NCBI RefSeq assembly: GCF_932294415.1
Contig: NC_065536.1
Span: forward strand, 4,102,974-4,166,973
Direction: 5' to 3'
Source: Quercus robur
Lineage: Eukaryota > Streptophyta > Magnoliopsida > Fagales > Fagaceae
Length of the DNA stretch: 64,000 nt
The position numbers were made by a program, and so were the translations under genes. The notes below the pieces were generated by a model. The model saw only the letters and a program-made list of their open reading frames with translations, was not told where the DNA came from and searched no databases. This document shows, piece after piece, positions 1 through 64,000 of this stretch. How positions within the stretch are numbered: position 1 is the stretch's first letter; every line of letters starts with the position of its first letter.

Positions 1-236
1 ATAAAATAATATTCGATTAACACAAAATTTACGTGTATTAAGAGCGTAAACAACATTCAATCCAACAGTTAAATTTTCAAAATATGTAGTAGGGTTAATG
101 ATATTGAGAAATGTTGTAATCTTAAACTACAACTAATTTTATAACTAAATTTTATCATTTATTCTATAAAAACTTTTTAGTTCTCCTTTATTAGATATTT
201 GTGATAGCCAAGACGAAAGTTTTTGAGTTGCCTAAC

Positions 237-901
237 CATGAATGTGATACCACGAGCCATGAAATTTTCAGCAAACAACTTGGAGGTAGAACTTTCCATG
301 GAGTTCCCAAAATCACCATTTTTTATCACAGTCGTATCTCTACTCTTTCCCCTAATAAGGATAATGTATGGTTTTTCTTTGGGGATTTTAACTTTTTCTC
401 TACACAATAAAAGAAAGGGAAATGCTAACGAGTGTCCTTAGGGCACTGGTTAATAATCCATTTAAAGAAAGTTTTTATGGAAAATGAAAAAAAAAAAATT
501 AATATTTTGACAGCTTTTTTCATTTTCCATAAAAGTAGTATCAAAATTTTTCTAAAATTGATTATTAATGAGTGCCCTAAGAATACTCGTTAGCATAACC
601 CTAAAAGAAAATATATATAAATATAGTGACAGAAATTTAATGGATAACTTATAAATGAAAATGGGAGTTATATTTTAGTATATAATAATGCTTACTTGTA
701 AGTACCAGGATTGAGATGGATAATTGTCCATTTGTTGTTATTTGACGGGATTGAATCGATGGCTTCTTGCACTGTTTTGAAATGTCCCTTGCCTGACTGA
801 TCAACTAGGATACTCGTGGCATTTGTGCCTTCTGCATTGGACACACTTTGGAAAAGGAAGAGAGTCACCGTAAAGTAGAAAATAAATGTGAGAAATTGCA
901 T
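237..901 (-). CDS. Pectinesterase, 5' part (exons 1-2; gene runs off the left edge)
   Basis: Pectin methylesterase removes methyl groups from cell-wall homogalacturonan in the apoplast. Exon 1 is read from ATG 901 down to 696 and exon 2 from 399 to 237. The donor at 695-694 and acceptor at 401-400 join codons to give GTYKEKVKIPKEKPYI, the usual start of the pectinesterase beta-helix. The protein opens with a hydrophobic signal peptide (MQFLTFIFYFTVTLFLF) and passes straight to ILVDQSGKGHFKTVQEAIDS, so no PMEI pro-domain precedes the catalytic domain (type I, like Arabidopsis PME66/67). An in-frame ATG at 967 would add 22 residues, including six Phe encoded by a T run; I prefer 901. The expected IILEGEG is IILIRGK, an unusual change. 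The catalytic Asp and Gln exons lie left of the window, so intactness cannot be judged. Confidence 0.8.
417..601. mobile_element. 185-bp Mutator-type MITE in pectinesterase intron 1
   Basis: The ends are inverted repeats of about 40 bp. Both read GGG, two variable bases, ATGCTAACGAGT, then TTAGGGCAC and TTAATAATC, with a few mismatches. The element is flanked by a perfect 9-bp direct repeat, TAAAAGAAA, at 408-416 and 602-610. Nine-base target duplication and long inverted ends are typical of Mutator-like MITEs. It has no coding capacity and sits between the two recognised pectinesterase exons. Confidence 0.8.
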
Positions 902-967
902 TATGGACAAATACAATGGTGACAAAAAAAAAAAAAAAAAAAAAAGCCCTAGTTGGATAGCGTGCAA

Positions 968-1216
968 GGGATTTGTTGATGTGTTAGAAGATGATCAAAT
1001 AATTCTCAATTCTATCAATGTTGCAATATATAATGGGATAATCGGAAAGAAATAGGATGGGTGACAAGATTTTGCTGAATATAGAGTTTTTTTTTTTTTT
1101 TTTTTGTGAAGAATAAATATTGAGCATTTAAAGTTAGCTTACTTAAGATTCCCCTTTTATTTTAGGACAAAAATTTATTTTTTGTCTTTTATTTTAACTA
1201 ATTACTTGTCAGGATC
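968..1216. other. Upstream region of the pectinesterase gene
   Basis: Non-coding and AT-rich with a T run at 1089-1105. On the minus strand a TATA-like string (ATTATATATTGC) lies at about 1023-1034, roughly 120 bases ahead of the preferred ATG at 901. It is the only plausible core promoter I see for that gene. Confidence 0.35.
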
Positions 1217-1384
1217 CTAATTTGAGGTTTTTTTAAGGCTTGACTCTCTGAACTGGTGTCCTATTCTATTTTAGGGAGCTCAATGTGATTGCTTTTAGAT
1301 TTACCATTTATTTAATAATCTTTAGTTTCTTATAGCTTATATACCAAATATGAGACAAAAGATATATTTCTGGTAACTTTTACC

Positions 1385-1682
1385 AAAAGAGTCAATTCCG
1401 TACCGTATTGGGCAGTACCGTCGGAATATACCGTACCGGCAAGTAATCCAGTACATATAACCCCCCCTGTTTCGTACCGGAAAAAATACCGGTCGTACCG
1501 GCCGGTACCGAGTAGGGTCTAGTTAACCCACAAAAAACACAAGTCGAGTCACGGATTAACCCGTTTTTGCCTCAGGTAAAAAAAAAAAAAAAAATCAAGT
1601 TCGGGTCAGGTATTTTTCAGGTCGGGTCGAGTCGGGTTGGAAAATTTTGACCCGTTTTGCCATGTCTATTGTTATGGCCAAA
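1385..1682. mobile_element. MITE-like insertion in copy A (family uncertain)
   Basis: GC-richer than its surroundings and absent from the matching place in copy B. It holds several CGGTACCG-like palindromes at about 1400-1515 and then GGGTCGGGT strings ending in GACCCGTTTTGCCATGTCTA, a form common at one end of non-autonomous hAT elements. I could not find a convincing target duplication, and it may be two overlapping insertions. Confidence 0.35.
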
Positions 1683-2094
1683 GTAATTTTAGTAGTAGGC
1701 TCAAATTTGAATCAATAACAACTAACTAATTATGATTTATTATGGAAATGTTGTGGACACAACACTTCTTTTTCATTAAACGAACACATGACTTGTGGCA
1801 ATTTGTTGAGTTTAGGATGGCAAAAACAGTTCCAAATTTAAATCTTCTAAATATTGTGTACACCAAATTCATATTAAATTTTAAAAATTCTATCTTAAAT
1901 CCATTTTACTTTATTTAGCAAAATGTAGACCTGTCTATTTATCCTAATAACATGAGTCAAGTTGAACATAGCATACTACAAATGGTGGAATAGAAATCTA
2001 TTTATTTTCAGACTTTACAACCGAAAAAAGAAGATGCACTTAAAAAAAATAGAATCCCAATTTTTGTGTTATAAATTAAAATCTAGAATAAGAA

Positions 2095-2896
2095 TGTGGG
2101 GGCTAACTATCTAGAAGGTATTATTAAAACTGTATGAATTGGGTCTATGGCCCAATCCGAGGATATTATCCCATCCAAGGATAGTCAAATAAAGTTATAA
2201 TGGGAATGATATAAGAAGAAGACATAAAGATTGTATGTGATAGTTCAAAATACGTCTGAGGAGAAAAGTCATCTCGGAAACGGAGATTCAAGGTCAGTAA
2301 GAATGTCTTATCATCCTGAACACTCTTCAAGGTTGCATTACAACTAAGAGTCGGACATTGGATAAGAGATAAGCAAAGGGGAGGCAACAAATATCTTCAA
2401 AAGCTGCTACCTCCACGTTAAATGCCTCCCAACTAACTCTCTGGCCGCATTAATGTGGAGGTGATACATGAACAATGGTCAAGCAGCCTTACAGCTACTA
2501 GTTGATGGTTCTGGAAGGCGTTGGATGGGACAAGAAGGAGTTCCTAGAATCTAACCTACACGTGTATGGTAAGGATGATACCAAGATTATAGTATATAGC
2601 ATAGGAAGATGGCCTAAAGAAGGAGATCAGAAAAAATCAAGAAATCTTTGTAATAATATTGCGAACTCTTGTAACTTTGTTCATAAACAAGACATTACAA
2701 CATAGGCTCCTCAGGCCGTGCCGAAGACAGATTTTCTTATTTTACTTGTATTTAACAATCTTAATTCAGCAACTTTTATTGTCTTTCTTTTGGAGTAGAA
2801 TTAATTCTTTCACCCACGCTCTATAAATTCATTATTTGGGCTTGTTGGGCTGAAACCCAATCCTATACTGGGTCCAATCCAAATTCAGTCCTTACA
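2095..2896. mobile_element. Solo LTR of an LTR retrotransposon
   Basis: An 802-bp insertion begins TGTGGGGGCTAAC and ends CAGTCCTTACA, the TG...CA ends of an LTR. It is flanked on both sides by AAGAA (2090-2094 and 2897-2901). The duplicated copy B has a single uninterrupted site near 4926-4932, so the insertion came after the duplication. No internal retrotransposon region is present. Superfamily cannot be told from the LTR alone. Confidence 0.8.
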
Positions 2897-3343
2897 AAGA
2901 ATTATATCTACTAAATTTTGGTTAATTTTGATTTTAGTAATTGATGTTTAAAAATTTTGATTTTAATTGCTAGAGTTTTAGACCTTTTTTTTTTTTTTTG
3001 TAATTTCTAAATTCAATTATTGTAACTATCAATTTATTATATATAAAAAAAAAAATCCTAATAAAGGGAATTTATTCCACTATATGAGTGTAATTCACTA
3101 ACTTGAGTAGATGGACGGGATTAAACAAAGTAAAGTATATCCCTGGTTTCCTTATTGTCCACAAGTAATTATCCCTAAAAAATAAAAAATAAATAAAAAA
3201 ACTCCCTTATTATCCACGAGACTAGCATCTGTTAACATGACCTATAATAATATACCAATATTGTATATTGAACAGAGATGGGAATCGATCTAGTTCAGGA
3301 GTCTTTGTAAACTTAAATATAACACTTTTCTTTCTTTTGTATA

Positions 3344-3506
3344 CATGAAAACCACACGTACACACACGTTGTCTCTCTCTGTCTCTGTGTATTTCCCTAT
3401 ATATAATACTATTACCATATATGCACTGAAAGTCTTTAAGAATTTCACTTGAGGAATGGTGAAGAAGAAGGAAGCTGCATAAAATTGTTGATATTGAAAG
3501 GCTGAC
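3344..3506 (+). pseudogene. Duplicated promoter and start fragment of the ARID-HMG gene
   Basis: Closely matches 7521-7692, which covers the core promoter (CCCTATATATAATAC), the 5' leader and the first codons of the gene at 7641. Here the reading frame begins ATGGTGAAGAAGAAGG at 3456 and stops at the ninth codon because the AAG run is a different length. Homology ends about 50 bases after the ATG. It lies exactly at the edge of duplicated block A, so the same rearrangement probably carried it. It may still be able to start transcription but encodes no protein. Confidence 0.7.
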
Positions 3507-3618
3507 CACTATCATCTTGTTTCTTCAAACATTTTGTCATCTTGTTCTCTCCCAAATCATCCGATCCTAACAAAAGCCACTATCACAAACCCACTTGAAT
3601 CATAGATAGAGAGAGAAT

Positions 3619-5382
3619 CTAATTTGAGGTTTTTTTAAGGCTTGACTCTCTGTACTGGTGTCCTATTCTATTTTAGGGAGCTCAATGTGATTGCTTTTAG
3701 ATTTACTATTTATTTAATAACCTGTAGTTTCTTGTAGCTTATATACCAAAAATATGAGACAAAAGATATATTTTTGGTAACTTTTATACCAAACTAACAT
3801 GTAATCTATGCAAACGCATAGATGCATTTAAATTTAAACATAATTTTATTATAAAAAAATAAATAATTAATCAAATCATTTAAAAAAATAGCATGTAACA
3901 CATGCATATGTATGGATAAATTTAAAACTAAATACAATTTTTATCATAAAAATATAAGTAATTAGTCAAATTATTTTTTTGAAAAATTAAACATAATTAG
4001 TCACATATTAAAATTCTTACCTAAAATTAATACTATTTATGATTTTTTTTTACTAATTTTTAATAAGATAGAACATGTGGGTGATCTTTGTTGTGTGATA
4101 ATTTTTATTGAGCATATGTGATTAGTTTTTTTTTTTTTTTTTTTTTAATTATAAATTTTATAGTTCATTAATATTTGATTCTTAGTATTTTGCACTCGTT
4201 AATTTACTTTGCACAAAAATAAAAAAAAACTTAAGTGGATAATTATGGTATGATCACCACATAAATTTAGACACATAGTACAAAATTAAATTCTAATTTC
4301 AAATTCTAATTAAACTTTCTCTTAGTTTTACCTATTAATATATATATATATATTTATATATATATATATGTGTGTGTGTGACAAAAATATAATTTTTTTT
4401 TTAAAAGTTGATACAAAAAGTAGAAATTAAAAAGCTTTTCATTAAAAGAAATGCTATGTTCACAACATTTTCACAAGAAATCCTAAGTTGTTATTAGTTG
4501 TTATTGTTGCCGTTGCGACCAAAGTAATTTCAGTGGTAGATTCAAATTTGAATCAATAACAACTAACTAATTATGATTTATTATGGAAATGTTGTGGACA
4601 CAACACTTATCTTTCATTAAACGAACACATGACTTGTGGCAATTTGTTGAGTTTAGGATGGCAAAAATAGTTCCAAATTTAAATCTTCTAAATATTGTGT
4701 ACGCCAAATTCATATTAAATTTTAAAAATTCTATCTTAAATCCATTTTACTTTATTTAGCAAAATGTAGACCTGTCTATTTATCCTAACATGAGTCAAGT
4801 TGAACGTAGCATACTTCAAATGGTGGAATAGAAATTTTTTTATTTTTTTATTTTTTTTAGACCTTACAACCAAAAAAAAAATTTAGAATCCCCAATTTTT
4901 TGTTATAAATTAAAATCTAAAATAAGAATTATACCCACTAAATTTTGGTTAATTTTGATTTTAGTAATTGATGTTTAAAATTTTTTATTTTAATTGCTAG
5001 AGTTTTAGACTTTTTTTGTAATTTCTAAATTCAATTATTGTAACTATCAATTTATTATATATAAAAAAATCCTAATAAAGGGAATTTATTCCACTATATG
5101 AGTGTAATTCACTAACTTGAGTAGATGGACGGGATTAAACAAAGTAAAGTATATCCCTAGTTACCTTTTTGTCCACAAGTAATTATCCCTCAAAAAATAC
5201 ACACACACACAAGAAGAAGAAGAAGAAAAAAAAAAAAAAAAAAACTCCCTTATTATCCACAAGACTAGCATCTGTTAACATGATCCATAATAATATACCA
5301 ATGTTGTATATTGAACAGAGATGGGAACCTATCTAGTTCAGGAGTCTTAGTAAACTTAAATATAACACTTTTCTTTCTTTTG
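3619..5382. repeat. Tandem intergenic duplication, copy B
   Basis: Direct-repeat partner of 1217-3339. It lacks the solo LTR but has its own unmatched stretch at about 3790-4448, which is very AT-rich and includes a TA/TG microsatellite near 4338-4380. Poly-A and AAG runs near 5210-5245 have expanded compared with copy A. Confidence 0.8.
4449..4607. mobile_element. Short MITE with about 50-bp inverted ends
   Basis: Reads AAATGCTATGTTCACAACAT at the left; the right end, reverse-complemented, reads AAGTGTTGTGTCCACAACAT. The similarity continues inward through GTTATTAGTTGTTATTG. Both duplicated blocks share the right half (about 1690-1772 in copy A), but in copy A the left half is missing next to the 1385-1682 insertion. 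No clear target duplication was identified. Confidence 0.5.
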
Positions 5383-6117
5383 GGATGACACTTAAGTATC
5401 GTACCACTATTCTTTTTGTAGGATGAGACTTATTTAGTACTCACTTAATTAAGACTTTTTTTTTTTTCTAAGAAAAATAAAGGTTGAAGGGAGTGACCTA
5501 AGTTGACGTTTCATTTAGGCGTGATTATAGTGACACTCTACTTACTGGTTCCAGGCCTCTGTGGAAGTAGAAAATCTAGATGAGTAATTGTTGTAAACCC
5601 AACCCCATCAAGAATGCTAATGAGCATGAGCCACGAGCATGGAGTACTAAAAATATCACATGTATTTTACAATAACAATATCTCTTCATTAAAATAGTTT
5701 ATTTATCATAGTTTTATGTGAGCGAATATAGCTTCATCTAAAATTACAAAATGCAAACCATGCACAAATTGTTTTTAGGCTAAGCGTTGCACACTCTAAG
5801 TTTCGTTAAATTCATTTAAGTTATCTAACTTTACTTTCGTTTAATTGAGTTATTTAAGTTTCAAATTTATTCAATTTAAGCATTTTATCCAATTTTGTTA
5901 AGAAATTGTCATTAAAAAAAATATATTATTTTCACATGAAAAAAATCTACAAAATTAATAAAAATATTTTATAAATTTGTTATGTGAGAATTTTTTTCAT
6001 TAGTTAATTATATACTTAGCAACATCTTGTTTAATGAAATTGGACAAAAAACCTGAATTGAATAAATTTAAAACTCAGAGGACTCGATATTTTAGAAAGT
6101 AAAGTTATATGACTAAG
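5383..6117. other. Intergenic stretch without a recognised gene
   Basis: AT-rich with short T and A runs. No open frame resembles a known protein, and no RNA gene or terminal repeats were recognised. Confidence 0.5.
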
Positions 6118-6297
6118 GCTGCGTTTGTTTCGCCTGAAAAGCATTTCAGGAAATCATTTTACACTCTATCGTGTGTTTGGTTGCGCAAGGAAAATTTGGT
6201 CAAACGAAAAATCATTTCCGTTGACCGTAAAACTCTCCCACTTCAGCCGTAAAATCAATTACACTCTCGTTTTACCTTCAAATGATTTCCAGGACTT

Positions 6298-6373
<76 letters not shown>

Positions 6374-7157
6374 CAGGGGTCCGAAACCCATCTCCCCTCA
6401 GCTCCACCCCACGCACCAACGAGAGAGAGATGCAGCTCCACCCCACACGCAGACGCTGATCCGAGGTCCCCCACACTCCGACGAGTAGCGCCGTCATACC
6501 CGATCCACTTAACCTCACCTCCGCCCACTTTGAGCTCTGCATGTACCCGATCCACCAAGGCAAAACTCTCCCTCACGCTGGCAAAGCCCATCCCATCTCC
6601 AACATCTCCGATCCGTCGCTCCCACGCCGCTGGTGAGATCGTACCCCAGCATCGATCCACCCTCTACAATACCCGATCCACATCCTTCACCTCTCTTAAA
6701 CCCACACTTCTCTCAAACTCAACCTCACCTTCGTGATCACACCACCGAGATCGCACCCCAGCACCGCTGAATTGCGCCGCCGAGATTGTCGCCCATGACC
6801 CACCCATGACTGATCTCTCTCTTTCTCGATCTACCTGTCCCTTTCCCTCAATTTTTTTATCACTCTCTCTGCCTCCCTCTCTCAGTTTGACCAAATAGTT
6901 TGATTTTAAGGAATGGTTTTGTTTTGATTTTTGTTTTTTTAAGTTTATATATTGAAATTTTCTATTATAAAATTTGTTTGGAAGCTGAGAAAGTGGCTGA
7001 GAAAATGTGAGAAAATAGCATTTTCAGAATGCAAACAAACACATGAAAATATTTTCTAAAACAATTTTTATAATGCAGCCAAACACTTGAAAATATTTTC
7101 CTTTCCCGAAAATATTTTACACTTGGAAAATATTTTACATTCAACCAAACGCACCCA
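6118..7157. mobile_element. MITE-like element with GA repeat core
   Basis: The left end reads GGCTGCGTTTGTTTC; the right end, reverse-complemented, reads GGGTGCGTTTGGTTG, a form common at the ends of plant non-autonomous DNA transposons. Inside are a long GA run (about 6299-6373) and a GC-rich stretch to about 6800 that opens reading frames on both strands without resembling any protein. Flanking bases do not form a clean target duplication, so the family (Harbinger or hAT type) is open. Confidence 0.45.
6299..6373. repeat. (GA)n microsatellite
   Basis: An almost perfect GA dinucleotide run of about 75 bases with one AA interruption near 6360. It yields Arg-Glu and Leu-Ser repeat reading frames that are not genes. 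Confidence 0.95.
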
Positions 7158-7640
7158 AAAATAAATTTCAATCAAACTTAGAGCATGAGTGTAATTTGCA
7201 TTTTAGGCTATTTTTAAATTTATGTGCTTAGATAGATCAGTCCAATATTAATTGAGACGTATATTGTGTATCTCATTAATTTATGCCATTCAAATTTTCA
7301 CTAGGTATCTAATTTAGTACTAGTAATTTGCATGAGCGTTAATTTATTGTCTAATCCTAAATAATAATAAATAAATAAAAATTATGTTCATCTTGATGGA
7401 CAAAACCAACACGTCTCTAACTATCACATGCATCAAGAAGGTGAAAGCAGCTTTTAGATGTAACACTATCAACGGCCCAGATCTCATCCACGTGGGACCA
7501 GAACCCCATGTCATATTGTACATGAAAACCACACGTACACACACATGACACATTGTGTCTCTCTCTGTCTCTGTGTATTTCCCTATATATAATACTATTA
7601 CTATATATGCACTGAAAGTCTTAAGAATTTCACTTGAGGA
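7158..7640 (+). promoter_or_regulatory. Promoter and leader of the ARID-HMG gene
   Basis: A TATA box (CTATATATAA) lies at 7583-7592, about 50 bases ahead of the ATG at 7641, preceded by a CT-rich pyrimidine stretch at 7553-7580. The segment 7521-7640 is the part found again at 3344-3455. No gene lies in the AT-rich remainder. Confidence 0.6.
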
Positions 7641-8528
7641 ATGGTGAAGAAGAAGAAGAAGAAGCTGCATAGAATTGTTGATATTGAAAGGATGAACAAC
7701 ATGCAAAGTGAAAACAAGAAGAGGGTATCAGCAAAGGGCAAGATCAACGGCTCACAATGGTCTGATGATAGTGTTAATCGTGGCAAAGGAAAACAAAAAC
7801 AGTACCCCATGCAGCTGCAGGTTGACTCTGCAGAGAGTTTCTACAACAGACTCAATGAGCTGTATGAGTCTTGGGGGCTGAACCTAGTGTGAGTTTAATT
7901 TCTTGCTAGCTTGTATTAATATTAACAAAGTTCAAGAACCTCTTGGTTCTCTGCTATGTTGACTTTTTAGTTCTCTTTGTTTTGAGATTCTGCCTTAATT
8001 TTTATAATTTTTTTTGGCAAAGGAGTTTGTCTTCTATTTTGGTGGATGAGAAAATTTTGTGAAAAGAAAGTGGAGAGTGTAGGGTTTTATTTATTTATTT
8101 ATTTTGTTTGGCCTACATAATATGAAAGTTTTTGACACTGTTTATGAAAAATAGAAAAAGCAGTTAAAAAATGTTTTTTTTTTTAGTAATAACTTTCTAA
8201 AATAAAATAAATAAAATGGTTTACTAACTAATATCTTAGGAGATTCAGTAACAAAAAATCTTTTTTTTTTGGTTTGAATAGTGTTTGGTTGCTAAGAAAC
8301 AATGGGAAAATGGAAGAAAGGTAGCTATCTTTTTCTGTTGACTTTTTTCTCTTTGTTTTGAACTTTTGCCACATTTGTTTCTAAAATGAGTTCTTTTTCT
8401 ATTTGGTGGCTGAGAAAATGTTGTGAAAAGAAAAGTTTATGGGTGTTCTTTCTTTTTCCTTTTTTGGGAATATTTTGCTTTTCCTATGTTTGGTTGCTGA
8501 GAAAGAGTGGAAGAAGAAAAGTTGAGTG

Positions 8529-8569
<41 letters not shown>

Positions 8570-11500
8570 CATCGTTTGTGGATGAGAGAGAAAGCATAGA
8601 GTTTGTACTTTTAATGCATGCTTAGACTCAGTGACGTGGATATGTTTTGTCTGTTTTGACCTTTTTTATGTTATTAATTTCAACATTGCCATTGTGGTTC
8701 TCATGCATTCTCGAAATAATAATAATAATAATAATAATAACTAATCGCTAACCCGTGCGATGCACGGAAAAACTATTAGAAAATAATAAAGCATGCATAT
8801 ATTAAAAGACAATTTAAGTTTATGTGTGCTTGCAAGGGATACATACTTAAATAATTCTTGCGGTAGAAATAAAAGCCTTATCTTTGAGATAAAGAACTTA
8901 TGTAAACAAACTAACCTTCCATAAAACAAATTAAAAAAAAATAAAAAATAAAATTGATGTCACGGGAAATTCAGCCACATAGTAATAATATATAAATCTC
9001 TTAAAACCTAAACCTAAACATAAGGACTAAATATATAAACAAACTAACCTTACAAAAGCTGAACTTTATAAGGTAAAATCTATACCGTGCATTGTAGATC
9101 TTGAATGCTTTAGGGTTTCCTACGTCTGGAGAGAGAGAGTTTGCAGAAACCGTGGCTTTATATTTCTTAACTTGAGAGAGGGGTAAGGTTGCTAGGGTTT
9201 TGTAGATCTTGAATGCTTTAGGGCTTCTTACGTTTGGAGAAAGAGAGAGTTTGCAGAAACCGTGGCTTTATATTTCTTATTTTGAGAGAGGGATAAGGTT
9301 GCTAGGGTTTTGAGAAGTTATAATTTTTATTTATTTTTTATTTTTTATGCTGAAGTGGAAAATTGATTTTTTATTTTTTATACTGACGTGGAAAATTGTG
9401 ATGCCAGCAAAGGTTTCGGTTTTATATATATATATATATATAGATAATAATAATAAAGTGGTCTTTTTTCCCCCCTTAATTAATAAATAGTTTGGATTAA
9501 ATATTTGTTATACATATTAATATTTTTAATTCATTTGGGAATCCAAACCAACGCTGGAAAATCTCACTTGGGTAAATATTTTAGAGTTATGTAAATAGTA
9601 TCGTTTGGAAAATTATTAATAAACTATTTTAGAAAAATTTTAACACTACTCTTATTAAAATATAAAAAGCTGTAAAAAAATTAACTTTTTTTTTTTCCCA
9701 TAAAATGTTTTTAAAAATATCTCATAAACCAAGAGGCATTGTTAACTTTTCCTAATATTTTATAGAAATTTATACTTCTTAATGGGAGAGTTTAATACCT
9801 ACTTCCCTTTTTTTTTTTTCTGGATGTGTAATATTGGCAGCTTTAATGCAAGAGAAACAATGTTGGACTTGCATCTCTTTTACAAAGAAGTGACTGTTAG
9901 GGGAGGATTTCATCTGGTAAGTTTCTTTTATTTGTCAAATTGTACCACATTATCTATTTCTTGAAGCATTATGATTATGTTATCTACATAAACTCTTTTC
10001 AGAAGTAGTTTCTTGAAGTACAAGTGCAGTGATCATTAGGTTTTCTAATCCATTGAAAATGATGCTTTTATCGGATATTAACTTCTATGTTTGTGTTTTT
10101 CATCCTGCAGAAGGTAGAAACTCTGATCTTGCTACTTTTTTTTAAGGAGTAGAAACATAATTCTAACAAATTGAGTACTTACTTGAATGCAAGAAAAAGT
10201 TACCGTGTAAATTTTTGGTTTTTCTTAATCCAAATTTCACGTATTCATGACAGTATGAACTTGTTCAAGACCATCTCCCCTTGCTGCCCCTCGGCTCTGC
10301 CTTTGAAGGCCATGTAATTATGTTAAGAATGAATTTACAAGACAAGGTTTGGACAATGACAAATTAGTCAACCAAAGAAAAAGAATGGAAGAAAACCATT
10401 ATTTTTAAATTGCATATGCTCTTGTGCTATGAAAACTACTGTATTCCATTCCTAAATTGACCTCTCTTGAGCCACAAACAAACCATTGTCATGAATTTAG
10501 GATTATATGATTGTGTTTGCAGGTTACTAAGGATAGGAGATGGGATGAAGTTGCGTTTGCTCTTAAATTGGAAGGAAACAATATGAAGTTTCATACTCAA
10601 CTTCAAATACTTTATGCACTTTTTCTGTACAAGTTTGAGCTAACTTACTTCTATAGGGAACCAGCAAAAGCAGCTAGAGCTTCAGGTACAAAAGCTGATC
10701 TAATAGGTTCTGCCAAATTATGCTGAACTGAATTTGCTTCTGACAGACAAACTTCCAAGGAAATGGGCAATCTAAAATATTTTTGACATTTTCGGTTATG
10801 TTTTCTATTTTACCTCCTTGGGTTTGGGGGTCTCTCTATTTAATTTTTTATTTGTATTTAATTTCTTGTATAGTTGTATATAAATAAAGAGGTATTAAAA
10901 ATTACATAAATAATTTGGTTATTGCTCAGAGTTGTTTCTTTCTACCACCCGAAAGTAAATTATTGGGACAATGTTGTTTAGAGCCAACCTTTTTAGAATG
11001 ATAATTTCTGGGTCATGATGCAGATTGCTCAGGAATGAAGCGGAAGAGTGGGGACAATTTATTTGATTTTACAACTATTGAAGATAATGTAGTGATGAAG
11101 AAGATGTGCAAGGACAATGCTTTTCCATTGTTGCCAGGTCTGTCATTGTAGTTGACTTGGTAGAATAATTTGCTTGACCTTAAACACCATTAAATCTTCA
11201 ATTACCAAGTAATTTCTTAGATGAATCATGCACAGTTTTACTGGGAAATCATTTAAGGCTCAGAAATTGGAGAAAATTCTTCATAAAGTGAAAATAAAAA
11301 ATAAAAAAATAACCATTCACATTCTTCAGTTATGGTTTACCCCTTTAATTGGTCTATTGTGGAAAAATTTTTGTTTACTTAATATATAAAGAACTGAAGC
11401 ATTGTAATAAAGTTCTTGGCTCACCCTGAAATTTTTTCCTCAGTCAATAGGTAAAACCTAAATTTATCCCATGAATACAAACTTCAACTTGGTAAATGGA

Positions 11501-12475
11501 ACGTGGCCCAATGTTTTCTTATTGTTCTTAAATGTTCCTACCTAAAACTCAACTAGTTGAAAGTAATGTAATTGAAACTGTGTTAAAATATGGGCTATTA
11601 ATGGTTGGACTTAGCTTATAGGAGCTAATTTTTTTCAAAGAGTGTGCAGAGAAGCAAATTTGTAGCTATCCCAAGTTCACTGGACACTGTAGAATTCTTA
11701 TATGAAGTGACATGGATACTTTAATTATGTTTGCACATTTTAGCAGGTCCTAGAACTGCAGAGCCAAAACTGTCCCCACAGACGCCATCCAAAAACAAAG
11801 AGACAAAGAAACGTCCAGGTGCTCAACGGGGGCTAAGGACTGCATATCACATCTTCATGAAGGAGGAATGTACTCGACTAAGGACTTTTCATGGGGACAG
11901 TTTCAAGCGCCAAAATGTCCGAGAAATGGCACTTATTGCATGGAGAAGCCTCTCCGAGAAGGAGCGACAGGTATGACTACACCTCAAGCTAGAATATATA
12001 CCTGTGGGCCTTCATGAACTTTAGTTTGTTTAGAGGATGAGGATGCTGTGAATTACACAGCTGTAGAAGTGCAGCTGAATGTTATATGTTTGTTAATTTA
12101 TATGACTTATGAGTGTTAGTATTGTGTCTATGTGTGTCCCCTACTCTCACTATCTTTTCCATATTCTTGCAGCCATATATCGACGAAAGTATGAAAGAAA
12201 GGGAAAGAGTGAAAGAAATGGCTGCCTTCAAAGAAAGGGAAAAAATGAAAGAAATGGCAGCCTTCAGCGATTGCCAGAACCTGCAAATTACAAAGACTCA
12301 TGAGACTTGCCTGGATGGTGACTACCATGTGACTTTGGAAACTGAGGTAGAGAACTTCCTTGTGCCTGATGAATCAACTGTCAACTTGGCCATTACAATG
12401 ATGAATGACCCTATACTTCAGATTGACTGCTTTGGGTCTCTCGACGTACCAGCTGAAGGATCCAATTTGCTCTAG
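7641..12475 (+). CDS. ARID-HMG box DNA-binding protein (plant HMGB9/10/11/15-like)
   Basis: Probably a nuclear architectural DNA-binding protein that binds AT-rich DNA and bends it. Six exons join in frame: 7641-7888, 9841-9916, 10523-10685, 11024-11137, 11747-11970 and 12173-12475, giving 1128 bases and 375 aa. All introns are GT-AG. A lysine run follows the start (MVKKKKKKLHR) and may aid nuclear import. The ARID domain covers about residues 62-165 (FYNRLNELYESWGLNLV, LDLHLFYKEVTVRGGFH, KDRRWDEVAFALKL, LYALFLYKFELTYFYREP). The HMG box is about 228-293 (RTAYHIFMKEECTRLRTFHG to AWRSLSEKERQPYIDE). A charged repeat (KEREKMKEMAAF) and an acidic tail follow. Length matches the Arabidopsis family. 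Domain order ARID then HMG is known only in plants. Which paralogue it is cannot be settled here. Confidence 0.88.
8741..9444 (-). mobile_element. Short non-autonomous Helitron in ARID-HMG intron 1
   Basis: Read on the minus strand it starts TCTATATATATA at 9444 after a host A, and ends with the hairpin CCGTGCATCGCACGG followed by GTTAGCGATTAG at 8741, before a host T. The 5' TC, a 3' hairpin about 11 bases from the end, and an A/T target without duplication are Helitron marks. The last four bases are TTAG instead of the usual CTRR. It has no Rep-helicase reading frame. A 108-bp unit inside (9093-9200 and 9201-9313) is tandemly doubled. Confidence 0.72.
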
Positions 12476-13109
12476 AGCTTCAGTTTGTGGAGTTTCTTTT
12501 GTGATGGGGGAAGGTGCCCTATATAAATTAGAAGATGGGTACTTGTACTGTTTGTACTATCGTACATGCATCCTTCTTTGGTCTGTCTTTTGCATATAGT
12601 AGTGTTTTCTTTTGGAGCTTTTGAATATGTGTACATGTTTCCCATTGGCCATATGAGCTTCCATCATTATCTTTTTTTGTTTAGGCAGCAGCTAAAAGAG
12701 TAGAAGTGCATTACAGACCCTCCACTTGTATCAATTTTGTATCAGTCAAAGTTGTTTTAGTTGACCTACACAATTTTTTTTTTCAATCTTTTGGTTTCCT
12801 TGGAGAAATTCGTGAACAGAAATGCTAAACATGTTCACTTTCTTATGCTGAAATCATGCTGTCAAGGACGCAGTGGTAGTCTTGGAAAAATCATGCACTT
12901 AATTAAGCCCTTCTGCCATTATGTTTCAGGCTGGAGCAATATTTTCTCAATTTGTCTTGTTAGCATGATTCAGTTCATGAAATGAATAGTGAAATGTTTA
13001 TCACGTTCTTTCTGGATCCTCTTTACAACTTTTGGGGGCTATGGCCTATATCTATTTCAAAGCTTTTGACACCTTTCTCCTCTACCTTCCCAAACTTGAT
13101 GAATTTCTG
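12476..13109. other. 3' flank of the ARID-HMG gene
   Basis: Contains the probable 3' UTR after the TAG at 12473-12475 and then non-coding sequence. No other gene is seen. Confidence 0.5.
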
Positions 13110-13294
13110 TCTAGCAAAATTGTCATGAAGTATCTAAATGCTGAGTTGTTGATTTTTTTTTTCCTCCAATTTTAATTGTTGTAAGGTGATTAGAAAAAAT
13201 ATCTATTCTTAAACAGCTTTCTCCACTGAATTGTCTAAACATAAACTGTGTGACAGAAAACTATCACAAACATAATGTGAAAACAGTATGTTTA

Positions 13295-13551
13295 TCCCAA
13301 GTTTTGATTGACATTGAAGAGAAGGAAACTTCACTCAACACCATAGTGAGAAGCTTGCAATTGCTTTTGGACTACTTAACACAACACCGGAAACAGCCAT
13401 CCATGTTGTGATTAATTGAGGATGTGTGAGGAATGCCATTCAGTCATAAAGCTTGTTTCTAAAGTTTACAACTGAGAGAGAATTGTGAGGGACTGTGTGC
13501 ACTATCATCATTTCAAAAATGGAAGATGTTCATGCCAAGGATTATTGGTAA
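13295..13551 (+). pseudogene. DYW-type PPR tail, unit 1
   Basis: Only the C-terminal part of a DYW-class pentatricopeptide gene is left. Translations in shifting frames give SEKLAIAFGLLNTTPETAIHV-like residues, then a CHSVIKLVSK-like stretch, and the terminal DYW followed by TAA at 13549-13551. Against the other two copies there is a stop within the region matching NNLRVCEDCH and an extra C just before the DYW codons. The PPR repeats themselves are missing, apparently by a deletion joining about 13240 to 13295. Confidence 0.75.
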
Positions 13552-15024
13552 GGTCTCCTTAAGAAAGTTGGGGGGTGTCAATGTGGTGAGGAAGCAGAAA
13601 CAGCAGAGGTTAGCAATGGAAAATTTGATCCAAACCCCCAACGAACAGAACAGAACCAATGATTTCAAATGGAGATGGTATACTTTAAGATTGAAAAAAA
13701 AGAGAAGATTTTGTTGAAATCTAAATTCCTGCCCAACTTGATCACATGTTGATAGAGAAGAACCCAACTAAAAAATGACATTATAGTTTTATGTTCCTGC
13801 CATACTTGGTGGCATGTTAATAATGATTGAGAAGACACCGACTTCTAAAACATGAAAACTAGACTCCCGGAATAGACATATGCATCATTGATGACCTGGA
13901 CAGGTCAACAAGAGAACCCTTCTCTTAGAAAAAAATTCTAATTCTGACAAACTACTTGATCCTGCCTGCTATTAATTTATAAACACACGAATAAGCTTAT
14001 ATATGCAATCTAAGCATGAATATATGGAGAAGAAGGAGGTCATTACAGAGTGTGAATTGTGTAGCAAGTTAGTGCCAGGAAGAAAATTGAATACAGTAGG
14101 GTTTTTTTTTTTTTTTTTTTGGGGGGGGGGGGGGGGGGTTGTTGTTGTGTGTGCGGCTTGTATAGTCAGATTTTGGATTTGGCTATTACTTATTTACATT
14201 GGCGTTATGTTTTATTGAGGCAACCTGGACAGTTTTACTTGTTTAGGCATGGAATCAACTCTTGGAATCCCATGAGTTCAAGAACAGAAGTTGGGAAGTT
14301 ATATTGAAACAGAAATTATTAGCCTTCTGGACTTTTTTCATTAGGAATATCTAAACAAGTTTAAAAAAGAGTCAAGGTTGCATATAAACTTAGTAGTAAA
14401 TTATTCCTTTTACCTGGTCTTATTCATTTTCATTTCAGAGAGTACTCTACACATTCCATGGTAGTGCTATCAGAAGATCTATCATATTCAAGCATTCCTT
14501 TTCTGTAGGCTTCCATCTTAACTAAGACTAAAAGAATTCAAAACTTGATTAGCTGAGGAAATTTTGCCACTTAATAGTCAGAGATTTTCTATTTATTTCC
14601 ACCCACTTTCATTTGTAATAGAGATTGACGTATCTTTAATCAGAAAAGATAGTTTTAATGCACCTTGAGTCTCTCTGAGCACTTCCAGCTACTGATGATA
14701 AAATCTGTATATATGGCCTTTCAAGTTATGTTACCCTCCAAACAGAATGATCAAAATATTACCTTTATTCGTCATCCCTACATACTATATCACACCAAAC
14801 CATACAAGTGATGATTTTATTTCATTACAGTGATTTACACATAGGTACAGGGACAGGAGGCTATACAACCATGATAAACTAATGATAGAAGTTACAAATC
14901 ACATATGGGATGCTTTACTTATATGCTAAACAGCACAGAAGAAAACATCAAAGATGTGATATAAACCTATTGTGACATATTTTGCCACACTATCTCTGTT
15001 TTATACCATAGTATACATATTAAT

Positions 15025-15378
15025 TCACACCTTCTCACAATCTGGTTTTGTAGGCTGGCATTCTGTTATATAAAGATGGTGTCTCTCAGTCGATGATCCT
15101 GAAGGATTTCCATAACTTTTATAACTCTCATTCTTATCATCCTCACTGTCGTTATCTTCGTCGGAAGTGTTGCTTTCCTTGTTCTTATTATTGGCATCAA
15201 CTGTTGGCACTGAACCTAATTTTGGATTTCCCTTTGTGCTTGACTTCTCAGGTTGATTATTTGGCTTTACATCAGTTGCACCATTGGTCACCTCTTCTAA
15301 GAGAAACCTTTTGGCATCACCTTGGATACAAAGCAAGAGTAATCCACAAGCACCCAGAACCACAAATACTGTCTTCAT
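15025..15378 (-). CDS. Small secreted protein, tandem copy 1
   Basis: A 117-aa protein of no family I recognise. Residues 1-22 (MKTVFVVLGACGLLLLCIQG) form a signal peptide, so secretion is expected. The middle is hydrophilic, rich in Asn, Ser, Lys and Asp (NKNKESNTSDEDNDSEDDKN). The C-terminal part, SYGNPSGSSTERHHLYITE after a change of one Gly to Lys ahead of it, is the best conserved segment among the three copies. Two Cys lie near the end. The ATG at 15378 was chosen because a splice acceptor (GTGCAG, ending at 15386) lies just upstream; upstream in-frame extension would begin with TTG. The matching donor is at 15510-15509. The neighbouring PPR gene is broken while this frame is open. It could be a peptide precursor; that is inference. 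Confidence 0.72.
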   Translation of the reverse strand: MKTVFVVLGACGLLLLCIQGDAKRFLLEEVTNGATDVKPNNQPEKSSTKGNPKLGSVPTVDANNKNKESNTSDEDNDSEDDKNESYKSYGNPSGSSTERHHLYITECQPTKPDCEKV

Positions 15379-15578
15379 GATTAACCTGCACTTAAAAACC
15401 AATTAGTGAATTTTATGAGCAGTTTAAGCAACCGAACCAAGATTAACATATAATTTAACAATGCAATTACAAATCAAATGAAACAAACAATGTTGAACAT
15501 CTTGGAGCACCTTATCTTCTTTCTTGGTTTCTATTAGATGCAGATGATGAATATTGAACTCAAGGACAAGAATTTATA
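15379..15578 (-). promoter_or_regulatory. TATA box, leader exon and 5'-UTR intron of copy 1
   Basis: On the minus strand TATAAATT lies at 15571-15578, followed by a leader exon ending GAAGATAAG at 15511, a 125-base intron (15510-15386) and the acceptor seven bases ahead of the ATG. The same arrangement is present in both other copies, which supports the gene model. Confidence 0.6.
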
Positions 15579-16904
15579 GAAGAAATGTCTTTGCTTAATC
15601 ATGATCAGTAGGAAAGTAAAATTTTGAATGCAGGCACTAAGAGTTGAAATTTTAGTGGAGCAAGCACAATTTCTTGCCCTTATTGGGAAGAACTGTGCAC
15701 GTGTGCTCAAAATTTGACAACCAAAGTACTTACTATGAAAATGTGTAAATAATCAGTGGAGATTTTCAGTGATGGCGTGAGAATTACATGGTGTTATTAC
15801 TGTTGTAGTCTGATTATGTTGAATTTATAGGGTTCCACAAGTAAGTGGTATATGTAGCATACAGTTTATCATCACTATGTGTGTGCCTGTGCTATTCATG
15901 GTCCAATAGTGACTGAAGGATAGAATTATAATGTCATGAATCTAATTAATCATCCTAGAATTTATCTGGCTTTTGTCAAATTATAGACAACTTGCTTCTT
16001 CACCTAAGAGGAATAGTTATCACCTAAAATTCCAAAATTGAGAAAATTACAAATTCAAATTCTACAGGCTCTAGGAAATGTCCCAAAACAGAAGGGACCT
16101 TATTTTGAATTTTAAATTGAAATTTATAATAAAAATAAAAAATATAAATAGTAAAAGCGACTAATTAAAGGCCAGAATGAAAGAATTTGACCAACAAGCA
16201 GCGTATAGGTCATGACCTTAAGGCAATGAATTTTGATCCTCATGACGATTTCCTTTTAAGTTGCCAAATGTCACGTGATTCTGTATGTTGACTCAAATGA
16301 TTTCAAGTAGTTCTTTTCTACTTTCTAAACTTCTTGCATGTTTGACTTCTGACGGACTCTGACTTCAAGGAAAGTCTTTGATGTCTGTTATGCATCATTT
16401 CTATGTAGCCAAGTTGTCACAAAGTATCGAGGGATGTTGGCTCAGTTCATTGTTTCTTCAATTTTAATGTGCAAGGTGATTAAACAATATTTTCTTAAAC
16501 AGTTTGGCTCAGTTCATTTTTCTTAAGTTATAGAATTTGGAATTATGTAGAAGGATGGATTGAAAAATCCTTTAACACATGCCACATGGTTATGGAAGCA
16601 GCCAATCATATGAGGACCACATGCTTGCCAACAATACAAATGGATGTGGCCTGACATCTATATCTTGTCTTAGTCAATACTCGATAGCAAAGGAAAGATG
16701 AACACAACAATGACAACCACAAAAGCACACCCGCCTCCAAACTCTCCCAGAAAACATTCCTAGACTTGTTAAACACAAAGTGCTGCACTTCATTGCACCA
16801 TATAAAGCAAGCTCATTGCATTATACTAAGGAGTGGCCACATTAAAGACCATCAAATAGCTGACACCTAAATAAAATGCCATGCAAATCCTCATTTCAAC
16901 AACT

Positions 16905-18356
16905 TTGGCTTTGCTTTGAAGGTCTTTGATTATGTCCTGAATCCCAATGTTTTTGTATGGAATATTGTGATCAATGGATGTCTAGAGAACAATGAACTAA
17001 TTGAGGCTATTTCATTTTATCATAGAATAATATTGGCAAATTCTAGGCCTAATAAGTCCCACTCTGTTCAAGGCTTTCACCATTGCTTGTGCCATTCAAG
17101 AATGCTTGAAATTTCATTCAAATGTGTTGAACCATGGCCTTAGTGAAGATGGATACAAAAAAAGTGCTGGAATTCAAATGTACGCATCTTTTGGATGTGT
17201 TAGGGAGGTGAGATGAATGCTTTATCAGGGTGGAGACTCAGATGTTATTTGTTGGAATACTTGAAATGTGGAGATGTGAAAGCTGCTAAAGAATTATTTG
17301 AGCATATGCCAAATAAGAATATTGGCTCTTGGAATGCAATGATCAATGGTTTAGCTAAACTTGATATGATTGAAGTGGATAGGAAATTGTTCGATGAAAA
17401 GGAAAAAAGGGAGGATGAAATATCTTGGACTGTATTATAAATGGTTATATAAAAGGAGGGTATTTCATGGAGGCCTTCGAAGTCTTTAATAAAAAGCGAT
17501 GAGAAAAAATTAGGCCAAGATATCAAGTGTGCTAACTGCCTGTGCCCATGTGGGGGCACTTGATAAAGGAAGGTAGATTCATGCTTATGTTGAAAGGGAT
17601 TCCATGCACTTGCATGCAGTTCTAGGGACTGCTTTGGTGGATATGTACGCCAAATGTGGGCGTCTTGATATGGCATGGAAGGTTTTTGAGAAGATGAAAC
17701 TGAAAGAAGTCGTTGCTTGGAATGCCATGATAGGTGGGCTTGCTATGCATGTCCAAGCTGAGGATGCAATTGAGTTATTCTCCAAGTTGCAAAGGGAAAA
17801 TTTGAAGCCTGATGTAATAACTTTTGCGGGTGTTTTAAATGCTTCTTCTATTTCAGGAATGATTAATGAAGGTCTAGCAGTTTTGGATTCTATGAACAAA
17901 GGCTGGGAGATGGGATGATGTTGTGAAAATTAAAATATTGTTGAAGGAGAGAGGGATAAAGACTACTCCTGGGAGTAGCATGATAGAGTTGGATGGCACA
18001 GGTGATGGTTCACATATCACATACACAAAATAAGCAATCTGCTTGATGCTAAAAGGATCTTTGAGAGACAACATATGGAAGGTTATTCACAAAACAACTC
18101 CCAATTTTGATTGACATTGAAGAGGATAAGGAACTGCACTTCAATCCCATAGTGAGAAGCTTGCAATTGGTTTCAGACTACTTAACACAACACCGGGAAC
18201 AACCATCCATATTGTGAATAATTTGAGGGTGTGTGAGGACTGCCATACAGTCATGAAGTTCATTTCAAAGTTTACAACTGAGAGATTATTGTGAGGGAAT
18301 TTGTGCACTCTCTTCATTTCAAAAATGGAAGATGTTCATGCAAGGATTATTGGTAA
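16905..18356 (+). pseudogene. DYW-class PPR gene, unit 2, broken
   Basis: Relic of a PLS-DYW pentatricopeptide protein, a family that edits RNA in plastids and mitochondria. Recognisable blocks in order: VFDYVLNPNVFVWNIVINGC, AAKELFEHMPNKNIGSWNAM, ALVDMYAKCGRLDMAWKVFE, DAIELFSKLQRENLKPDVIT, then NLRVCEDCHTVMKFISK and a final CSCKDYW with TAA at 18354-18356. These lie in different frames separated by stops and shifts (for example the frame from 17213 ends at 17440, and a TGA follows TTERLL near 18290), so no full protein can be made. Part of the C-terminal E region is also missing after 17918. It is the longest of the three copies. Confidence 0.85.
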
Positions 18357-18627
18357 GGCCTCCTTAAGAAAGTTGAGGGTGTTAATGTGGTGAGGAAACA
18401 GAGACAACACAGGTTAGTAATGGAAAATTTGATCCAAACCTCCAACAAACAGAACAATACCAACAGTTTCAAATGGAGATGGTCTACTTTTAAGATTGAA
18501 AAAGAAGATTTTGTTGAAATCTAAATTCCTGCCAAACTTGAGGGCATGTTGATAGAGAAGAATTCAACTAAGAAATGACACTATAGTTCTAAGTTCCTGC
18601 CAAACTGGGTGGCATGTTGATAATGTT

Positions 18628-18930
18628 GGATTAAGATCCCGTGCAGTAGCCCTCAATGGCTGAGATTGACAATTAAAAAAAATAAATAAATAAAAAATAA
18701 AATAAAATTTTAATCTCAGTCCTTGGATTAGAAAAGTTTTTAACTTTTTAACCTGTTAGCTTTTCTGATTCAAAGGCTGAGATTAAAAGGCAATTCTTTA
18801 ACTCTCAATCTCTGCCATTGAGATGCAATTGCATCCCATGCAATATCCTATTAGAAAAGTTTTTAACTTTTTAACCTGTTAGCATCCCATGCAATATCCT
18901 AGGTATTGCATGGGATCTAAATCTGATATT
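18628..18930. mobile_element. MITE-like insertion in unit 2
   Basis: About 300 bases present in unit 2 but absent at the matching place in unit 1 (near 13820). The left end carries GATTAAGATCCCGTGCAGTA and the right end, reverse-complemented, GATTTAGATCCCATGCAATA, which are related inverted repeats. Inside, a segment ending AACCTGTTAGC is doubled (18730-18770 and 18850-18885). No clean target duplication was identified. Confidence 0.55.
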
Positions 18931-20191
18931 TATAGACAAAACTAACTTTCAAAAACATGAAGACTATATTCCTGAAGTAGACATATATATCAATGCTTGC
19001 CTGTGCAGTTCAACAAGAGAAACCTTGATTTAGACAAGGTTTTTGTACTGACAAACTACTTGGGCCTGCCTGGTATTAGTTTATACACACATGAACATGT
19101 TGATTTGTGCATGAATATATGGAACAGTGGGAAGCAATTACACAGTATGTATTGTGTTGCAAGTTATTTCCAGAAAGATAATTGAATAAAGAACAATTTT
19201 TTTGGGGGCATGTATAATCAGATTTTGGATTTGGTTAGTAATTCCCTAGATTCCTTTTGAATAGGACAGCTGATAATGGGGCTGCAGAACTTTGGAATGA
19301 TGACTCTCAATCTCTCCATCCCATGCAATATACTAACACATCTTGGACAATTTTACTTGTCAGAGCTTATGTATAATTGTTGAAGGCAAGTAAGGCCTTC
19401 ATTATGAGTGAAATGATCATCATGTGACTCTTGGAATCCCATGAGTATGGACAGAAATTGGAAAGTTATATTGAAACTGAAATAATTACCCTTCTGGATT
19501 TTTTTGGTTAGGAATATCTAAACAAGTTTAAATAAGAGTCAAGTTGGCATATAAACTTTGAAAACTGTAAATTATTCTTGTATTATTCCTTTTCATTTCA
19601 GAGAGTATTCTACACATTCCATGGTAGTGGTATCAGAAGATCAAGCATTCCTTTTCTGTAAGGTTCCATCTTAACTAAGACTCTAATTATTCAAAACTTG
19701 ATTGGAAGGGGGAATTTTGCTGCTTTAAAGTCTCAGAGATTTTCTATTGCATTCCAATCACTTTCATTTGTCATAGAGAAGGATGTTACTTTAATCAGAA
19801 AAACAATTTTAATGCACCTTGAGTCTCTCCGAGCACTTCCAGCTACTGATAACAAAATCCATATATATGGCCTTTCTAGTTAGGTTACCTTTCAGACAGA
19901 ATGATCTAAATATTTCTTTTTATTTATCATCCCTACATACTATATCACACCAAACCATACAAGCCATGGTTTTGTTTCTATATTGTGATTAACACAAAGT
20001 TACTGAGCCGGGGGGCCATACAACCATGACAAACCATTGATAGAAGGTTGCAAATCACATATGAAATTCTTTACTTATACACTAAACACATCAAAGATGT
20101 GATCAAACCTACTGTGAAATTTTTTCCACACTATGTTCATTTTTTTATGATAGTTGACATATTAATTCACACCAACTTCTTCATGGAAAGC

Positions 20192-20536
20192 TCAACAATT
20201 TTCTTGATAAGGCTGGAATGCAGTTATATAATTATAGTGTCTCTCAGTTGATGATCCTGAAGGATTACTATAACTTCCATAGCTCTCATTCTTATCATCT
20301 TCACTGTTGTTATCTTTGTTGGAAATGTTGCTATCCTTGTTCTTATTATTGGAATCAACTGCTTGCACTGAACCTGATAGTGGATTGCCCTTTGTGCTTG
20401 ACTTCTCAAGTTGATTGGTTGGCTTTACGTCAGTTGCACCATTGGTCACCTCTTCTAAGAGAAACATTTTGGCATTACCTTGAATGCAAATCAAGAGTAA
20501 TCCAAAGGCAAATAGAACTACAAGTATTGTCTTCAT
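20192..20536 (-). CDS. Small secreted protein, tandem copy 2
   Basis: A 114-aa paralogue of the proteins at 15025 and 24005. It begins with a signal peptide (MKTILVVLFAFGLLLICIQG), then MFLLEEVTNGATDVKPTNQ, a hydrophilic Asn/Ser/Asp/Lys middle and the conserved SYGSYSNPSGSSTERHYNYI. One of the two C-terminal Cys of the other copies is changed (TAF in place of TEC), so a conserved disulphide there is unlikely. The frame is fully open although the PPR gene of the same unit is broken. The ATG at 20536 follows the acceptor of a 5'-UTR intron (20649-20544). Confidence 0.72.
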   Translation of the reverse strand: MKTILVVLFAFGLLLICIQGNAKMFLLEEVTNGATDVKPTNQLEKSSTKGNPLSGSVQAVDSNNKNKDSNISNKDNNSEDDKNESYGSYSNPSGSSTERHYNYITAFQPYQENC

Positions 20537-20713
20537 AATTAACCTGCACTTAAAATCAATAAGTGAATTACCAAACAAAGATTAAAATATATTTTAACAA
20601 TGCAATTACAACTCAAATGAACAAAACAATGTGGAAGACCTTGGAGCACCTTATCTTCTTTCTTCTATTAGATGCAGATGATGAATGTTGAACTTAAGAA
20701 CAAGACTTTATAG
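20537..20713 (-). promoter_or_regulatory. TATA box and 5'-UTR intron of copy 2
   Basis: A TATAAAGTC string lies near 20705-20713 on the minus strand. The leader exon ends GATAAG at 20650, and the 106-base intron runs to the acceptor at 20545-20544. Confidence 0.55.
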
Positions 20714-21337
20714 AAGAAATGTCCTTGCTTAATCATTATTAGTAGGAAGGTAAGATTTTGAATGCTGGCACTAAGAGTTGAAAATATTAGTGGAGCAAAC
20801 ACAATTTCTTGCCCTTATTGGGAAGATTTGTGCACGTGTGCTCAAAAGTGGGTGACCAAAGCAGTAACCAGGAAAATGTATAAAGCAGCCATGGAGATAT
20901 TTCAATAATGGTGTGAGGATTACATGGTGTTATTAATATTGAAGTCTGATTAGGTGGCCATTATACGGTTCAACAAGTGGTATATGTATGCCTGTGCTAT
21001 TCATGGCCAAATAGTGATTGAAGGATGACAGAATTTTAATGTCATTAAACAATTTGCTCCTTCACCTAAAAGTTACAAAAATTAAAAACGAACTTAACTT
21101 AAGATTTGGGATGTTTGGGCTATTTGGTCCATATATATTTCACCTTTAATTCAAAATTAATCTTGGCTTATATTACCCCGACCATTAGGCCCCTTGAGCA
21201 GCTCACCAACCCAAAATGCAGAATAAATTAAAATATAAAACTAAAACAGGAAAGAGAGAGAAAGGGAGAGAGAAGAGAGAAAAACAAAATAGAGTAGTCA
21301 CCAAGTGGATAACGCAGTAATGCACATGTGGTGAAAC

Positions 21338-22678
21338 ATGGATTAGTGGAGATGGACAAATAAATAGTGTTGGAATTCAAATGTATGCGTCTTTTGGACG
21401 TATTAGGGAGGCTAGATGAATGCCTGATGAGGGTGGAGAATTGGGTGTTGTTTGTTGGAATGAGATGGTTAATGTTTACTTGAAATTTGGAGAGTTGGAA
21501 GCTGCTAAAGAATTATTTGAGCATATGCCAGATAAGAATGTTGGCTCTTGGAATGCAATGATCTTTTGCTAAATGTAATATGATTGAAGTGGCTGGGAAA
21601 TTGTTCCATGAAACAGACAAAAGGGATGACATATCTTGGACTGCTATTATAGACGGTTATATAAAAGGAGGCCTTGGAAATTTTTAATGAAATGTGAAGA
21701 GAGAAAATTAGGACAAGAAAATTTGACTTGTCAAGTGTGCTAACTGCCTGTGCCCATGTGGGGGCACTTTATCAATGAAGGTGGATTCATGCTTATGTTG
21801 CATGGAATTCCATGCACTTGGATGCAGTTCTAGGACCTGGTTTGGTGGATATGTATGCCAAATGTGGGAATCTTGACATGGCATGGAAGGTTTTTGAGAA
21901 GATGAAGGAGAAAGAAGTCTTTACTTGGAATGCCATGATAGGAGCTCTAGATATGCATGGCCGAGCTAAGGATGCAATTGAGTTATCCTCTAAGATGCAA
22001 AGGGAAAAGTTGAAGCCTAATGGAATAACTTTTGTGGGTGTTTTAAATGCTTGTGCTACTTCAGGAATGATTGATGAAGGTCTAGAAGTTTTGGTATTGA
22101 GACTCAGATAGAGCATTATGTTTGTGGGCTCTTGGCAGAGGCAGAGGAGCTTATAAATTCAATGCCTATAGAACCCAATGCAGCTGTTTACGAGCACTCT
22201 TGCATCCCTGTAAAATACATGGAAATTTTGAATTGGGTGAAGGAGTGGGGAAGCTACTGCTTGAATTGGAACAAGAAAGTGATGGACATTATGCATCATT
22301 GTCAAATATCTATTCCAAGGCTGGAAATGGGAGATGGTTCACATCCACAAAATAAGCAAACCTACTTGATGTTGGAAAGGAACTTTGAGAGGCTTCATAT
22401 GGAAGGTTATAAAAACTTCCCAAGTTTTGATTGACATTGAATAGGAGAAGGAAACTGTACTTCAACACCATGTTGAGAAGCTTGCAATTGCTTTTGGACT
22501 ACTTAACACAACACTGGGAACAACCATCCATATTGTGAATGATTTGAAGGTTTGTCAGGAATGCTATTCAGTCACAAAGCTCATTTCAAAAGTTTACAAA
22601 AGAGAGATAATTGTGAGGGACTGAGTGCACTATCATCATTTAAAAAATGGAAGATGTTCATGCAAGGATTATTGGTAA
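21338..22678 (+). pseudogene. DYW-class PPR gene, unit 3, broken
   Basis: Third copy of the PPR gene. It starts with the equivalent of GIQMYASFG, then AAKELFEHMPDKNVGSWNAM, LVDMYAKCGNLDMAWKVFEK, KLKPNGITFVGVLNACATSG, an E-domain stretch (IHGNFELGEGVGKLLLELEQ in another frame) and the DYW tail ending in TAA at 22676-22678. Several stops and frame changes separate the blocks, including a stop after SWNAMI near 21570 and another after LVLRLR at 22111. It keeps the E region lost from unit 2, so decay happened separately in each copy. Confidence 0.85.
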
Positions 22679-23255
22679 GGTCTCTTTAAGAAAAGTTGAG
22701 AGTGTCGGTGTGAAGAGGAAGTAGAAACAGCATATGTTATTCATTGAAAGCTTGAGTCAGACTAGGGCCAACTCAATACATTTTGGGACATAAAGGCAAT
22801 TAATTGAAGTGGAGTTTTTTAATATTTAAATATTAATACTTAGATTGCCTGGTTTTAATTTATACATACGCTAACATGTTTATGATTGCAATGTATGCAT
22901 GGATATATAGCAAGTTTTTGCTAGGAAGAAAATTGAATAAAGTAAATTTTTTTTTTGGTAGTTAAATTGTGTAATCATATTTTGGATTAGGCTATTAGTT
23001 CCCTAGATTGCTTTTGAGTAGGGGGACTGATGCTGGTGCTGCAGCACTTTGGAATTATGTTTTATTAAAACATAAAATTATACTTGTTAGACCTTACGTA
23101 CATATGATTGTGGTAGGAAAGTAATGGCCTCTACATTATGAGTGAAATGACTACCATGAAGCTCTTGGAATCCCATGAGTAAAACAACAGAATTTGAGGT
23201 TTTATTGAAACTGAAATGATGAGGCTCTACATGATGAGTGTAATGCCTTCCACTT

Positions 23256-23257
<2 letters not shown>

Positions 23258-23296
<39 letters not shown>
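23258..23296. repeat. Poly-T run
   Basis: An unbroken run of about 39 T in the spacer of unit 3, at a place where the other units have only a short T run. Length is likely to vary and may be an assembly estimate. Confidence 0.9.
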
Positions 23297-23300
<4 letters not shown>

Positions 23301-24004
23301 AGGAACATCCAAACAAGTTAAAAAAGAGTCAAGGTTGCACATAAACTTTGACAGAAGTAAATTATTGCCTGTACCTAGTCTTATTCCTTTTCAATTCATA
23401 GGGTATTCTACACATTCCAAGGTAGTGTTATCAGACGATCTTTCATAATATTCAAGCATTCCTTTTCTGTAGGCTTCCATCTTAGCTAAGACTAAAATAA
23501 TTCAAAACTTGATTAGTAGGGAAAATTTTGCTGCTCAAAAGTCTAAGAGATTTTCTATTTCATCCCAATCACTATAGTTTTTCTTGGGAGATGGGTGTTA
23601 CTACAATCAGAAAACAAAGCTTTAATGCACCTTGAATATCTCTGAGCACTTCGAGCTATTGATAATGAAATCTGTATACATGGCCTTTCAAGTTATTTAA
23701 CCTTCCAGATAGAATGATCTAAACATTACTTTTAGTCATCATCCTTACATACTATATCACACCAAACCATACTAGCCATGGTTTTATTTCAGTATAGTGA
23801 TTAACGCATAGGTATTGGGCCAGGAGGCCATACAACCATGACAAACTATTGATAGAAGTTACAAATCACATATGACATGCTTTACTTATAAACTAAACAC
23901 ATCAAAGACGTGATACAAACCTAGTGTGAAATTTTTCCACACTACATTTATTTTTTACCATATTTTACGTATTAATTCCCACCATCTTCGTCATAGAAAG
24001 CTCA

Positions 24005-24349
24005 TTAACAACTTTTGTGATTAGGCGGACATTCAGTGTTATAAGTATGGTGGCTCTCAGTTGATGATCCTGATGGATTACCATAACTTCCATAACTGTC
24101 ATTCTTATCATCCTCACTTTTGTTATCTTTGTCGGAAGAGTTGCTGGCTGTGTTCTCATTATTGGCATCAACTGTTGGCACTGAGCCTGATATTGGATTG
24201 CCCATTGTGCTTGACTTCTCAGGTTGATTATTTGGCTTTACATCAGTTGCACCATCGGCCACCAAATTTAAGAGAATCCTTTTGGCGTCACCTTCGATAC
24301 AAAGCAGGAGCAATCCACAGGCAACTACAACTAAAAGTACAGTTTTCAT
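24005..24349 (-). CDS. Small secreted protein, tandem copy 3
   Basis: A 114-aa paralogue. It has a signal peptide (MKTVLLVVVACGLLLLCIEG), the conserved GATDVKPNNQPEKSST segment, an acidic and Ser/Asn-rich middle (NSSDKDNKSEDDKNDS) and the C-terminal SYGSYGNPSGSSTESHHTYN, ending with two Cys. Sequence between copies differs most in the middle and least in the signal peptide and this C-terminal block. The frame is open. The ATG at 24349 lies six bases after the acceptor of a 5'-UTR intron (24480-24357). Function is unknown. A possible reading is a secreted peptide precursor; a structural apoplastic protein is equally possible. Confidence 0.72.
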   Translation of the reverse strand: MKTVLLVVVACGLLLLCIEGDAKRILLNLVADGATDVKPNNQPEKSSTMGNPISGSVPTVDANNENTASNSSDKDNKSEDDKNDSYGSYGNPSGSSTESHHTYNTECPPNHKSC

Positions 24350-24548
24350 GATTAACCTGCACTTAAAACCAATAACAGAATTTTATGAGCAGTTAAAACT
24401 ACCAAACCAAGATTAAAGTATAATTCAACAATGCTATAACAACTCAAATGAACCAAACAATGTTGAACATCTTGGCGCACCTTATCTTCTTTCTCTGTTT
24501 CTATTAGATGCAGATGATGAATGTTGAGCTCAATGACAGGAATTTATA
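24350..24548 (-). promoter_or_regulatory. TATA box and 5'-UTR intron of copy 3
   Basis: TATAAATTC lies near 24541-24548 on the minus strand. The leader exon ends GATAAG at 24481 and the 124-base intron reaches the acceptor at 24358-24357. Confidence 0.55.
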
Positions 24549-25299
24549 GAAAAATTGTCTTTGCTTAATCATGATTAGTGGAAGGTAAGATTTTGAATGC
24601 AGGCAATAAGAGTTGATAATTTTAGTGGAGCAAACACAATTTATTGTTCTTATTGTGAAGGCCTGTGCACGTGTGCTCAAAAGTGGGCATCCAAAGTAGT
24701 AACTATGAAAATGTATAAATGATCAATGTAGATTTTTCAGTAAGGGTGTGAGAATTACATGGTGATACAAAAATTGTAGTCTGATTATGTTGCCATTATA
24801 GGGTTCAACAAGTAAGTGGTATATGTATCATACAGTTTACCGACACTATGTGTGTGTGCCTGTGCTATTCATGTTCCAATAGTGATTGAAGGGTGACAGA
24901 ATTATAATGTCATTAATCTTCTAAGAATTTATCTGGCTTCTGTCAAATTGAAAGCAACTTGCTGCTTCACCTCAAAGGTACAAAAATGAAAAACCAACTG
25001 AACTTAAAGATATGGGATGTTTGGGCCTTTTGGTCCTTATGTAGTTCACCTTCAATCCAGAATTAGTCTTGGCATTATTTTGACTCAGCCCATTAGGCCC
25101 TTTAAGCAGCCCACTCCAACCCAGAAGGCAGAATTAACTATTACCAAAACAGAACAAAAGAAAAAGAAGAAGAGCAATGCTATGACCACAATTTCTTACA
25201 CAACTTATCATATGATGAATTGTGAGTAGTAGAAGTGTGGACCCATATGGATCCATCACTTTTTCTTTACTATTATAGCAAGTTGTGGCAAAAGTTGTG

Positions 25300-25760
25300 T
25301 GTTGGGATTTGTGGAGCCTAGTTATGTTTGATCCGGTTAACGACCCGACCTGACCCGGATAATATTGCGTGGTTTTTAATGGGAGATTTTTTGAGGTTTA
25401 GTCCATGGAGCGGAGGCTTGGGCCGTGGCTTAGGAAAATTTTTTGGCTTGTTTTGTAGCCCATTGTGAATTCTGTGCGTAAGATGTAAAACCGTTTTTTG
25501 GTGATTAGGGTTTTGGATATTGTCGTTGTTCTTGAGAGATTGAAATAGATTGAAATACTTTACTGCCGCACTTTGTTTTTTTTTCTTGATAATAGTGAAA
25601 TCCTTGCAACTTCGTGGATATAAACAAATTATCGAACCACGTAAATACTATCTTGTACATATGATTGTTTTTCTTTGATGTGTGTTTTGTTTATTTTTTT
25701 TTTTGTCACTTACCAGTTGAGAATTTCGGGTTAATTCTCTATATACGGTGTCCCTCGAAT
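25300..25760 (+). mobile_element. LTR fragment, probably Copia
   Basis: Begins TGTTGGGATTTGTGGAGCC and later contains CTTCGTGGATATAAACAAAT followed by CGAACCACGTAAA, a pair typical of the 3' part of Copia LTRs. It lies in the third tandem unit at a place where unit 2 runs on without it (GTCACCAAGTGGATAA at 21299 and 25795). The right end and target duplication were not found, so it may be truncated. A MITE-like stretch (25170-25299) precedes it. Confidence 0.4.
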
Positions 25761-25815
25761 TTCTGAAAGAAGAATAGGCGGTGGTAAGTGGTCACCAAGT
25801 GGATAATGCAGTAAT

Positions 25816-26143
25816 GTACTAATTATTCAACACCTCAGCAATATATTATGTACTAAACAAAAAAAGAAAAAAAAGAAAAGAAATCCACTTCTCCACCACT
25901 GAAAAACATTATTTTTCTACCAAAACTATCCCTGAAAATCCTTTCCCTGCAAACAAATTCCACAAGAACTGAACAACAATCACTTCCTCAAAAAGAACAA
26001 CTACAAAAACTTTTGGCAAAACATAAAGGTCAGTTTTGTCTCAGCTCAAAAACAATACAACAAAACTCCCTCGCTGCCACTCACAAATACAAAACAATTC
26101 AGTTCATCAGTTGCCACACACCCACAAGGGCCACACCACCACC
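25816..26143 (+). promoter_or_regulatory. Upstream region and leader of SOQ1
   Basis: An A-rich then CAA/CCA-rich stretch leading to the ATG at 26144, whose context ACCACCATGGC is strong for plants. An in-frame open stretch upstream to 26036 carries no ATG in a good context and is taken as leader. No clear TATA box was seen. Confidence 0.5.
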
Positions 26144-29100
26144 ATGGCTTTCATGAAACTACCCTCTTCTTCTCTCTCCCACCAAACCACACTCTTCTAC
26201 TTCACTGCCAACCTAAAAGGGACAAAACCCATCTCAGTCCCAAGCCATCTCGTCCATTACAAGCCAAAGCGCCACCATAAGATTGCAGTGAGAGCTTGTG
26301 TGAAGGTTGAGGAAAAGGACAGTTATACTGTGCAAGAGTCTTCTTCTGGGAAGGAGTGGGGGAAGGTGTCTGCTGTGCTGTTTGACATGGATGGAGTGCT
26401 GTGTAATAGCGAAGAGGCGTCTAGAAAGGCGGCGGTGGACGTGTTTGCAGAGATGGGAGTGGAAGTAACTGTGGAGGACTTTGTGCCATTCATGGGGACT
26501 GGTAATGATTGAATAATATGAATTCAAATTGTATTCATTCATTGGCTATATAGTACTTAGGCATTGTTAATTTGTTATATATATATATATATATATATGG
26601 GTTATATTTCATTGTAAGCAAAACTATGTTTAATGAATTATTATTCATACTGTTTTGCTGTGTGTAACTTTTTAGTGAGGAGGGTTTTTGGTCTGACATG
26701 CTAAATTACTGATAAACCCTTGAGTTTTTTTTTGATAATGTGTTGGGAGAAAGTAGGGCAAACGTGTAAATGGCCTTCTTCTGGTGTCACCTTCTTGCCC
26801 TTCTTCATGGCAAATTGGGTAATTGTGTGCTTTTAGGTTTTTGCAGTGTGGGGGTTGCAATTGAAATAAACTAAATATTTTCTGTTAAATTGACCATTTT
26901 TTCTAAAAAAATTAAGTTGTTAAGAAATCATGAATTTAATCATTTAATGATTGTTCTAACACTTCCCCTCACTTGTGGGCCTAGACTCCTTATTAAGTGA
27001 AGCTCAAGACATAAAATTTTAACTATTTAAATGGGAGGTAGAGTAGAGACGAAGTTTGAACTTATGATCACCTGCTCTAATACCGTGATAAATTATCGAT
27101 AGTTCCAATATTTTGAGCTGTTAAGAAGGATGATGTTAATCATTTAACCTTTATTTAGTCATTTTCAAATTTCGGATGGCTTTGTGCCAATCAGTAAAGT
27201 GAGGAATTACTCTTCTAGTTTTCTAATTGCTAATGTGCAATCTTTTGAAATAAAAATATTTGTTTTAACACCAAAACCAGGTGAAGCAAACTTTTTGGGA
27301 GGTGTTGCTACTGTTAAGGGAGTTGAGGGATTCGTTCCTGAGGCTGCAAAGAAGAGGTTCTTTGAGATATATTTAGACAAGGTAATTGATCCTCTATCTT
27401 TAGTCAATATATGTCATGTTGGTGATACTCTTTAGTTACCAAAATTGTCCCTAACACCTAAAGTTTTTTCACATTTTGTAGTATGCAAAACCGAATTCTG
27501 GAATAGGATTCCCTGGTGCCCTTGAACTCATTACTCAGGTATGTGGGGGCTGAGTCATGGATGCCATGACGCACTTACCTTCCTGCTCCATCTAGTGATA
27601 AAATAACACACTGGTTTTGTATGGCAGTGTAAAAACAAAGGCCTTAAAGTTGCTGTTGCATCTAGTGCTGATCGTATCAAGGTTGATGCAAATCTTGCTG
27701 CTGCTGGTTTACCTTTGTCAATGTAAGACACTCTAATCATGTGCTGTGCTTCTCAATTTTATGTAATAGCATTACATATTTTATTCTCCAATTTATACTT
27801 CTTTTAATTATTCATATATTGCTGCAATCATCACTGAACACACATGTTATGTGAGTTGCATCACCATGATGAATGTTTTAAACTTCAAACTTGACTAAAA
27901 CTCCAATAAAATTGAAGAGCCTAAGTCTTAAAGATATGCATCATGTATATTTTCACAAAGGTTCAGATACAAAGAGTTAAATTCTAATTAGTTTAAAATG
28001 GAACTGAACTCATGAGAGTCTAACAATTGGGTAATAGCCTTAGAAGGAATAAAGAATATAGTTTGTGGTTAATTCTAAACATTTGTGGAAATGTCAAATA
28101 TTTATCCAAAATTTTTTCCCACTTTTTGAACAATAAATGTTGTAAACCACAGGATCTAGAATATAATCATGACAAAGATGACATGCAAGTAAGCAACTTG
28201 GTGATATTTGAATTCTGGACATGATTGTGTGTCTAGAAATCAGATTAGTTCTAAAGCATAGTTTGAACTGGAAATTTCACTAAAACATTTAAGTAGACTG
28301 TAAATTTCATCTTTATGAGACCTTTTGTCCTTATTATTTTGTTTGCTTCCTTTCAGGTTTGATGCTATTGTGTCGGCAGATGCTTTTGAGAATTTGAAAC
28401 CTGCTCCTGATATTTTCTTGGCTGCATCAAAGATTTTGAATGTGCCAACCAGTGAGGTATACTAACACATTTAGCAGTTTTATTGTCTTTGGAGACATGA
28501 TTTCCAAACAAGTTTTTAATTGACTTCAAATAGTGGCTGTATATTTGTATTGAACTTGTGATTTGTGCTGCGTAGTTTTTCTATTACATATTACTATGCT
28601 TTTCTTGAAAAGACAATTTCTTTCTTAAGGGAGGGGAGGTGTAAAGGTCAGTGATAAGTGCACTTATTAGATGAATACTTCGAAGGTATATTAGTTTTTA
28701 CAAATAATGATTTTCTTGAATGTATCATAAGTTTTTTAGAAAAAGTTGGTTCTGTGAGGTTTTGCATAAACTGTATATTAAGATTGTTCCTATATGGTTA
28801 TTCTGTTTTACTTTTTTCATCTAAAGAATGTGCCAATTTTCTATATGCCATACCATAAATGAATGTTTGTCAGCAAAATTCTTTTTAGCCTGTTGGAATA
28901 TTTATATGACAAGTCATAGTTATATTATTAAATAAAGTAATGCCCATATTTTCCTAGTGTATTGTTATTGAAGATGCACTAGCAGGAGTTCAAGCTGCCA
29001 AATCTGCAAAAATGAGGTAAATATGTTAATATTATGTGTTGTATCTTTTCAGATCAAGTTTGTCTAAATGTTTTGCATGAATCTCTGTTTGGTAGGGTAT

Positions 29101-32100
29101 ATGTTTATTTGGTAAAAAAGGTAATCTTTTCCACTCTTTCTTTTTTTGGGCTACGTGCAGATGTATAGCTGTGAAAACGACTCTGTCAGAAGAAACTCTA
29201 AAGACGGCTGGTCCATCACTTATCCGAAATGAGATTGGAAATGTTTCACTTCATGATATTCTCAGTGGTGGCTCTGATGGCTATAGTATGTAGTCCTGAG
29301 AGTTTGCCACAAATGTCATTTTGTACCTCATTTAATGTAGAATGCTGAAGCTAAACTAGTGCCATGTTTTAATAATAACAAGTGAGATCAGTTTTCTTGT
29401 AATGGGTAATCCCATGTATTGGAATTTTACTCTTTTGTTGCTAAATGCAACCTTTTACACCAATCAATTGGTTTTGTAGATTTTGATTTATTGGTTTAAT
29501 AAGATGATGATGCAAAAGCTTTTGTTTAGTAGTTACACTGTTGCTCTCCTAGCAATTTTCTCTTGGGTAATACTAGTATATAGTTTCTGTCTTACAAGGT
29601 CTCATGAAGGCATGCCGTTGCAGATGAGAAGACGCAGGGAAATCAGTTTCTTTCTACTTCTGCACAAACCTCACCTGCAGTGCTCACGGAAAGGACAGAT
29701 AATGGGTCAATCCAGAATAGACCTGCTACTGATAGTGGGATATTTTCTATTGGGGGGTATGGCTGCTTCTATATCTGCTTAAGTAACAAGATTTACCTCA
29801 TTCTGGATATAGTTGTGACAAAGATCTGGTTTTAAATAGCGTGTACCACCTTTTTATTCATGCATAAGGCTAATACTAGATGAGCCTCAAGTATATGTGT
29901 ATTTCTCCAACTTTCTCTCTTTATCTCTGAGAGAGCTAAAATAGTCAATCATAATAGATGAAGGTGGCATGGTGGCACATGCCTTAAGTGAAATAGAAAA
30001 CTTACGATTTTATATAAGTAATGAGCCTTACCTCATCCTGGATATACTTGTGACAAATATTGGGTTTTAAATAGCATGTACCACCATTTTATTCATGCAT
30101 AAGGTCATACTAGATGAACCTCAAGTAAATGTGTCTCTCTTTATCTCTGAGAGAACTAAAATAATCAACCATACTGGATGAAAAAGGCATGGGGGCACAT
30201 AAAGAAATATTATGTTTTTGCTACGTGATTCTCATGCATTTTTGCTTGATTAGCATAGATAACTGAATTGGAGCCTTAAGGAATTCTTTTGGATAATTTG
30301 GATGCTTTTGGTGTATACATCAAAGAGATTCTGAATACCGAGTAGTAAAGCCCCAAATTTATTTTTCTCATGGCATGGCAGTGCTGTGCACTTCTTCAAA
30401 TTGATGAAAAACAGCCTTTTTCATTGTTTTTGGGTTGTTTATCCTCAAAAGCTGGAATTCAACTAACTTCATGTAATTTCTTTTAGTAGATAGCTTACTT
30501 TACATACAATCTTCTTAATGAATGGTGTCCTCTATCAACGTAAGAGTATCCCTTTCCCATTTTTCTTTCCCAACAAAACCAGAAGAGTATTTTTTGAGCA
30601 ATTTTAGCTTGAGGCTGCAGAAATAATTTATGGACAGGTTGTGGGGTTCTCGGCGAGATATTTTGAGATATGGAAGTTTGGGCATTGCAATTTCTTGTCT
30701 CATCTTTAGCGTCACAAACTGGAAGGTATAAATGACTTGACAGAAAAGAATGTCAGAGAACACACTTAAATATTTTAGATTTATATTGAATCTCAGCATC
30801 ACAATCTTTCCTGTGACCTGGAATATGCTAAGAGGATGTTGTAGGCTATTGTTCTTTGCTTTTATTTTAGTTTAATTGATGAAAATATACAATTTTCATT
30901 CCTTTGCAGTCAATGCAATATTCATCCCCAAAAGCTATTTGGAATCTGTTATTTGGAGTCAAACGGCCATCTTTTGAATCAAATGAAGGTACCGATGCAT
31001 TTCATGTAACAATTCTGGTATTTTCATTTGCTGCATTTTTTTTCCCACTTTCTTTGATTGCCATTCTTTTTCTCTTATCTGTTGCTCTTTCATGGTTCTG
31101 TATAAATTATGAATTTTTTAATATTTAAATCTATGGTGTTCTTGATTTGTATTATCTTCTCCTATATATTTTTATTATAATCACTGCAGATGTAAGAAGG
31201 GTAAATTTACCACAGTTTATTGGTTATAGGTGAATCAAGATTTGACAGAATCAACCAATATGTGACCTATATATCTGATTTGGAAACCAGGTAAGGATTT
31301 TCCCACTTCCCCTTTTAAGATATATTATTGCATTATAACTCTCATCGTTTTTGTCTACTCTGTTTTCTTGTTAGTACCTTTCATTAAATTAAAGTTTGAC
31401 ATTTTTTGCTTGAATTTTCTTTCACTGTGTAAGGGGAACTTCTCCAACTGTGCCAGAATTCCCACCTAAACTTGATTGGCTGAATACAGCTCCCCTTCAG
31501 TTTCGCAGGGTAAATTTTACTGAACTTGATTTTTTGTTTTAGGTGAAATTAATGTGGTGGCTTTAGTTTTGATTTTGATTTTTTTATTTTGGCAGGATCT
31601 AAAAGGAAAAGTGGTTCTGCTGGATTTTTGGACCTATTGTTGTATAAATTGTATGCATGTCTTGCCAGATCTAGAGTTTTTGGAGAAAAAATACAAGGAT
31701 ATGCCAGTATGTCATTTTCTTTCAATTTAGATATGTCAATCTATTAGCAATCTCAAATTTCACATTAATATAGGCCTCTGCTGCTATCAAAACGCTTGTA
31801 ACAAAATGAATAAAGTCTAACGAGCTTTGATATTTTATTTATTCATTTTTTCTTGTAAGGTGAACGTGATTGTTCTCTTAGGTTACCGGAGACACTGTTG
31901 TTTTATCTTTGAGAATTTTAATATTGTATCAATGCTTTTCATGCTTGCAAATGCCTAAAATAACTCAGTCTATGTTGTGGAGGTGATAGTTTTTCTATGG
32001 TTGCTTTCTGTCAAGGTTGAAAAACATGAGTTAAATTGGCCAAAAAGGGGGGAGAGAGAGAGAGAGAAAGAGAGAGAGATGCTTTGTTCTTGTTCACCCC

Positions 32101-32515
32101 AATTCACCTTGCTATTTTATTGAATGTCTACAAATTCTAGCATTATAAAAGTATTTGGTATAAGATTATATCACTTTTGATGAAAAACAATGATGTTATA
32201 TATATATATATATATAAGTCTTATGTACAATCTATATAAATATTCTACAAGTATATGGGAAACATGGAGAGGCAGATAATACCAATTTGAAGTATGAAAA
32301 AGCAAGTATTAGTACATTAAAAGCTGAAGTATAATATTATGATAGAATTTCTCCAAGGTGAGTGTTGGGATTTGATAGAAGCTTCCAATCAAGTGTCTCT
32401 CATCTTCTTAAATCTGTTGATCATATGTCATCTTTTAATATGATAGTTGGATATTCAACATCAAATGTTGGCAAGTGTCTCCAATAAAAAGTAAAAACAA
32501 CTCCCCCAAACCCAA

Positions 32516-32546
<31 letters not shown>

Positions 32547-35500
32547 TACACTGCTTTCTTATTCAATATTTCACAGGTTCATTTTTCATGTGTTTCTGAC
32601 ATTCCTTCATATCAGTAATGATTGCTTAGCTGATTTATGGGTTGGTTTCCAAATGCCTGAATTCCAAAAGTGGTTGTTTTTATATATTCTCATGTTTGTG
32701 CAGTTCACAGTGGTTGGAGTACACTCCGCAAAATTTGACAATGAGAAGGATTTAGAAGCCATTCGCAATGCTGTATTACGCTATGGCATCACTCACCCGG
32801 TAAAGCTTTATGTTTGGAACTTGGTATGAGCAGAGTTTTGATCTTTCAAAAGTATTTAGGGTGTTTTAAAACTGGTACAACTTTTTTCAGGGTAAATACT
32901 GGCCATCTTTTAATGTGATTTGGGTGCATTCCTGTTTTGCTTGTTCCCATGCTCATAAACATGGTGTTTCTTACATTCTACTTGCATAGTGGGACAAGAA
33001 ATGTCCCTTTTGGTATTTATCTTACATTTTTATTCTAGTATTCTCTTTAAAATCATTGAATTTCGACCTCTTCATCCATGGAAGAGATTAATAATACTTT
33101 TCAAAACGATGCTCTTAATCAAATTGGAATATACTATCTTCAGTAATATGGTGAAGCTCACTATATTGTCTGATTGTTTCTAATTCTTTTTAACAATTTA
33201 GGTAGTCAATGATGGAGATATGTATCTATGGCGAGAGCTAGGTATAAATTCATGGCCAACTTTTGCTATTGTTGGCCCCAATGGTAAGCTCCTTGCACAA
33301 ATAGCAGGCGAAGGACGTCAAAAGGTACTGATGACCGCTTCTAACTTTTCTTATGAATATTTTAAAAGCCTGATTTCTATTCTTTAGTAAATGCACTATG
33401 GCTAGTTTTAAAAGTGTCAATCCAAATGATATCTGATTGTGGCACATGTTTTTGTCTCCATGCATGTGTTTTAATTAATCAAAGTTGAAAGACACTCATA
33501 CTGACTGGATTTGTCAGAAACAATTGTTTTAGGCAATATGGTTCTGCTTAAGCTGACTAATATTGAGTCGGGGCAAACTAGAATGATGCAACTGGAAATC
33601 AAAGAAAAAGAAAAAGAAAGATAGAAAACCTAGGAGTTAGCACCATGTGGGGAAAAAATATACCACTAGGAGTTAGTACGTAGTTGGAGTCAGCACTAGA
33701 CCATTAGGACAATTTTAATAGAAATTTTATTCATCAAAATAATCCCCTGCTCAAAGAAGTACAACTTTGCTTATATAGGCTACTAAACTGTAATTCAAAC
33801 AGAAATAGAAAACCCTAATTCTAATTAGCTTTGGAATCTCTATTATTGAATTACAAAAATAACCTTGACTCTAATAAAATAAAATACTAGTAAGCTAAAT
33901 AACTACTAGGACCTAAAATAAAAAATAAATTTAACCAATAAAATACAATTGACATTAAAAAAATTAAAAAAAAATCTTTCCTTGTACTTCTTGCATCAAA
34001 TATCCATTGCTATATTGAATAAAAAAAGAAAAAGTTCAAGCATATCTGTAATTTTTGAAAATGTAAACTGATGGCATGTAGTACACTACCTGTGTCATTA
34101 TTATGATGTAACATTATAGTTGCCTTTCATGCTAAATGTACAAGGACTCTTAAAAAGATGGGAAAGAAGGGAAACCAAAAGGGTGAAAAAGATATTGAAA
34201 TTTTTGAAAGGTGCAAGAACTTGAGATATGAAGGAAAATTGATGTCTGATTTTTGGAAGTTCTTCAAAGATACAATATTCTTACAAATACCTTTATCAAA
34301 TAATAGATTTTTCCTTTTTTTTTTTCTTAGTGGAATTCTTCATATCTAAGGCAGTTTATGTGAAAATCAATATGGTTGGGAGCAACTGTCTAAAGTTTAT
34401 TCCATAACTATGGTATTATTTTAAATCCCCTTCTGCTCCAGAAGTAATTTTTTTTTTTTTTTTTCATTTATAATCTCCATCCCATTAATTAACTTCATAT
34501 TGACATCTTAACTTGTGCTAAATCACCTACTTTGTGCTATATTTCAATGTAACTTGTTCATAACAGCAAATAGCATTTTTTTTTCAGAATTGTATTTTTA
34601 ACTGGCGCGCAGATGGTTATTCTAGTTCATGATTCTATTTACTCAAAATTACTCATTAAATGGTCATATAATAAGGAAATGTAGTCTTTTCTTTTGCTTT
34701 GTTTTGAAGGATCTTGACAACTTAGTGGAGGCAGCTCTTCTATTTTATGGCAGAAAGAAGATGTTGGATTACAAACCAATTCCTTTAAGTTTGGAGAAAG
34801 ATAATGATCCTCGCTTATTTACATCTCCATTGAAGTTTCCTGGAAAGCTAGCAATTGATGTCCTTAACAACAGGCTCTTCATTTCAGACAGTAACCATAA
34901 TCGCATAGTGGGTTCTTTCTCTTTATCTCTGGTGCACACGTGCAGACATTCAACATATGTACTTTTTTACTGAATCCTGATCTTAAGATGAAAAGAATGT
35001 TACAGTAAGCATATTAAAAACTAAGAACCCCTTTGTCTCACAGCAAGGCTGTCCAACAATCCTGACCTGAAAACAAGCTTCATAATGAAAGAACTTACCA
35101 GAATCTGGGTCACTAAGACTTGAATCAAAGACCTGAACACATGCTTCATGTCAAGCTTATAATAACAGTAGTACCTGTGAATTTGTTTATCTTTATCCTT
35201 TGTGACAGGTCACAAGTGGAATGTGAACCTGTTTTGATGTACTCAGATTGTTATTTAGCTATCTTTCCACTTTTGGAGTTCAGGTGGTAACTGACCTTGA
35301 TGGAAACTTTATTGTCCAAATTGGGAGCACAGGAGAGGAAGGTTTACGTGATGGTAACTTTGATGATGCCACCTTTAACCGCCCTCAGGTGAGAATTAAG
35401 TTAATACGTTACTCCCACCATCTGAATTGAGAGCCATGATTTCCTTTTTAGGATGTTTCAAAATGAGTGTCCACCTCCAGAATGTCAAAAAAAAAAAAAA

Positions 35501-38500
35501 AAACAATGATACCTTTATCTTCCCATATCATCCTCATCAATTTAAAAAATAAAATCAAGATACTAAAAGTAGAGGCCAGCTTTGGACTTCATAGTAAACG
35601 TCAAATACTTTTTGTTCTTCGTTAAACATTGTGTCATTTCAAACCACAACGCTCTATTTAAGAGAGTAAGATTTGTATCTATTGTTTTGACTATGCTGCA
35701 TATTCATTCAGTAGGCCATTAATCTTGGTACTTTATTTCATTTGTGAATGGCTGCATGCATTTTGAGGTTTGTCATCCCATGTCTCATTTTCAATATTGC
35801 CTGTATTCACAGTAACTTTGTAGCTCTTGCTTCTTTAGGGCTTGGCTTACAATGGAAAGAAAAACATCCTTTATGTAGCAGATACTGAAAACCATGCTTT
35901 GAGGTATGTGTTGACTTCAGAACTATGTCTTGAGTATTTAACAGGCTGGCTGGTGCTCTTTCCAGTCATTAAAATGGCTGTATATTCTCAATGTCTTTGT
36001 TTTTAAGTTGATCTTTTCTTTCTAAAGTCAGGTTCAGTGCAAGATCCGTAATAATTATGTGTATTCATATAACAAACATTTACAAAGTTGAAAAACCACT
36101 GATTCATCCAAAAATATTTATGCTTGTGCTTAAAAAATTTCAAAAACTCAAATCCGCACTTTAAAACAACCACCACCAAGCCTTCGTCCCAAAATTTAGG
36201 GTGTTGACTATGGATCCTCCCTAGATTAGTCAAATCTACACTTATAATGCATAAAAGGTTTTGAGTAAGTGAAAATGATTTGGGTTAATCTGATACATAA
36301 CAGCTCTTTTAGCTGCATTGGTCATAGAAAATAGAATTCATAGGCTCGCTTGTACAAAGGACTGGTTTGGCATATTTGTAATCCAAGTAGCACAATAGTA
36401 TTTGGACTGTGCAGAAACTGACATATGTGAGGCAATATGAAGGAACGAATGCTTGGAATTAAAATTTAGTCAATAATCTACTCGGCAAGTCTAAATAGTA
36501 ACTATAAAACTCTTTTTTTTTTTTTTTGGCACAAGGTAAAAGTTAAAGGAACTTTTTTTTTCCTATTTCCCATACTTCTATCAATTCAACATACACAATC
36601 ATGTACATTCAAGGTACATAATTTTTCAAAGAATGTACAAAATTATATATATTCAACTAACACATTTTTCAATGAATATATACAATTTAGTACACTCAAA
36701 TGACTCAATGTACAAAATTTTTCAAAGAATGTACACAATTCAATACATTCAACGTATACAATTTTTCAAGGAATGTACCCAATTCAAAAATTTTCAAGGT
36801 ATACAATTCTGCAAATTCAATGTACATAATTTTAAAAAAATGTATACACAATTTTTCAAAGAATATACATAATTTTGTACCCACAACATACATAATTCAG
36901 TATGTTCAACTTATACATTTTTTAATGAATGTACATAATTTTGTATATTCAACGTATACAATTTTTCAAAGAGTATGCCAAATTTTGTACTTTCAATGTA
37001 CACATTTTTCAAATAATGTAAACAATTTTGTACATTCAACGTACACAATCTTTCAAAGAATGTATACAATTTTGTACGTTTAACATAAACAATTTTTCAA
37101 AAAAATGTACACAATTCTATATATTCGACATACACATTTTTCGAAGAATGTTCATTTTGTATAAACATTTTTCAAAGAATATAAACAGATACATACATTC
37201 AATGTACACATTTTTCATTGAATGTATACAATTTCGTACATTCATGAGAATTATTTGAATCACAAGAAATACTAAGCATGCTAATAGCATCAATGTAGAA
37301 ACCTTTCATTTCTAACAATTTTAAATTTTATTATTGTTACATGAGAATTATTTGAATCACAAGAAATAGGAAGCACACTAATAGCTTCAGTGTAGTAACC
37401 TTTCATGCATGAGTTTCTAACAATTTTAACTTTTATTATTATAGGGAGATTGATTTTGTCAATGAGACTGTGCGCACTCTTGCCGGAAATGGATCCAAAG
37501 GTTCTGACTACAGAGGGGGAGACAAAGGAACCAATCAGGTAAGATTGCAAAAGATGAAATTTGAGGATCCACTTCAAAATCACATCCACATTAGTTTCAA
37601 ATAAAAAATAGTAATAAGGCTCCTTGTATATGCTATATCAGTATGCTTCATCAACTTGGGTTCACTAGTGTTAATTGATCTTGTTGACGAATAATAAAAA
37701 TTTCCTGGTACATAAATTCTAAATTGAAATTTTCTGAACAAATATCTCTGCATAATGTTGAAATTCTTAGTATCTTCTTCCAGCTCCTTAACTCTCCATG
37801 GGATGTCTGCTTTGAGCCAGTCAGTGAGAAGGTTTACATTGCCATGGCTGGCCAACATCAGATCTGGGAACACAATACAATAGATGGAGTTACTAGAGCA
37901 TTCAGTGGTGATGGTTATGAAAGAAACTTGAATGGATCAAGGTATTGGAAACAATAAAATTAATTTTATTTTTGTCACTGGTTATTATAATTTGCTTGGG
38001 TGCGTTCATATCAAATTCTCCCAGAATTTTGATAATGATAACTTTTACGTTTAAATATTGTGATAGCTCTACAAACACCTCATTTGCACAACCTTCTGGA
38101 GTTTCACTATCTCCTGGTAATATTTTACCTGAAAGAATTTTAACCATCATTTAAAATGTTTATTCTTAATAATAAATTTTTTTACTCTAATGCACATTTG
38201 AAGATTTGAAGGTGGCATATATTGCGGATAGTGAGAGTAGCTCCATTCGAGCACTTGATCTAAAAACTGGAGGATCAAGATTGCTAGCTGGAGGTGATCC
38301 TATCTTCTCAGACAATTTATTTAAGGTACTTTTGTTTTGAGTTAAGTAATCATTTCCTTTGTAGCCAGATATTACTCTTTTTTTATTCATGTACACCATA
38401 TACGGACTAAACAAATCTTAAATTTTATTGTTTAGAATTTAACCTTTTCTATTTATCTGTTTCCTTCCCATAATTATTATTGTGTTTAACCCTCGCAGTT

Positions 38501-41500
38501 TGGAGACCATGATGGAATAGGTTCAGAAGTACTTCTTCAACATCCGTTGGGTGTCCTATGTGCAAAGGATGGTCAAATTTATATAGCAGATAGCTATAAT
38601 CATAAGGTATTTAGATCATGACTGGAGATACTTTAAACAAAAAAAGAAAAAGAAAAAGAAAAAAAAAGGACTTCTCTAACATGCAGTATAAACTTTTGAG
38701 GAAATCAATTAACTGTCTAGCTAATTTCAGCTTTAATTGTTTTTTGGGGGGTGTACATAAACTTCAAAAATATTCCTCCATCCCTCCTATTAGGCTCAGA
38801 GGACAGTTAGGCTGCTATTCACATCGCTCATATTAAAGTTGCACTTAAGTAGCCAATTATATTGCTACCTATTCATGCTAGGATATAATATCCCTGTTGT
38901 TCCTCAGTATCACTCATGTTGCTGGTGAAAATAATTACAACTTTAGGGAGACCAAGTGTTACCTTTGACTAATTTTTGTTCTGAATTTTGACATTTTATA
39001 TATGGAAAACAATTATAGCAGTAAAATTTGTTTCATAAAATATTTTACAGAGTAATATATTTTATTCAAAATATCAGGTCTAGTTAAAATTCTATGTTGC
39101 AAGTTTTTAAGGCATCAATGGGTGACTCTCATGGCACATACTGGACTTGTTAATCAGTTCACTTTTACCACGAGGAAATTTCTATGGTCTAGATATAATT
39201 CAAATTATTTCTACAAACTTTTACTTTGTTGGATGACTATTAAAATTGGTTCTTATCCCCAAAACTTTCTCCTATGGTTGAATCACATATTGTTCATCAA
39301 ATATTTATTACACATTACTCAAGGTGCTCCACTGGTTCTGTTTACATAAAATTGATACTACCTGTATCCACTTCCTTTATGTATTAGATTTAGTATGTAG
39401 ATTTATTATGATAACATGCTGGTACAATTAACTGCTTCAGTGGGGTTGAACTACTCTTCCTTGTCCCCTAAATTTCAGATCAAGAAGCTAGATCCAGCTA
39501 GTAAAAGAGTAAGTACCTTAGCAGGGACAGGGAAAGCTGGTTTCAAGGATGGAATGGCCCTTGCAGCTCAGGTTGGAAAATACTTATAATATTCTTATTT
39601 GATGAAAAATATTTTTTTCAGTTATGTAAGCTGAATTGCTTGCCTAAAATGTCAACTTTTAATGTATTTATTTGTTTCTGCAGCTCTCAGAGCCATCAGG
39701 AATCATTGAAGCAGAAAATGGTGATTCTCAATCCTATTCATACATGACAAATAATATTTTGGCCTTAGTCTTGTAGCACATCTCTGAATTTACAAATCCT
39801 TGTCAAACTTTCTAAATGGGTTCCCCCCAAACCCCAGCCATGTACATTTTCCCCCTATTCATTCATCGTAAGGAAGTTGCATAATGTTTGATTGTTTGTT
39901 GGATTGAGGCTGTACTGCCTCCTAAATCATGTAAATCCATGTATATCTGGGCTATCATTCTGTCATTCAATAACTAGTTGAATTGGTACAGAATTTCATA
40001 GCCATTTTGATGGTATGAATTATGTTAATAGCCAAAGAGAGAAGACTTTTGCTTCAATTCTTGCGTCTTTGCTTGCATTGGTAACTATTTTATAATGGAA
40101 GTGGTTCTTGTCATTTTGCAGGAAGACTTTTCATAGCTGATACAAACAACAGTGTAATCAGATATCTAGACTTGAACAAGGAAGAAGCCGAACTTCTTAC
40201 TTTGGAGCTGAAAGGTGTTCAACCTCCTGTGCAAAAATCCAGATCTTTAAGGCGCCTTAGAAGGCGATCATCAGCTGACACACTGACTGTTACTGTTGAG
40301 GGTGGTTCATCCAAAGAGGGAAACCTGTCACTTAAGATATTGTTACCCGAAGAGTACCACTTCTCAAAGGTTCCACCCCTTCTCTCTCTGATATACCATA
40401 TGGGTTCCAACTCTCTAATACTGTCTCATTTTCTCTTGAATGTCTCATTCAGTAGGGTAAAAAGATCCTTTCTGTGTTTGTTCACTTGAATATCCTATGA
40501 TCTACTGCCCTGTAATTCATAATGCAGGAAGCACAAAGTAAATTTAGCGTTGACAGTGAGCCTGAAAGTTCAATGGTTATTGATCCTTTGGATGGATATC
40601 TTAGTCCAGAGGGATCAGCAATACTTCATTTTAAGAGATCCTCCCCCTCAGCTTCGGTGGGGAGAATAAGTTGCAAGGTATGCCTCATTTTTTGGTTGCA
40701 AACTTTGCTGGTCTGCTTTGAAATGTTTTAATTTAACTTCCAATATTAGTTAACTTTGATCTCACTAAAATTCTACTTCCTAATAATGCTATCATTCTGG
40801 CACTAAAAGGGGATTAGGTGACAATCATGTCTTTGTGACAACCAAGACAGCCTCAGGCAGATGCATGTAGCACCAGAGAGTTTATGATTCTGGTTTTGGG
40901 GACCTTTACCATGTGGTGTTCCACTCATTATCTTGCAGGGCACAATAGCCTTTCGCTTTTGCTAAAAATAAGCATAAGAACCTCAAAAGAGGTTGATACA
41001 AAAGAGGATTTAAGGTGAAGTTGAATTGTTTGTGGACCAACTATTCTCAGGAAATAGGTTGAAGCTACCCTTAGCTATCAAAAGTCAAGTAGAATCTTCC
41101 AAGAGTGACACTGAAAAGAAAGATGTTTGCTATGTTCTTCTATGCCCCCATTTGTATCACAATATATTTTGCCCGAGCATGACAAACGACTCAATGATTA
41201 GATGATACATTTTTAAAAAAACCTTGTGTCTATTTGCTCAATTTTCTAAAAATGACAATTAGAGCTCAATTCAAGAACAAGATTTCCTTGTTCAGGCACT
41301 AGTGTATTAAAGAATTTACAAGGAAAACAAAAAGTCTAAAAGAAAAATAACCTCCAAGTTAAGCTCACAATCTGTGATTTTTGGTATAAAATTAATGTGG
41401 CTTGTCCTCTCAGGTTTACTATTGCAAGGAAGATGAGGTATGTCTATACCAATCTCTGTTATTTGAAGTACCCTTCCAAGAGGAAATTCCGGACTCTTCC

Positions 41501-41578
41501 CCAGCAGAAATCACACTTACATATGTTGTGAAGCCCAAAACTCCAACAAACACCTTACAGCTATCAGTTTCCCACTGA
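26144..41578 (+). CDS. SOQ1: SUPPRESSOR OF QUENCHING 1, chloroplast thylakoid protein
   Basis: SOQ1 prevents a slow form of antenna quenching (qH) in thylakoids. Twenty-eight GT-AG exons join in frame to 1084 aa: 26144-26501, 27281-27381, 27482-27538, 27628-27722, 28357-28456, 28958-29016, 29161-29285, 29624-29756, 30638-30725, 30910-30988, 31230-31290, 31434-31509, 31596-31706, 32704-32799, 33202-33324, 34710-34907, 35284-35388, 35839-35903, 37445-37538, 37784-37941, 38067-38116, 38204-38325, 38499-38606, 39479-39571, 39684-39720, 40122-40369, 40528-40677, 41414-41578. Residues 1 to about 55 look like a transit peptide. The HAD domain has FDMDG at 80-84. One membrane helix (about 355-370) precedes a thioredoxin-like domain with CCINC at 459-463. 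NHL repeats ([29 protein letters not shown]) fill about 555-960, and a C-terminal beta domain follows. Arabidopsis SOQ1 is about 1055 aa. No break was found. Confidence 0.96.
26940..27110 (-). mobile_element. LTR-retrotransposon remnant in SOQ1 intron 1
   Basis: On the minus strand a string close to TGGTATCAGAGC (a methionine tRNA primer-binding site used by many Copia and TRIM elements) is followed by AGGTGATCATAAGTTCAAAC, and the fragment ends GTGAGGGGAAGTGTTAGAAC. No flanking LTR pair is visible. Old, small and broken. Confidence 0.3.
29793..30215. repeat. Tandem duplication in SOQ1 intron 8
   Basis: A unit of about 236 bases (29793-30028) is followed by a similar copy (30029-30215) with small deletions. 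Landmarks in both are ACCTCAT(T/C)CTGGATATA, TTTATTCATGCATAAGG and CTCTTTATCTCTGAGAGA. Non-coding. Confidence 0.7.
32041..32548. repeat. GA and TA microsatellites in SOQ1 intron 13
   Basis: A GA run lies at 32051-32080 and two TA runs at about 32197-32216 and 32518-32547. The sequence between is unremarkable intron. Confidence 0.85.
33584..33998 (-). mobile_element. Solo-LTR-like remnant in SOQ1 intron 15
   Basis: The ends read TGATGCAA and TTGCATCA. On the minus strand the interior has CCTATATAAGCAAAG (TATA-like) and, further on, TTTGATGAATAAAATTTC (polyadenylation-like), the layout of an LTR of about 415 bases. Target duplication was not recognised, so the exact limits are uncertain. Family unknown. 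Confidence 0.4.
36585..37245. repeat. Minisatellite in SOQ1 intron 18
   Basis: About 15 diverged copies of a unit of 44-46 bases containing TTTTTCAAAGAATGTACA, then AATTTTGTACATTCAACGTA. The unit can be followed from AATCATGTACATTCAAGG to TCGTACATTCATGAG. Adjacent to its right is a doubled segment of about 100 bases (GAGAATTATTTGAATCACAA at 37229 and 37343). All lies between exons ending 35903 and starting 37445. Confidence 0.85.
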
Positions 41579-44398
41579 CACAAGCACCATGAAAACAAGT
41601 TGTAAGATCCCTTACTATTCTTTTCTCTTTCTTTCATGAAAGTTTGATATTCAGTTGGATGCAGCCGTTAGTTACATACATTGTATTTTTTTGCCCACTG
41701 ATTAAAATAAGTATAATGAGCAGTGAAATGTATCAAATCATGGTTCAAGACTGCTTCATGGTGCTTTTCTTTTGTGAAATAACATGCCAAGAAAACATGA
41801 AATTCATTGTTTTATAAAATATTAGTTAATGATCAGTTACTTTAAATTTCTCAAATCATGTTGAAATGTAGAATTTAGATAACTTAATAACAATAAAACT
41901 TATATATTCAGTGAGATAAGAAGTAAATTATCTTTCCTGCTTCTACCAGTTAGCATACATACTATTAAGGCATTGAATGCACCAAACACTATTTTTCGGT
42001 GTCAAGTGGCTGATGAGAGCAGCCAATTCGAATCAACCAATCAATTTTCATGATTATATGAATTAAATTGTGATACTTAATAGGTGAGTGCTGTCCTTTG
42101 AAGTGAACAAGGCATCCTCAAGTCTGTCCCAGGCCCATATGGTGCTTTTGTCGTAATGATGTGCCAAACAAACAATTGCCATTTTTTTTGTGTAAGGCCC
42201 TGCATTGGCTGCCTTTCAGGTGTTATTCCCAATTATATATTTGTATTCATATAATTATTGTTGTTGCTATCGGTAATTTAATATCAATCACAATCATCAT
42301 TGTCTTAGGGTTAAGCAAGGGATGGATTGCATACCAAGGCACACACTCGTGTGCACTTCTCTTTAATTGATTAAGTGATGACAATGTGGTCAATCATTTG
42401 TAGTTTTACTTTGTTTTCTTAATGAGAGGAGCAGATTAGCCCCCTACATACTTAGCAAAGAAATTAAGTATTAGATAGAGACGATCTTTGACGAGTTCCA
42501 ATCAAAGCATGTGAGAGGAATGCATTTGTTTAATTGATTTATGCATTAGATGCATTATAATATTAATTATTAATAAAATGACAGCGTAAAACGCGTTTTT
42601 TCCACCAAATCCCATGTTTATCTCTTTCCAACATTTTTGTCTGAATATTTTGTACAATGCATTATATAAGTGGGTTTATGATCTGGCTTGTTCTTTATCT
42701 ATTTGTCCATGGGGGGTGCTTGGTCCTGCCGGCATAGGTATGGACCAGGTTTATGACTATAATTAAGTGGTTTGAATTTAGACAGGAGCATGAATCTTTA
42801 AGGACTAAACTAATGGGAGGAGATTAATGAATCTGGAATACCTCAGAAACAGTACTAGTTCGTGACCATAAGGGCGTGACTGATAGGTTTGCTTCACGTT
42901 TGGAAATTCTGCTGCATAATTAGAGAGTCAACAATAACCTAACCATTTAGAAATCAACATCCGTGAGTGATGAATCAAAGAGACAGTTTGCTTGTCATAG
43001 TCAAGCATTCATTTAATTAGTTATTAATTGAGAAAATAAACTATAGTTTAATCAAGTAAATGGCAAACATTTTATATTTAATTCAAACACCACGTTAGGG
43101 AGTAATGCATAAAAACTAATCAAAGTTATTTGTCGTTTATAATCCCAGGTTTTAATTAATACATTCTTTCCAGTTATTAGCTTCAATCAAATTTTCTTAA
43201 GAAATACTATTTTAATTGGTGGTCTAAACCAACTAGACCCTTATTGGTTCTTCTTAGAAAGTGGTTAAAAGAGAAGGGATAAGTAAGAATTTCATTGGAA
43301 GGTTCATTAGAAATCATGTGGTCAATCAGAGAAGCCAAATTGCTTTCAAATAGGACTTTTTCATTATTATAACAAAAAGTAAATCTTACTTTCTGACCGA
43401 GATAACTTCAGAATCTGCATGTAACCGACCTGTTATATACCCCAACATAAAAATCTAAAATTCAGAGCAGAAAATCTATGAGAGAGAATAAAACTACATT
43501 AATTAGTAGCAGAGGAAAGTTCATTTCCTTACTAAGATAACTTTAAAAATCTGTGAGGCTACAAAGTGTAATAATTTTAAATCATTCAATATTACATGCT
43601 TAGAGTAAGTCTTATTTTCTCAGTTGGATTACTTTTAAAATTGCTGCATTTGCTGAAGGAGCACTCCATAATTGAGAGGTAGAGAGAGAGATATAGAAGT
43701 CAAATGTTATTTTTTTTATTTTATTTTATTTTTTAAACCTAAATGTTAATCTTTCTAAGCCTTGATTGGCTCATTGTGACATTGAAGCTTGTCTCACTCA
43801 AGGAGGCAAGCTCTCTGGCAAGTTATTGGTGATGGGGCTTATCCCGAATCTTCAAAGGGTTTTTTTTTTCCCCCCTGCTGATATCACAGATATATGTTAC
43901 TCTTATTTTGCTGATTGGGTGGACATTCAATTTTTAGAGGCTCTATTTACTAATGTTTGTGTCAGACCATGGCACATTTACTCTCTCTTAACTAGTATTT
44001 TTCAATAATTGAAAGGCAAAATAAAGTTGTAATGAATGCACTACCATTGAGTGTAACCTCAACAGAACAAAGAACAAATTTAGTTATTAGAAGGAAAAAA
44101 AAAAAAAATGCATTCAGACATACTAGTGACAATTAGAGAACCAAAAAGAAAGAAAAAAGAAGCTGATGGACCAATCATATAATAAGGTTGTATTCCGTGC
44201 ATAAAACTTCCACTTTTGCGAGGTTTGAGAGAGATTATTGATAAATAGTCTAAACCAATCATATAATAAGGATAATTGATACTACTAAAGTTTGGAGAGG
44301 AGAAGGGAATTTGCATTAAGCAGGCAATGTGGATCAAACCTGGCCACATCCATCAAGGGGGGGTGAGTCCAAAGCTTCAATATAAAAAAAAAATAATA

Positions 44399-44432
<34 letters not shown>

Positions 44433-46560
44433 TACAAAATAAAGGCTCAGATGATGGAAAAGTGCCATGAAAACAACCACATGATTTCCTTTTCTCTGCC
44501 TTTAATTTCCATTTGGTGCATCACCCACTAATCATTGCTCAGCAAAAATACAAATTCCATTGGTCCCACACTCTCATGGAAAAGCCAATTGGCATTTGGC
44601 AGAAGAGAACACATACTTTATTATCCAATCAGACTTTTCCACAACATCAAAAATTAAGAATCCCAACCTTTTTTTTATTATATATTATTTATTAATTAAA
44701 TAACACACTGAAGGTTTAATAGACTGGTTCATTGTTTGTTTCCATGTTTTTATTGCATGGCCTTACATATTCACAATAGGACATGCCATAAAGGCTGTGC
44801 AAGACAATGGTAAAGTAATAGTTTCTGGCATGCTGATGCTACACTACATGTTTTTTCTTCCTACAATTTAAGCATTTTGTTGGGCTTTCACCCACACAAT
44901 CAATTTCTGATAGAAAAATAATGTAAGACCCTGTTTGATTCGTCCTTTTCAGTCTGCATCCTTGGTGAAAAGCTAAACCAAGGAGTAAAAGTTTTCACTC
45001 CCTCCAATTGGCACATTTATAATGTTTTTATGTTGTTCTGAGACTTAAAAAAGTTGAGACAACATGAATTGTTTCACCTGCATTGTGACGTACAACTCAA
45101 AACATTTATATCACCAAGCACTTCCTTAAGTCCCTTCATGTATTATTACGTCACACCAAATGAAGATTTAGCCGTTTTGGTTGACCTAATTGATCTTTAT
45201 ATTATTGTTATAATAAATTTTTTTTTTCTTCTTAACTTTGTATGCAAGGTAATATGATTGTTTCACAAGAAAGAAAAAAATTGATAAGAGGTGCACTTGT
45301 TTTCTTTCAATTTTTCTCTTTATTCATAAAGGTTTATGCTTCAAGTGAGAAATGAAAATTATTCTTAGCATCTACCTTTGTCATTCTTCTTCATTTCTTT
45401 ATTTTCTTTTCATGTGAGCCTTTTTTCAAAATGTCCTGCCATGATTTTTAAGAACTCACATGGCAATGAACTTTCTCATTGATTATGCAATAAAGAACTG
45501 AGAAAGAAAAATCCTTCAAGTGAAAGAGAAAAATACATAATTAATTGGCCAAGTTGTCCACTAGCAACATTCTCTAATCAATAAAAGATTGAATTTTCTC
45601 ATGGGTGAGGCAATCAATTCTATTTACCAAGATCAGTACGAGCTTTCTCTTGTTCTTTACTTCTACCTAGAATACTAGTCTAGCACTAGTATATGATTAA
45701 ACTTCAATATCAAGCTAATTCAATCCAAGGTGACAAAATTTCAACCATACAAAAAAATATCTCACCTTGCACTAATTTTTATTTCATTCAATTTCCTTTT
45801 TAAAAAAAATATTAAAACTAAACCATATAGGATTAAAGTCCACATCATTTGCTACATTCCTATCTGATTATCTGCTAATTGCAACTTAACCACCGGACCT
45901 AAGAAACAGTGGCACTAATTTGACTACTGACTATGAGGAATGAATCATGTGACTATAAAGAAAAAAACAACCCAGAGATATAATTTTAAGTGAAAAGGTC
46001 ATTGAATATTGGTTGGCTAGTCAAACTGATTTAAAAGAAATATTTATTATTTGGAGAATGAGAAGAAATATTTAAGTTACTAAAATGCTTCTAAGAGTTT
46101 TGTAACTCAATTAGTATCTGATGTTTTTGATGGAAATATCTAGAGTTCAAAAAAAATTACTTCTCTCTCTTCTTTTCTTATTATTTTTTTCTTTATTTAT
46201 TTATTTATTTTTTTAAAATGAGATTGGAAATCATATAAGACTACCAAAATATAAGTATCCATTGTTTTTTTTATTTTTTTTTATTTTTAAATAGTATTAA
46301 AAGTACAGTCGGCAAAGGTTGGAGAGAAAAAACACAAAAAGAACAAATATCTCAAGGGAGCAACTCCCATCTTTCAAGGGTATGATATATATTTTCCTAT
46401 TTTAATCAAAGATATTAAAACTTTCACATGACAAAAAGGTGTGCAATTCACGGAAGGGTCACAAGGTTGAGTTCCAATTTATAATTATAGCATCTCTCTT
46501 AGAACTCATGCTCAAGATGAAAACACAACCTTTTCTCCAAAAAAAAAAAAAATGAAAACA
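41579..46560. other. Intergenic region downstream of SOQ1
   Basis: The first few hundred bases are the likely SOQ1 3' UTR and flank. The rest is AT-rich with no open frame resembling a known protein. Seen inside: an ATA microsatellite at about 44397-44431, a doubled CCAATCATATAATAAGG (44169 and 44255), and many A/T runs. No RNA gene was recognised. Confidence 0.5.
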
Positions 46561-46598
46561 CAACAAACAGTAAACCAAAAATGTCACACTCTCTCCCT

Positions 46599-46732
46599 CA
46601 CACACACACACACACACACACAATTTATTTAACTATAATTCCTCAACTGCTTAAATTTATAAATTCTATCATGAGATTTGTTAAAACATCTAGGCCCAAA
46701 CTCAAGGTCTATTGAATACACAAACACATGTA

Positions 46733-46779
<47 letters not shown>
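46599..46779. repeat. CA and GA microsatellites
   Basis: A CA run at about 46599-46622 and a GA run at about 46742-46779. They open false Leu-Ser reading frames on the minus strand. Confidence 0.9.
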
Positions 46780-46782
<3 letters not shown>

Positions 46783-47068
46783 ATAATAAAATAGTCTAGC
46801 CAATATATGATAACATACCTTATCAATCAGTATCATGTGATAAATCAGTATTAGTAGCCAAATCAAATTATGAAGTGCATCAATCTTATAAACCAGAATC
46901 AATCAATCAAAAAGAAACACAAGTAGAAGAAAATTCTTTAGCATTAGTAACCCGAATGAGACAAAATTAAGTGATATGAAACCAGATAATGAAATAAATA
47001 AATTGATATTAGCCGCACAATATCAAGATTTTAGAAGTAATAAAAAAAATATATAAGAATAAGAAATA

Positions 47069-47632
47069 TAATCATGTGAAGCATTAATCACGTGATAAGT
47101 TTTCTTCTGCAAAAGTCTTAATCACGTGAAGCACAGGTATCGACCTTATCTCTTCGAATCAAAATTATTCGATTCGGTATCAATTTTCATCAAATAAATC
47201 AAAATAATTCAAGCTTTTCACTATTTAGTATTAGAAGAATTAGCTTTGCAGAAGTATTAATCATATTTTTTAGTGGGGAGAAGTATTATTGTTATTTTTA
47301 CTTTTTTCAGTCTCAGTATCAGAAATTATATATATATATATATATATATATAATCATGTGAAGCATTAATCATGTGATAAGTTTTCTTCTGCAAAAGTCT
47401 TAATCACGTGAAGCACGAGTATCGGCCTTATCTCTTTGAATCAGAATTATTCGATTCGGTATTAGTTTTCATCAAATAAATCAAAATAATTCAAGCTTTT
47501 CACTATTTAGTATTAGAAGAATTAGCTTTGTGGAAGTATTAATCATATTTTTTAGTGGAGAAAAGTATTATTGGAATTTTTACTTTTTTCAGTCTCAGTA
47601 TCAGAAATTATATATATATATATATATATATA
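47069..47632. repeat. Head-to-tail 282-bp duplication with CACGTG motifs
   Basis: Copy 1 (47069-47350) and copy 2 (47351-47632) are nearly identical and each ends in a TA run. Each starts TAATCATGTGAAGCATTAAT. Copy 1 has two CACGTG palindromes (near 47090 and 47123) and copy 2 keeps one (near 47406), the other having become CATGTG. CACGTG is the G-box bound by bHLH and bZIP factors. The block lies about 2 kb ahead of the bHLH coding region. Confidence 0.85.
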
Positions 47633-48308
47633 GAGGCTAATTGTAATTCTTGTAATTCTGTGGTGTATTAGACTTTGGTTAATGTGCCTATATAAAGGCC
47701 TCTCTATACAATTTTATGAGCGATTGAATAGAGTACAATGTGTCCAAGTTCAATGTTCATTGTAGCATGTATGGGTTAATTGTATTTCCCCCAAACTGTG
47801 GTGTAGTTTCCTTGAACTTTAAAATTGTTAATAAGAACTTTATCTCTACTGTTAGTATTTCCGTCAAACTTGATTCTAAAATAAAATTCCATCAAATTTA
47901 ATGGAAAAGGTAAAAAAATTTATGGAAAATATGCGTAAAGAAATTTGATGAAAACGGTACAGGAAAAATCGTTTATTACCGATATTTGAAGAGAGATAGT
48001 ATTTAGTTTTTTAGTTTAATTTATTCTGTACAAGACCTATGTTGATTTTTTATATGAAAACCGCAATTATATACTATTATAAGCAATGCAACATATATCA
48101 TTTTATTATATTTTAATAATATTACAAAGAAGAACTATGATTTGAATCTTATTCTATACTAGTGTATAGTTTCGTAAATATGCATGAATACAATTAAAAA
48201 CGATCATAATTATACATTTTTTTTATAAGAGATTCAAATTATACATAATATTCGTTTACAATTTTTTTAAATTATATATTACACTTTTTTAAACTCTCTG
48301 ATTTTTCA
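47633..48308. other. Intergenic stretch without a recognised gene
   Basis: Non-coding. A TATA-like CCTATATAAAGGCC at about 47688-47701 followed by TGAATAGAGTACAATG resembles an LTR or an unassigned promoter, but neither partner nor ends were found. Confidence 0.35.
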
Positions 48309-48519
48309 CCCAATAATTCATTTGTCACAAAAATTTTAAAAAAAAAAAAATAGACATGTGGCGCAAAATTGAACTTCAACTGAAATCCAATTTAAAATCT
48401 AATTGGATTTGGACCCTTTAATTTTTACATTCAATAATTCAATGGGTACAAAATTAAAAAATAAATAGGACACGTGACACAGAATTGAGAATCAAATTAA
48501 AATCTAATTGGATTTTTTC
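48309..48519. repeat. Diverged tandem duplication, about 120-bp unit
   Basis: Two copies (48309-48428 and 48429-48519) share CAATAATTCA, TAGACATGTGGCGCA / TAGGACACGTGACACA and AAAATCTAATTGGATTT in the same order. Non-coding. Confidence 0.55.
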
Positions 48520-48789
48520 TAAAATTTGGCTATTAATATATATATAGATTTTTGTAACAGTCAAATTATAAAAATAACTAGAGAATAATTTTATTTAAAT
48601 CGTATTAGAAAAAGTTTTTCTTATTATTAATTTCAAAACAATTTAAGAAATCATACGTTTAAAATACAATAAAAAAAATTAAAAAAGATCTAAAAGATCA
48701 TCACAGTAATTTAGAAGGGGAAAGATATTTCATATATCCTTCAAACTAATTAATAAAAATAAATTCCATTGAATTTTAAAAAAAAATAA

Positions 48790-48835
<46 letters not shown>

Positions 48836-49556
48836 AAGAGAAGATTGGCGCACGAAAACGAGAGGGAGGCAAATAAGAGAAGGGCATGTGAAATTGTGAA
48901 TATAGTAAGGACGCGTGGTTCCCTCTCCCCTTGTCTGTGATTGCTTTTAAGCTCTTCTTCCCACTCACCTTCCAGTTCCAATTCCATTTGGAAAACCTTT
49001 TCCAATCCCATTTCTCTCTCTCTCTCTCTCTCTCTTTGATTCATTCTTCAATTTTCACAAACAAAACCTCCACAATTCTCAACCATCTCAAAAACCAAAA
49101 CCTCCCAACAACAACAACAACAAGGTATACATATTACATACTAGTCTCATGTAATTTCCTCAATTCATGTTTCTTTTTTTTTCTTTTTTTTTTAATCTAA
49201 ATAATTCTATCATCATAAAAAATCCGACAATATCAATGAATTACAAAACTCTGTTTTAAATTTCGGCCATATCATGTGACTTTTTCAAAACTTTTTGTAT
49301 TCTACGAGTTTCTCGTGAAAGTTTCACACTGAAACCACAAAACTCTCGTGTTCATATTATCAATTTTCACAATTTTCTTTTTTTATCTGAACCACGAGTC
49401 TCTCGTGTTCATATTATCAATTTCCACAATTTTCTTTTTTCTTTTCTTATCTTGAGTATCATTACGAGACTCTTGATTTGAGTATCATTACAAGACTCTT
49501 GATTTGATTATATTTTTCTTTCAATCCACAGGTATATTGTGAAATTGTTTTCTTCA
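48790..49556 (+). promoter_or_regulatory. Promoter, leader and 5'-UTR intron of the bHLH gene
   Basis: A GA run at 48791-48829 and a CT run at about 49014-49034 lie in the probable promoter and leader. The leader exon seems to end CAACAACAAG at 49124 before a GTATAC donor; the acceptor TCCACAG ends at 49531, 25 bases ahead of the ATG. The intron (49125-49531) holds two small tandem duplications: ACTCTCGTGTTCATATTATC (49341 and 49400) and TTGAGTATCATTACGAGACT / TTGAGTATCATTACAAGACT (49452 and 49478). Confidence 0.55.
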
Positions 49557-50201
49557 ATGGAGTCGACGATCTCAAACCCGGATTTCAACATAGAAGAAGA
49601 AGAGTTGAAGCGAACGAAGCGTAGAAAAACCGAGACGCGAGATCCGGAATCGGATCCAAAACCCGAGACGATCAGATGGAGATCCGAATCGGAGCAACGA
49701 AACTACTCCACAAAGCTCGTCGAAGCTCTCCGCCAAGTCCGCCGCAATTCCTCCTCCTCCTCCTCCTCGCCGTCGTCAGCCAAGCTCTCCTCCTCCTCCT
49801 CCTCCGTAGGACGACACCGCGAGATCCGAGACGCGGCGAACCGAGTTCTCGCCGTATCGGCCAAAGGAAAAACCCGGTGGAGCCGGGCGATTCTAACGAG
49901 TCGACTCAGTTCGAAACTCGCCCACAACAACACGAAGCACAAGAAAGGAGCGAACAGAGCCGGCGCCAAGGTGACCGGCTGTAGCCGGTTGAGTAGGCCG
50001 GAGAAGAAGAGGTTACCGGCTGTGCAAAGGAAAGTGAAGGTTTTGGGCCGGTTAGTCCCCGGTTGCCGAAAAGTCTCGCTGCCAAACCTTCTAGAAGAAG
50101 CCACTGATTACATAGCGGCTTTGCAGATGCAAGTGCGAGCCATGACCAAAATCACTGAGATTCTAACCGGCGCTCCGGTTAACCGGCTCGGTACGAGCTG
50201 A
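49557..50201 (+). CDS. Atypical bHLH transcription regulator (bHLH147/148/149/150-like)
   Basis: A 214-aa single-exon coding region. The C-terminal helix-loop-helix covers about residues 159-208: KVKVLGRLVPGCRKVSLPNL, LEEATDYIAALQMQVRAMTK, ITEIL. The segment before it lacks the Glu and Arg of a DNA-reading basic region, so the protein probably acts by pairing with other bHLH proteins, as the Arabidopsis AIF proteins do in brassinosteroid growth control. Other family marks are RWRSESEQRNYSTKLVEALR near residue 41 and RDAANRVLAVSAKGKTRWSR near residue 91. Two Ser runs (about 65-85) come from TCC repeats. A GTG upstream in frame at 49539 is not used as start; ATG 49557 gives the family-like MEST start. 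The coding region is much more GC-rich than its surroundings. Exact orthologue not determined. Confidence 0.9.
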   Translation: MESTISNPDFNIEEEELKRTKRRKTETRDPESDPKPETIRWRSESEQRNYSTKLVEALRQVRRNSSSSSSSPSSAKLSSSSSSVGRHREIRDAANRVLAVSAKGKTRWSRAILTSRLSSKLAHNNTKHKKGANRAGAKVTGCSRLSRPEKKRLPAVQRKVKVLGRLVPGCRKVSLPNLLEEATDYIAALQMQVRAMTKITEILTGAPVNRLGTS

Positions 50202-50849
50202 CTCTAAAATTAAAAACAAAAAAACAAAAAAAACGTTGTAAACAAAGGTGTTTTTTACCCTTTTTTTTTTAATTTTTAATTTTTTGTTTTTTTAAATCTT
50301 TGTTTCTTTTTTTTTTTTTTGGTGGATTTATAAATTCATGTATTTTATTGTATACATGACTTCTTCTTTCTTTTCTTTCTTTTGCGGTTACTCTATCTCT
50401 TTTTTCTCTTTTAAATTTTTTAATATTATTTAAAAAATATTTTATTCTTTGATTGAATTGAACATGGTACCTAATTTGATGCTATTTGGGATTTAGACAG
50501 GTAGGATAGGATGATGATTGATGGGTCAATAAGGGTTTGTTTGGAAAGTTTTGGGGTTGTGATAAGAGACACTATTGGTGCACACACAAAAAAAGAAAAA
50601 AAAAAATCAGTTTAATATTTGTTTCTTTATTTTCATGTTGTTAGTGGAAATGAATAAATTTGTTAAAGTTTATTTTTTGGGTTTAAAAGAAATTAATAAC
50701 CGACATAAAATTTAGTTACTTTATTAAAAAATGAAAATGAATCTGTTGAAGATATACGTTGTTGGTTCAAAGCGACAAATAGACAAACAACACCAGATGA
50801 TAATATTGTGTGTGTTTTAACTTTTTAACGTATATGGAAAAGAGGCTGA
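50202..50849. other. 3' flank of the bHLH gene
   Basis: T-rich stretch after the TGA at 50199-50201, holding the probable 3' UTR and polyadenylation area. No other feature seen. Confidence 0.45.
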
Positions 50850-51700
50850 ATTGTGCATGTTCACGTTATAAATTATATAAATCATAAAACAAAATTATAA
50901 AAGTTGAAAAAAAATTGAAAAAAAAAAGTATAAATAGTTCATCATTTTTGTGCTTGATTTCTGTATTTTGGAATATTCTTATGGAATTTGTGCTACATGG
51001 AACATAATCATTTTGGGTTCAAAGTTGTGCATGGCACCACGTCATAAGCGTTGTGTTTTTTTTTATAAACATTTTTAACATTTTGTGTGAGTGGGGAACG
51101 GACAGAATAAAACAAGTTGACATTATAAATTTGAAAAATTAGTAGACATGAAATTATAAAATTGAAAAAAATGTGTGAAAAGTATCCATAGTTCATTGGT
51201 TTTGTGGTTGATTTCATATTATAAAGAGACATTTTTACAGAATTTGGTGCAGTTGGAAAATAAATAATTTTTGGGGTTCAAGTGGTTTTAAGTGGGAAGA
51301 GAATAATGCGAAATAGTTGACGTTGTAAATTAAAAATTTTCACCAAACAAGGATTAAAAAAAAAAAAAAGTAAAAGAGAGTGCAAAAACTATTAACAATT
51401 CGTTGCTTTGTCCTTGGTGCCCATAGAATTAATGGATCTTTCTGCAGGATTTGGGACAATTGAAAAGTGAATTTTTTTTGGGGTCCAACTATGTTCATTG
51501 CCACATGCAAACAACACGTTGCCCTTTTTATTTATTCAAAGATACCTTGGCCTAAGTGGGAAATGGTGGAGTAAGAATTGATTGGCATTGTGAATTTCAA
51601 AAATCACTAAAAAAAACTATCAAAGTTAAGATAAATAACCAAAAAGAAAAGTGTCAAAGGAAGGGATTCAAGGTTGTCTCCATGTGAAAAGCACCACATG
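50850..51700. repeat. Decayed tandem repeats downstream of the bHLH gene
   Basis: Three to four diverged copies of a unit of 200-260 bases. Each has, in order, GTTGACATTATAAATTTGAA-like sequence, AGTATCCATAGTTCATTGGT-like sequence, a line ending GGAATTTGTGC or GGATTTGGGAC, and TTTTGGGGTTCAA. Approximate starts are 50860, 51115, 51315 and 51580. Non-coding. Confidence 0.6.
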
Positions 51701-54700
51701 CATGTTCTTGAGCTCAAAATCTATGTATGTTTTACTTTTTCTCCTTTACCAATCCTTGTAGTTTTGTGTCAAAAGTGAATCTTATCCTTTCAGTCAAAAC
51801 AAAGATCATTGTCCCTATCTTGCCAACCATATAACAATCTAAAAATTTATCCTCTACTATTTTCACTTGTATTGATTAGCTAAATTTTACTCTTACATTA
51901 AGTTTTTACTGATTCTTTTCTACTTCTACTAAAAAAAGACAAATAAAGTTGCTTTACCTATTTTTGATGGTAAAATGTTTCCTGATATGGTGTTGACAAT
52001 TAGATTTTGATGTCTCATTGCTGCTTAAAAAGCATTTACAACATAACATGTTTTTGGTGTTTAAGACTTCCAAAGTCCTTTCTGTTTATTCCCCACTAGG
52101 GAAGGAACAAAGATTAGAGGGCAGGTGAATCTTCTGGCAAAAGATAATTCCTTCCTGAAATATTTATTGTCCCCTATTGCTTACAAGTAATCAAAATAAA
52201 TGCATTCTGAGTTGTTGTAACTTGTAGTCCTAGAATAATTTGCACAAGATTGGAAAGAAAAGAAAAAGGAGGGGATGGTGAAAGTTAAGACTGAGATCCT
52301 TTGGTAGATTTGGATAAATTGAAAGATCTGAATTGGTAAGAAGTTATCCCCACATTTCCAAAAGTTAGCACATATAGGCCAAATTGGTCTAATGAAAGCC
52401 AGCCTCACATCATGTGCCTTAGAGGCCCTACAGTTTCAAGTGCACTGACCCTTAACCCCACCCTCCAACAATGGCATGCATGTGAGTATTGAAACCTTCA
52501 CATGCTATTTTAAGAATAGGGAAATGCTTGGCTTTTGAAGAAGTTGTTGCTGCTGCTGCTTCCACATTGTTCTAAGAGTAGAACATTATAGGTCCTATCC
52601 AAGACAATGCAGTTTTGGGGACCCAAACCCCACCATCATAGAGGTAGAAAATTGAAAAAAAAAATGGTCACTCTAGGACAGTGCTTTTTTCCCCAATTTT
52701 AAGGGCTTACACGTGCACAACTAAGGGTAGCTACCCCATCTGTCAATTTTTATAAATCAAAGACAGATAGGTCTTGAGTGGCATCCCTATCAAAAGGGTT
52801 TTTTTTCTTTTCCTTTCAGCCAAAATTGGTCATGATTGTTGAAGCAATTTAAGGACCACATATGTTGTTTTGTTTTTAGGCACTGCCTATCTTGACATTA
52901 TTTGTGGTGTGTTCTTCTTTCATTCATTTCTTCCTTTCAAACATGTACACCATAATTCCACACATGCATCCATGTGCCTTCATTTAACAAGCCATCTTTT
53001 CCTTTTTCCTGTTCTTTTGTTTTCCTTTTCTTGAATAAATCTACAGATGCACCCAAATAGTTTTTTTTAGGCCATGGGCATTGCTACAGTGGGAAATTTC
53101 CAAAAAAAAATGGTCCACTAGCCTAGTTTGTATGGGTTGGCTAGCCTCCATTGGAAGATATCATACAAGGAATGTTTCTTTCAAGGAACTTTTTACCCCT
53201 AGTTCATGATGGCACCCATTTTAAAGAAAATTTTCTGGACTTTAGGCCAAGTGCTCTTGCATTATTATGGTTTCAAAGGGTAAAAAGCAATAATAATTCT
53301 ATAGTCATAACTTTTCTCACAAATGTTTTCATAATTGCAAAAGTGACGAGTTATTATTGGTAGATAATGAAATAATATCATTGAGGTGCTTATACGAAAA
53401 TCAATAATAACTTATCAACTTAACAATATTGATAAAATGTCTTTTAGGCACCCCTTATGTTCTTTGGCCTCAAAGAAAATTGTCCATTTTTAGTCAAACT
53501 TTGAACCATACAAGGAATATTAGGTTGTCCTAGAAATGCCCTTTTTTTTTCATGGTTTTGTTTGTCAAAAAATTGGGATGAACCTTGGGATCAATTAAAT
53601 GCGGTAACTGATTTCCTTACCCAAGTTTTTCAAGTACAAGTTTCATTCTCATCATCATGTCATGGTACTTAAATCTTTAATTGTGTCTTAAGCTGTTTAT
53701 CTGTGGTACCCATGATGTTGACCTATCTATATGTTGGGGGTAGTATCAATAATTAGCAGAGGAGCCTTAGTCCATAAAGCACCATAATCTCATAATCTAT
53801 CACATGACCCATATTTTGAACTTTTGTATGAATCCAAAGTTGAGATAATTAGATGATCAAGCTGTCAAGTAAGTTTGATATTTATGCCTTTTCTTTTAAG
53901 GTAGATTTTGGTCATTTATCTAATACTTACCTAGCAATTGCTATTAGATAACTAATAATTAAGGACTATTGAAGAGTAAACCACCAAAATTGCCATTAAT
54001 TTCAAGTCTCAACCCCACCAACTACTAATGGTTTCTTGGAAGAAAATCTTAGGCTTTGCTTTTGACTTGTTTGAATCTATGATCTAGCATATTCTTGCCA
54101 CCTTGTATAATAGCATTAGTCCTCATCAGCCACCACTTGCTTAGGCCTTAGGGGCAGGTACATTTTATGATTTCAATTGAGCCATGTTTGAACAGTTGAA
54201 ACCTTTAAAAAAAATCTTTTTGAAGAATGTCTATATCTATTTACTGACAATAGTATATTAATGTCTGGTTCTTAGGTGCACAATTTAAAGCCCCCATGTT
54301 AAAATTTATGTCGGTCTTCTCTAACGTTAGTTTGGTTTTATATTCGTACATTGTTTATTGCTCTTCCAGGACATATAGATATAAAGTATACAAGACTTTA
54401 AGGTGGCCACCAGCAGTATCTTCCACACATTCAATTCCAGAGTTAGGATGCCTTTGATTTTTCTTACTATATATCTCTATGGCTAACCTTTAAAAAAAAA
54501 AAAATTTAATTTAAAGGGCATTTTGTGTGTGTGATAATTTTATAGTTATAACAAGGAGGGGAGATCTGAATTCTAGATGTTTTTGTAAAAAATACTAGAA
54601 GATGTCAACCAGTTGAGTTACAAAATTCTTGGCTTAAGGATATTGATTCTTGACATATACGGTATTTACAACCAAATGAGAGACAATAACTTAGACAATG

Positions 54701-56339
54701 TGAGGCACCAATCTTGTGTAGATACGATAGAATTTCAACTTCTTAGTTATGGTCTAATGAACCAAATTCCCATTGCGTTACAAAAATAGGTCAATAATTA
54801 TCCTTCAGGGTGATGAGATAAGGACAAAGACTGTTCACACCAAAAAAAAAAAAGGGTACAAAGTCTTATTTGCATGTGATTTGATTGGAATTAACATCTG
54901 AAATTTGACCCCAAGGAAAAATTCTTTGGATTCTAGTGAGGCTGGTTCAAGACTTCAAGCTTTGGTTAAACCCATTTAAGAAAGGGTCTGCCCCATCGTA
55001 TCCTTTCTTTTTAGGGAAATAGTGTCTATTTTGTTTTAATGTCTGTCTACTTGCTTCTAGGCTAAGGTCTCCACACAATTTATTTATTTATTTTTTGAGA
55101 AAAATCTCCACACAACTTAATATCCTGTTAACCCTTTTTTTTTAAGGGAAAAAAAAAGTCTTATCATGGAGTATGTATATGCCAAAATTGCTTCTCTTTC
55201 AAGTTTATAAACCACCAATATTAGCGTCAGCAGCCGATTTTTTTTATTTTTTTTATTTTACACTCAATTTTGTTATTAAATTCCAACACATGCATGTTCT
55301 AGGGTCACACGCCACGTGTCAATTTCTGAGTGGTACTTGAATCTGACAATGGCATCATGTGGCATCTTTATTGCACTTAAAGAAGCCAAGTCACATGTCA
55401 CAATTTTTGATCAAGACTCGCATATTCCTCAGCAATAGCCCAATATTCTTAGTTTTCTTTAAAAAAATAGAAATTTTAAAATCTAAACCAATAATTAACA
55501 TAACATATATACACTTGGAGGTGTTCTTCACACGTCCAACAATTTAGGTAGAGTTTCTCTTTGTTTAATTTAATATTATAAGCTTCTAGATGTGACTCAC
55601 TAATAAATCAATAATCATCAAAATCACATTGTTTTGCTTGGAATTGAATGTTTCCATTCCACATATTTTGACTTTTTTTTTAATAGCTTTTTGATTGGTC
55701 AACAACCAAGGAAAGACTGTTGAATTCATTATTTTTCATCTTGGTAATGTTTAGATCTCACTTACCCAATAATATTAAGGGATTTAAAAATTTTCAGGGA
55801 TATGGGGTTTTAATTTTATCATTAGGAAGACTAAACTTTGGTTTGGATTAGCCTTTGCATCCCTAATTTGATACAATTGAGATAGTGCTAAATAAAAAAG
55901 AGGCACAAAACGACAGCATAGAGATGATTTTTGAGTTGTCAAAGGCCCCTACAAAAGCATTGGTCACATTTGGGTTGGGCCCCAAGCAAACTTAGAGACA
56001 AAACTGTGTGTCAAATCAGGGTTTTGATAGTTTTAGCAACATTGTATGTGGTGCAATAAATAAATTAACCTCGTGGCAAAACCCAATAGCAAATTGTCCT
56101 CAATAATGAATCCCTTGTGACCCCAAAAGTAAAATGTTGACTCTCATACATCAAATTGTGTTGTTTTAGGGTCCCAATTGTCACTTGCCACACGTGGTTC
56201 CTTGGTGGCTTGGAAAAGGACCCCCAATGCGGCTTGACCAAGTTTACCAATTTTTTTGCTTAGATTCACAGCTTAACATGGCATGAGGACCTTCTATATA
56301 TTTGCATTTCCATATTTAGCTTATATTTGACTTTTTTTT
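51701..56339. other. Intergenic region without a recognised gene
   Basis: About 4.6 kb of AT-rich sequence with short open frames only, none resembling a known protein. I looked for common plant microRNA sequences and tRNA boxes and saw none. A T-rich start, several A/T runs and no terminal repeats were noted. Confidence 0.5.
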
Positions 56340-56520
56340 AAAGAGATAATTTCAACCGATAATTGTATAACGTATGGTCTTGATGATTACTTTTTTTCAT
56401 CAAATCAAAACATCAATTAGTTTTTTTATGTAAGCGGAGATCAAATCGAACCCATATTTGAGTTCTTTTTACTTTGTTATTACTACATCAAATCGTTATT
56501 TCGGTTAATAGTCCAATTTG
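56340..56520 (-). mobile_element. Decayed tRNA-derived SINE
   Basis: On the minus strand GGGTTCGATTTGATCTCCGC (box B-like) is followed by ACATAAAAAAACTAATTGAT, GTTTTGATTTGATGA and GGTTGAAATTATCTCT. These are recognisable changes of the same SINE family seen better preserved at 57086-57248. Ends are blurred. Confidence 0.5.
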
Positions 56521-57085
56521 ACAATTTCCATCATGTCTAGATTTTTTCAACTTAATTTTTAAGTAAAGTCATCTTAGTAAGAAAAATTATCTATAATGTA
56601 GCCGTTATATGCATTCACCTTCTTATAGTGTGTGGACCCTCACAACATGTAAACCTCATATAATTCCGTGGGTGGCTAATTGGCTACATACAATTGCCCC
56701 ATAAGATATCCTTTCCTTCTAGTAAAATATGTCACTTGTTGACATTGAAGTCATAAAATGGACCAAAGCTCTCAAAAGCACGTGAAAGAGAGTTAAGATG
56801 TAAAGAAATTCATAGTTTTGATCCTCTCATATAGACTAAGACAAGTCGGAGTTGACTTTAAATTTTGAAACCATTTATGAAATTAAACGTGACAACTGGC
56901 AAGGATTAAGAACTAATCATCTTAAGTTTCTATATCAAATTTCGAATTGCGTTAAAGGGCACATAGTAAAAACATCACACCTGTACCACAAAACAATCTA
57001 ATTATTTTAACATGCATTCATATCCATAGTCAAAGCTAAAGATTCTATATGTGTTAGTCGGTAAGAACTTTTCTCTGCAATTATT

Positions 57086-57248
57086 TTTTTTAGAGAGTTT
57101 CAACCTAAAACATCTGCTTCTGATGATAGTTTTTTATAATTAAACCAAGACACCAATAGATTTTTGGTGTAGGTGGGGAATTGGGGATTGAACCCTAAAT
57201 TTTTTATTCAACTATTAAAGACTTTACCATTTGAGTTAATTAGAACCC
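57086..57248 (-). mobile_element. tRNA-derived SINE with 19-bp target duplication
   Basis: On the minus strand the head has TAACTCAAATGGTAAAGTC (box A) and GGGTTCAATCCC (box B), then CTACACCAAAAATCTATTGG, TGTCTTGGTTTAATTATAA and a tail GGTTGAAACTCTCTA with an A run. The flanks repeat ACTTTTCTC(T/A)GCAATTATT at 57067-57085 and 57249-57267, 18 of 19 bases the same. Internal promoter boxes, an A tail and a long target repeat identify a SINE. Confidence 0.82.
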
Positions 57249-57324
57249 ACTTTTCTCAGCAATTATTAAGAAAAAATTGGAAAAGGCTGAATATTTTGGA
57301 AATCAATTCCATGTGTTTCTAAGG

Positions 57325-57412
57325 ACTTTGTGACCCAGTGATATTAACTGGTATCTTCATAGGTAGAGTTTGAGTTTGAATCTCCCACATAATGTAAGGA
57401 AAAAAAAATACA
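57325..57412 (+). mobile_element. Possible second SINE type, truncated
   Basis: GTGACCCAGTGATATTAACT resembles a tRNA box A region and GTTTGAATCTC a weak box B, followed by an A run. Right after it ATACACTCCTTGTGTTTT is repeated (57408 and 57459) around a run of about 35 T. Limits are uncertain. Confidence 0.35.
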
Positions 57413-57420
57413 CTCCTTGT

Positions 57421-57459
<39 letters not shown>

Positions 57460-57477
57460 AATACACTCCTTGTGTTT

Positions 57478-59379
57478 TGTTTGTCTTCTTCATCTCTGTT
57501 TGACAAGATTGTAGAGATATCTTCCCTAGCCCATGTTTTTAAATGGTTCTGGAAGATGTCTCCATAGACCAAGATTGATGTATAATACACCATCTTGGGC
57601 TGGATTTGAGATTGAGAAAATGCCAAACAGCAAGTCTGTCTTTAGGCTAACTTGGGCCTAGCCTGGTTTTCGGGTTTCATCTCTAACTTGGGCCGAGCGT
57701 GGTTTCAAATCCAGTAGCTGTATTTGTCTCTAATTTTTTTTTCCCATGTAATACCATTATACCAACACACACAAGATCCAATAATCACGATTCAATTTTT
57801 CTCATGTCAAGGGCAGTATATAAGAAAAGGAAAAATATCTAGGGAGCAACTATATATTTTTAAATTAACATAATTATTATTTTTTTTAAATAGCATAAAT
57901 CATTCCATAAACTCTAGAACAGACTTTCTTCTTTCCCTTTTTTTTTCCTTACAGTACATGGAGGCAATGACATAATAGATAATATTTAGTCGGAACATGA
58001 AATATATATGTTATGACAAGAAATCTAGAGTTATGGTTACGTAGTGGATATTAGTTAAAATAATTGATAAAATATCTTGTTGTCGAATAATAATCTTGGA
58101 ATAAAATCCCGTCAATGCTAAGAGAGAGATTATGTATATTATTCTGGTAAGAATTTAATTTCTTAGGTAAAAAAAAAAAAAAGAAAAAAAAAGAAAGAAA
58201 GAAATTAAAAAAGCCTTACAGATCTTATTCTGGCAAGAATTCAATTTCTTAAGATTCATTTTTATTGAAAATAACTCACACCAGGGAAACAATAAAAGTT
58301 ACCAATTAATGCTTCTTTAAAAAAAAGTACCCAAAAAAAAAAAAAAGTTCCCAATGCACGTTTTCGCCAAAAAAAAAAAAAAAAAAAAAATGCTTTCTCA
58401 ATGCATACGGTGGCAACTGGCAAGATTAAAATTTAAATGCTTTCAATTTATTTATTTATTTTTGAGAAGATGCTTTCAATTTATTTTGGAAAGGAATCCA
58501 ATATAGGATAGATAATCCTAATTTGGAAATATACTTGTTAACATGGTTGGGACCATTTCATTTACATTAAATAGTATATTTTATATGAAGACAATATAAA
58601 TGCGCACTTCACATTTATGTTAAGAAATCCAATTTGTGATTATCTATTAATTATTTGCTTGCCAGTTGCCAACATTTTCACAAGGCATGTTGTTGTGGTA
58701 TATACATTTATAGATGTAGATCAGAGTAATTATTCATAAGCAATTTTGATTATAAATAGACCCACTTCAACCTTTTCATTCATTAGAAACTTTTTTATTG
58801 ATGTAGCCCCATGAGATTGTGTATTAGATAATATTGATCTATCGGATCAGTGATTTACCAGATTTGAACATTATGTTTGGGGGAAAATTATTAGATAATC
58901 CGGGAATACACAATAATTTACTTTGGGTAATGCATGAATATAACCCGGTTCATGCATCTTCAATCAAGTAATTAATAAATTTATCTTGATTTCTCCTTCT
59001 TTATGACAGTAAATATTAAGCTGTGTCTTTCTTACTCTTTATGTTTGAATTTTCGATTGCAGATTGTGTGTAAAACTTTTAGTACTAACTAGCAAAAAAA
59101 AAAAAAAAAAAAACTAGCAGTGACTCGCAAGATGGGCGGAATTAAGATCTTTATTTTGAACAATACTTTGGTTTGTCTAGGATTGAGCCCAACCTAATAT
59201 AATCTGTTGTGAACAAACCCAGGTTTAATCAAATCATTGACATTTATAGTGAAAGTGTTGAATTAATATAGCTAATTATTATTGACTTATTTTGTTCAAA
59301 AAATAAGTTGGATCAGGATAAAAGTATTTTTACATCTAGAAGAAATGAAGTTTAAAAATCTGTACATAAATTAAATAAG

Positions 59380-59417
<38 letters not shown>

Positions 59418-59690
59418 GAACAAAACAAAACAAGCACAAATGTATTCTGTTAACATTTTGAAATAAATTAAGAGAAATTAACGAATCGTGTTTTCTTTTT
59501 ATTAATTTTGGCAATAAGATTTCGATCTATACACTCTTTGGTCAAAAGAAATAGGGTTATTAAAATGTTGGTGAAATCTATGCCAAAAGAAAAAGGAAAA
59601 TCTTGTATATTAAAATTTAGAAGGATATCTTCATTTTTAAATCATGCAATATTAATATGTTTCATAGTGTGGTCCAAGTGGACAAGTTCT

Positions 59691-59733
<43 letters not shown>

Positions 59734-59991
59734 TATATTTAAGACTTATGCATGGAGCAAATAGAAGATAGATGCTATACATATAAAAGCAAAATGGAAT
59801 ATCCCTTATGCTTTCAATTTTCATTTCTCTAAACAAAGTTAGAACCTAAGAACCACCTCCAGTCCCATGCAAGGACTAATCAATAAGCTCATAAATCACG
59901 CATATCTTAAATAATAAAAAATCATATAAATCCCATAAAATAAGTGTACCACAGAAAACTTTTAAAGATATACAATCCTTACAACATAACG
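57478..59991. other. Intergenic region between SINEs and the exonuclease-like gene
   Basis: AT-rich, with A runs near 58366-58390, 59095-59112 and 59382-59415 and a TA run at about 59697-59729. A perfect short inverted repeat, ATGCATGAA (58930-58938) and TTCATGCAT (58949-58957), lies in a region that also has GATTGTGTATT (58814) matched by AATACACAAT (58904). No gene recognised. Confidence 0.5.
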
Positions 59992-62900
59992 CTAGAGCAA
60001 ACTTAAGAGATTGTTTGCAATAAGATAAGAAGCATAAGCATCATGAATGGCATACTTGACCTGTTCATGTGAAAAAACCCTAGCACCCCAATCTGAGAAA
60101 GTAACACTTTTTGGCTCCTCATAGTACACCCCAACTTCACTAGCTAACTCAACTAAACCACACCCATCAAGGTTAGGCTTCTTAAGCACCCTAGCAGCCA
60201 AATGACCCAGTTCCACACCAGTAGGGGTGGCAAATGGGCGGGTTGGGTCATAAATGGGTTGGGTCATAGATGGGTTGGATGTATAATTATCCATTTATCC
60301 ATTTATGACCCGTATATATATAAATTAATTATCCATTACCAACCCAACCCATTTAATTAGTAACCCACCCATTTAACCCAATATGACCCAAATACCTCTA
60401 AAACTACTTGAATATACTCTTGACCTCCAAAATACCCATAAATACCTAAAATGATGCAAATACCTCTAATCTGCCAAAATTACCAATATACCCTTGGACA
60501 TCCAAAATTATCCCCAAAATGTCCCAAAACTCAAAAAATGACCAAAATACCCCCGAAACCTAAAAATTACCAAAATACCCCCCAAAACCTAAAAATTGAC
60601 CAAAATACCTCCAAAACCTAAAAATGACCAAAATATCCCCAAAACCCAAAAAATGACCAAAATACCCTCAAAACCCAAAAAAATGACCAAAATACCATCA
60701 AAACCTAAAAATGACCAAAATACCTCCGAAACCCAAAAAATGACCAAAATACTCTCAAACCTGAAAATGACCAAAATACCCCTTAAACCCAAAAAATTAC
60801 CAAAATACCCCCGAAACCTAAAAATGACCAAAATACTTCCAAAACCCAAAAAAATGGCCAAAATACCCTCGAAACCCAAAAAATGACCAAAATACCCCGA
60901 AACCTAAAAAATTACCAAAATACCCCCGAAACCCAAAAACTGACCAAAATACCCCCAAAACCCAAAAACTGACCAAAATACCCCCAAAACCTTAAAATTA
61001 CCAAAATGCCCTCGAAACCCAAAAAATGATCAAAATACCCCAAAACCTAAAAATGACCAAAATACCCCCGAAACCTCAAAAAATACCAAAATACCCCCGA
61101 AACTCAAAAAATACCAAAATACCTCCGAAACTCAAAAAATACCAAATATCCTTGAAATCCAAAAAATGACCGAAATATCCTCGAAACCTAAAAATGACCA
61201 AAATACCACCGAAACCTAAAAAATTACCAAAATACCCCCGAAACCCAAAAACTGACCAAAATACCCCCAAAACCTTAAAATTACCAAAATGCCCTCGAAA
61301 CTCAAAAAAAGATCAAAATACCCCAAAACCTAAAAATGACCAAAATACCTCCAAAACCTCAAAAAATACCAAAATACCCCCGAAACTTAAAAAATACCAA
61401 AATACCTCCAAAACTCAAAAGATACCAAATATCCTTGAAACCCAAAAAATGACCGAAATATCCTCGAAACCTAAAAATGACCAAAATACCACCGAAACCT
61501 AAAAAATTACCAAAATACTTCTAAACCCTAGAAATTTACCGAAATAACCCTAAAACTAAAAGATGACAGAAATGCCCTCGTAACCTAGAAAATGCTAAAA
61601 TACCCTTAGAATCTAAAAGATGATCAAAATAACCCCGAAACCTAAAAAATTACCGAAATTCCCTCGAAACCTATAAAATGAATGAAAGACTCTTAGAACC
61701 TTTAATTTGTCAAAAATATCCTTGAAACATCCAAAATATCCCGAAACCTCTATTTCGGTAATTTTAGATGTTTCAGGTGTATTTTGGTCATCTTACATGT
61801 TTAGGGGCATTTTGGTCATAATTTGGGTTTCAGGGGTTTTTATCGATCATTTTTTTAGGTTTTTGGGTTATTTTGGTATTTTTTTTAAGGTTTTTGGGGG
61901 TATTTCGATCATTTTTTAGGTTTCAGGGTATTTTGGTAATTTTTTTAGGTTTCTGGGGTATTTCAATTATTTTTTAGGTTTTAGAGGTATTTCAGTCATT
62001 TTTTAGGTTTATGGAGTATTTTGGTAATTTTTTAGGTTTAGGGAGTATTTTGGTAATTTTTTAGGTTTTGGGTGTATTTTGGTAATTGTTAGGTTTTGGG
62101 GGTATTTTGGTCATTTTTTTTTTCGGTTTTTGGGGTATTTTGGTCATTGTTTTAGGTTTTGGGGTTATTTTAGTAATTTTTTAGGTCTTGGGGTATTTTA
62201 ATCATTTTACAGGTTTCAGAGGTATTTTGATCATTTTTTAGGTTTCGGGGGTATTTTTGGTAATTTTAAGGTTTCAAAAGTATTTCAGTCATTTTTAAGG
62301 TTTAGGAAGCATTTTGGTCATTTTTTAGGTTTTTAGGGTATTTTGGTAATTTTTGGGTTTTGGGGATATTTTGGACATTTTAGAGGTTTGGGGGGGGGTA
62401 TTTTGCTCATTTTAGAGGTTTTGGAGGTATTTTTCTCATTTTGGGGGTTTTGGGGGTATTTTGGTCATTTTTTGGATTTTGAGGGTATTTTGGTCAGTTT
62501 TTGGGTTTTGGGGATATTTTGAACATTTGAGAGGTTTTGGGGGGTATTTTAGTAATTTTTAGGTTTTAGGGGTGTTTTGGTCATTTTTTGGGTTTTGGAG
62601 GTATTTTGGTCATTTTTAGGTTTCGGGGGTATTTTGGTCATTTTTTGGGTTTTGGTGGTATTTTAGTAATTTTTAGGTTTTAGGGGTGTTTTGGTCATTT
62701 TTTGGGTTTTGGAGGTATTTTGGTCATTTTTAGGTTTCGGGGGTATTTTGGTCATTTTTTGGGTTTTGGGGGTATTTTGGTCATTTTTTTGGGTTTCAGG
62801 GATATTTTGGTCATTTTTTTGGTTTTGGGGGTATTTTGGTCATTTTTAGGTTTTGAGGGGTATTTTGGTCATTTTATAGGTTTCAGGGGTATTTTGGTCA

Positions 62901-63584
62901 TTTTTTGGGTTTTAGGGGTATTTTGGTCATTTTTTGGGTTTTAGGGGTATTTTGGTCATTTTTTAAGTTTCAAGGGTATTTTAGTCATTTTTTAGAAATT
63001 TAGATTTTATGTTGTTTATTTAAATTTTAGATGGGTTTAGTGGGTATTAGTGGGATTATCCATTTAGACCCATTTAATTAAATAACCAAATGGGTCTTTA
63101 CCCATTTAACCCAAATATTCAAATGGGTTGGGTTAAGACTTATCCAAATAAGGTAGGTAATGGGTGGGTTCATGGATATGGATAAAAATTGCCACCCCTA
63201 CACACCAGTCTTACAACCGAACATCTGGGGCCATTGTAGTATTTTCTTGACCTTATCCTTCACTCCAATGCCAACGAAACACACATTTGAATCACTCAAA
63301 AATTTCTTGATGGATTCAGGAAATGAATCCAAGTAGTATAATTGAACTATAAGACAGCGAGTCCCAATACAAAGGATCAATAACATTGCACCATTGCAAT
63401 TGGGTTTGCACTTGATATCAAATGCCACAATAGGTGCAACCAAAGGCTTTTCAAAGGAAGACCTTAGCTCATCAATATGAGCATCTACTAGAACAGCACG
63501 GTCCACTACACTTGCCTTTACATAAACTCCTTGTATTTCTATTTCATACAGGCACATTTTGGATAGGAGAGAAATGGGAATCAT
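59992..63584 (-). pseudogene. WRN-type 3'-5' exonuclease-like gene, split by a transposon
   Basis: A single-exon host gene whose halves are 63584-63201 and 60213-59992. Leaving out the inserted element and one copy of its 8-bp target gives 606 bases, 201 aa, joining ...MFGCKTGV to ELGHLAARVL... without a break. The fold is the DnaQ/RNase H-like 3'-5' exonuclease of Werner-syndrome-like plant proteins: VAFDIKCKPN (ExoI, residues 53-62), FVGIGVKDKVKKI (ExoII, 103-115) and VKYAIHDAYASYLI (ExoIII, 180-193). Of the usual DEDDy metal ligands, D56, Y182 and D186 are present, but the Glu of DxE is K58 and the ExoII Asp is K111, so enzyme activity is doubtful even without the insertion. As it stands, translation of the 5' half meets a stop (TAG) in the element's first three bases. 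Transcript removal of the element by splicing cannot be excluded. Confidence 0.85.
60222..63200. mobile_element. Fold-back hAT-like DNA transposon with minisatellite arms
   Basis: The element of 2,979 bp has 12-bp perfect terminal inverted repeats (TAGGGGTGGCAA) and a perfect 8-bp target duplication, CACACCAG, at 60214-60221 and 63201-63208. Eight-base targets and such ends point to the hAT superfamily. Subterminal ATGGGTTGGGT-type repeats occupy about 60230-60400 and 63025-63175. The left arm (about 60500-61735) repeats a unit of 28-30 bases, GACCAAAATACCCCCAAAAC plus CTAAAAAT; the right arm (about 61760-62995) has the same unit in reverse complement. The arms meet at a tip, CCGAAA cctcta TTTCGG, at 61741-61758, near the element's midpoint. 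No transposase is encoded. Reading frames in the arms are repeats of YFGNFLGF type and are not genes. Confidence 0.92.
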
Positions 63585-64000
63585 AGTGTTTTTTTAGCTT
63601 CTAACCTTCACCCTAGCTAGGCATGATGAGGAAGCACTAGCTGTATTGTACGTGTTAGTTTATAGAAGTGAGAGTTTGGTGGTTTGGTGGCAACTGAACT
63701 TCAATTACTTTCTGCTCATTTAAGTTGTCTTATTAGTTTAATAAAGACAGTAAAATGTCTTATTATATAGTTGGTAAAATTTCTTGATGTTACACCTGAA
63801 TCTCAGAGTTCTCTCATTTTTATTGAAACAGATAATGAAGAGCTTCCAAATTTTAAAAACAATGAATATTGAGTTACTTGGTAAAGTCTTTTAACATCAC
63901 ACATGAATCTTTCAATCAAATAATACTTTTGAAACGTAAATTCATAAAATGTCTTACTAGTTGGTAAAGTTTTTTGATGTTGCACTTGAACCTTAAAATT
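63585..64000. other. Upstream flank of the exonuclease-like gene
   Basis: AT-rich sequence with the probable promoter on the minus strand. No further gene is recognised to the right edge. A weak direct repeat, TAGTTGGTAAA(A/G)TTT, occurs at 63768 and 63959. Confidence 0.4.

Follow-up and report, generated by a model that had tools for sequence, protein, structure and literature searches.

What kind of element separates the two halves of an exonuclease-like reading frame at positions 60222-63200 of the window (the whole 64,000-nucleotide stretch of Quercus robur DNA analysed here), and how did its body of two opposed minisatellite arrays come about? The original prediction described this stretch (2979 bp, coordinates exact) as a fold-back transposon of 3 kb and as a hAT-type MITE of an unfamiliar form. 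Our analysis favours a non-autonomous hAT-type transposon of fold-back build, a reading to which we assign a probability of about 0.88.

The element and its target site

The two ends of the element form a terminal inverted repeat (TIR) that is perfect over 12 bp and mismatched at the 13th base, and the flanking 8-mers are identical in 8 of 8 positions, CACACCAG being present on both sides as target-site duplication (TSD). Both features had been predicted and were verified at exactly the coordinates given for them. Within the window, exact copies of TAGGGGTGGCAA occur at the two element ends only. The features of the ends and of the interrupted host frame are as follows.

59992..60219, minus strand: downstream portion of the host reading frame split by the element, including the PF01612 match and the stop codon (Pfam, joined-frame translation)
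60214..60221, no strand: left target-site duplication CACACCAG (flanking 8-mer; single copy in the empty paralogous site)
60222..60233, plus strand: left 12-bp terminal inverted repeat TAGGGGTGGCAA (end comparison, genome 12-mer search)
63189..63200, minus strand: right 12-bp terminal inverted repeat, complement of TAGGGGTGGCAA (end comparison)
63201..63208, no strand: right target-site duplication CACACCAG (flanking 8-mer)
63201..63593, minus strand: upstream portion of the host reading frame split by the element, 3'-5' exonuclease-like (joined-frame translation)

Joining the flanks with one target copy results in a single open frame on the minus strand running to the stop, the 201-aa product of which matches the 3'-5' exonuclease family PF01612 over residues 39-199 (E 1.1e-9); the downstream half alone still gives a match (2.3e-7), the upstream half alone gives none. 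A genome search with the 201-aa protein yielded 37 matches, of which 21 lie on contig C3 at 4.16-4.42 Mb and form a tandem cluster. The closest uninterrupted paralogue, C3:4201089, lies 35 kb away, shows 79% protein identity with two in-frame stops and is 93.9% identical to the joined flanks at the nucleotide level, carrying one CACACCAG exactly at the join. This paralogue is a natural empty site, and because it carries the single CACACCAG at the join it shows that the 2979-bp element together with one 8-mer was inserted into the reading frame.

Arms, centre and folding

The interior of the element is composed of the following parts.

60234..60522, plus strand: left subterminal region, subfamily A end (GGGTT/AACCC-rich in the first 200 bp; degenerate units already in the inner part)
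60523..61740, plus strand: left arm, about 40 units of a 29-bp minisatellite in the CCAAAATACC... orientation (TRF; innermost units degenerate)
61741..61758, no strand: centre, a 6-bp stem with a 6-base loop, CCGAAA-CCTCTA-TTTCGG (read from the sequence; the sequence flanking it is found again at the centre of other copies)
61751..62995, minus strand: right arm, the same 29-bp minisatellite in opposite orientation, about 43 units (TRF)
62996..63188, minus strand: right subterminal region, subfamily A end (genome end-pattern match, motif count)

TRF gives a period of 29 for both arms, with 40.3 copies on the left (60533-61681) and 42.7 copies on the opposite strand on the right (61751-62995), bearing out the predicted arrangement of about 40 units per arm in opposition around a 6-bp stem and a 6-base loop. 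The consensus units of the two arms are nearly the same 29-mer in opposite orientations, and the element is about 80% identical to its own reverse complement across 2.5 kb. With arms reaching from about 60523 to 62995 of 60222-63200, most of the element is filled by long inverted repeats, and these consist of tandem subrepeats varying in number from copy to copy, both being properties of fold-back elements. The arms are not close mirror copies of each other, the order of units on the left and on the right agreeing barely better than that of shuffled units in the window element.

The whole element is predicted to fold as a single hairpin with an MFE of -1493 kcal/mol, an absolute value with no shuffled baseline at full length, and 1109 of the 1218 predicted pairs span the centre, so that the modelled fold agrees with the earlier suggestion that a transcript would form a long hairpin. 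The element might serve mainly as a source of hairpin RNA, read-through transcripts folding and being processed by dicing into small RNAs of 21-24 nt, with silencing of the family or of genes nearby as the result. The predicted full-length fold speaks for this, as does the statement in the available passages of a 2025 review that MITE hairpin transcripts can be substrates for 24-nt siRNAs (PMC12595863). However, the arms are only about 80% alike, and small RNAs would be a consequence of the arrays and leave their structure unexplained; we consider this reading tenable but rather improbable.

Copies in the genome

The terminal 12-mer is found at 1169 places in the genome (559+610) compared to 70 (34+36) for the reversed-pattern control and, judged by these counts, marks a large group of elements. 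Allowing up to three mismatches, a left-end 38-mer has 176 and a right-end 40-mer 147 genome places, with 0 in either control; a centre 35-mer has 123 places (reversed-pattern control 0) and a unit-dimer pattern 1338 (control 0). Family size is thereby stated as pattern counts, not as curated copies. Among the 100 left and 100 right ends listed, at least 51 facing pairs lie within 15 kb of each other, 37 of them with lengths of 2.65-3.7 kb, six of 1.15-1.56 kb, four of 2.15-2.62 kb and four longer. A listed centre lies inside 43 of these 51 pairs, the eight without one being the six shortest and two pairs measuring 2151 and 3073 bp. Starting from the 100 centres listed, a listed A end is present within 5 kb on both sides in 41 cases, on the left only in six, on the right only in 15 and on neither side in 38; the extent of the list, other end types or decay can explain the latter.

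The 41 copies measured among the matches listed have 41 different total lengths. In these copies the distance from the left end to the centre ranges from 933 to 2919 bp (median 1336) and that from the centre to the right end from 1200 to 2257 bp (median 1650), both being uncorrelated (Spearman 0.007, p 0.97). Long end-to-centre distances may include nested insertions.

The original prediction had proposed searching the genome for the ends and comparing arm lengths, naming a misassembly or a lack of further copies with the same ends and unit as results that would speak against it. The search returned dispersed copies with variable arm lengths, many places sharing ends and centre and the copies read sharing the unit, and, at the level of the assembly, a single-locus error cannot explain 43 dispersed pairs with the same centre, 41 measured and all differing in length.

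Two-armed copies and their target duplications

We fetched 40 loci among 100 of the 12-mer places listed, i.e. 10 facing pairs and 30 of the 80 remaining single places, and later added L059/L062, L060, L061, L063 and L064. Two opposed arms are present in seven of the 40 loci (L022, L026, L027, L028, L049, L056, L057) and one arm in L058. The ten facing 12-mer pairs show a target duplication of 8/8 in seven cases and 7/8 in one, with none of 7 or more matches in two. L063 and L064, picked by eye from the unit-dimer list as lying without a listed end nearby, both turned out to be TIR-ended (2/2).

Twelve two-armed copies were read at both ends, L058 being left out as its other side is absent. 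A-type ends are found in the window element, L022, L026, L028, L057, L061 and L059/L062 and B-type ends in L027, L049, L056 and L064, L060 being mixed with an A-type left and a B-type right end. Six of the twelve are flanked by a perfect 8-bp TSD (window element, L022, L026, L028, L061, L059/L062); the duplication is imperfect in L056 and L057 (6/8 each) and in L060 (2/8), and in L027, L049 and L064 it matches only after a register shift made by eye. L060 is a rearranged copy: close to its right end it contains unrelated DNA of about 0.8 kb, and immediately beyond this end lies a degenerate array, because of which not every array sits inside an element.

The arms of the two-armed copies counted hold about 26-63 units each (L060 left out). 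The centre sequence around GGTAATTTTAGA(T/G)G is present in six of the seven A copies, the exception being L057, and in L027, L049 and L056. By eye, the centres of L064 and L057 look alike in reverse complement; L064, unlike L057, had been read in the opposite orientation. The sequence suggests that the body of L057 may be inverted relative to its ends, as it aligns better when inverted in three of three comparisons (1876 versus 1676, 1895 versus 1778 and, barely, 1765 versus 1758). Because A and B ends share the centre, the inverted body common to both would either predate the split of A and B ends or have been exchanged between ends, and the mixed ends of L060 agree with exchange.

Variation of the arms between copies

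The ends of five A copies (window element, L022, L026, L028, L061; first 240 and last 230 bases) are 96.6-98.3% identical, those of L057 being more distant with 89-91% identity. We compared these five copies, leaving out L057, in ten pairwise alignments, scoring indels of at least 15 nt. None of the 92 indels lies outside the arrays, 65 of the 92 deviate from a multiple of 28.6 by no more than 3 nt, compared to about 24% expected for random lengths, and the strongest period in indel length is about 29, these indels not being independent events as the alignments share copies.

The same arm is strongly colinear between copies in three of three copy pairs, for both arms, whereas in the five copies examined the score of the left against the right arm of one copy lies 1.5 to 2.6 SD above the average obtained with shuffled unit order, exceeding all 40 shuffles in three of the five. 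With left and right mirrored this weakly and the same arm this colinear across copies, we rejected the idea that the arms stem from one expanded array by a recent inverted duplication. Most simply, the sequences can be read as a two-armed body spreading by transposition, with each arm then changing its unit number on its own.

Relation to hAT transposons

The TIRs of hAT transposons are short and begin with the consensus YAGGG, and TAGGGGTGGCAA is of this type at both ends of the window element. The duplications of 8 bp likewise have the length typical of hAT insertions, as seen in the window element (8/8), in the empty site and in the six two-armed copies with perfect TSDs. No hAT transposase was detected in the window element, its open stretches reaching at most 110 aa, and five of these, all repeat-derived by eye, gave no Pfam match. 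L024, an element of 5331 bp with an 8/8 TSD, shares the 12-bp ends of the window element and has three open stretches matching zf-BED (PF02892), the hAT RNase-H-like domain (PF14372) and the hAT dimerisation domain (PF05699). L024 is thereby a transposase-bearing candidate for the autonomous hAT with the same ends that had been proposed as a check, and together with the six perfect 8-bp TSDs it backs the predicted hAT affiliation. MITEs are usually shorter than about 800 bp. The window family resembles them in being non-autonomous, TIR-ended and present in many copies; the window element, however, measures 2979 bp, and 37 of the 51 listed end pairs fall at 2.65-3.7 kb. Of the prediction, the fold-back transposon of hAT type stands, the label of a MITE giving way to that of a non-autonomous fold-back element of about 3 kb.

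An element of the L024 type is likely the kind of helper that mobilises the family. We infer this helper, because the subterminal DNA of L024 differs from the subfamily A ends and none of the loci read was seen to combine A ends with a transposase. The 10.9-kb end pair at C3:432622, considered as an autonomous A-ended element, is in fact a copy with two arms whose left end harbours about 7.7 kb of other, nested DNA. Two other long end pairs measure 4415 and 6608 bp.

The motif GGGTT/AACCC, picked after inspecting the ends, occurs seven times in the left end of the window element (shuffle mean 1.5, p 0.003) and five times in the right end (shuffle mean 1.9, p 0.033), five times in each end of L024 (p 0.013 and 0.007) and 0.27 times per 200 bp elsewhere in the window. 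Seven of 24 ends from 12 elements miss p 0.05, i.e. both ends of L027 and one each of L057, L019, L036, L040 and L030. By analogy with the AAACGG subterminal repeats of Ac, which bind Ac transposase according to the available passages of PMC3260210, these GGGTT-type motifs are putative transposase sites. A derivation of the 29-bp unit from a piece of the L024 end had been suggested by eye and was rejected as unproven, the best L024 match having p 0.144; an HMM search scored 5.3 in L024 compared to 5.4 for the window background. Among 14 elements with no or almost no arms (28 ends), p<=0.05 for a unit match was reached by only one L021 end (0.005), the next being an L036 end (0.055).

We propose a model in which a 29-bp unit just inside one end would have multiplied and a second, inverted array would have been joined to the resulting one across a short centre. 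A hAT transposase provided in trans by an L024-like element would recognise the TIRs and the GGGTT-rich subterminal stretches and move the whole hairpin-forming unit by cut and paste, each arm then growing or shrinking independently by slippage or unequal exchange in steps of one unit.

Armless relatives and alternative explanations

L036, L044 and L040 combine A-type ends with 1.2-kb bodies without arms and TSDs of 7/8, 8/8 and 8/8, respectively, the cargo being common to L036 and L044 and different in L040. In L021 (B-type ends, 1115 bp) one end carries about three units adjoined by other DNA, and L063 (B-type ends, 2717 bp, TSD 6/8) contains one array only, of 14.4 units according to TRF, with other DNA beyond it. 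These five elements may be intermediates, or decayed two-armed copies with exchanged material.

The arms might be functional, providing extra transposase-binding sites that aid synapsis or specificity and are kept by selection, as proposed for Galileo, the tandem repeats of which, in its long TIRs, carry further THAP binding sites according to the available parts of PMC3688188. The predominance of long two-armed over short copies, 43 of the 51 listed end pairs holding the centre, is consistent with such a role. However, the arms seem unneeded for movement, because armless A-ended copies with good TSDs exist (L044, L036, L040), and the ends of L024 contain no significant unit-like site, making a function of this kind unlikely. 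We are similarly doubtful of a broader version, according to which in this hAT lineage the body became a self-complementary hypervariable minisatellite kept by selection, either as a multi-site platform for transposase or, in silencing, as a trigger or decoy acting through hairpin RNA. If this were true, each new copy would be a mobile VNTR with the repeat dose set independently per arm.

Mutator elements usually generate TSDs of 9 bp, whereas the duplications found here are of 8 bp. A fold-back element of Mutator type would be in line with most fold-back elements seeming to belong there and with Tetris, having TSDs of 8-10 bp, being assigned to it (available passages of PMC4079207); the six of 12 two-armed copies with perfect 8-bp TSDs and the match of the TIR to a transposase-bearing element with hAT domains render this very improbable. 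An ordinary minisatellite pair or an assembly artefact, conceivable as repetitive arms assemble poorly, minisatellites are common and a degenerate array lies outside the right end of L060, can practically be dismissed in view of the empty paralogous site with one TSD copy, the dispersed places sharing ends and centre (controls 0) and the location of L063 and L064 in TIR-ended elements (2/2).

Comparison with known fold-back and hAT elements

The family described here, with dispersed variants differing by whole units, armless and one-armed relatives and a likely helper in one genome, is a natural system for studying the birth and growth of minisatellite arms, and is suited for asking whether arms aid transposition and whether long hairpins feed small-RNA silencing. 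Each insertion is also a possible length-variable marker.

Drosophila FB elements are non-autonomous and have long inverted arms with tandem repeats variable in number. In plants, FARE, Tnr8 and the elements of Rebatchouk and Narita are reportedly fold-back transposons. Tetris of D. virilis has tandem-repeat arms of homogeneous repeats of about 220 bp, TSDs of 8-10 bp and three structurally complete copies; its authors regard most fold-back elements as apparently of Mutator type, with exceptions, and cite the suggestion that the fold-back structure may evolve independently in different lineages (available passages of PMC4079207). The window family is like FB and Tetris in being non-autonomous with long inverted tandem-repeat arms, the repeat number varying among copies. 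Unlike Tetris, with its repeats of about 220 bp, three copies and Mutator assignment, it has 29-bp units, dozens of copies and a hAT element with the same ends. The two TIRs of a single Galileo copy expand and contract their tandem repeats independently of each other (PMC3573991, in the parts available), and the uncorrelated arm lengths suggest such independent change in the window family as well. Galileo differs in belonging to the P superfamily and in its repeat, which measures about 210 bp and is present at most three times (same parts of PMC3573991), compared to about 26-63 units per arm and another superfamily here. Tm1 of root-knot nematodes has composite TIRs with variable numbers of a repeat of about 14 bp and comprises histone-hairpin, MITE-like and transposase-encoding groups; unlike the window family it has 9-bp TSDs and is classed by its authors as Mutator/Foldback (PMC3169594, as far as its text is available). 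Maize Ds and Ds-like elements are non-autonomous hAT elements with short TIRs, 8-bp TSDs, subterminal motifs of the autonomous element and unrelated filler, and the short elements L036, L044, L040 and L021 resemble them; the available passages describe no fold-back minisatellite body for Ds (PMC3260210), unlike the window family.

A hAT element with inverted minisatellite arms was not found in the titles, abstracts and passages of the open-access literature, a scope outside of which most subscription papers lie, and among the papers listed (20 of 31) the terminal 12-mer was met in three and its complement in one, none of which, by the titles, apparently concerns transposons. The unfamiliarity of the form noted at the outset is thus shared by this literature as far as hAT elements are concerned, whereas fold-back arms of tandem repeats as such are known from FB, Galileo, Tetris and Tm1. 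Fold-back elements with tandem-repeat arms being already known mostly from other superfamilies, the hAT case described here, with 29-bp units and dozens of copies, fits in as a variant of this kind. As a likely hAT case, the family would support the idea that the fold-back structure arises repeatedly from different transposon superfamilies.

Apparently rearranged copies and the cargo of short elements

Among the two-armed copies from the same genome, L057 (101-2895) seems to carry its body inverted relative to its own ends, as suggested by sequence alignment with modest support, and recombination between the opposed arms could have been the source of this inversion. The two-armed copy L060 (101-3100) is chimeric, combining a left end of the A-type, the subterminal subfamily also present in the window copy, with a right end of the B-type; it lacks a matching target duplication, and a degenerate array lies directly outside the right end.

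Short elements with A- or B-type ends, i.e. L036 and L044 as well as L040 and L021, contain unrelated internal DNA; one cargo is common to L036 and L044, and these two elements show 91.7% identity across their length. This cargo of the short elements looks like captured genomic sequence.

Repeats were also observed within other elements. In L059, part of a two-armed copy, tandem repeats of about 80 bp (1310-3229; about 97% identity from copy to copy) lie within other DNA that is nested inside this fold-back copy at its left end, and the transposase-bearing element L024 shows a direct repeat of ~380 bp (1200-1980; 94.5% identity) upstream of its coding region.

Genomic context of the insertion

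The gene interrupted by the fold-back element (window 59992-63593) is a member of a tandemly arranged group of 3'-5' exonuclease-like genes spanning about 250 kb (G000:C3:4162968-4414826, on a contig of this genome). Of the 37 matches of a genome search with the protein, 21 fall in this cluster, and several of its genes contain in-frame stops.

Elsewhere in the window, a 282-bp direct tandem duplication with 95% identity is found at 47066-47629. At 13326-24856, segments occur in three direct copies spaced by 3.8-5.2 kb with 62-92% identity, a pattern as in tandem gene or repeat triplication.
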